Part shown: positions 1-34,416 of the stretch, one piece after another
Layout: every line of letters begins with the position of its first letter
How positions within the stretch are numbered: the stretch's first letter is position 1
NCBI GenBank assembly: GCA_025351345.1
Contig: JANXWB010000065.1
Span: forward strand, 1 to 34,416
Source: Synechococcales cyanobacterium GL140_1_metabat_312
GTDB lineage: Bacteria > Cyanobacteriota > Cyanobacteriia > Leptolyngbyales > Leptolyngbyaceae
Length of the DNA: 34,416 bases
Reading direction: 5' to 3'
Notes under the pieces: generated by a model
What the model was told of the DNA's origin: nothing
Seen by the model: only the letters and a program-made list of their open reading frames with translations
The model's database searches: none
Made by a program: the position numbers and the translations under genes

Positions 1-1
1 G

Positions 2-3000
2 TTGGACTGGCCAGACGTATTGGCGATCGCCCTACAGCTCGCGGAGATTCTTGAGGATCTCGGCCAGCATCATGTGGTCCATAAAGACATTAAGCCCGAC
101 AATATTTTAATTCATCCAGATTCAAAACAAATTAGACTAATCGATTTTAGTATTGCTTCTTTGTTACCGAGAGAAACCCAGGAAATTCAAAGCCCGAATA
201 TTTTAGAAGGGACTTTGGCCTATTTAGCACCCGAACAAACCGGACGAATGAATCGCGGCATTGACTATCGGGCTGATTTCTATGCTTTAGGCGTGACCCT
301 TTATCAGTTGCTATGTAGCAAACTACCATTTATGGCGGAAGACCCGCTGGAGCTAGTGTATTGCCATATTGCCAAGATGCCCGCTCCTGCCAATCAAGTA
401 AATTCTGTTGTGCCAAAAATGGTAGCGGCGATCGTAGCCAAACTGATGGCAAAAAATGCTGAAGATCGTTATCAAAGTGCGATCGGATTGAAACATGATT
501 TACAGCAATGTTTGACTCAATGGCAAGAAACGGGCGAAGTTTTAGCGTTTGAATTGGGACAACGGGATGTGAGCAATCGCTTCCTAATTCCCGAAAAACT
601 CTATGGACGGGAAGCTGAGGTTCAAGCTTTGCTAGCCGCCTTCGATCGCGTAGCGTCTCCCATGGAGAATCGGGGGACCATGGGCAGTTCGGAACTGGTG
701 TTAGTCGCGGGATTCTCTGGAATTGGCAAAACTGCGATCGTCAACGAAGTCCATAAGCCGATCACCCGACAAAACGGCTATTTTCTCAAAGGTAAGTTTG
801 ACCAATTTAATTGTAATAGTCCCTTCTCCGCTTTTGTCCAGGCCTTTCGTGGCTTAGTTGCACAATTATTGAGTGAAAGTGATGATGACTTGCAAATTTG
901 GAAAACACAGATTCTTAATGCGCTAGGAGAAAGCGGTCAGGTCATCATTGAGGTGATTCCAGAACTCGAATGGGTGATTGGTTCGCAACCTCCAGCGACT
1001 GAATTATCTGGAACTGCCGCTCAGAATCGATTTAATCTCCTATTCCAAAAGTTTATTCAAGTTTTCACCACTCCAGAGCATCCTCTAGTCCTATTTCTGG
1101 ATGATTTGCAGTGGGCGGATGCAGCCTCATTGAGCTTGATCCAAGTCTTGATGACCAAATCAGAAACAGGTTATCTGCTGCTAATTGGAGCTTATCGGGA
1201 TAATGAAGTGTTTGCAGCTCATCCCTTAATGTTGACCCTAGATACAGTTAGCAAAGCAGGGGCAACATTAAATACAATCACTCTCCAACCTCTGAGCCAA
1301 GACAGCTTAAATCAGTTAGTGGCTGATACTCTTCACTGTGAGGAGCTGTTGGCGCAACCTTTGACGGAATTGGTAATACAGAAAACCAAGGGAAATCCGT
1401 TCTTTTCCACCCAATTTCTCAAAGCCTTGCATCAAGAAACTCTGATTAGCTTTGATGCTGATGTGGGATATTGGAAATGCGATATTGTTCGCGTGTGGAA
1501 TACAGCATTAACCGATGATGTTGTGGAATTTATGGCAATGCAGTTGAGGAAATTGCCCGAAATCACCCAAGACATCTTAAAATTAGCGGCTTGTATTGGG
1601 GCACAGTTTGATTTAGAGACTTTGGCGATCGTCTCACAACAGTCGCCCGTAGCAGTCACAACTAGTCTATGGAACGCGTTGCAACAAGGATTAGTTCTGC
1701 CTCAAAATGAAATTTATAAGTTCTATTTAGGAGAGACAGAAGCGACTGAAGCGATTAACCCTGAACTCTTAAATTATAGATTCTTACACGATCGGGTTCA
1801 ACAAGCGGCATATTCCTTAATTCCCGAAGTCCAGAAACAATCTATTCATTTACAAATTGGTCAATTACTATTAAAAGATAGTAGTGCTGACAGCGAGGGA
1901 AAAATTTTTGAAATTGTTAATCAGCTTAATCAAGGTTTAGCATTAATTGAGTTTTCCGATCGTGAACCAATCGCCCAACTAAACTTAAAGGCAGGGAAAA
2001 AAGCGAATTCCTCAACAGCTTATCAAGCAGCAGTCAATTACTTACTGATTAGCCAACAGCTCTTAAATTCAAATCCTTGGGAAAACCAGTATTCTCTCAG
2101 CCTCGATATTTCTAATCAACTTGCATTTGCAGCTTATTTGTCAGGTGATTTTGAACGAATGCAGCAGACGATCGAGCAAGTTATTAAACACTCAAGATCA
2201 CTCTTAGAACAAGTCGTTGTACATGAAATTAAAATTCAATCCTTAATCGTAAAAGGACAAATACTAGCCGCAGTCAGAGCAGGGATTTTCTTTATTAAAA
2301 AATTTGGTGTCAACTTCCCCCTCAAACCAACAAAATTCAATGTTTTACTAGGGTTGGCAGAAACCAAAATTTTATTATTAGGGAAATCTACTCAAACCCT
2401 AGAGAAGTTACCCACAATGACAGACCAAGATACGAGTGCGATCGTACAGATCCTATGCAAAACGCTGTCAGCCACCTACATTGCTGCTCCAGATTTAATG
2501 CCACTGATAGTTTTTCGCAACATTAATCTATTCGTAAAATATGGCAATACAAGTCAGTCTTCTTTCATATATTCTTTTTATGCACTAATTCTATGTGGAG
2601 TTCTTCAAGACATTGAAACTGGATATAAATTCGGACAACTTTCTCTAAAACTCTTGGATAAGTTCGACTCAAGAGAAATCCGACCAAGAGTTATTTTCAT
2701 GATTCATTATTTTATACATCACTACAAAAACCATCTCAATACGACTCTTGCACCACTTCTAGAAGCTTATCGAACTTCATTAGAAATAGGGGATACAGAG
2801 TATACAGCGTGGGCTGCTGTTACTTACTGTGCACATAATTACTACACAGGTAAGGAGTTATCTGAAGTCAACCAACAATTGCAGATATATACCGAGTCTT
2901 GTATTAAAATAGATCAAGAGTCAGCCGCACTTTACTGTAATATTTTTACTCAAACAGTACTTTGTTTATTAGGCAAGGAAAAAACACTAGTACTTGAGGG

Positions 3001-5680
3001 TGAGACCTATTGTTTGAGCCAAAGATTAGTTGATCATCAAGCGAGGAATGATAAGACCGGGCTATTTTTTGCCTATACTAATCAATCAATGTTGGAATAT
3101 TTGTTTAGTGACTTTGACCAAGCTCGATTTAGTCTTCAACAAGCTAGATTATTTGAGGATGGAGGAATCGCTTCACCGGGATTAGTGATGTTCTATTTCT
3201 ATGATTCATTAATCTGTTTAACCCAATTCAAACAAGCTAGCCGTAAGGATCAGCTTAATAGAACTAAGCGGCTTGCCAAAAATCAGAAAAAGATGAAAGT
3301 CTGGGCAAGTCATGCGCCCATGAATTACTTACATAAGTATCATTTGATTGAAGCTGAGCGACACCGAAGCTTGAACAGACGAGATAGTGCCATTGAACTC
3401 TACGATCGTGCGATCGCTGGAGCTAAAACCAACGAATACCTCCAAGAAGAAGCTTTAGCAAATGAACTCGCCGCAAAATTCTATCTGGACTGGGGAAAAG
3501 AAAAAGTGGCGGCTTGTTATATGCAAGAAGCCTACTACTGCTATGCCCGCTGGGGAGCCAAAGCCAAAACAAATGATTTGGAAATTCGGTATCCCCAACT
3601 GCTGCAACCCATTCTTCAAACCGACTCCTCAACCTTCTCAGTGTTTGAAACTGTAACGTCCCTAACCAATCCAACCAACTTTTCTCAGTACAGCACCAGT
3701 AAAACTTCTTCCACCCAAAGCTCTTCTAGTCATAACTTGAATGAAGTCCTAGACTCAGCCGCCCTATTGCAAGTCGCCCAAGCTATCTCTAGCACGATCG
3801 ATCGAGATGAATTGCTCCACACCCTGACCCAAACAATGATAAAAACGTCAGGGGCCGATCGGTGTGTATTACTTCTCTATCAAGATAATCAATGGCAAAT
3901 CCGAGCGATCGCCAATTGCCAACAAACAACTCTCGAATCAATTCCACTAGACGATACTTCCATTGTCCCAATCAAGCTAATTCAGTACGTCAAGAACACC
4001 TTAGAGACAGTAGTTGTTAATGATCTAAAGACCAATTTACCCGGAGTTATTGATGATTATCTCCGTCACTATCGCCCGAAAAGTGTCCTAGGTCTGCCTA
4101 TTCTGAATCAAGGGAATTTAGCAGGAATTTTATACTTAGAAAATACTTTAGTAAGTGGTGTATTTACCAGCGATCGCCTCCTAGCCTTAAACTTTCTAGC
4201 CACCCAAGCGGCGACCTCCTTGGAGAATAGTCGGCTTTATCAACTAGAACAACAAAGGTTTCAGCAGTTACAAGAACAAACCTCGTTGCTGACTTTTAGA
4301 TCTGCGATCGACTCAAATTTAACTCGGAGCGGTGCACTTCAAGAGATGCTTCAACGCTCCACTGAGATTGTCGTAGAGCATCTAGACGTAGCTTTTGCAC
4401 GAATTTGGACTGTGAATGCAGATGAGAATATCTTAGAGTTACAGGCTAGTGCTGGACTTTATACTCACCTAAACGGGGATCATAGTCGGGTTCCGATTGG
4501 ACAGTTTAAGATTGGACTGATTGCCCAAGAGGGCCGCCCGTATCTAAGCAATGATGTATTAAATGATCCACGAGTTGGAAATAAGACTTGGGCCGCGTCC
4601 GAGGGAATGGTTTCCTTTGCTGGCTACCCCTTACGGGTGAATGACCAAGTTTTAGGTGTAATTGCAATTTTTGCGCGTCGCCCACTTAAGACTTCTATCT
4701 TGGATGCGTTAGCGATCGCGACCTATGAAATTTCCTTGGGATTAAACCGTAAACAAACACAAATAGCTTTACGAATTTCAGAATCTCATCTGCGACAAAA
4801 ATCAGAAGATTTAGAACAAGCCCTAGAAAAGGTGAAGCATACCCAATTACAAATGATTCAAAGCGAAAAAATGTCAGCATTGGGAAATCTAGTCGCTGGA
4901 GTGGCCCATGAAATCAATAATCCAATGGGCTTCCTCAATGGCAGTATTAAAAATCTCAAAGACTATACCCGAGATTTGATGGGACATTTAGAACTCTATC
5001 AACAGTATTATCCTAATCCCATCGCAGCAATTCAAGATAATGCAGAAGAGATTGACCTAGAATTTTTGAGTGAAGATCTCCCCAAACTGTTGAACTCAAT
5101 GACGGGAGCCACCGATCGGATTAAAAACATCAGCACCAGCCTCCGGAACTTCTCCCGCGCAGATGCAGAATACAAAGTCAGGGCCAATCTGCATGAAGGG
5201 ATTGACAGTACTCTGCTGATTCTCAAATATCGACTCAAGGCCAACCAGAATCGCCCTGAAATTCAAGTACATCAAAGCTACGGGGAATTGCCAGAGATTC
5301 GATGTTTCCCTGGCCAACTGAATCAAGTATTTATGAATATTCTAGCTAATGCGATCGATATGTTTGATGAAATCGCCCAACAGTACACCTTTACTGACCT
5401 AGAAGCCAATGCTCAAATCATCACGATTAAAACTGCACTGGTTGATCCAAATACTGTCGAAATCTATATTCATGACAATGGCAAAGGGATGTCTGAAGAC
5501 ATAAAAGGTAGAATTTTTGACCATTTATTTACCACCAAAGGGGTCGGAAAAGGTACGGGATTAGGGTTAGCGATCGCCCGTCAAATTGTGCTGGAGAAAC
5601 ATGGCGGTGGCTTAGAAGTTAGTTCTGGGTTAAATCAAGGCACTGAATTTTGCATCAGTTTACCGATTCCTGCTGAATAG
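2..5680 (+). CDS. Hybrid Ser/Thr kinase - AAA ATPase - GAF - histidine kinase (5' partial)
   Basis: Giant multidomain signalling kinase of the type common in filamentous cyanobacteria (HstK-like). The frame is open at the left edge, so the kinase N-lobe lies outside the window and the first codon here is not a true start. Visible in order: kinase catalytic loop HKDIKPDN (residues 27-34) and DFS in place of DFG (48-50), which I believe is usual in this family; the AAA ATPase P-loop GFSGIGKT ending at K243-T244 with LFLDDLQWAD downstream; a long helical TPR-like middle (about 640-1210); two GAF-like domains (about 1260-1420 and 1440-1580); a coiled coil; and a HisKA/HATPase module with H1636 in AHEINNP, N-box FMNILANAID, DNGKGM and GKGTGLGLAI. 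It presumably autophosphorylates in the cytoplasm and signals to an unknown regulator; no partner is encoded nearby. An unusual insertion lies just before the P-loop. Confidence 0.93.
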   Translation: MDWPDVLAIALQLAEILEDLGQHHVVHKDIKPDNILIHPDSKQIRLIDFSIASLLPRETQEIQSPNILEGTLAYLAPEQTGRMNRGIDYRADFYALGVTLYQLLCSKLPFMAEDPLELVYCHIAKMPAPANQVNSVVPKMVAAIVAKLMAKNAEDRYQSAIGLKHDLQQCLTQWQETGEVLAFELGQRDVSNRFLIPEKLYGREAEVQALLAAFDRVASPMENRGTMGSSELVLVAGFSGIGKTAIVNEVHKPITRQNGYFLKGKFDQFNCNSPFSAFVQAFRGLVAQLLSESDDDLQIWKTQILNALGESGQVIIEVIPELEWVIGSQPPATELSGTAAQNRFNLLFQKFIQVFTTPEHPLVLFLDDLQWADAASLSLIQVLMTKSETGYLLLIGAYRDNEVFAAHPLMLTLDTVSKAGATLNTITLQPLSQDSLNQLVADTLHCEELLAQPLTELVIQKTKGNPFFSTQFLKALHQETLISFDADVGYWKCDIVRVWNTALTDDVVEFMAMQLRKLPEITQDILKLAACIGAQFDLETLAIVSQQSPVAVTTSLWNALQQGLVLPQNEIYKFYLGETEATEAINPELLNYRFLHDRVQQAAYSLIPEVQKQSIHLQIGQLLLKDSSADSEGKIFEIVNQLNQGLALIEFSDREPIAQLNLKAGKKANSSTAYQAAVNYLLISQQLLNSNPWENQYSLSLDISNQLAFAAYLSGDFERMQQTIEQVIKHSRSLLEQVVVHEIKIQSLIVKGQILAAVRAGIFFIKKFGVNFPLKPTKFNVLLGLAETKILLLGKSTQTLEKLPTMTDQDTSAIVQILCKTLSATYIAAPDLMPLIVFRNINLFVKYGNTSQSSFIYSFYALILCGVLQDIETGYKFGQLSLKLLDKFDSREIRPRVIFMIHYFIHHYKNHLNTTLAPLLEAYRTSLEIGDTEYTAWAAVTYCAHNYYTGKELSEVNQQLQIYTESCIKIDQESAALYCNIFTQTVLCLLGKEKTLVLEGETYCLSQRLVDHQARNDKTGLFFAYTNQSMLEYLFSDFDQARFSLQQARLFEDGGIASPGLVMFYFYDSLICLTQFKQASRKDQLNRTKRLAKNQKKMKVWASHAPMNYLHKYHLIEAERHRSLNRRDSAIELYDRAIAGAKTNEYLQEEALANELAAKFYLDWGKEKVAACYMQEAYYCYARWGAKAKTNDLEIRYPQLLQPILQTDSSTFSVFETVTSLTNPTNFSQYSTSKTSSTQSSSSHNLNEVLDSAALLQVAQAISSTIDRDELLHTLTQTMIKTSGADRCVLLLYQDNQWQIRAIANCQQTTLESIPLDDTSIVPIKLIQYVKNTLETVVVNDLKTNLPGVIDDYLRHYRPKSVLGLPILNQGNLAGILYLENTLVSGVFTSDRLLALNFLATQAATSLENSRLYQLEQQRFQQLQEQTSLLTFRSAIDSNLTRSGALQEMLQRSTEIVVEHLDVAFARIWTVNADENILELQASAGLYTHLNGDHSRVPIGQFKIGLIAQEGRPYLSNDVLNDPRVGNKTWAASEGMVSFAGYPLRVNDQVLGVIAIFARRPLKTSILDALAIATYEISLGLNRKQTQIALRISESHLRQKSEDLEQALEKVKHTQLQMIQSEKMSALGNLVAGVAHEINNPMGFLNGSIKNLKDYTRDLMGHLELYQQYYPNPIAAIQDNAEEIDLEFLSEDLPKLLNSMTGATDRIKNISTSLRNFSRADAEYKVRANLHEGIDSTLLILKYRLKANQNRPEIQVHQSYGELPEIRCFPGQLNQVFMNILANAIDMFDEIAQQYTFTDLEANAQIITIKTALVDPNTVEIYIHDNGKGMSEDIKGRIFDHLFTTKGVGKGTGLGLAIARQIVLEKHGGGLEVSSGLNQGTEFCISLPIPAE
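648..673. repeat. Short palindromic repeat inserted in frame in the kinase gene
   Basis: The stretch contains TCTCC-CAT-GGAGA (656-668) preceded by GCGTAGCG. It resembles the short GCGTAGCGTCTCC...GGAGAATCGC repeats dispersed in cyanobacterial genomes. It encodes residues ASPMENRGTMG between AFDRV and GSSELVLVAG. From memory of this family that junction is normally only a few residues long, so the segment looks like an in-frame insertion. The family assignment is from memory and not computed. Confidence 0.45.
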
Positions 5681-5709
5681 CAAATTCTGGATTAGAGAGA
5701 GGTTGAGTA

Positions 5710-5746
5710 TGGCAATAACCAATATTTGATAGCAAAGATATTGCCA
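5710..5746. repeat. Inverted repeat downstream of the hybrid kinase
   Basis: TGGCAATA (5710-5717) and TATTGCCA (5739-5746) form a perfect 8-bp inverted repeat around a 21-nt loop, 30 nt after the kinase stop codon. There is no T-run after it, so it is at best a weak transcript-end structure. Confidence 0.35.
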
Positions 5747-5839
5747 AAAAGGGTGGAATTGAATATCTCGCCTATAGAACCCATTTAACATCATAGAGTA
5801 TACTAAAAGAGGTGTCAAAAAGTCGCATATCCCACTCCT

Positions 5840-6473
5840 ATGGCCTATTCTAGCAGTTTAAGCGATGACGAATGGGAACTCCTCGAACCACTTCTGGTAC
5901 TCTAATTATTTTTGACTCCCAAGCGGTCAAAAATACCTGCAATTCAAACATCAGTTCAAAAGGCTTTTGTAAATACAAAGCAACGAATAGAATCAAGAGA
6001 CATCTAGCCGTTGATACACTTGGGCTTCCATTCTTTACCCATTGCACGATCGCCAGTAAATCTGATGATGTGGGCCTCGTCGAAATGATTATAGTAAATA
6101 TCGAATACTTCAAATCAAAACCTGTCAATATCAAAAAGACGACAGTATTCTTAGACCATGGATATCATACTGATTATCTGGTGCGAGAACTCCAAAACGT
6201 CTATCCTGGGATCATGACGAAATTAGATTTGAGCGTTCAAAGAAGCCTTCAAAGCAGGAGAAAGACGACCAAGGAAAGAAAGGTTTTGTTCCAGCCATTG
6301 CCCGTTGGGTCTACGCCTTCGGCGGAGCAAAGCTCTATGAACGGTCAAATGCTTGGATGGAACGATGCAATATATTAGTTAAGAACTATGAAAGAACATT
6401 GTCAAATGCAACGGCAAAAATGAACCTTTGTTTTGTCAGGCTCATGATAATAAGGCTTTCAGCCTCTGACTAA
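5840..6473 (+). pseudogene. IS5-family transposase, degenerate (internal deletion and two frame changes)
   Basis: Three pieces of one transposase lie in three frames. The N-terminus MAYSSSLSDDEWELLEPLL starts at 5840 and runs into a stop at 5903. The DDE region follows in a second frame, with FDSQAVKNT, IKRHLAVDTLG, FFTHCTIASKSDD and FLDHGYHTDYLVREL. The C-terminus is in a third frame from about 6220, with RFERSKKPSKQEK, GFVPAIARWV, ERSNAWMERC and ERTLSNATAKMNLCFVRL, ending at TAA 6471-6473. The region between the N-terminus and the first catalytic Asp is missing. A 24-nt insertion (about 6310-6333) interrupts WV/ERSNAW. The gene cannot make active transposase. Confidence 0.88.
6310..6333. 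repeat. Short palindromic insertion within the transposase remnant
   Basis: The DNA contains CGCC-TTC-GGCG (6314-6324) and encodes about eight extra residues (YAFGGAKL) where the transposase family normally reads W-V-[IV]-E-R-S-N. The length is a multiple of three, so it did not itself shift the frame. It resembles the short GC-rich repeats that spread in cyanobacterial genomes. The family comparison is from memory. Confidence 0.45.
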
Positions 6474-6617
6474 GATACCAAATGGGTTCTATAGATTCTT
6501 GGTGAATTGAGACTGTTTTTGGGAACTATATATTGGAGAGATGACGATAGAACCTAACAGGTCTTCACGAGGAATTCACCATGGAAGTATTGACAACAGA
6601 ATCTGAGGTGAGCATGG

Positions 6618-7316
6618 GTGACGCTGGTGGAGCAACCGAGGACTCAGGAGTTGGCGGCGTTTGTCAGTTTGTTTGGGTTGGCGGCAATTCCGCAGGATAT
6701 TGTGGAGAACTGTTTTGAGTCGTGGGATGAGAAGGATCGCTCGGATGCTTGGGATCGGTTGATGAGTTTGCATTTAGTGGGGCAAGATGAGACATTACAT
6801 CCGATCGTGCGGGAATTTTTGACGGTGAAGTTGGATGAACGATCGGATTGTGAGGAGTTGCGGGGGAGATATGCAAGGGCGATCGTGGTTGCTGCTGACC
6901 AATATTGCAAACAAACGATGGATCAAACTGAGGTTCAAGCAGCTAAGGTTTATGAGACTCACTGGCTAGATTTCAATCACCGACAATCTGAGGAGAATTT
7001 TGGGATTGCGATCGCGGCGATTTGTATGAGTTTGGGACTGTTGTATCGTTCTATGGGCCTCTATGCAAAAGCCGAACCGTTATACCAACGTGCCTTGACA
7101 ATCAGCGAAAAGCAACTCGGGCCAGACCATCCAGATACCTGAACTAGATTGAATAATTTGGCACTGTTATACTGCAATACCGATCGCCTTCCTGAAGCAG
7201 CAGCCCTCATGTCTCGTGTCGTCACTATTTTTGAAAAAGCTCTAGGGAATGACCACCCGAACACCAATGTAATCCGAGAGAATTTACAAGTAATTGAGGC
7301 GAGGATTGGGAATTGA
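6618..7316 (+). pseudogene. NB-ARC/TPR (kinesin light chain-like) protein remnant, interrupted by a stop
   Basis: This is the C-terminal part of a cyanobacterial NB-ARC-TPR protein. AFVSLFGLAAIPQDIVENCF, LMSLHLV and HPIVREFLTVKL match the winged-helix region after the NTPase. YRSMGLYAKAEPLYQRAL and LGPDHPDT form one kinesin-light-chain TPR. An in-frame TGA (7140-7142) replaces the residue after HPDT. The frame then continues as TRLNNLALLYCNTDRLPEAA and ALGNDHPNT to TGA 7314-7316. The NTPase domain is absent and an upstream in-frame stop lies at 6609-6611. The GTG at 6618 is simply the first possible start. Together with the IS fragment upstream this marks a decaying region. A short product from the first part cannot be excluded. 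Confidence 0.8.
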
Positions 7317-7384
7317 AACTAGTGGAAGAGGCGATCGGTTCTCATAGCAGTCCCACATCATTGATGAGATCTGATCTTTTTGCC

Positions 7385-7450
7385 CCTAAACCCCAATTCT
7401 GGGGACTATGATTATTTCTCTAACCCCCCAAACTTGTGGGCCGGGGGCAG
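7385..7450. repeat. Intergenic GC-rich hairpin repeats
   Basis: Two hairpin-forming units lie in the 182-bp gap between the TPR remnant and the next gene: CCCC-AATTCT-GGGG (7391-7404) and CCCCC ... GGGGG (7424-7447). Such CCCC(N)GGGG units are frequent in cyanobacterial intergenic DNA. They lie just past the 3' end of the minus-strand gene ending at 7499 and could help end its transcript, but no U-run follows. Confidence 0.4.
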
Positions 7451-7498
7451 ATCGCCAGAATCTCATCAATCAATTAAAATTGCTCCATTAAATTACTT

Positions 7499-8113
7499 TT
7501 ACTTCGTCATTTCAATGTTCACATCATTCAAGCGCCGACGCGTTAATACTTCAGATTTATCACGCGGTTCCAAATTGAAAACCGATCGTAACGTATCATC
7601 AATTTTTGTATATTCAGTATTGCCAACCTCATCCAGCCGAACCTTGCCTTCACCATCAAAAATTACAGTTTGCGGCACAAACCCACGATAGTAATAACCC
7701 GCTTCATTTGGCTCATACGATTCCTTCACGGGCAACGAATCTACGCGAATCGCCGAAATATCCATCGCCCGACCGTAAAACTCCTGAATCCGAGACACCG
7801 TTAACGCATAAGTCTTACAATCCGCACTGTCATCCAAGTAAAACACCACCACCGTGGGCTTCCCAGCTTTCAGAGAATTCTGCAACGTACTCCTCGGCGG
7901 CACGATGGCACCATTTCCGGCATACAGCGCAAAAATATCGCCATCGTATCGATCGTCTTCCAGAAGTGCCGATGCACCCATCACATTCAGACCCAAACTC
8001 AGCATCAACGCGATCGCCGTCCCAAAAATCCAAGACCTGCGACACGCCAAGCCGTTCAAAAAACTACTCAACGCATCGAAACTCAAAAGACTTATCTGAC
8101 GTAAAAAAAACAT
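7499..8113 (-). CDS. Thioredoxin-like thylakoid protein (photosystem I accessory factor family)
   Basis: A 204-aa protein with an N-terminal hydrophobic anchor (about residues 28-50, FGTAIALMLSLGLNVMGAS) and a thioredoxin-fold domain. The fold is indicated by KPTVVVFYLDDSADCKTYA, YYYRGFVPQTVIFDGEGKV and the following strand. Cyanobacterial homologues are commonly annotated as thylakoid membrane photosystem I accessory factor; I recognise the family by sequence pattern only. The usual CxxC site is reduced to one cysteine (SADC), so a classical dithiol oxidoreductase role is unlikely. The domain is probably membrane-tethered on the lumenal or periplasmic side. The gene follows a small membrane-protein gene on the same strand after 58 nt, suggesting co-transcription. 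Confidence 0.72.
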   Translation of the reverse strand: MFFLRQISLLSFDALSSFLNGLACRRSWIFGTAIALMLSLGLNVMGASALLEDDRYDGDIFALYAGNGAIVPPRSTLQNSLKAGKPTVVVFYLDDSADCKTYALTVSRIQEFYGRAMDISAIRVDSLPVKESYEPNEAGYYYRGFVPQTVIFDGEGKVRLDEVGNTEYTKIDDTLRSVFNLEPRDKSEVLTRRRLNDVNIEMTK

Positions 8114-8171
8114 ACAAACCCGATCGCACAGCTAAAAAACCAATACCTTCCATTTTACCGGACCGCACGCC

Positions 8172-8393
8172 TCATTCTCCATCGGAAGTCGAAGGGTCGT
8201 CAGCCATCAACCCATGAGGCAACCTCGCCAACACCCGATCGATCGGCAACTTTCCATAATTTGACACTACCGACAACAACACACCGCCCAACACCAAAAC
8301 CGGAAACGGAAACGATCGTGCCTTCAACCACTCCAACAATTCCACCGACCCGAGCAGTATCAAAAACGCTGCGATCGCAAACTGTAATTTCAT
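8172..8393 (-). CDS. Small conserved-looking membrane protein
   Basis: A 73-aa protein of unknown function with two hydrophobic segments, LQFAIAAFLILLGSVELL (about residues 3-20) and PFPVLVLGGVLLSVVSNYG (about 29-47), and a short acidic tail ending TSDGE. It starts at an ATG and lies 58 nt upstream of the thioredoxin-like gene in the same direction, so the two may form an operon. I recognise no family. Confidence 0.6.
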   Translation of the reverse strand: MKLQFAIAAFLILLGSVELLEWLKARSFPFPVLVLGGVLLSVVSNYGKLPIDRVLARLPHGLMADDPSTSDGE

Positions 8394-8446
8394 AGATTAG
8401 TGCTTCCAGGTACCCTAAATTCTACTCAGAAAGACAAAATTTAGAC

Positions 8447-8475
8447 TTGATTGAATAGTTTATCTGTACTATATT
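8447..8475 (+). promoter_or_regulatory. Possible sigma70-type promoter upstream of ligA
   Basis: TTGATT (8447-8452) and TATATT (8470-8475) are separated by 17 nt, a good match to the group 1 sigma consensus. It points toward ligA and would give a leader of about 185 nt, which also contains TCGGCT/AGCCGA repeats near 8561-8580. It is a pattern match only. Confidence 0.35.
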
Positions 8476-8660
8476 TTTATCAGTTCTTCTAATTGAACTG
8501 TCCCCTTATATCAGCGTCGTACTAGAGAATTACTCAAGTTACGGACTCAGTTCCGCCTTAGCTCGGCTTCAGTGTAGCCGAAGTGTAATCGATCGCAACG
8601 CTTGCCCGTTCTATTGTTGCGAAATCTCTGGTACTATTCTGTTTTTTATTCTTTGCCTAA

Positions 8661-10685
<2,025 letters not shown>

Positions 10686-10768
10686 ATACTAGGAATCATT
10701 TGAATATGACCAGGATTTATAAAACCCATATAAGATCAAGAAGAATCCTTTGTTGATCGGAGCTTTTC

Positions 10769-11656
10769 ATGGGAACCGATGAGACCCGATCGCTCAAAAA
10801 TTATCCCGCCCTCGCTACCCGAAAACGCAGCCCAAACTCTCGTCTGTTGCGTTGGTTTCGTGAATCAACCCTTTTCTTATCATCGCCCGACAGTCGTCAA
10901 CAGCTGCAAAAATCCCTCACGACAGGCCGATCGGGAGCTGGACTGGCTAGTGTAGGGAGTGTGTTGCTGTTGCTATGGAATGCCAAATTAGTCTTCTCGA
11001 CGGGCGCGGGCATTGGGACCATGATGGTGATGTATTTGCTGCAAGATGCACAGTGGCGACGAGAAAAACTCCCACAAATTAGTGAGCGGATTCAGGCGCA
11101 ATTTGAAGGTCTCAATCGTCCATTTTTGTGGAGTACGATCGGTGGCGGAAGTGCTGCATTTTTGAGCTATTTAGCCATTTCAGCTTGGACAGAGACCGAT
11201 GCTCATTGGTTAGCGACGGGCCTTTTGGTGCAGGGATTAATGACCTTTGGGGTGCTGGGATTGGCGCTGCGGCGGGTCTTGGGCGAGACTCACACGATTG
11301 AGACAATAGAGGTGTCCCATTGGGTAGAAACACTGTCTCATTCGGATCCGATTCAACGCTTGTTGGCGGTACGACAATTAACTAAAACAGCCCAGTCCAC
11401 GCCCTTGATTCAGCAAAAGGAAATCCTTGAATATTTTCAACTCATGGTGTCCCGTGAACCGGAAGAATCGATTCGCGAAGCCGTTTGGCAGGCGCTAGAG
11501 ACATTGATGCCGACATTAAACAATTTGACTGATTTAAAGAGCTTGACGGATTTAAATAATTTGGCTGATCTAAACAGTTTGACCCAGACAGACGATCGGA
11601 TTCCGGTTTCTTCTGAATTAACTCAAGCGAAAATTAAGGCTTGGGTTGAACACTAG
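10769..11656 (+). CDS. Membrane protein with a HEAT/armadillo-like C-terminal region
   Basis: A 295-aa protein of unknown function. A basic N-terminus is followed by hydrophobic segments at about residues 58-92 (SVGSVLLLLWNAKLVF, IGTMMVMYLL) and 113-165. A cytoplasmic helical region resembles one HEAT/armadillo repeat (SDPIQRLLAVRQLTKTA ... EESIREAVWQALETLM). The tail carries a six-residue repeat: LTDLKS, LTDLNN, LADLNS, LTQTDD. Similar cyanobacterial proteins are annotated as armadillo-type fold-containing. GGAG at 10759-10762 supports the ATG at 10769. It precedes secDF, but a 224-nt gap separates them, so a functional link is only inference. Confidence 0.7.
   Translation: MGTDETRSLKNYPALATRKRSPNSRLLRWFRESTLFLSSPDSRQQLQKSLTTGRSGAGLASVGSVLLLLWNAKLVFSTGAGIGTMMVMYLLQDAQWRREKLPQISERIQAQFEGLNRPFLWSTIGGGSAAFLSYLAISAWTETDAHWLATGLLVQGLMTFGVLGLALRRVLGETHTIETIEVSHWVETLSHSDPIQRLLAVRQLTKTAQSTPLIQQKEILEYFQLMVSREPEESIREAVWQALETLMPTLNNLTDLKSLTDLNNLADLNSLTQTDDRIPVSSELTQAKIKAWVEH
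11522..11584 (+). repeat. 18-nt coding tandem repeat
   Basis: About 3.5 imperfect copies of an 18-nt unit of the form TTGACTGATTTAAAtAat encode the six-residue repeat LTDLNN-like at the C-terminus of the membrane/HEAT-like protein. The repeats differ at several bases but keep L, D and L positions, which suggests expansion by slippage followed by divergence. Confidence 0.6.
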
Positions 11657-11880
11657 AATTGATTCAAATAGCAAGTTCGGTCACCTACGATCGGAGACCT
11701 AGAGACGCCGATGAGCGATCGCACGAATGACTTCTCCAAACGTTCTACTAGGATTTGTACTGGATCTCAATGGCATCTTGTCTTAAGGAACCGATCCCAC
11801 CTCTGCGATCGTACTGGCGGGTTGATGGGGTATCATGTCGAATGGTATGCACGGGTTTTGTTTAATGACAAGGGTTTCGT

Positions 11881-13356
11881 ATGGCAAGGCAACGTTGGCT
11901 TCTCGGTCTAATTATTTCGCTCACCGCCGCCGCTTTATTTTTATTACTTAATCCCATCCTCAAATCGGGCACCAGTCCATTTCGGTTGGGACTAGACCTT
12001 CAGGGCGGCTCTCAGATTACACTTCAGGTAAAACCATCGGATACCATTAAAGATATATCCTCCCCTGAAGGACAAAAGGCTGTTGGCGATGTTGAGCGCG
12101 TGATCGCCGATCGGGTCAACCGTCTGGGCGTTTCTGAACCCCTAGTACAGCGCGTCGGGAACGATAAAATTTTGGTGCAGTTAGCCGGAATTAAAGATCC
12201 CTACGAAGCCGAGAGCCTTCTAGGTCGTGCTGCACAACTCGAATTTCGGGAACAAAAGGCTGGAACTGAAGACAAGTTTCAAGCCCTGTTTAATCAATAT
12301 CGGCCTTTGATTAATCAAGAAGCCGCACTAAGAAAACAGATTAAAGAACTCAAAAAATCTGAAGATCGCGCAACATTAGCGGCCTTGTCTATTGAGATTA
12401 AAAAAGTAAGTCAACAAAGCTTCACTGATCTGTTTAATAAAACAGGCATTGATGGACGCAATCTTAAAGAAGCCTTCGCCCAACCCTTAGGAAGTTCTGG
12501 GAACGATTGGCAAGTGGATATTCGATTTGATGCCGACGGTGGATCGAAATTTGCAGATATGACCAAACGGCTGGCAGGCACCGGACGGAGCATTGGGGTG
12601 TTTTTAGATGACACCTTGATTAGTGCGCCTAATGTGGGCATTGAATTTGCTCAAAATGGTATTACAGGCGGTGGGGCATCTATTAGTCGGTTTACCTTAG
12701 ATACGGCAAATGAACTCGCCATTCAATTTAAAAGTGGATCACTTCCGGTTCCGATCGAAATTGCAGAGAACCGCGTCGTTGGTGCAAGTCTCGGGCAGGA
12801 CAGTGTTCAACGCAGTGTTTACGCCGGACTGGGAGGAATCTTTCTAGTTCTCGTATTCATGGTGTTGTATTATCGCCTTCCGGGTGCGATCGCATCAGTG
12901 GCCTTAATCATTTATGCCTTGTTGAACTTAGCGGCCTTTGTATTGTTGCCGGGATTTGTTTTAACATTGCCCGGAATTGCTGGATTCATTCTCAGTGTGG
13001 GAATGGCAGTAGATGCAAATGTATTGATTTTTGAACGAACTCGTGAAGAAATTCGCGATGGAAAAACATTGTATCAATCGGTAAAAGGTGGATTTACAAA
13101 TGCATTCTCCAGCATTCTGGACAGCAACATTACCACCATCATCGCCTGTGCCGCATTGTATTGGTTAGGCACCGGACTCGTGCGAGGATTTGCCGTAACC
13201 CTGACGATGGGAGTCTTGATTAGTATGTTTACGGCCCTCACCTGTAGTCGCACATTGTTGTTCTACGTTTTGAGCATTCCAGCATTGCGAAAACCTGAAT
13301 TCTTTTGTCCAAACCCGCCCGCCATTACCACTAACCAATCGTCGGAGATTGTTTAA
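11881..13356 (+). CDS. secD: Protein translocase subunit SecD
   Basis: Inner/thylakoid-membrane Sec accessory subunit that uses the proton gradient to pull proteins across the membrane with SecF and SecYEG. It is 491 aa. The first transmembrane segment (residues 7-24) is followed by the hallmark FRLGLDLQGGSQITLQV, a large extracytoplasmic P1 region (about 60-290) and five C-terminal helices with GMAVDANVLIFERTREEI in the conserved TM region. AAGGG at about 11868-11873 precedes the ATG. The stop codon abuts the secF start with no gap, so the two are translationally coupled. Confidence 0.96.
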   Translation: MARQRWLLGLIISLTAAALFLLLNPILKSGTSPFRLGLDLQGGSQITLQVKPSDTIKDISSPEGQKAVGDVERVIADRVNRLGVSEPLVQRVGNDKILVQLAGIKDPYEAESLLGRAAQLEFREQKAGTEDKFQALFNQYRPLINQEAALRKQIKELKKSEDRATLAALSIEIKKVSQQSFTDLFNKTGIDGRNLKEAFAQPLGSSGNDWQVDIRFDADGGSKFADMTKRLAGTGRSIGVFLDDTLISAPNVGIEFAQNGITGGGASISRFTLDTANELAIQFKSGSLPVPIEIAENRVVGASLGQDSVQRSVYAGLGGIFLVLVFMVLYYRLPGAIASVALIIYALLNLAAFVLLPGFVLTLPGIAGFILSVGMAVDANVLIFERTREEIRDGKTLYQSVKGGFTNAFSSILDSNITTIIACAALYWLGTGLVRGFAVTLTMGVLISMFTALTCSRTLLFYVLSIPALRKPEFFCPNPPAITTNQSSEIV

Positions 13357-14316
13357 ATGAGATTACAAGTCATTCAACAACGAAAGTTGTGGTGGGGTAT
13401 TTCCCTAGCAATTCTTTTCGCGGGAATTGTCTCAATGCTCATCTCTTGGAAAACCATTGGTGCGCCCTTACGTCCTAGTCTAGATTTTGTCGGGGGAACT
13501 CGCCTAGAATTGCCGATCGCTTGCCCCGACCCCAAAAATTGCAAAGCCGACGTGCTCAATCTAGAAGTAATTCGCAAGGTGCTAGACGAACAGGGCCTAG
13601 GGAGCAGCAGCGTTCAAATCGTCGAAGCTCAAGGGAATAAACCGCCCGCCGTTTCCATTCGCAGCAGCAGCCTAGATGCTGAACAACGGGGAAAACTCCA
13701 AAAAACGCTCACGGAAAAAATCGGGGCCTTTGATATGGCTCAATCGAGCAGTGAAACCGTGGGACCGACCATGGGAAAACAGCTCTTCACCTCGGGACTC
13801 TTAGCCCTACTCGTTTCATTTGCGGGAATTGCACTTTACTTATCCTTTAGGTTTCAGTGGGACTATGCCGTATTTGCGATCGTTGCCTTGCTCCATGACG
13901 TGTTAATTACCGTCGGAATCTTCTCAATTTTAGGATTAGTCTTCGGGATTGAAGTCGATAGTTTATTCATTGTGGCGCTGTTGACGATCGTGGGCTTCTC
14001 CGTGAACGACACGGTTGTCATTTACGATCGGGTACGCGAAGTCTTGGCCGCAGACCCTGATCGTAGCATTAATGATGTCGTTGACGATGCCGTTAACCAA
14101 ACGCTGGGACGCTCCATCAATACCACCATGACCACGCTATTGACCCTGACCTCTATTTTTATCTTTGGCGGAGAAACCCTCAAGTTCTTTGCACTAGCCT
14201 TAATCATTGGCTTTGCAATGGGCGCATACTCCAGTATCTTTATCGCGAGTACGCTTTTGGCGTGGTGGCGAAACCGATCGGCTTCGTCTGTCGTTCCTGT
14301 TGTTGTAGGAGAATAA
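13357..14316 (+). CDS. secF: Protein translocase subunit SecF
   Basis: Partner of SecD in the SecDF complex. It is 319 aa. An N-terminal transmembrane helix (about residues 12-30) is followed by [11 protein letters not shown], the extracytoplasmic P4 region, and five helices containing [19 protein letters not shown] and [15 protein letters not shown], the SecF signatures. The ATG directly follows the secD stop. The next gene starts 6 nt after the secF stop, so all three are probably one transcript. Confidence 0.96.
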
Positions 14317-14322
14317 AGCTAC

Positions 14323-15732
14323 ATGCCCCTTTTTCCCTTCCAGTCCCCAAATCGTCATAAATCCTTTAGCCCTTACTCGTCAAAGGCCCGATCGCGCAAA
14401 AAAAATATTCCGCTAACGTTCCTCATTCCATCCGTGTCGTTGGCTGTTGTTGTTGGGTCGGAGCTGTTGTTGAGATTGATGGTCGGCGCATCGGGGAAAG
14501 CGGGAGAACTGTCGGGCTATTTTGGTGAACCTGCATCCGTAAGTGACTATCGCCTTCAGGTGAACACCAGTGCAGGCAACCCCGTTAGCGGTACTGCTTG
14601 GGGTGAACTCAAAGTCCGGCCCAGTCCGACTATGGGCTACGAACTTATGCCCAATCAAAAGACCAATACCGTCGAGATTAATCCTCAAGGATTCCGAGCA
14701 AATCAGAGCCTTCCCTTAGCTAAACCCAGTAATGAAGTCCGCGTTCTAATAGTCGGGAGTTCGACTGCCTTTGGAACCCTAACGCCCGATAACGGAGCCA
14801 CCATAGCCTCCCTACTTGAAACCCAGCTCAACCAACAAGTCAAAGATCAACAGGCCAATGCCAAGAAATTCCGTCCTGACGTTCTTCCTTACTTCGCCGA
14901 CGAAATGGAAAAAGCCCTGCGACTGCCTTCAAAAATACGCGAAGGGCAATATCGGGTAATCAATGCAGCGGTACCGGGTTATTTGGCCAGCAATGTTCAT
15001 AGTCAACTTTCCAGCTATTTAGACTATCAGCCAGATATCGTGGTGATGATTGATGGATACAGTGATTTGTTGGCTCCAAGCGATCGTCCAGTGGCGACCT
15101 TATCATCTGTTGATAATTTATTAAGCGATGCCCGTGGTCATTTCCTCAGCAGTCTCGGCAACAATCTTAATGGTTTGCTCAATCATCTTTATTTGATTAA
15201 AGCTTGGAATGCTTGGATCATCAAACCGAATCCAAAGAGTGAGCTGTTAGCGGATACCTCCAATACCACGGGAAGCCTAACGGATCGTCTCAGCACGGAT
15301 CCGGATGAACTTCAAAAACGGATCGATCGGCGCACTCGGGCTTTAGTGGGCATTGAAAAACTTACGTCCCTTCGCAAAATCCCTTTTGTCGTTGGCATTC
15401 AACCTGAAGTCAGTCAACTCAAATCGCCTTCTAGCGACGACACCAAAATCCTAAGAGATCTCGACACGCGCTATCCCAAGCTCATTCAAGATCAATATGC
15501 CAAACTGATTCAGTCTCAAAAGACCATCAAAGGCATCACGTCGTTGTCCTTTCAAGATGCGCTTGATAAAGCATCAAATACTAAGGGTGATAGTCGTCTC
15601 TTCTACGATGCCATTCACCCCAGAAGTTCCCTAATCAAAACGATCGCCACTACCATTCAAACCACGATCGGCCCCCAGCTTCAAGTTCAGCCCAAGCCCT
15701 TTAATGCGGGAACCAGCGATGGATCTCCCTGA
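14323..15732 (+). CDS. SGNH/GDSL hydrolase-like membrane-anchored protein
   Basis: A 469-aa protein with a basic N-terminus, one signal-anchor helix (about residues 30-51, IPSVSLAVVVGSELLLRLMV) and an extracytoplasmic SGNH-like domain. The GDSL-like block is VLIVGSSTAFG with S147 as likely nucleophile. INAAVPGY supplies the block II Gly, PDIVVMIDGYSDL sits at the block III position (Asp in place of the usual GxND Asn pattern), and FYDAIHP supplies D429 and H432. It may act as an esterase or acyl/acetyl transferase on an envelope glycan; the substrate is unknown. It follows secF by 6 nt. The atypical block III makes the activity uncertain. Confidence 0.72.
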   Translation: MPLFPFQSPNRHKSFSPYSSKARSRKKNIPLTFLIPSVSLAVVVGSELLLRLMVGASGKAGELSGYFGEPASVSDYRLQVNTSAGNPVSGTAWGELKVRPSPTMGYELMPNQKTNTVEINPQGFRANQSLPLAKPSNEVRVLIVGSSTAFGTLTPDNGATIASLLETQLNQQVKDQQANAKKFRPDVLPYFADEMEKALRLPSKIREGQYRVINAAVPGYLASNVHSQLSSYLDYQPDIVVMIDGYSDLLAPSDRPVATLSSVDNLLSDARGHFLSSLGNNLNGLLNHLYLIKAWNAWIIKPNPKSELLADTSNTTGSLTDRLSTDPDELQKRIDRRTRALVGIEKLTSLRKIPFVVGIQPEVSQLKSPSSDDTKILRDLDTRYPKLIQDQYAKLIQSQKTIKGITSLSFQDALDKASNTKGDSRLFYDAIHPRSSLIKTIATTIQTTIGPQLQVQPKPFNAGTSDGSP

Positions 15733-15768
15733 TTGGGTTAGGTGATGTAAGGATAAATCGGTAAATTA

Positions 15769-15788
15769 GGGGGATTAGCTCAGTTGGT
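15769..15788 (+). other. tRNA 5' fragment (acceptor strand plus D-stem), remnant
   Basis: GGGGGATTAGCTCAGTTGGT matches the 5' acceptor strand and D-arm start of an Ala-type bacterial tRNA. The sequence after it has no AGAGC D-stem closure, no anticodon arm and no GGTTCGAATCC T-arm. It is therefore a fragment, not a tRNA gene. It lies 36 nt after the SGNH gene and about 94 nt before psb27. Confidence 0.55.
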
Positions 15789-15881
15789 GTGGATTCTAAG
15801 TCGGGGTTCTGGATGACCGGGTTACACATCACGGTAAGATGATCTTGAAGAACTCATAATAACTTTGCTTGCGACTGACCT

Positions 15882-16283
15882 ATGAAGCGTATTCTGTCTC
15901 GCCTGATGGCGATCATTTTGGTAATCTTGATTGGCGTGACGGGTGCATCCAGCGCCGCGATGGCTGATAGTCTTTCCGGTGACTATGCTGTCGATGCCTT
16001 GGCTTTGGTGGAACTTCTCAGACAGACAGTTGATGTCGCTCCTGAGGCGACCGATCGAATCGCCCTCCAAAATGAGTCTAAGAAAAAAATTAATGAGTTT
16101 GCCTCACGCTACCGTCGGGGAAGCGTCATGAAGCTCAGTTCCTATACCACCATGCGAACTGCCATCAATTCCTTGGCGGGTCACTATACTAACTACCCAA
16201 ACCGTCCCGTTCCTGAAAAGATGAAAAAACGATTGATGGTTGAATTTCGTCAAGTCGAAACAGCGCTGAAGCGTGGGACGTAA
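15882..16283 (+). CDS. psb27: Photosystem II assembly factor Psb27
   Basis: Lumenal PSII assembly and repair factor that binds CP43 in Mn-free PSII intermediates. It is 133 aa with a signal peptide (MKRILSRLMAIILVILIGV ... AMA) and the mature four-helix domain. INEFASRYRR, SSYTTMRTAINSLAGHYTNY and RPVPEKMKKRLMVEFRQVE closely follow the Psb27 pattern. Cyanobacterial Psb27 is usually a lipoprotein with a lipobox cysteine (as in LTAC). Here the signal region has no cysteine and instead shows an AMA-DS type signal peptidase I site, so the protein may be soluble in the lumen. A clear terminator follows about 95 nt downstream of the stop. Confidence 0.92.
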   Translation: MKRILSRLMAIILVILIGVTGASSAAMADSLSGDYAVDALALVELLRQTVDVAPEATDRIALQNESKKKINEFASRYRRGSVMKLSSYTTMRTAINSLAGHYTNYPNRPVPEKMKKRLMVEFRQVETALKRGT

Positions 16284-16378
16284 TCTGGGTTTACTGTATC
16301 TGTTGATTGAAAATCTACTGATTAGACAGTGCTATTCATTAGAAAGATAATAGTGATCAGTGAATATTCCCTTTTTTG

Positions 16379-16418
16379 AGAGCGATGAAATCTACAGGAT
16401 TTTGTCGCTCTGGTTTTT
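16379..16418 (+). terminator. Rho-independent terminator after psb27
   Basis: AGAGCGA (16379-16385) pairs with TCGCTCT (16405-16411). Inside it AAATC pairs with GATTT around a TACAG loop. GGTTTTT follows. Position and direction fit termination of psb27 ahead of ccsA. Confidence 0.8.
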
Positions 16419-16494
16419 AATAATATTTGCGATAATTTAGACTAGTAGAGTCAATTCTTTAAATCTGCGACCAAGCGCAAAACTGAGCAAAACT

Positions 16495-17484
16495 ATGGAT
16501 CTCGTCAAACTCCAGGGTTTACTGGACAATGCATCCTTCGCGGTACTTTTCATCACCATGATGGTCTATTGGGTCGGTGCGGCATTTCCAGCCATTCCCG
16601 TCCTCTCAACCCTCGGCACCACTGGAATGGCGATAGCAAACCTCACAACGGCTGCTCTGCTTGCTTCCCGCTGGATTGAGGCGGGCTATTTCCCATTGAG
16701 TAATCTCTACGAATCCTTATTTTTCTTGGTGTGGGGCATTACCACCATGCATCTTGTGGCTGAACAAATGAGCCAAAGTCGTTTGGTCGGAACAGTTACA
16801 GCGCCCGTTGCCACTTGCATTACAGCCTTCGCTGCGATCATTCTCACTGACGACATGCAAATGTCCGCACCGCTGGTTCCGGCGCTTAAATCCAACTGGT
16901 TAATGATGCACGTTAGCGTCATGATGTTTAGCTATTCGACCTTGATGGTGGGTTGCGTATTGGCGATTGCATTCTTGATCGTCACCCGAGGTCAAGCCGT
17001 CGAACTCAAAGGCAGCTCCATTGGTGCAGGGGCCTATCGGTTGAAAAAATCAGGACAACCTGTGCTGGAATTCAAGCCATCTGAACCTAAACTGGCCCCA
17101 TCTGGTGGTGTTGCCGTTTTAGAACAGACCTCAACAGCCACGATCGCCCTCTCTCCCCAACGTCTTAGTCTTGCGGATACTCTCGATAATATTAGCTATC
17201 GAATTATTGGGTTGGGTTTTCCATTATTGACGATCGGAATTATTTCCGGCGGTGTTTGGGCTAATGAAGCTTGGGGTTCCTACTGGAGCTGGGATCCAAA
17301 GGAAACTTGGGCGTTGATCACCTGGCTCGTATTTGCAGCCTATCTTCATTCCCGTATTACCAAAGGCTGGCAGGGCCGTCGTCCCGCGATTTTGGCCTCT
17401 ATTGGATTTGTGGTGGTATGGATTTGCTACCTAGGCGTGAATCTTCTGGGTAAAGGACTTCACAGCTACGGTTGGTTCTTGTAA
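16495..17484 (+). CDS. ccsA: Cytochrome c biogenesis protein CcsA (Ycf5; System II haem handling)
   Basis: Polytopic membrane protein that, with CcsB/Ccs1, delivers and attaches haem to apocytochromes c on the lumenal side of the thylakoid. It is 329 aa with multiple transmembrane helices. The tryptophan-rich haem-binding motif [13 protein letters not shown] lies near residues 261-273, followed by LHSRITKGW and a C-terminal helix. Conserved histidines flank the helices ([16 protein letters not shown]). PGAP-style annotation often names this family CcsB. Its clients include cytochrome f and the cytochrome c6 encoded in this window. The Ccs1 partner is not here. Confidence 0.93.
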
Positions 17485-17528
17485 GTTTTTATCGATTGAG
17501 ATTGATCCCTATTTTTAACGGCCCACCT

Positions 17529-17894
17529 ATGACTCACGATCGTCGCTTTACTCCCCTGAATGATGATGAGGTGCTTTATGTTCCTTCTGGCGGAATTTTG
17601 ATGTCGAATCCGACCTTTAAAGTAGGGGAATTTTTGGATTCGCTGGCGCAACTCGTCAGCGATCGTGAGGCGGAATGGTCTGAAGATCACGAAGGCTGGT
17701 TTGCCGATGGGGTGGACTGTCAGGTGATGCGATTGACAGGAGCAGGTTGGCAACACGGCAATGTGCGAATCCGGTTAGAGTTCAGGCCATCAAAAGAGCC
17801 AGAAAGTTTACCCGAACGATCGACCAGCCGTGATCGGGTTCGCCTCCGAGCCAAGACCGTTAGTTCAGATACGGATGAGTACATCGACTTATAG
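17529..17894 (+). CDS. KGK-domain protein
   Basis: A 121-aa cytoplasmic protein of the cyanobacterial KGK family, function unknown. FTPLNDDEVLYVPSGG, FKVGEFLDSLAQLV and WFADGVDCQVMRLTGAGW are typical. The family's namesake K-G-K before VRI is HGN here (WQHGNVRIRLEF). A longer frame opens at 17472, but the ATG at 17529 matches the family N-terminus and leaves a 44-nt gap after ccsA. The C-terminal tail is polar and charged. Confidence 0.8.
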   Translation: MTHDRRFTPLNDDEVLYVPSGGILMSNPTFKVGEFLDSLAQLVSDREAEWSEDHEGWFADGVDCQVMRLTGAGWQHGNVRIRLEFRPSKEPESLPERSTSRDRVRLRAKTVSSDTDEYIDL

Positions 17895-17913
17895 AATCTA
17901 TTGGATGTCTTTT

Positions 17914-18288
17914 ATGTCAAATCAACCTGCATCAGAAATTGAATTGTTACGCGCCGCTTATGCTGCTTTCAACGCGCGCGACATCAACGCAGCCCTCGCA
18001 CTCATGACTGCTGACGTGGCTTGGCCGCGAGCGTTCAAAGGCGGTTTTGTATGTGGACATGAAGAAGTCTGCGCTTACTGGACGGAGCAATGGAGGGAGA
18101 TTGATCCGCATGTGGAGCCGAGTGCCTTTCATCCAGAGGCAGATGGGCGGATTTTGGTCGATGTGCATCAAATCGTGCGCGATCTAGATGGAAGCGTGGT
18201 TGCTGATGAGCATGTTGGTCATCGCTTCACTCTCGATCGTGGCTTGATTCAAATCATGGAGGTCTGTTCACTTCCATTGTCTAGCTAG
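17914..18288 (+). CDS. SnoaL-like / NTF2-fold protein
   Basis: A 124-aa protein of the nuclear-transport-factor-2 (SnoaL-like) superfamily. EIELLRAAYAAFNARDINAA followed by LMTADVAWPR is the classic opening. CGHEEVCAYWTEQW and the strand DGRILVDVHQIVRDLDG follow. These small cone-shaped proteins bind or convert small molecules; no substrate can be assigned. The ATG at 17914 is preceded by GGA at good distance; an ATG three codons earlier (17905) is equally possible. A longer frame from 17830 would overlap the KGK gene and is unlikely. It lies about 20 nt after the KGK gene. Confidence 0.78.
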   Translation: MSNQPASEIELLRAAYAAFNARDINAALALMTADVAWPRAFKGGFVCGHEEVCAYWTEQWREIDPHVEPSAFHPEADGRILVDVHQIVRDLDGSVVADEHVGHRFTLDRGLIQIMEVCSLPLSS

Positions 18289-18386
18289 ATGGCCTACTTC
18301 TGCGCTCCGATCGTTAAGCTTCAGTCCATTATGCGGCCAATATTTATAGCAAGTTTTAGCGATCGCCCTAAGCACTAAAAGATCTC

Positions 18387-18429
18387 AAATGGGTTCTGTC
18401 AATTCTGTGAAAACTAAATTCTGTGAAAA
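18387..18429. repeat. Solo IS-end-like sequence and 13-nt direct repeat upstream of tilS
   Basis: AAATGGGTTCT (18387-18397) matches the inner 11 nt of the 15-nt terminal repeat of the IS5-family remnant at 5772-6495. It is followed by AATTCTGTGAAAA twice (18401-18413 and 18417-18429), the second copy touching the tilS start codon. No transposase is nearby, so it could be a solo end or a chance match. Confidence 0.35.
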
Positions 18430-19424
18430 TGCCTTGGACTCTTTTTCATGCACAAGTTCACCAAACCCTGCGTGATCGCAAGCTTCTGCCCTCTGGCGCA
18501 AAAATCCTGGTTGCTGTATCTGGCGGTCAGGATTCGTTGTGTTTGGCTCAGTTATTGTTGGATCTTCAACCGCTGTGGGCGTGGGATTTATCAATTGTTC
18601 ATTGCGATCACGGTTGGCGATCGGACTCAGCAGACAACGCGCATCATGTGCGATCGATGGCACAGACGTGGGAATTGCCCTATTACGAAGCCGTTGCACA
18701 AGGGGATGTGTCCACAGAGGCAAAAGCCCGAAACTGGCGCTATGAAAGCTTCCTTACAATCGCAGATATTGAAAATCACACTCACATTGCCCTTGGACAC
18801 ACCGCAACCGATCGGGCTGAAACGTTAATTTATAATCTTGCGCGGGGCAGTGGGGCTGAAGGACTGCAAGCACTGGGTTGGAGCCGACTTATTCGTAGCG
18901 ACTCCCAGGTTCAAATTATTCGACCCCTGCTCGCTGTAACCCGAACTCAGACAGGTGAGTTTTGCCGCGATCGACAGCTTTCGATTTGGTATGACATCAC
19001 GAATGATGACCTAACCTATTCCCGTAATCGGATCCGCCAGCAAATTATTCCCCTTCTTCAAGAGGCGTTGAATCCTCAAGCCGATCGGCACCTCGCCCAA
19101 ACCGCCGAACTCCTGACTGCCGACGTATTATTTCTTCAAGAACAAGCTGAAATTTTGTATGGTCAAGTCGTAGAGAATTCTGGCTTAGGACAGGATTACA
19201 AACTCAATCGGCACCAGCTTGCCGCAGCACCCTTAGCCCTTCAACGAAGAGTGTTACGCCTGTTTTGTAAATCCGTATTAGAGTTCAATCCGACCTTTGA
19301 ACAAATTGAAGATCTAATCATGCTTCTCCCATCACCTCAGCAATCGCAGAGTTCAACATTTAAAGGGGGCGCGATCGTTAGGGTGATGGGAGACTATTTG
19401 ACTTGGAGTCAAGATAGAAACTAA
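18429..19424 (+). CDS. tilS: tRNA(Ile)-lysidine synthase TilS
   Basis: Converts C34 of the tRNA-Ile CAU anticodon to lysidine, using ATP and lysine, so that AUA is read as isoleucine; an essential function. The PP-loop SGGQDS is at residues 31-36. IVHCDHGWR, the LGHTATDRAETLIYNLARG block and the RPLL motif follow, then YDITNDDLTYSRNRIRQQI, all diagnostic. It is 331 aa, the shorter cyanobacterial type with a reduced C-terminal region. The ATG at 18429 is preferred over a GTG two codons earlier. It converges on hmpF with only 8 nt between stop codons. Confidence 0.95.
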   Translation: MPWTLFHAQVHQTLRDRKLLPSGAKILVAVSGGQDSLCLAQLLLDLQPLWAWDLSIVHCDHGWRSDSADNAHHVRSMAQTWELPYYEAVAQGDVSTEAKARNWRYESFLTIADIENHTHIALGHTATDRAETLIYNLARGSGAEGLQALGWSRLIRSDSQVQIIRPLLAVTRTQTGEFCRDRQLSIWYDITNDDLTYSRNRIRQQIIPLLQEALNPQADRHLAQTAELLTADVLFLQEQAEILYGQVVENSGLGQDYKLNRHQLAAAPLALQRRVLRLFCKSVLEFNPTFEQIEDLIMLLPSPQQSQSSTFKGGAIVRVMGDYLTWSQDRN

Positions 19425-19432
19425 GCCCGAAT

Positions 19433-21175
19433 TTATGGCTCTTGAACCAAGGCAGCAAACGATTCATACACTTGGGCTAACGCTTGACGCTGATCATTAC
19501 CAGACTGACTAAATTCAGACAAGCTACTGGTAATAAATTCAACACGTCCCTTGAGATCTGTGAGGTTATCTTGGAAGGGCTGAAGCATTTCGTCATAAAG
19601 CGCGAGTTTTGACTGACTGTTAGCTAACAGAACCCTCTTATCTTGCAAGGTTTCGTCTTGAGCTAAGAGGGCTTGGTGCTGGGGCATTAAGTCTTGTTCC
19701 TGTTGAGTTACCATGCCTTGAGTCTGCTCGATGGAACTGTGAATTTGCGCAATCTGGGTCTCAATTTGGACCAACTCTTCCGATCGTTGCTGACGGAAGC
19801 TATCAATTTGAGCGAAGACTGGACCTAAGTTGAGTCCATTTTCAGACGCATGGGGATCAGGTTTACCTTGACGACGAGCCACAACAGTTTGGTGCTGACG
19901 TAGAACGCTTTCCTTTTCCCGCACGCTACGACGTTGACCCACTAAGGTCTCATTCAAGAATTGGTAGGCATCCCGTTCATCGGTTAGTTCATTCTCCAGG
20001 TTCAACCGATCGAAATGATTGGCTTGAGACACACGATGTTCGAGTTCATCGATTTCTTTTTGCTTCAGTTCCAGTTCCTCCTCTTGATTTGAGACAAAAT
20101 CTGAAGATCGCTTAAAGTCACTGGAAATATCACTAATCAGACTTTGGAGCGCTTCGATATTCATGGCTTCTAGAGCCGCTACATCCACTTGTCCCGCAAT
20201 GTTCACATCATCAAGTCCTTCCGTCATCCGGTAAAGCTGCTGATGAATTTCTTCATGGTGCTGCAATTGTAGTGTCAACGCTTGAGCGTAGTCGTGCTTA
20301 GCTTGAACCATGGACTGTTGAACCTGTAGCTCAGCTTTGGCTTTTTCTAGGCCATCTGAAGCATCGCGCCATTGTTGCCACTGAATCTGATGAGTTTTAG
20401 TGCTTTCATCCAGTTCAATTTGTTGGGCTTCAAGCTGCGATCGGTACTCACCCACTCGGTCCCAATGGATCTGAAGCTGAGACTGCTGTTGACCAATCAC
20501 CTGTTGAGCAAAGCCAGTCTGTTCTTGAACCGTGTCCAGGGATACGATCGCGCCCTCAACCCGGTTTAGCAATCCATTAATATGTTGAGCCTTTTCCGTA
20601 TCCAGCACCGTCCCCTGCTGAATCTCTGCTTTACGATCCTCCAGCCGATTCATCTCGCCCCTAAGCTGATCCCACGCCCCTTCAAGCTCTTTCTTTTGAC
20701 GATCGAATTCTTCCTTTTGCCCCTCGACTTCAGTGCGGACCTGTTCAAACTGCTCGCGCTGGGACTCCATTTGTTCCGCATCGCTTTCCATTTGCTCAAG
20801 CTGCTCTCGCCGCGCCTCCATCTCCATTTCACGACGATTCAGCTCTTGACTTTGATAGGTCAGAGACTGTTTCCACTGCTCAATTTCTTCTTCTTGGGTC
20901 TTAAATTTCTCTTGTAGTCGCGAGAAAGTTTGCAGGATGCTCACTAAAGGCCGTCCGGCTTCCTGAATCCTTTGCACCTGACGACTAGTGGTCAAGTCAG
21001 CCAGTAATAGTGTTCCGGCTGCATAACGACTCGCTTCGTCCGCCGGGACCGTTTCTTCCCCCGTTACGGCAGTCCAGTTCTGCTCGGTTCGCTGACAAGC
21101 CAAGAGTTTTAACTCGGTCTTGCTGCCCCCCATCAGACCGCTTTTTTTTTGAATGACTTCTGCCAAATAAAGCAC
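19433..21175 (-). CDS. hmpF: Pilus motility/taxis protein HmpF
   Basis: Cyanobacterium-specific coiled-coil protein required for type IV pilus-driven motility. In Nostoc hormogonia it localises to the cell poles under control of the Hmp chemosensory system. It is 580 aa. A small N-terminal globular region opens MLYLAEVIQKKSGLMGGSKT, with LKLLACQRTEQNWTAV and DEASRYAAGTLLLADL (about residues 1-85). The rest is almost continuous Gln/Glu-rich coiled coil (about 88-560) with few prolines and no membrane segment. It is divergent from the chemosensory operon across 304 bp, which fits a shared role and possibly shared control. Confidence 0.9.
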   Translation of the reverse strand: MLYLAEVIQKKSGLMGGSKTELKLLACQRTEQNWTAVTGEETVPADEASRYAAGTLLLADLTTSRQVQRIQEAGRPLVSILQTFSRLQEKFKTQEEEIEQWKQSLTYQSQELNRREMEMEARREQLEQMESDAEQMESQREQFEQVRTEVEGQKEEFDRQKKELEGAWDQLRGEMNRLEDRKAEIQQGTVLDTEKAQHINGLLNRVEGAIVSLDTVQEQTGFAQQVIGQQQSQLQIHWDRVGEYRSQLEAQQIELDESTKTHQIQWQQWRDASDGLEKAKAELQVQQSMVQAKHDYAQALTLQLQHHEEIHQQLYRMTEGLDDVNIAGQVDVAALEAMNIEALQSLISDISSDFKRSSDFVSNQEEELELKQKEIDELEHRVSQANHFDRLNLENELTDERDAYQFLNETLVGQRRSVREKESVLRQHQTVVARRQGKPDPHASENGLNLGPVFAQIDSFRQQRSEELVQIETQIAQIHSSIEQTQGMVTQQEQDLMPQHQALLAQDETLQDKRVLLANSQSKLALYDEMLQPFQDNLTDLKGRVEFITSSLSEFSQSGNDQRQALAQVYESFAALVQEP

Positions 21176-21479
21176 GCGCTTAGCCCTCTACCATATCTGA
21201 TCGCAAATCTTAGCAATCTAAATCCTAGTATGCCACTTCACCGCCTGAAATAGCGTTCAGGCTGGACGGCTAGAATTAAAAAATTGCCCTATTGTTCAAT
21301 TTGTATCCATCAGGACCTTGGATTCGAGTCACAGTGACAATCCAAAACCGATCGGATAATCTCTTGCTCAATTATGCCCAAGCTTCACCGCATTCATCAG
21401 TCCAATGTAAAATCTCTTTAAAGATATTTTCAAAGAGATTTTTGATGTTATTTTTTGGCTTCATGGGGATCAGGGTGGT
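21176..21479. other. Divergent hmpF / chemosensory operon regulatory region
   Basis: This 304-bp gap has no credible gene; the small frame opening at 21292 looks random. It must hold the start signals for hmpF (leftward) and the chemosensory genes (rightward). AT-rich stretches occur around 21274-21315. I could not pick a convincing -35/-10 pair. The clearest structure is the perfect hairpin at 21409-21442. Confidence 0.6.
21409..21442 (+). promoter_or_regulatory. Perfect 11-bp hairpin in the leader of the chemosensory operon
   Basis: AAAATCTCTTT (21409-21419) and AAAGAGATTTT (21432-21442) are exact reverse complements around a 12-nt AT-rich loop. T-rich DNA follows (to about 21456), and the first start codon of the operon is 37 nt after the stem. 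It could be a leader terminator/attenuator, an operator for a dimeric regulator, or the terminator of an unseen transcript. Confidence 0.6.
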
Positions 21480-22691
21480 ATGCAGGGAGAACTAACTGAA
21501 ATTGATATTCGCAGCATTCTCCAATTGGTTGAACTGGGACAGCGGACAGGACAACTTTTGGTGGAGACCTATGCTTGCCCAACGGATCGCACCGACGATC
21601 GGACTTGGTATGTCTTTTTTCTAAATGGTCAGGTGGTGTATGCAGGTAATCCGGCAGCAGGTCTATCTCGATTACGGGGATTTCTGGCATCCTACGGCTT
21701 AGAAAAAGACTTTCAGCGGATTACCACCATGCCCGACTCGGTCGCCAATGCGCCAGAATATGGTGCGCTGTGGCAGCTTTTAGAAAATCGGGTCATTACG
21801 ACAACTCAGGCGAAAGAAATTCTTCAAGGGATGATTCAAGAAACTCTGTTTGACTTGCTCAGTTTACGGCAGGGCTATTTTATATTTGAGATGGGCGCGC
21901 CCTTAACCCCACAACTTGTGACGCTGCCCGTGATGCCGATCGTGGCTACCACGCTTCAGCAGGTTCAAGAGTGGAAGCAGTGGTATCCTCAGGTTCATTC
22001 GCCAGAGCAAATCCCGTTGATTGTTGATGCTGAGGCACTTCAAAGCGCACTTCCAACAGGCACGGTTAAAACCTTACTCAGTTTTGTAGATGGCCAAGCG
22101 TCCCTGCGTCAAATTGCCCGTGGCCTAAATCGAGACGTGTTGGCGGTGACTCGTGCCCTGCATCCCTGTATTCAACGAGGTTGGATCCAGTTTCTTGAGG
22201 ACGATCGGACTCGAACCAGTCGCTGGAATTATTCAGCCAGCACCCCACGTCCGATGCCCTGTGTGGCTTGTCTTGATGATGCAGCAACCGTACGTCACAG
22301 TGTGGAAAATATTTTGGAACGCCATGGCTATAGATCCGTGGTGCTGGATCACCCTGTAACGGCCTTGAGTCAGTTTTTTACTCATAAGCCAGACCTGATC
22401 CTTTGCGACATCACCATGCCTGAGCTAGATGGGTATGAAGTCTGTGCCATGTTGCGTCAGTCTAGTTATTTCCGACAGACCCCCATTGTCATGCTCACTG
22501 GATTGGATGGCTTTATCGATCGGGTGCGGGCACAGATGGTTGGAGCAACCGACTATCTAGCTAAACCTTTTGGTGAAGAAGAACTGGTGACAATTGTCGA
22601 GAAATATGTTGGATTGGGACAAATTGAGAGTTCCAAATCGTCTGAATCTACAGAAATAGCTTCAAAAGAAGAACCCTGGCCTGAAATTTAG
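21480..22691 (+). CDS. PatA/PixG-type response regulator (HmpA/PilG-like)
   Basis: Output or branching regulator of the chemosensory system. It is 403 aa. The N-terminal PATAN/DUF4388-like region opens MQGELTEIDIRSILQLVELG, with TGQLLVE and WYVFFLNGQVVYAG. A helical middle segment (LLSFVDGQASLRQIARGL) follows, then a C-terminal receiver domain with D266-D267, phosphoacceptor D310 in LILCDITMPELDGYE and K362 in YLAKPF. The layout matches PatA/PixG proteins that open the pix and tax3 loci of Synechocystis and the hmp locus of Nostoc. Such proteins act on pilus motors or cell polarity rather than DNA. AGGGTGG lies just before the ATG, after a leader hairpin. Confidence 0.9.
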   Translation: MQGELTEIDIRSILQLVELGQRTGQLLVETYACPTDRTDDRTWYVFFLNGQVVYAGNPAAGLSRLRGFLASYGLEKDFQRITTMPDSVANAPEYGALWQLLENRVITTTQAKEILQGMIQETLFDLLSLRQGYFIFEMGAPLTPQLVTLPVMPIVATTLQQVQEWKQWYPQVHSPEQIPLIVDAEALQSALPTGTVKTLLSFVDGQASLRQIARGLNRDVLAVTRALHPCIQRGWIQFLEDDRTRTSRWNYSASTPRPMPCVACLDDAATVRHSVENILERHGYRSVVLDHPVTALSQFFTHKPDLILCDITMPELDGYEVCAMLRQSSYFRQTPIVMLTGLDGFIDRVRAQMVGATDYLAKPFGEEELVTIVEKYVGLGQIESSKSSESTEIASKEEPWPEI

Positions 22692-22897
22692 TCTCTATTC
22701 CTGGTCCTTAAAGCAGTTGCATTATCAAATACAACGGCTCTCCATAGGTGTAATTAATCGAGATAAGGCTGAAATCTCCACTTTTCTATACGGGAAGTCT
22801 GTTTATTTTGACGATTGAGGGTACCTTATTACTACACCCCGGTTTTACGATTGGTCGATGGGTTGGGAGTGCGGTCGCCAAATTTAGGCAGAGGGTT

Positions 22898-23263
22898 ATG
22901 AGTACAGTTTTGGTGGTCGAAGACAGTGTGACTCAACGGGAGATGATTACAGACTTGCTCAAGGGAAGTGGCTTGAGCGTGTCCATCGCAACCGATGGAG
23001 TTGAGGCATTGGAACACATTGAAGGACATCGTCCTGATCTGGTGGTCTTAGATATTGTGATGCCTCGGATGAATGGATATGAGGTCTGTCGTCGAATTAA
23101 GGCGGATCCTAAAACTCAACATGTTCCGGTCGTGATGTGTTCTTCAAAAGGTGAAGAATTCGATCGGTATTGGGGCATGAAGCAGGGGGCCGATGCGTAT
23201 ATCGCCAAGCCATTCCAGCCGACTGAGCTAGTGGGAACCGTGAAGCAGTTACTACGAGGTTAG
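22898..23263 (+). CDS. hmpB: CheY-like single-domain response regulator (HmpB/PilH-like)
   Basis: A stand-alone receiver domain of 121 aa with no output module. The acidic pair is E8-D9 (LVVEDS), the phosphoacceptor D52 (VVLDIVMPRMNGYEV), the switch Ser is in MCSSK and the conserved lysine is K104 (YIAKPF). It probably takes phosphate from the CheA hybrid downstream and acts at the pilus machinery or as a phosphate sink. The frame opens earlier at 22808, but GAGGG at 22891-22895 ahead of the ATG and the family N-terminus fix the start. The cheW-like gene follows after 11 nt. Confidence 0.9.
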   Translation: MSTVLVVEDSVTQREMITDLLKGSGLSVSIATDGVEALEHIEGHRPDLVVLDIVMPRMNGYEVCRRIKADPKTQHVPVVMCSSKGEEFDRYWGMKQGADAYIAKPFQPTELVGTVKQLLRG

Positions 23264-23274
23264 AGAGTGAAGTT

Positions 23275-23802
23275 ATGGTAGGAATGCCTGATTTTTTAAC
23301 AGGGCGTGGCCAAGACCAAGCCCCTGAGTTTCAGGAGTTGGAAAGCCCAGAAGGTGAGCTACATCTGCGCTTTTATGTGTCATCTGGAGAAGAGTTCGCC
23401 TTACCTGCAACCGGAATTAGGGAGGTTCTGTCTCCCGTTCCCGATCGGATTACTCCTGTGCCCAATGTTTCACCCCTACTCCTTGGAACCTTGAATGTTC
23501 GAGGTCGTGTCGTTTGGGTAGCAGATTTAGGACAGTTTCTTGGGGACTCAACCCCCTTGAACACCGATCGTCAGGAAATTTCCGTGATTGCTGTCGAAGA
23601 TCAAGACATTTTATTGGGCTTGGCTGTCGATCGGATTGTGGGAATGGAATGGCTGGACATTGAAAAAATACAAGCCCCAACCACCGTCTCTGACGGTGTC
23701 GCACCCTTTCTGCGCGGGGAGTGGGTTATGGGAGAAGATCGGCGTTTTTTGCGTCTCTTAGACCAAATTTCAATTCTTCGATCGGCTAGATGGGCGGCTT
23801 AA
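23275..23802 (+). CDS. hmpC: CheW-like scaffold protein (HmpC/PilI-like)
   Basis: Adaptor that couples the receptor to CheA in the signalling array. It is 175 aa with a single CheW domain: LRFYVSSGEEFALPATGIREVL, VPNVSPLLLGTLNVRGRVVWVADLG-type residues split across two strands, then ISVIAVEDQDILLGLAVDRIVG. The conserved glycine-bearing NVRG turn is present. An acidic N-terminal extension of about 25 residues precedes the domain. ATG at 23275 follows GAGAG; an ATG at 23284 is also possible. It lies 11 nt after the cheY-like gene. Confidence 0.9.
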   Translation: MVGMPDFLTGRGQDQAPEFQELESPEGELHLRFYVSSGEEFALPATGIREVLSPVPDRITPVPNVSPLLLGTLNVRGRVVWVADLGQFLGDSTPLNTDRQEISVIAVEDQDILLGLAVDRIVGMEWLDIEKIQAPTTVSDGVAPFLRGEWVMGEDRRFLRLLDQISILRSARWAA

Positions 23803-23824
23803 ATTAATGGGATGGGCACGTAAC

Positions 23825-23860
23825 TTCAAGAATTAAGGGAATAAATGTTCACTTCTTGAA
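23825..23860. repeat. Inverted repeat downstream of the cheW-like gene
   Basis: TTCAAGAA (23825-23832) and TTCTTGAA (23853-23860) are perfect complements around 20 nt, in the 257-bp gap before the receptor gene. With no T-run after it, its role is unclear. The same gap holds a small GAAGC-TTGAT-GCTTC hairpin near 24011 and ends in a strong AGGAGGAGG ribosome binding site at 24049-24057. Confidence 0.4.
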
Positions 23861-24059
23861 ATATTCAGTATCCTGAAGTACTTGTGTCCATCCGTAAGAT
23901 AAATGCTCTTTATACATTACACCCGATCGTCTCCATCCCTTGACGGTCGATTAATCAACATTACGTTCATATCAACACCTTAAAACGTAAGAGCAAACTA
24001 TTCACGCTTAGAAGCTTGATGCTTCACAAACGGCATTCAACATTGACAGGAGGAGGACC

Positions 24060-26918
24060 ATGACCCGCAGCACTGATTTTGCACAGGAATATCAACAGGC
24101 AGAAAAAGCCTACATGCAGGGACGCTACGACGAGGCAGCGGAAGTTGTCGATCGTCTAGTTGTAGACCATCCTCAAGATCCCAATGCACGGTTGTTGCGG
24201 GGACACATCTATTGCTATGGGCTTCAGCGCTACGACGTTGCCCAAGAACAATACCAAGAAGTCCTAGGGTTAACCCAAGATCCAGAATATGTAGACTACG
24301 CCAATAGTGGACTGACCTATGCCCGTCAATTTGCCGCAGACATAGACCATAACGGCTTAAGTGGTGACTCAGACTCAGGATCCTTGAATCGTGAGGATTA
24401 CGGTACAGTTTGGCAATCTGCTGATGACGCCTCCGATTCGTTCGTTCTGGTCGATATGGATATTGAAGATGACAATTCTATTGGATTTCCAATGGACACA
24501 CCCAATCTGTTCGATTCCTCGACCAATGGCACCACTAAAACGGCCACCAGTCAATCCACCATGACTAGCATAATGGATGATTTGGTTGAAGATGATTTTC
24601 AAGGAATAGGTGAGGCTCCTTCACCCCTGAATGATCCCTTTGCGATGCCGTCCAATGATCCCTTTGCAATACCCAATGTCGCGACCTCTACTCCTTCTGG
24701 AGGATCTGAAAGTCCTTTTTCTGGGGATGATGGATTCATGGAAATGGCTTGGGATGACTCCGATGATGGGGATGTCTTTAGCGATTTTAATGATGCTTCT
24801 GTATCAGGCGCCGATTTAACAGGCTCTAGCTCTAGTATCAAGAAGGTCGGTAATAAAGGCGAAGACACGTCGTCACAGGGTCCAAATTCCAGCGTAAGTG
24901 AGCCTATTGCACCCGCATTTCCCACCACAAATTCACCTTTCCAGGAGATGAACGATCGCTGGGGACCTGATACGGACCCTGTCGAGGAAACCATGTTTAT
25001 GTCTGGCAATGAGTTTGGCTCCGAAGGTGGAGGGCCTGACTTCATGTCGTCGCCTTCGTCGAATTATTCACAAAATGCGACTAACAGGTTCACCCCCGCA
25101 CCCACTCAGGGGAATACAATAGATTTCATCGATGATTTTGATGAATTTGATGATTTAGGAAATCTTGCTGATTTCGACATGTCTGAGGATTCTGCTGGAT
25201 TTACCAGCCCATCGGTGGGGGGAGCATTTTCGATGGCAGGTGGGGCAGCGGCGGTGGCCTATGGTCGAGATTCGATCGGTACGTCAGGGTTTGGTCTCAC
25301 GGCAGATCGATCGGAGGATTCAGGCTTCACGTCTAGTTCGATTCCTGATGATGATGACTTTGGTCTCTCAGATAGTGCGAATGAGTCGATGCCGACGTTT
25401 ACGCAAGTAGATAATCAGCACGTTGATAGTACTCCGACCATTGAGCAAGGATTTTTTGCACCCTTAGAAAACGCTTCGTTTGCCGGAAAACAGCTTGCGG
25501 TTGCGGTTGCAGCGGGGGTAGCCTCTGCGTTAGCGGTTGCACTGGTTAGCTTCATGACGGCTAATACAGTTAATCTTGCAAATGCGTCTCCAGCGGAAAA
25601 AGAAGTCCAAGAAAAAGTCGTTGGTCACCTTCGGGGCAACAGTCTTTGGATGGCCTTGGCTGGAATGGTGGGCGGTGGGGGCGCGGCCTACGGGATTGGC
25701 CAGCTCACGACTCGTCATATGAAGCGATCGACCACTGACCTGAAAAAACAATTTGATGCCGTGTGTGGCGGTAACTTGGGCGTGCGATCGACGGTCCACG
25801 CTGAAGATGAACTCGGTGAACTATCAGCCGGCTTTAACCAAATGGCCCGAGTCATTCTAGCCACAACAAGTGAGGCTCAACGTAAAGCTGAAGAGCAAGA
25901 GCAAGCTAAAGAAGACTTGCAGCGCCAAGTGATTCGGTTGCTGGACGATGTAGAAGGAGCCGCCCGAGGTGACTTGACGGTACAAGCCGAAGTAACCGCC
26001 GATGTACTTGGTGCCGTGGCAGATTCCTTCAACTTAACCATTCAAAACCTCCGAGAAATTGTCCAACAGGTGAAGCTTGCCACTCGTCAGGTGAGCAAAG
26101 GATCGACTGAGAACGAAATGTTTGCTCGCGGCCTTTCGTCTGATGCGTTGCGTCAAGCCGAAGAATTGGCCGTAACGCTAAATTCGGTTCAGATGATGAC
26201 TGAATCGATTCACCGGGTGGCCGACAGCGCCCGTGAGGCTGAAGAAGTGGCTAAACAAGCAACAGCAACGGCTCAGAAGGGAGGAGAAGCGGTTGAACGC
26301 ACGGTGGCCGGGATTCTTGAAATCCGCGAAACCGTTGCAGAAACTACCCGTAAGGTGAAGCGATTAGCTGAATCTTCTCAGGAAATTTCTAAGATTGTGG
26401 CCTTGATTTCTCAGATCGCGTCACGGACCAACTTGTTAGCTTTGAACGCTAGTATCGAAGCAGCCCGTGCGGGTGAAGCCGGACGTGGATTCGCTATTGT
26501 GGCAGATGAAGTTCGACAGTTGGCCGATCGGGCGGCTAAGGCATCCAAGGAAATTGAACAAATTGTCTTGCAGATTCAAAGCGAAACTGGATCTGTGATG
26601 ACCGCCATGGAAGAAGGGACGCAGCAGGTGATTGAGGGAACTCGGTTGGCCGAACAAGCTAAACGAAGTCTTGATGACATCATTCAGGTGTCCAATCGGA
26701 TTAATACCCTGGTACAGTCCATCACCTCGGATACCGTTGAGCAAACCGAAACCTCGCGTGCGGTGGCCCAGGTCATGCAGTCCGTTGAGTTGACGGCCCA
26801 AGAGACCTCTCAAGAGGCCCAGCGCGTGTCGGCATCCCTTCAAAACCTGGTGGGAGTTGCCCGTGACTTGCTGACTTCCGTGGAGCGTTTTCGGGTAGAT
26901 GCTGTCGATCGGAATTAG
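24060..26918 (+). CDS. hmpD: Methyl-accepting chemotaxis protein with TPR-like N-terminus (HmpD/PilJ-like)
   Basis: Receptor of the pilus chemosensory system, 952 aa. Residues 7-95 look like TPR helices ([40 protein letters not shown]). About 96-470 is Asp/Ser/Gly/Phe-rich and presumably disordered, with a repeated NDPFA motif and a Gly/Ala island near 386-402. Two transmembrane helices follow (about 478-501 and 529-549) with only about 27 residues between them. HAMP-like segments lie near 550-600 and 620-675, then the signalling domain with [40 protein letters not shown] and helical bundles to about 940. Signal input is probably cytoplasmic or intramembrane. AGGAGGAGG precedes the ATG. Homologues are PilJ of Synechocystis tax3 and HmpD of Nostoc. 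Confidence 0.92.
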
Positions 26919-27088
26919 AACGATTGCACTTCATCTATGATGGATTTAGTCCGTCCAAATGTCATAGAGTTGTGAGATTTTTTTCCGTTCTCAAGGGTTT
27001 GCGATACATTGGCGATACAGAGGGAGTAGATTCACAGCAAAAGCGAATTAATGCTTTTCGCTAGAGTTTATTTTTCGTTAGATTCCTT

Positions 27089-27116
27089 GGGTTTGTTTCG
27101 ATTTTTGACCAAACCC
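27089..27116 (+). promoter_or_regulatory. Hairpin in the leader of the CheA-hybrid gene
   Basis: GGGTTTG (27089-27095) and CAAACCC (27110-27116) are perfect complements around a 14-nt T-rich loop, 33 nt before the start codon, in a 231-bp gap. A second structure, AAAAGC/GCTTTT, lies upstream near 27040-27058. Either could influence read-through from the receptor gene or translation; there is no U-run after the 27089 stem. Confidence 0.4.
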
Positions 27117-27149
27117 TTTCAAGCATGATTAACAGACAGGGATAAACCT

Positions 27150-30100
27150 ATGCAGCCGGAACAACAACAGCGAATCATGGGCTACTTTATTGAGGAAGCA
27201 AAGGACCACCTCAATACAATTGAACAGGGATTGTTGAATCTGCAAGGAACCCTCGACGATTCTGAGATGGCCAACGAACTCTTTCGGGCCGCCCATTCAG
27301 TCAAAGGTGGGGCGGCGATGTTGGGGCTTGGGGGCATTCAGCAGACTTCTCATAAATTAGAAGATTATTTTAAAATTCTGAAAGAGACTCCAAGCATTCG
27401 GGTCGATCAAAAGCTAGAAACTCTTCTTCTTCAGGTTTTTGATACGCTTAACGGTCTTTTAGAACAACTTCAGACTCCATTTGGTTTGACGGAAGAGGTT
27501 AATCAATCTGCTTTGCGGGATGCGAATCCTGTGTTTGCTCAAGTGGATCAGCATTTACAAGCGATGATCGCATCAGCTAATCCCACATTGGTGGGCCGAT
27601 CGACGTCGCCATCCTCTCGTTCACTGGTATTCCAAGAGCAAGTCCCGGCCAAATTGCGAGAAATGCTGGATCTCTTCAAACAGATCGATACCAATCCATC
27701 CCTACGATCGAATCTTCAACGGGTTTGTGCGGATTTGAGAGGATTTGGCGAGACATTTGCCTTAACCAATTGGATTTCACTTTTGGAGTTGACAGAACGG
27801 GCAGTTTTGAATCCTGAGAATTCTGGGCGAGTTTTAGCGGGAATTACGCTGAAGGATTTGAAGCAGGCCCAGGCACAGATCTTATCTGATCAAGATAGTG
27901 CGATCGCGGCAAGTGATGCATTAGTTGCATTAGCTCCGCTTTCGGCAGAACCACTTGTGAGCGATAGTGATGATGATTTCTCAAGTCTCTTTGATGGTGA
28001 TGATTTAGAATCCGATCTTGGCTTTGACTCAGATGCATCAGATTTATTGGATCTGGGTTCGCTTGAATCTGATGACTTTGATTTATTTGCAGATACGGAT
28101 CTCTCGGCTGCATCCAGTATTGATGGTTTGGAGCTAGACGGTTTGCAACTAGATGATTTTGGTCTAGGGGATTTCGGTCTACCTACAGGTGATTTCGATG
28201 CAAGTCTAAATACCTTAGATAATCTGGGCGGGATAGACGATTTAGAGACCTTGGATGATTTCCAGGGGCTGGGAGATCTCGATAAGCTGGATTTTGGGGA
28301 TTTGCAAGACGATGATTTAGGATTAGGAATTTTAGAGGCTGAGCAAGATCAATTAGAAATTTCCTCTCAAGGGACTTCTGCTACTGAGGCATCCTTTAGA
28401 GATCTGATGATGTTTGGGGATTCTGGACCCGAAATGGGCCTAGCTGAACTCAATAGCTTGGCTGATTTATTTGAAGGCGAGGTACCGGATCTGTCTTCGA
28501 CTTGGCAAGTTGAAGAGGAGATTAATAATTCGACTGAATTGTCTTTGGATGATTTGGGATTGCAGGCAGATTCTCGTTCCGATCGGACCTTGAGTTCAGA
28601 TTCAATGTCTGATGATGCCCTTAATGATTTATTTGGTAGTGCGTTGGTAGATGATGCACCCACGCCGTTGAATTTTGATTTTGATTTATCAGATGATGAT
28701 TCTTTACTTGGAGACTCCTTAGATCTAGAGCATTTAGGTTTAGATGATTTAGGTTTGGATACTCCAGAAGATTTGGATCGAGATACCTCATCGTCATTTA
28801 GTGACCTAGGTGACTTGTTTGGGGAATTAGATGAGGCAGATCTACAATTTGATCCGTCTTTGGATGCTGGACCTGAGCCTATACAAGAATTAGAACTTGA
28901 GGGCTTTAAGTTCGATGACGATAACGACAATGATGATAGCTTTAGCAGTCTCTTTATAGATGAAGACTCGGCTCTTGCTTCCTCGGCATCCACCGTCAGT
29001 GATTTAGGTGAAATGGATTCGTTGTTTGGCGATGTCCCTTACAATTTAGATGTCCCTGTTGCTTCTGCCTCAGACACGATGAGTTTGGACAGCAATGACT
29101 TCAGCGGTTTGGAAGATGGTTCGGCGTTACTGGATCTGACGGACCAGGATGCAGAGAGTGATATTTTCTTCGGAATGGACGAACCGATCTTATTGGATTC
29201 TCTGGAGAGCGAAACAGAAATGCAGTTTGATCCAAATCTGAATTTTGGATCTACCGATGATCTAAATAATGATTGGATATTGCCAGAAACTGACTTAGAT
29301 TTAGATTCTGACTTGGATTTAAGTTCTGACCTAGGTTTAGATTCTGATTTAGATTCCGACTTAGGTTTAGATTTGGATTCTGACTTAGATTTAAGCTCTG
29401 ACTTAGATTTAGGTCTAGATTCTGATCTAGATTTAGGGTCTGAACTTAGCGATTCATTTGATAGTAATTTTGATTTTGGACAGGGCTTAGTCTTAGATAA
29501 TTTTTCATCTGATGCATTGGCCTTTGATGATTTGTTGGATGAAGATGATTTGTTGGACGAAAACGTCTCCTTGGACGCATTTGGTTTAGACATCGCGGAA
29601 ACTTCTGAACTAGATTTAGACATAGTTGAAGATGATGTTTGGGGCGATGTAGAACCCTTGTCTAGTGATGCTGACGGATCAAATGATCTATTTGGAATGG
29701 CCGCGATCGGGATTGGTGGCGTCGGCGCAATGGGTGTTGTAAGTGCAATGCAAAATCCCACTTCAACGGATTCGGACGTTGTATTAGATAGTGTGAGTTC
29801 TGATGATGTCTGGGACGATGACCTCTGGGGAGATACATCCTTAGAAATGCCTTCTAGCAATATTGCTTCTAGTACGATCGAGCTAGAGAATTTATCTGAA
29901 TCCGATGATCTTTCAGAATTAGAGATTCGTGGAGATGATATGAATCTAGATGACATGAATCTAGATGACATGAGCTTGGAATCCAGTGGTGTAGATGACA
30001 TGAGCTTAGATGACATGAGCTTAGATGATATCGATTTAGGTGAAGTGAACCTGGATCAGATAGATTTAGGTGAAATGAACTTAGATAGTGAATTTACTTC

Positions 30101-32525
30101 AATGTCTCTTGATTCTAATGATGATATTTGGGGTGAAACCGATAGTAATTTAGGATCCGATTTTGATGATCTAGATTCGCTTTTGGGAGACTCAGATAAT
30201 GGGTTTGGATTAGATTCTATTGGATTTGAAGAATCTGAGGATAATCTCGCGGCAGCTGATGATGGTTCATTCTCTGACCTTGACGATTTTTTATCCTTCG
30301 ATCAATCGTCCTCATCGGATCTAGGCTTTGCCGGAATGGATGATTTTACCGGAGCCGCTTTTCTAGGAACTGGACTTGTGGCAGGCGGAGCGATCGCAGC
30401 CAATGTAGCCAATGCATTTGGGTCTCAGTTTGATGATGATCCCGAGTTTGGTGATCTTGAAAAGCTGCTTGAAGACCGAGATCTCGGCAGCAGTAGTGTA
30501 CCTATTGTTCCCGGTGCTGTTCGTCCTGTTGGTGCTACTCGTCGTCCTGCTGCTGCCCGTCCTAGCAAAGGCTTGGGCGAACAAACCATGCGAGTTCCGG
30601 TCAAGCATCTCGACAATCTCAGCAATCTTGTGGGGGAATTGGTCGTTAACCGAAATAGTCTTGAACAAGATCAAGAACGGATGCGTCAGTCCCTCGACAA
30701 TCTGCTTTATCAAGTGCAGCAACTGAGCGATGTCGGCCAACGAATGCAGGACTTGTATGAACGATCGCTGCTTGAAAGTTCGCTCTTGGCCAGCCGTCAA
30801 AGCTACCGAATGGCGAGCAGTGCCCCTCGTACAATCGTTGAACTTGAGAAAACTAACGACGTTGAATACGACCCGTTGGAAATGGATCGCTTTACAGGTT
30901 TCCATTCGCTTTCTCAAGAGATGATCGAATTGATTGTCCGAGTGCGGGAATCTGCATCAGATATTGAATTTATCGTTGACGAAACCGACCAAGTAACGCG
31001 GATGTTCCGTCAAGTCACGACGCAGCTTCAAGAAGGGCTGACTCGATCGCGCATGGTGCCCTTTGCCCAAACCGCCGATCGGATGCCCCGTGCGGTACGA
31101 GATATTGCCATGAAATGCGGTAAGCAAGCGGAATTGGTGATTGAGGGCCGTGAAACGCCTATTGATAAAATGCTTCTAGAGCATCTATATGATCCAATGA
31201 CCCATTTGGTAAACAATGCCATTACCCACGGAATTGAAACGCCAGAAGAACGTCGTCGCGCTGGGAAATCTGACACTGGACGCATCACCATCCGGGCTTT
31301 TTATCAAGGAAACCAAACCGTTATTTCCGTATCTGATGATGGTGCGGGCATCGACATTGAACGGGTCAAAGTTAAAGCGATCGAAAAAGGCTTAATCAGT
31401 GCCGCAGAATCTCAAACCATGAGTCGTTTGGATGTCTATGATTTACTGTTCCATCCTGGTTTCACCACTCGTGACCAAGCCGATGATTTCGCGGGCCGGG
31501 GCGTGGGGATGGATGTTGTTCGCACCAGTTTGAGTGAAATTCGTGGATCTGTTACCACCGATTCCACCCTCAATCGGGGTACGACCTTTACCGTTCGTCT
31601 ACCGTTGACGTTAAGTATTTCCAAAGCTCTATGTTGTGTCAGCGATCGTGCGCGAATTGCCTTCCCGATGGATGGGGTGGAAGACATGTTAGACATGCCA
31701 AAAGATCGTCTATTGACCAATGCTGAAGGTCAACCTTATATTCGTTGGCGCGATTCTGAGTTGGTGCTGCGTCCACTCACCGAACTCCTAGCTCACAATC
31801 GTCACCTCGGACGAGGAAACGTCTACGGCGGCAATCAAGAAGAAGATATGATTTCTGTCGTTGTCCTGCGGAGTGTGGGGAACTACTTAGCCTTACAAGT
31901 CGATCAGGTGATTGGTGAACAGGAAATTGTAATTAAGCAACTTGAAGGCCCAGTGCCCAAACCTGTTGGGATTGCCGGAGCGACGGTTCTAGGGGATGGC
32001 CGAATCATGCCGATCGCCGATGTGCTGGAGCTAATCGATCTTTCCATGGGTCATATCCGACGGGATGCGGGCAGCATGTGGGATCAAAATGCGCTGCCAC
32101 CTCAGGAAATACAGCCTGCCAAGACTGAACCGATGGTCCTTATTGTGGACGATTCCATTACGGTTCGAGAATTGCTATCCATGACCTTCAATAAAGTCGG
32201 TTATCGGGTTGAGCAAGCCCGTGATGGTCAAGAAGCCTGGGAAAAACTACGGGCTGGACTTCCCTGCGATATTGTCTTCTGCGACATTGAGATGCCTCGT
32301 ATGGACGGACTCGAACTGCTCTCACGGATTCAGAAGGATCCCGTACTCAAGGCTCTCCCGATCGCAATGTTAACTTCACGCGGTGCCGATCGTCACCGTC
32401 AAATGGCTTCATCTCTTGGGGCAAGCGGGTATTTCACGAAGCCTTATCTAGAGGAAGCGCTGCTGGATGCCGCAGGTCGAATGTTGAAGGGGGAAGTACT
32501 TTTGGCGAACGACCGATCGGAATAA
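27150..32525 (+). CDS. hmpE: Hybrid CheA histidine kinase / response regulator with a giant acidic linker (HmpE/PilL-like)
   Basis: Central kinase of the chemosensory array, 1791 aa. The N-terminal HPt domain has H49 (FRAAHSVKGGAAMLGL). Residues about 268-1105 form a huge Asp/Leu/Ser-rich, presumably disordered linker with D-L-D tandem repeats (715-764; 929-980) and two Gly/Ala hydrophobic islands (about 846-867 and 1068-1091). The CheA core follows: dimerisation helices from about 1141 (MRVPVKHLDNLSNLVGELVV), ATPase N-box HLVNNAITHGIE, DDGAGID and GRGVGMDVV, then a CheW-like domain (about 1485-1640). A C-terminal receiver carries D1712 (VFCDIEMPRMDGLELL). It would phosphorylate itself and the upstream receivers. 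The gene is intact, unlike the split tax3 CheA of Synechocystis. A bidirectional terminator follows. Confidence 0.93.
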   Translation: MQPEQQQRIMGYFIEEAKDHLNTIEQGLLNLQGTLDDSEMANELFRAAHSVKGGAAMLGLGGIQQTSHKLEDYFKILKETPSIRVDQKLETLLLQVFDTLNGLLEQLQTPFGLTEEVNQSALRDANPVFAQVDQHLQAMIASANPTLVGRSTSPSSRSLVFQEQVPAKLREMLDLFKQIDTNPSLRSNLQRVCADLRGFGETFALTNWISLLELTERAVLNPENSGRVLAGITLKDLKQAQAQILSDQDSAIAASDALVALAPLSAEPLVSDSDDDFSSLFDGDDLESDLGFDSDASDLLDLGSLESDDFDLFADTDLSAASSIDGLELDGLQLDDFGLGDFGLPTGDFDASLNTLDNLGGIDDLETLDDFQGLGDLDKLDFGDLQDDDLGLGILEAEQDQLEISSQGTSATEASFRDLMMFGDSGPEMGLAELNSLADLFEGEVPDLSSTWQVEEEINNSTELSLDDLGLQADSRSDRTLSSDSMSDDALNDLFGSALVDDAPTPLNFDFDLSDDDSLLGDSLDLEHLGLDDLGLDTPEDLDRDTSSSFSDLGDLFGELDEADLQFDPSLDAGPEPIQELELEGFKFDDDNDNDDSFSSLFIDEDSALASSASTVSDLGEMDSLFGDVPYNLDVPVASASDTMSLDSNDFSGLEDGSALLDLTDQDAESDIFFGMDEPILLDSLESETEMQFDPNLNFGSTDDLNNDWILPETDLDLDSDLDLSSDLGLDSDLDSDLGLDLDSDLDLSSDLDLGLDSDLDLGSELSDSFDSNFDFGQGLVLDNFSSDALAFDDLLDEDDLLDENVSLDAFGLDIAETSELDLDIVEDDVWGDVEPLSSDADGSNDLFGMAAIGIGGVGAMGVVSAMQNPTSTDSDVVLDSVSSDDVWDDDLWGDTSLEMPSSNIASSTIELENLSESDDLSELEIRGDDMNLDDMNLDDMSLESSGVDDMSLDDMSLDDIDLGEVNLDQIDLGEMNLDSEFTSMSLDSNDDIWGETDSNLGSDFDDLDSLLGDSDNGFGLDSIGFEESEDNLAAADDGSFSDLDDFLSFDQSSSSDLGFAGMDDFTGAAFLGTGLVAGGAIAANVANAFGSQFDDDPEFGDLEKLLEDRDLGSSSVPIVPGAVRPVGATRRPAAARPSKGLGEQTMRVPVKHLDNLSNLVGELVVNRNSLEQDQERMRQSLDNLLYQVQQLSDVGQRMQDLYERSLLESSLLASRQSYRMASSAPRTIVELEKTNDVEYDPLEMDRFTGFHSLSQEMIELIVRVRESASDIEFIVDETDQVTRMFRQVTTQLQEGLTRSRMVPFAQTADRMPRAVRDIAMKCGKQAELVIEGRETPIDKMLLEHLYDPMTHLVNNAITHGIETPEERRRAGKSDTGRITIRAFYQGNQTVISVSDDGAGIDIERVKVKAIEKGLISAAESQTMSRLDVYDLLFHPGFTTRDQADDFAGRGVGMDVVRTSLSEIRGSVTTDSTLNRGTTFTVRLPLTLSISKALCCVSDRARIAFPMDGVEDMLDMPKDRLLTNAEGQPYIRWRDSELVLRPLTELLAHNRHLGRGNVYGGNQEEDMISVVVLRSVGNYLALQVDQVIGEQEIVIKQLEGPVPKPVGIAGATVLGDGRIMPIADVLELIDLSMGHIRRDAGSMWDQNALPPQEIQPAKTEPMVLIVDDSITVRELLSMTFNKVGYRVEQARDGQEAWEKLRAGLPCDIVFCDIEMPRMDGLELLSRIQKDPVLKALPIAMLTSRGADRHRQMASSLGASGYFTKPYLEEALLDAAGRMLKGEVLLANDRSE
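29292..29440 (+). repeat. Asp-Leu coding tandem repeat in the CheA-hybrid linker
   Basis: GAC/GAT-TTA-GAT-TTA-GAT-TCT style units recur here, encoding about 50 residues of alternating D, L and S (for example DSDLDLSSDLGLDSDLDSDL). Units of 6 and 12-18 nt recur with synonymous changes. A second tract at 29934-30089 encodes repeated LDDM(N/S) units. This looks like slippage-driven expansion under selection for acidic composition. Confidence 0.8.
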
Positions 32526-32538
32526 GTAGCCGCTCTAT

Positions 32539-32576
32539 GTAGATCGGCAATAAAAAAGTAGATCGGCAATAAAAAA
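32539..32576 (+). repeat. Perfect 19-nt tandem duplication
   Basis: GTAGATCGGCAATAAAAAA occurs twice in direct tandem (32539-32557 and 32558-32576). It sits between the CheA-hybrid stop codon and the shared terminator, and the A-run of the second copy forms the left flank of the terminator stem. Confidence 0.85.
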
Positions 32577-32604
32577 CGAGGTTCCTGATTAGGAGCCTCG
32601 TTTT
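32571..32604. terminator. Bidirectional Rho-independent terminator between hmpE and petJ
   Basis: ACGAGGTTCCT (32576-32586) pairs with AGGAGCCTCGT (32591-32601), with one mismatch, around GATT. TTTT follows on the plus strand and a run of six A precedes it, giving a U-run on the minus strand. It therefore fits both convergent genes, hmpE from the left and petJ from the right. Confidence 0.85.
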
Positions 32605-32643
32605 AGTATGTGCGATTAAGTTAAAAGTCAATCTGTAAGGGAT

Positions 32644-32991
32644 TTATTTTGCCCAATTCTTATCCGCTTGAGCCAAAACGTAGGCTGCAACATTTTCGAT
32701 TTGCTCAGACTGTAGCTTCTTCCCAAACGCTGGCATCGCATTTTTACCATTGGTCACTTGAGTGATAATCGCGGCCTCAGAATACATTTCGTACTTTTCT
32801 AGTGCTGCTTTCTGAAGGGTCTTTGCTGGATTTACTGCATTACGTCCGCCCGCATGACAAGCCGCGCAATTGGCCGCGAAAACTTTTCCACCCGCTTCTG
32901 CATCTGCCGCATGAGCAGGCATTACGAAAGACAAGGTGGCTACAAAGATGGTGACGATCGTTGTTAACTGCAAAAATATTTCTTTCAACAT
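32644..32991 (-). CDS. petJ: Cytochrome c6 (cytochrome c-553)
   Basis: Soluble lumenal haem protein that carries electrons from cytochrome b6f to photosystem I, replacing plastocyanin especially when copper is low, and can serve terminal oxidases. It is 115 aa. The signal peptide ends at PAHA-ADA. The mature domain has the haem site CAACH (in [15 protein letters not shown]), and the axial methionine is in [10 protein letters not shown]. The C-terminus [13 protein letters not shown] is typical. The frame could extend to a TTG at 33018, but the ATG at 32991 gives a normal signal peptide. Haem attachment would need the CcsA encoded elsewhere in this window. A small TTCGA/TCGAA inverted repeat lies upstream near 33048-33062. 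Confidence 0.94.
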
Positions 32992-33183
32992 GATTAAGTC
33001 AGAGTAGATTTCTCTCAAGGATTGCCATTAACTATTCTCACCTAACACTTCGATCGAGTCGAACGACAGTAGGTCGTAGATTGCGAGTTTGCAACAATTG
33101 TCTCTTGATTGATGTCACTAGATTGAGGTTAAGCCTGACGAAGATCGGGAACACTAAGCAAAGCCGAATTCCTCAGCTGCGCC

Positions 33184-33221
33184 TTCCCCTATGCCCATTC
33201 CCCTATGCCCATTCCCCTATG
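33184..33221 (+). repeat. Heptamer-type tandem repeat carrying the glycosyltransferase start codon
   Basis: The 14-nt unit TTCCCCTATGCCCA repeats 2.7 times (33184-33197, 33198-33211, 33212-33221). It can be read as alternating heptamers, like the long tandem heptamer repeats of filamentous cyanobacteria. Each copy carries an ATG, at 33191, 33205 and 33219, in three different frames; only the last is in frame with the gene. Confidence 0.8.
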
Positions 33222-34067
33222 ACTATTAATAGTGTTGCTCTAGAAAAATATTCCTTGCGTCAGGCGATCGATCTAACTTTTGTAATTGCGTATCAGGAAG
33301 ATACAACATCCTTAGAATCGATGTTCATGCGTGAACAACTGCCCTATGAAGTGTTACGTCAAGTTGAAGGCGAGATTCCCTCTGATTTTTCCCGCAGCTA
33401 TGGTTGCTTGATGAATCACTGTAAAGCTTGGCGCAAAATTGTTGCAGCGGGAAAAGCCGCCCTGATTATTGAAGCTGATTTTGTCCCCGTAAAGGGGTTT
33501 GCTGATTTACCCATGCCCTGCGACGTGATGGACAGCAGGACGGGTGTAGCGTGGCTCTATACTTGTGCATCTCAGCTCTATTCGGTGACAGCGGCTGGAT
33601 TCGCAGAGGGGTTTTCGGTCTCCACAGTGGCTTACATAGTGACCCCAAATGGGGCAGTTGGACTTTTAGCATTAGCCGAAAAAATCCGGTTAACGTACGG
33701 AGAACGTAGTTATAGTGCTTGGGATTCAGAAGTTGAAAGCTTTTTACGATCGCGTTCTTTAGTCTGCTACATTCCGTTCCGTAACTATGGTGAACATGGC
33801 GGCATTCCTAACCCGGAACATGCTCAAAATCGCGATCGTTGGAAACACTTTAGCCGTTGTCATCGGGCCGATCGGCTCTATGGAGAATTAGCATTTTTAC
33901 CACCTTACGCCCGTAATCATTGGGAATTACGACAAGTGCGTTTGTATGCGCGAGTGAAGGGGTTAGGGCGGTTGTTTTTGGGAAAATTTTTGCGCTGGAA
34001 CGTGATGCGGCGATCGAGTTTTCCGCTACGGCTATTAGGATTTGCCGTAAGACGACAAGGACTATAG
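33219..34067 (+). CDS. Glycosyltransferase, family 25-like (LPS/cell-surface glycan)
   Basis: A 282-aa cytoplasmic or peripheral protein resembling family 25 glycosyltransferases, which add sugars to lipopolysaccharide or capsule. The pattern SYGCLMNHCKAWRKIVAAGKA followed by ALIIEADFVPV corresponds to the GT25 S-x-G-C-x-x-S/N-H-x-x-x-W and E-D/A-D metal-binding strand. AYIVTPNGAVGLLALAEKI and the D in AWDSEVESFL fit the later conserved blocks. The usual EDD reads EAD. The upstream frame runs to 33081, but that part is translated repeat and random-looking sequence, so the ATG at 33219 is preferred although no ribosome site is visible. The C-terminus is basic (RRSSFPLRLLGFAVRR). Acceptor and donor are unknown. 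Confidence 0.72.
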   Translation: MTINSVALEKYSLRQAIDLTFVIAYQEDTTSLESMFMREQLPYEVLRQVEGEIPSDFSRSYGCLMNHCKAWRKIVAAGKAALIIEADFVPVKGFADLPMPCDVMDSRTGVAWLYTCASQLYSVTAAGFAEGFSVSTVAYIVTPNGAVGLLALAEKIRLTYGERSYSAWDSEVESFLRSRSLVCYIPFRNYGEHGGIPNPEHAQNRDRWKHFSRCHRADRLYGELAFLPPYARNHWELRQVRLYARVKGLGRLFLGKFLRWNVMRRSSFPLRLLGFAVRRQGL

Positions 34068-34097
34068 CTTTTGATTAGCATTAACTGTTGATTAGTA

Positions 34098-34286
34098 TTA
34101 GCGATGCTCCGTCTGACGAATGGTATCTTCGGTACGACCATAGGGATTAACTTTTGGTCGCCATTCGGGGAATGCTGAGACCATCACATTGTCCAAACTA
34201 GTTCGGGCGGCGGTACTATATTTCCCGATCGGCTTTGGCAAAATTTGATCACCGAATCCGACAAAACATAATGCAACTATTGACAT
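34098..34286 (-). CDS. Small protein of unknown function abutting an IS right end
   Basis: A 62-aa frame with non-random character: a short hydrophobic start (MSIVALCFVGFGDQILPKPI), then TAARTSLDNVM, FPEWRPKVNP and a charged tail GRTEDTIRQTEHR. I recall similar short cyanobacterial proteins of unknown function but cannot name a family. The ATG and first codon lie at or inside the tip of the IS200/IS605-type element on its right (CATCCTCCCC), so the native N-terminus may have been replaced. GGGGAGG sits almost against the ATG, closer than a normal ribosome site. It could be intact, a fusion, or slightly 5'-truncated. Confidence 0.5.
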   Translation of the reverse strand: MSIVALCFVGFGDQILPKPIGKYSTAARTSLDNVMVSAFPEWRPKVNPYGRTEDTIRQTEHR

Positions 34287-34416
34287 CCTCCCCGCTCTAA
34301 AGAGAGGGGGATTCCTAAGAACTTTTACGTCGCTTCTTAGTCTTTACAGAATCGCTTCTGTTACTTCCTGCTTCTAAGTGCGAAGCACAGGCTTCGCCAA
34401 CGCACCCGCCGCCAGC
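34281..34416 (-). mobile_element. IS200/IS605-type element, right end (continues beyond window)
   Basis: The sequence TTGACATCCTCCCCGCTCT...AGAGAGGGGGATTCCTA is the familiar right-end signature of tnpB-bearing IS200/IS605 elements. CCCC-G-CTCT and AGAG-G-GGGG form an imperfect hairpin (34290-34310) just outside the tnpB stop codon. The element is oriented leftward, with its body beyond the window edge. Confidence 0.8.
34315..34416 (-). CDS. tnpB: TnpB (OrfB) family RNA-guided nuclease, C-terminal end (partial)
   Basis: The last 33 codons of a tnpB-like gene, ending ASHLEAGSNRSDSVKTKK followed by RRKSS and TAG. The EAGSN...VKTKKRRKS tail is typical of cyanobacterial IS200/IS605 TnpB proteins. 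Its position just inside the right-end hairpin supports this. The RuvC and zinc-ribbon parts lie beyond the window, so intactness cannot be judged. An inverted repeat GCGAAGC/GCTTCGC (34380-34397) is embedded in the coding sequence. By knowledge of the family, a guide omega RNA would come from this end. Confidence 0.78.
   Translation of the reverse strand, partial: AGGGCVGEACASHLEAGSNRSDSVKTKKRRKSS

Follow-up and report, generated by a model that had tools for sequence, protein, structure and literature searches.

The psb27 gene of the window (the whole 34,416-nucleotide stretch of DNA analysed here, a contig of the Synechococcales cyanobacterium GL140_1_metabat_312) encodes a Psb27 without any cysteine, as a sequence-only reading of the stretch had observed, and very probably a functional one, whose export signal appears to have become an ordinary secretory signal in place of a lipoprotein signal and which would be released into the lumen. 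The complete gene (15882-16283, + strand; 133 aa) stands in the plus-strand order secD, secF, an open reading frame without a Pfam match, psb27 and ccsB. Its product lies above the cut-offs of two family models (TIGR03044, E 4.6e-44, 149.3-149.8 bits against 117.35; PF13326, E 3e-20, 73.4 bits against 25), and a sequence search retrieves the solved Psb27 chains 7nhp (7.3e-30), 2y6x (3.8e-28), 2kmf (4.8e-28) and Arabidopsis 5x56 (3.6e-9). Residues 1-130 of 7nhp align, by sequence only, with residues 1-131 of the query, that is, the whole mature Psb27 domain. Elsewhere in the window, two open reading frames have no Pfam match at E 0.001 (19433-21175, - strand, 580 aa; 10769-11656, + strand, 295 aa).

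The lost lipobox and its putative replacement

The N-terminus of Psb27, encoded by 15882-15970, reads MKRILSRLMAIILVILIGVTGASSAAMADS. Residues 1-28 (15882-15965, + strand) form a predicted signal peptide with a basic start, a hydrophobic core and AMA at -3 to -1, for a predicted cut between A28 and D29; the predicted mature protein (residues 29-133; 15966-16280, + strand) contains the conserved stretch TMRTAINSLAGHYTNYPNRPVPEK in alignment to 7nhp, 2y6x and 2kmf. When N-termini of the family are set side by side, residues 19-22 (VTGA; 15936-15947, + strand) appear as the remnant of a lipobox, with codon 22 (GCA, Ala) at the site of the lipid-bearing Cys in the LTGC of relatives: the window has VTG-A-SS against LTG-C-SS or LVG-C-SS. 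The lipobox ending in Cys at the end of the signal that defines bacterial lipoproteins is absent, and the small -3/-1 residues after a hydrophobic core that define signal peptidase I substrates are present as AMA-DS, so that both the proposed loss of the lipobox Cys and the proposed likely signal peptidase I site are borne out. Related genera have AAA, ANA, AVA or AYA where the window has AMA.

Three circumstances had been named beforehand as fatal to this reading (an alternative start, a second copy, or a sequencing error), and none holds. An upstream start giving a lipobox is ruled out by an in-frame TGA (15876-15878, + strand) two codons 5' of the ATG, which makes any longer product in the same frame impossible. 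Whole-genome protein and Pfam searches likewise rule out a second copy with a Cys: no other psb27 was found in the window's own genome (3.85 Mb, 99.99% complete), where the next protein match has E 0.32 and the Pfam model places one gene. The genus comprises four genomes, the window's and L004, L005 (Alkalinema sp. CAN_BIN05) and L006, and Psb27 is Cys-less in all four (95%, 96% and 86% identical to the window's, respectively), with AMA or ALA preceding DSL in each. Whole-gene dN/dS is 0.055 against L004, 0.041 against L005 and 0.076 against L006, and the window psb27 is under purifying selection. The concordance of four genomes excludes sequencing error and dN/dS values of 0.04-0.08 exclude gene decay as the source of the missing Cys.

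Two features of the 5' region deserve separate mention. In the first 29 codons of psb27 (15882-15968), the comparison with L004 and L005 shows a single synonymous difference in 22.5 sites, whereas the rest of the gene has 34 in about 75 (Fisher p 0.0003, from rounded counts); the near-identity of these two with the window begins about 25 bases 5' of the ATG, and the contrast is weak against L006. A regulatory or RNA-level constraint is possible, as is a recombination block. Further upstream, 15768-15840 (ggggattagctcagttggtgtgg...) resembles the 5' part of a tRNA; neither ARAGORN nor Rfam finds a tRNA there, and its first bases are absent or different in L004-L006, as for a possible tRNA remnant or a chance resemblance.

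Recurrence of the change across cyanobacteria

The Cys-less state is not peculiar to this organism, a point on which the sequence-only reading has to be corrected: among the genomes sampled, 5 of 29 families and 20 of 101 genera contain Psb27 without a lipobox Cys, and 17 of these genera are affected throughout. A draw of 386 genomes from the phylum gave 185 with a Psb27 match, three of them remnants with stops that we excluded; the draw genomes without a match, among those listed, all lie outside the class except G051. Together with the window's own family, in which 40 of 42 genomes gave a match, this made 218 Psb27 genes for comparison, under a lipobox rule wider than the printed consensus in that LMGC (39 forms) was accepted. 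The lipobox Cys is present in 165 and absent in 53 (36 of 182 in the phylum draw alone); of these 53, 39 have no Cys at all in the 24 residues that precede the conserved G, and 14 have one at another place in that stretch. All 16 genomes of genus g33, presumably Prochlorococcus, are without the Psb27 lipobox and measure 1.6-1.7 Mb. PMC5895690, PMC8038367 and PMC11449106 describe Psb27 as a lipoprotein, either of cyanobacteria at large or of most of them, and the wording 'most' suggests known exceptions; among the matches listed, titles and abstract openings report no cyanobacterial Psb27 without a lipobox.

Several genomes in this sample are unusual in other respects. In G395 (L125), whose genome is in 380 contigs, psb27 has the lipobox LMGC but its reading frame is broken, by true change or assembly error; the gene is counted among the 165 lipobox forms and omitted from the site counts below (n = 164). 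The three excluded remnants (G147, G183 and G268) carry 4 to 8 in-frame stops in single-contig genomes of 2.8-3.1 Mb from one genus, in which G143 (4.8 Mb) has an intact psb27; this would fit a loss of photosystem II, as in endosymbionts. G051 (family f7) has no psb27 match in a 99% complete single-contig genome of 3.8 Mb, and G233 of the same genus has one. In L085, L086 and L126 (family f26, genus g58), Psb27 falls under the TIGR03044 cut-off and has no lipobox, with about 20 residues from a candidate cut site (ANA or VNA) to the conserved GxY.

Loss of the Cys goes together with a candidate signal peptidase I site. Under a lenient (-3,-1) rule, such a site is found in 53 of 53 Cys-less Psb27 (24 of them without a strict AxA) against 69 of 164 lipobox forms, for a Fisher p of 1e-16 that is overstated because species are not independent; counted by genus, the figures are 20 of 20 against 24 of 83, and a strict AxA site occurs in 29 of 53 against 21 of 164. 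In Cys-less forms the stretch before the conserved G is also shorter: its median is 5 residues after the predicted cut (n = 50, without the three f26 genes), compared with 9 residues from the Cys in lipobox forms (n = 164). In the window only four residues (DSLS) separate the predicted cut from the conserved GDY.

An RpoB tree built for 40 genomes of the window's family (20 of 37 inner branches starred, root not inferred) shows at least 5 changes of the Psb27 lipobox state: in the clade of g1, the window's genus, with g144, g148 and g157 (support 100/100), in g158 (7 of 7 genomes), in g145 (2 of 2 genomes), and in the single genomes G398 and G423. We read change as loss rather than gain because the lipobox is prevalent. 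Most simply, then, the lipobox was lost once in the ancestor of the window's genus and its three sister genera, and at least four further times in the same family.

The at least 5 changes in the window's family, and the spread over 5 of 29 families, speak for a neutral loss, in which the lipid is of little consequence for Psb27 and the Cys disappears wherever there is a usable signal peptidase I site close to it. In the sister pair G422 and G423, the lipobox form of G422 (LVNCSSAFA) already has an AFA site, as does G423 (LGNSSAAFA), and the 69 lipobox forms with a lenient site point the same way. Against neutrality, whole genera hold the new state (g158, 7 of 7; g33, 16 of 16) and the mature N-terminus has shortened, both of which are compatible with drift too. 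As between adaptive and neutral loss of the Cys, we put neutral loss close to an even chance, perhaps a shade under.

Ycf48, CyanoQ and CyanoP

The window's genus has probably freed two partner proteins, Ycf48 and CyanoQ, in the same way as Psb27, to judge from their N-termini. We searched for each in 46 genomes and found Ycf48 in 45 and CyanoQ in 43, assigning states by a rule with a hydrophobicity threshold and comparing these by eye with the N-termini (the Ycf48 of G421 is a fragment and was left unscored; the states of G177 were read by eye). In all four genomes of the genus Ycf48 is without a lipobox (N-terminus in the window's genome, VVTGLLSHAMPSDAAFLK), as is CyanoQ (VMVLCVAFVNPADAKPKK, with a Cys within the core). 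CyanoP of the genus, by contrast, keeps the Cys motif LTLQGCSAG, in which the Q at -2 lies outside the printed consensus; LQGC was accepted by eye as a lipobox. This combination, Ycf48 and CyanoQ also lipobox-less in a genus with Cys-less Psb27 and CyanoP still Cys-bearing, is what is new here.

The CyanoP Cys motif is present in 22 of 22 genomes searched and an LspA gene in 21 of 22, the window's genome included in both cases; LspA was not found in the 84% complete genome of G398, and in G394 it is in two pieces. A general loss of the lipoprotein pathway is therefore rejected, and retention of both the CyanoP motif and the LspA gene means that lipobox loss in the genus is selective.

Could lipidation of luminal photosystem II factors have been abandoned jointly in this clade, along with an altered site or mode of photosystem II assembly? 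Psb27, Ycf48 and CyanoQ are all lipobox-less in g1 (four of four genomes) and in g144 and g157 (one genome each). These are the 6 of 40 readable family genomes in which the Ycf48 lipobox is absent, and all six also have a lipobox-less Psb27: among family genomes whose Psb27 has no lipobox, 6 of 17 have lost it in Ycf48 as well, against 0 of 21 among those whose Psb27 has one. G177 (a single contig of 3,046,682 bases), which belongs to another family and is perhaps Gloeomargarita, the plastid sister lineage, likewise lacks all three lipoboxes and retains the CyanoP motif. The comparison nevertheless holds few independent pairs with Psb27 (2 for Ycf48, 5 for CyanoQ). The sister genus g148 retains the Ycf48 lipobox, which implies that the Ycf48 state changed at least 2 times, and the two changes seen both fall within one clade. 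Within the family CyanoQ is often lipobox-less (27 of 41 genomes, among them 12 whose Psb27 keeps its lipobox). Psb27 is the sole lipobox-less factor in G161 and G209, neither of which yielded a CyanoQ, and in G109. A joint abandonment is thus conceivable, if on balance doubtful.

Similar events are described in other cyanobacteria. Ycf48 without a Cys is reported for T. elongatus (PMC8038367), a change of the same kind in another luminal assembly factor and one found in the window's genus too; in T. elongatus, however, Psb27 is given as lipidated (PMC9458691), which also counts against a joint loss. CyanoQ without a lipobox is reported from Acaryochloris marina and JSC-12, among others (PMC4180030), again the same kind of event in a luminal photosystem II subunit and shared with the window's genus, although here the protein is a different one whose lipobox is commonly lost in the family.

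Proposed export and binding of a Psb27 without lipobox

Compared with the cyanobacterial lipoprotein (7nhp, 2y6x, 2kmf), the window Psb27 shares family, signal position and a conserved C-terminal half, and differs in lacking the lipobox Cys, in having a likely signal peptidase I site instead, and in the short distance to GDY. We propose that export has passed from signal peptidase II and an N-terminal acylated Cys to signal peptidase I, so that the precursor would be exported and cut after A28 (AMA-DS), freeing the mature domain into the thylakoid lumen. Soluble Psb27 would then rely on protein contacts alone to bind CP43 and the luminal face of intermediates in photosystem II assembly and repair, as is supposed for plant Psb27. 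With Ycf48 and CyanoQ carrying the same kind of signal, CyanoP would be the sole predicted lipoprotein of the four in this genus. Signal peptidase I cleavage, solubility, retained photosystem II binding and any functional advantage of the Cys-less form are all inferred from sequence.

The plant protein Psb27-H1 (Arabidopsis 5x56; spinach) offers a likeness, having no lipobox, no N-terminal Cys and a very short N-terminal extension, the last being the feature by which PMC5895690 sets Arabidopsis Psb27 apart from that of T. elongatus. It differs in being a chloroplast protein and in being more distant in sequence (E 3.6e-9), and the likeness may reflect convergence or an unknown descent. PMC13089150, contrary to PMC5895690, describes plant Psb27 as a protein on which lipid modification 'has been observed'.

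Experimental precedents, as given in the relevant passages of their sources, point in more than one direction. Recombinant unlipidated Psb27 binds the luminal domain of CP43 with a KD of 21 uM (PMC4758025) and spinach Psb27-H1 cross-links to CP43; the lipid anchor is also said to strengthen the Psb27-CP43 contact (PMC13089150). In PG-starved Synechocystis the uncut Psb27 precursor failed to bind photosystem II (PMC8038367), and in a separate study of Synechocystis the Cys-to-Ser form of CyanoQ (C22S) fell to 17% and was apparently uncleaved (PMC5033237); both fit the presence of a candidate cut site in natural Cys-less Psb27. Also in Synechocystis, CyanoQ given the whole signal of soluble PsbO did not accumulate (PMC5033237), and Ycf48 without its Cys was mostly in the soluble fraction and off photosystem II, with normal growth (PMC8038367). 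A soluble-type signal alone therefore need not preserve function, and the Ycf48 result in particular suggests that Psb27 binding may suffer without the lipid. Natural Cys-less lineages may hold further changes besides the signal.

Alternatively, the signal peptide may remain uncut and hold Psb27 in the membrane as a signal anchor. Its long hydrophobic core (AIILVILIGV) would suit such a role, and the partitioning of uncut CyanoQ C22S in Synechocystis resembles that of a membrane protein (PMC5033237). We consider this improbable, given that AMA or ALA is kept throughout the genus and comparable motifs in related genera, and that uncut Psb27 does not bind photosystem II in Synechocystis (PMC8038367). 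A Psb27 in decay or no longer needed by this lineage, with Cys loss a part of the decay, is very improbable: its TIGR03044 score is among the lowest in the family, but dN/dS is low, the frame is open in all four genomes, the C-terminal half is close to solved Psb27, and true decay looks different, as in the stop-ridden remnants described above.

The preferred reading, an exported and soluble Psb27, bears on the role of the lipid itself, which has been called unclear for Psb27, Ycf48 and CyanoQ (PMC8038367; for Psb27 also PMC9145668). Lineages that dropped the anchor repeatedly beside close lipobox-keeping sisters, such as G423 beside G422, are natural mutants, and in the window's genus only one of the four anchors examined is left; such lineages make it possible to ask whether the anchor governs how photosystem II is bound, where it is assembled, or nothing that can be measured. 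Cys-less cyanobacterial lineages also bear on the origin of the chloroplast forms. It is tempting to go further, in a tentative proposal that we think rather unlikely to hold as a whole: that the free-living Alkalinema clade freed most of the luminal photosystem II factors examined (Psb27, Ycf48 and CyanoQ) from lipid but retained the LspA gene and a CyanoP with its Cys, in a plastid-like and stepwise manner, with Psb27 before Ycf48 and Ycf48 lost at least twice; and that, if the genome with the same triple state in another family is indeed Gloeomargarita, the plastid ancestor may already have been partly de-lipidated.

What the first reader, a model, noticed from the sequence alone, without database searches (positions are those of the whole stretch)
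24345..30450. Receptor and CheA of one array share giant acidic, Gly/Ala-punctuated disordered segments
The receptor (about residues 96-470) and the CheA hybrid (about 268-1105) both carry very long Asp/Ser-rich segments. Both are broken by short Gly/Ala hydrophobic islands: [16 protein letters not shown] in the receptor; MAAIGIGGVGAMGVVSAM and GAAFLGTGLVAGGAIAANVA in CheA. Similar composition in two interacting proteins suggests a shared job, such as co-condensation, polar clustering or membrane docking, beyond a passive linker. The composition is seen; the role is inferred.
Basis: partly seen in the sequence, partly recalled or inferred. Interest (0 to 1): 0.6.

Follow-up and report, generated by a model that had tools for sequence, protein, structure and literature searches.

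The report
Motif-bearing acidic tails in pilus kinase
Two signalling proteins that control cyanobacterial pilus movement carry very long, strongly negative floppy segments; the eye-catching glycine/alanine patches in them come and go between species, but short helical motifs hidden in the same segments are as strictly preserved as the enzyme core, so the segments look like docking scaffolds rather than plain string.

Summary
In an Alkalinema-like cyanobacterium, an Hmp/Pil-type (Tax3-type) operon encodes a TPR-IDR-TM-HAMP receptor (952 aa) and a CheA-REC hybrid (1791 aa). Receptor residues ~101-467 (net charge -61) and CheA ~266-1113 (net -239) are predicted disordered and contain the three Gly/Ala islands at the stated places.

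The islands are not the functional signature. Across about 100 orthologous loci they occur in 21/107 CheAs and 6/97 receptors. They arose patchily and show no tree-corrected co-occurrence between the two proteins. They are not predicted helical. Within clades that have them, CheA islands evolve more slowly than the rest of the linker.

What is conserved is short motifs. In CheA these are GPExGxAELNSLADLFEG (74/94 fused CheAs) and 1-5 copies of FxDLExLL just before the dimerisation domain (47/47 in the first set, against 0.01 expected). A basic patch follows. In the receptor they are ETLFM and [15 protein letters not shown]. Motif pN/pS is 0.03-0.04, like the kinase core; linker background is 0.28-0.38. 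Where CheA is naturally split, its C-terminal half keeps the FxDLExLL tail in 9/13 loci although that tail no longer links anything to a phosphotransfer domain.

Best reading: docking-motif scaffolds. Binding partners are inferred.

The parts
24060..24344 (+). receptor N-terminal TPR-like helical domain (residues 1-95)
   Evidence: AF2 pLDDT ~96; weak TPR_16 match below the curated cut-off
24345..25469 (+). receptor acidic disordered segment (residues 96-470), cytoplasmic, between TPR and TM1
   Evidence: pLDDT ~32 over 101-467; D+E 19%, K+R 2.4%; present in orthologues, median 364 aa
24987..25001 (+). receptor motif ETMFM (consensus ETLFM)
   Evidence: conserved; 64/82 receptors of fused-CheA loci against 2/13 of split-CheA loci
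25119..25217 (+). receptor motif [33 protein letters not shown]
   Evidence: conserved in 58 orthologues; motif pN/pS 0.04 against 0.28 in the surrounding segment; only short helix in the disordered segment (361-365)
25218..25265 (+). receptor Gly/Ala island [16 protein letters not shown], directly after the SPSV motif
   Evidence: islands in only 6/97 receptors
25434..25484 (+). juxtamembrane motif [17 protein letters not shown] (consensus VEQGxLAFLENAP)
27150..27944 (+). CheA Hpt (9-107) plus second helical domain (~155-265, no HxxKG motif seen by eye)
   Evidence: Pfam Hpt; AF2 pLDDT 85-91; Foldseek hits to CheA P1; second domain has no NCBIfam match and no significant PDB sequence match
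27945..30488 (+). CheA giant acidic disordered linker (residues 266-1113)
   Evidence: pLDDT ~30-38; net charge -239; 18 paralogous CheAs in the same family have a median linker of ~110 aa
28425..28487 (+). CheA motif 1 GPEMGLAELNSLADLFEGEVP (426-446)
   Evidence: helix 432-438 in AF2; 74/94 fused, 1/13 split; no second copy in the genome
29697..29750 (+). CheA Gly/Ala island 1 MAAIGIGGVGAMGVVSAM (850-867)
   Evidence: shared only with Alkalinema relatives L009/L010; not helical in AF2
30162..30185 (+). FxDLExLL copy 1: FDDLDSLL (1005-1012)
30270..30293 (+). FxDLExLL copy 2: FSDLDDFL (1041-1048)
30351..30410 (+). CheA Gly/Ala island 2 GAAFLGTGLVAGGAIAANVA (1068-1087), between copies 2 and 3
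   Evidence: no other copy in the genome
30447..30470 (+). FxDLExLL copy 3: FGDLEKLL (1100-1107)
   Evidence: 47/47 orthologues have the motif in the 90 aa before P3, 0.01 expected; helix 1101-1108 in AF2
30489..30578 (+). basic patch SSSVPIVPGAVRPVGATRRPAAARPSKGLG (1114-1143) just before P3
   Evidence: net +5 here; positive in 102/106 orthologues not classed as split; paralogues median -4; R1132 and R1137 invariant
30579..32522 (+). CheA P3-P4-P5-REC core (1144-1791)
   Evidence: Pfam; 71-98% identical in 80 named relatives

Best explanation
The two acidic segments are lineage-wide disordered arms of the Hmp/Pil (Tax3)-type type IV pilus chemotaxis-like system. They keep flanking modules (the Hpt pair in CheA, the TPR in the receptor) on a long, self-repelling tether and present a few short, strictly conserved amphipathic motifs as docking sites. 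In CheA, an LNSLADLF motif and a cluster of 1-5 FxDLExLL motifs sit beside a basic patch at the entrance to the dimerisation domain. I propose that this juxta-P3 cluster captures the phosphotransfer module and/or the PATAN response regulator near the kinase core. In the receptor, ETLFM and [15 protein letters not shown] would dock a partner of the array or pilus motor. The Gly/Ala islands are young, clade-specific insertions next to such motifs, constrained locally where they exist but not needed by the system. Shown: disorder prediction, charge, motif conservation and placement, absence from paralogues, retention in split CheA, patchy islands. Inferred: docking as the role, and which proteins dock.
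For: Motif pN/pS is 0.03 (CheA) and 0.04 (receptor), matching the kinase core (0.05) and MCP core (0.02); linker background is 0.38 and 0.28. FxDLExLL lies in the last 90 aa before P3 in 47/47 orthologues (0.01 expected), with nearly all copies within 150 aa of P3, and within 130 aa in 89/94 fused CheAs. 18 paralogous CheAs lack a clear FxDLExLL cluster. AF2 gives helices inside the linker only at 432-438 and 1101-1108, and in the receptor segment only at 361-365. In split CheAs the pre-P3 region is a free N-terminal tail, yet 9/13 keep FxDLExLL. In Synechocystis, where CheA is split into Hik36/PilL-N and Hik43/PilL-C, removing 360 N-terminal residues of Hik43 (DIM included) abolished two-hybrid binding to Hik36 and to Rre6/PilG, while a C-terminal deletion kept both (PMC7656254). 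A basic patch at P3 is conserved.
Against: No partner was tested, and the published deletion also removes the dimerisation domain, so it does not isolate the motif. At least one fused orthologue (L176) has almost no linker (26 aa) and no FxDLExLL match, so the linker can be lost. Correlated loss of CheA motif 1 and receptor motifs is significant by Fisher test but not in independent tree pairs. Motifs were found by conservation, so their low pN/pS is partly circular. AF2 used shallow alignments of 41 and 22 sequences.
Confidence: 0.55

Rival explanations
1. Passive, charge-stiffened spacer: the segments are entropic tethers that only need to be long, soluble and non-sticky. The conserved motifs are minor or structural caps.
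For: Length and sequence vary widely (26-1809 aa, median 906); linker background evolves fast (pN/pS 0.38); near-total loss of K/R keeps the chain extended.
Against: Motifs within the segments are as constrained as the enzyme core, sit at fixed places relative to P3, and persist where the segment is not a linker.
Confidence: 0.25
2. Co-condensation or polar clustering through the shared acidic, Gly/Ala-punctuated segments.
For: Both segments are long, disordered and low-complexity; CheA islands, where present, evolve more slowly than random linker windows (0.0015 of 2000 draws); Hmp controls polar HmpF localisation (PMC9239167).
Against: Islands are absent from most orthologues and not correlated between partners; both segments are strongly negative and should repel without a basic partner; composition differs in Leu.
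Confidence: 0.1
3. Gly/Ala islands dock the segments to the membrane as short Gly-zipper-like hairpins.
For: Uncharged 16-21 residue stretches with GxxxG-like spacing; hydropathy 0.97-1.8.
Against: Insertion energies are positive and AF2 gives no helix; absent from most orthologues.
Confidence: 0.05
4. Islands are neutral repeat-slippage products in a permissive linker (this concerns the islands alone and can hold together with the docking or the spacer model).
For: Tandem expansion seen, e.g. GVVSAM x3 in L010 and GGAALA repeats in receptors L015/L017/L022; patchy gain or loss (8 changes on the tree for CheA, 5 for the receptor).
Against: pN of CheA islands is below random linker windows, so some are retained by selection or by composition.
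Confidence: 0.4

Closest known systems
Hmp system of Nostoc punctiforme (HmpA-E) and Pil/Tax3 system of Synechocystis (PilG, PilH, PilI, PilJ, PilL-N/PilL-C)
   Same: Gene order PATAN-REC, CheY, CheW, MCP, CheA-REC; no photoreceptor domain in the MCP; single best orthologue in most genomes that have it
   Different: Nothing at system level; this is an ordinary orthologue with fused CheA. The motif-bearing acidic segments were not found described in the papers reached
Split CheA, PilL-N (Hik36) and PilL-C (Hik43)
   Same: C-terminal piece keeps a short acidic tail with FxDLExLL, basic patch, P3-P5-REC (seen in unnamed split-CheA genomes here)
   Different: Here Hpt and kinase are one chain joined by about 850 residues; this genome also has a separate Hpt-Hpt2 protein (L187)
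CheA P2 docking domain and P1-P2-P3 linkers of E. coli (own knowledge)
   Same: Flexible region between Hpt and P3 that brings substrate close
   Different: No folded P2 here; instead a giant acidic chain with short helical motifs

Membership tests
Hmp/Pil (Tax3)-type chemotaxis-like system | operon PATAN-type RR, CheY-like RR, CheW, MCP, CheA-REC | tested here: met
   DUF4388+REC, REC, CheW, HAMP+MCPsignal, Hpt...REC in order on one strand
Hmp/Pil (Tax3)-type chemotaxis-like system | MCP without GAF photoreceptor domain | tested here: met
   only TPR, HAMP and MCPsignal matched
Hmp/Pil (Tax3)-type chemotaxis-like system | control of type IV pili | not testable with these tools
   from literature on relatives (PMC12288463, PMC9239167)
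Conserved giant acidic linker with FxDLExLL | present in orthologous fused CheAs | tested here: met
   89/94 have the motif; median linker 906 aa
Conserved giant acidic linker with FxDLExLL | absent from paralogous CheAs | tested here: met
   18 paralogues, no clear FxDLExLL cluster (two loose matches)
Conserved Gly/Ala island element | islands conserved in orthologues of both proteins | tested here: not met
   21/107 CheA, 6/97 receptor
Phase-separating scaffold | condensate formation | not testable with these tools
   no experiment possible

The most novel reading that the evidence does not exclude
The Hmp/Pil kinase and receptor carry an unreported code of short docking motifs in acidic disordered arms. 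A juxta-P3 cluster of FxDLExLL helices beside a basic patch acts as a CheA-specific docking site for the phosphotransfer module or PATAN regulator. That would explain how CheA can be cut into two genes in some lineages and still work.
Probability: 0.3. Interest if true: 0.62.

Novelty: new variant of a known kind. Interest (0 to 1): 0.42.

Why it matters
[quoted passage not shown] Strictly conserved short motifs in otherwise fast-evolving acidic arms of both its kinase and its receptor give small, testable targets for the missing docking steps. They also offer a reason why CheA can exist as two separate genes in Synechocystis-like species. The result also shows that visually striking islands can mislead while the constrained parts look inconspicuous.

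Tried and rejected
Islands as a conserved shared module: rejected. Correlated presence of islands in the two proteins: Fisher p 0.003 but no support from independent tree pairs. A first version of this test mislabelled some TM helices as islands and was redone. CheA motif 1 with receptor motifs as coevolving partners: Fisher p about 1e-5, tree pairs inconclusive. Motifs or islands as a genome-wide element: motif 1, the receptor motif and island 2 have no second copy in the genome. DNA-pattern hits for FxDLExLL outside CheA that could be read in frame did not lie in comparable acidic segments. Library searches for disorder or condensates in CheA or chemoreceptors gave nothing relevant. Foldseek on the CheA model gave CheA P1 domains for the Hpt, with E-values just above 0.001.

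Full report
The finding concerns two adjacent genes of a chemotaxis-like operon. The order is PATAN-type (DUF4388) response regulator 21480-22691, CheY-like 22808-23263, CheW 23275-23802, receptor 24060-26918, CheA-REC hybrid 27150-32525. The nearest named relatives are Alkalinema-like MAGs. This is the Hmp (Nostoc) / Pil-Tax3 (Synechocystis) arrangement, which the literature treats as one class controlling type IV pili (PMC12288463; PMC9239167).

Observation. The acidic segments and the three islands are exactly where stated. AlphaFold2 gives very low confidence over receptor 101-467 and CheA 266-1150, while the TPR and Hpt domains in the same models score about 85-97. The CheA linker has 28.7% D+E and 1.0% K+R (net -239); the receptor segment has 19.0% and 2.4% (net -61). 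They differ strongly in Leu (16.4% against 3.0%). Islands are unusual against shuffles when scored by G+A density (3/5000 and 37/5000) but not by simple count (about 20% of shuffles).

Islands in relatives. 80 named loci and about 40 phylum-wide loci were compared. With one uniform definition, islands occur in 21 of 107 CheAs and 6 of 97 receptors, with 8 and 5 changes on the kinase tree. Both proteins carry one in 4 loci, CheA only in 13, the receptor only in 1, neither in 77, and independent tree pairs give no association. Even the closest relative L009 (98% identical kinase core) falls below the receptor threshold. In CheA several islands grow directly out of the end of a motif such as DFEALLG or NDLFG, and in the receptor the window's island follows [10 protein letters not shown]. 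Where CheA islands exist they change less than random linker windows (pN 0.112 against 0.195, 0.0015 of draws), so they are not simply junk, but they are not a system-wide part.

Conserved motifs. Alignment of 55 CheAs and 58 receptors shows short, sharply conserved stretches inside the disordered parts. In CheA these are GPExGxAELNSLADLFEGE (426-446) and EFxDLExLLE (1099-1108). In the receptor they are ETLFM (310-314), [21 protein letters not shown] (354-386), DDExFSI (430-436) and VEQGxLAFLENAP (459-475). FxDLExLL occurs 1-5 times per linker, nearly always within 150 residues of P3, in 47/47 orthologues against 0.01 expected. The window has three copies (1005, 1041, 1100). Synonymous change at motifs is normal while amino-acid change is almost nil: pN/pS 0.03 in CheA motifs and 0.04 in receptor motifs, against 0.38 and 0.28 for the rest of the segments. 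AF2 forms helices within the segments only at 432-438 and 1101-1108 of CheA and 361-365 of the receptor. A basic patch just before P3 (net +5; R1132 and R1137 invariant) follows the acidic arm and is absent in paralogues. 18 paralogous CheAs of the same family have short linkers and no clear FxDLExLL cluster.

A natural experiment. 98 of 291 sampled phylum genomes have the orthologue, with open frames from 815 to 2721 aa. In 13 loci studied CheA is split: a C-terminal piece with a 124-654 residue leader, and a separate Hpt-Hpt2 protein of about 300 aa elsewhere in the genome. There the pre-P3 region links nothing to an Hpt, yet 9/13 keep FxDLExLL; motif 1 (1/13) and the receptor DEFDD motif (0/13, against 67/82) are lost. 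The split is one event on the tree, so this association cannot be separated from ancestry. In Synechocystis the equivalent Hik43 lacking 360 N-terminal residues no longer binds Hik36 or Rre6 in two-hybrid assays, while a C-terminal deletion does (PMC7656254). This fits docking at the tail or P3, but the deletion includes the dimerisation domain.

Mechanism. Best supported is a motif-bearing docking arm: a long, self-repelling tether whose few conserved amphipathic motifs, clustered at P3 next to a basic patch, capture partners. Shown: predicted disorder, charge, conservation, placement, specificity to this CheA class, persistence without tethering. Inferred: docking itself and the partner identity. 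A pure spacer is less likely because of the motif constraint. Condensation or membrane docking through the islands is unlikely because the islands are dispensable and the arms repel each other.

Limits. Genomes from the phylum scan are unnamed. Motif pN/pS is partly circular because motifs were found by conservation. AF2 alignments were shallow. One fused orthologue (L176) has nearly lost the linker, so it is not indispensable everywhere. The library search covers open papers only, and the 2025 review reached contains no mention of disorder in these proteins, so 'unreported' is provisional.

Noticed in passing
L187 (contig C5 of the same genome), minus strand, 350 aa frame: A stand-alone Hpt plus second-helical-domain protein, 43% identical to CheA 4-266, coexists with the fused CheA; it resembles PilL-N of split systems.
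   Followed up: partly
27612-27962: Second helical domain of CheA (about 155-265) is confidently folded in AF2 but has no NCBIfam match, no Pfam match in the full protein and no significant PDB sequence match, and lacks the phosphorylatable HxxKG motif.
   Followed up: partly
28367-28993 and 29039-30016, minus strand: Long antisense open frames (208 and 325 aa) lie opposite the repetitive Asp/Ser/Leu linker; most likely a by-product of its codon make-up.
   Followed up: no
32539-32576: Perfect 19-base direct repeat (GTAGATCGGCAATAAAAAA x2) directly after the CheA stop codon.
   Followed up: no
L028: This orthologue's CheA linker contains many near-identical repeats (e.g. ELDLDLDNLLDSETEVE...TPATNDDLLLTFDDA), showing recent tandem expansion of the acidic arm.
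   Followed up: no
19433-21175, minus strand: 580 aa open frame next to the operon without any Pfam match.
   Followed up: no
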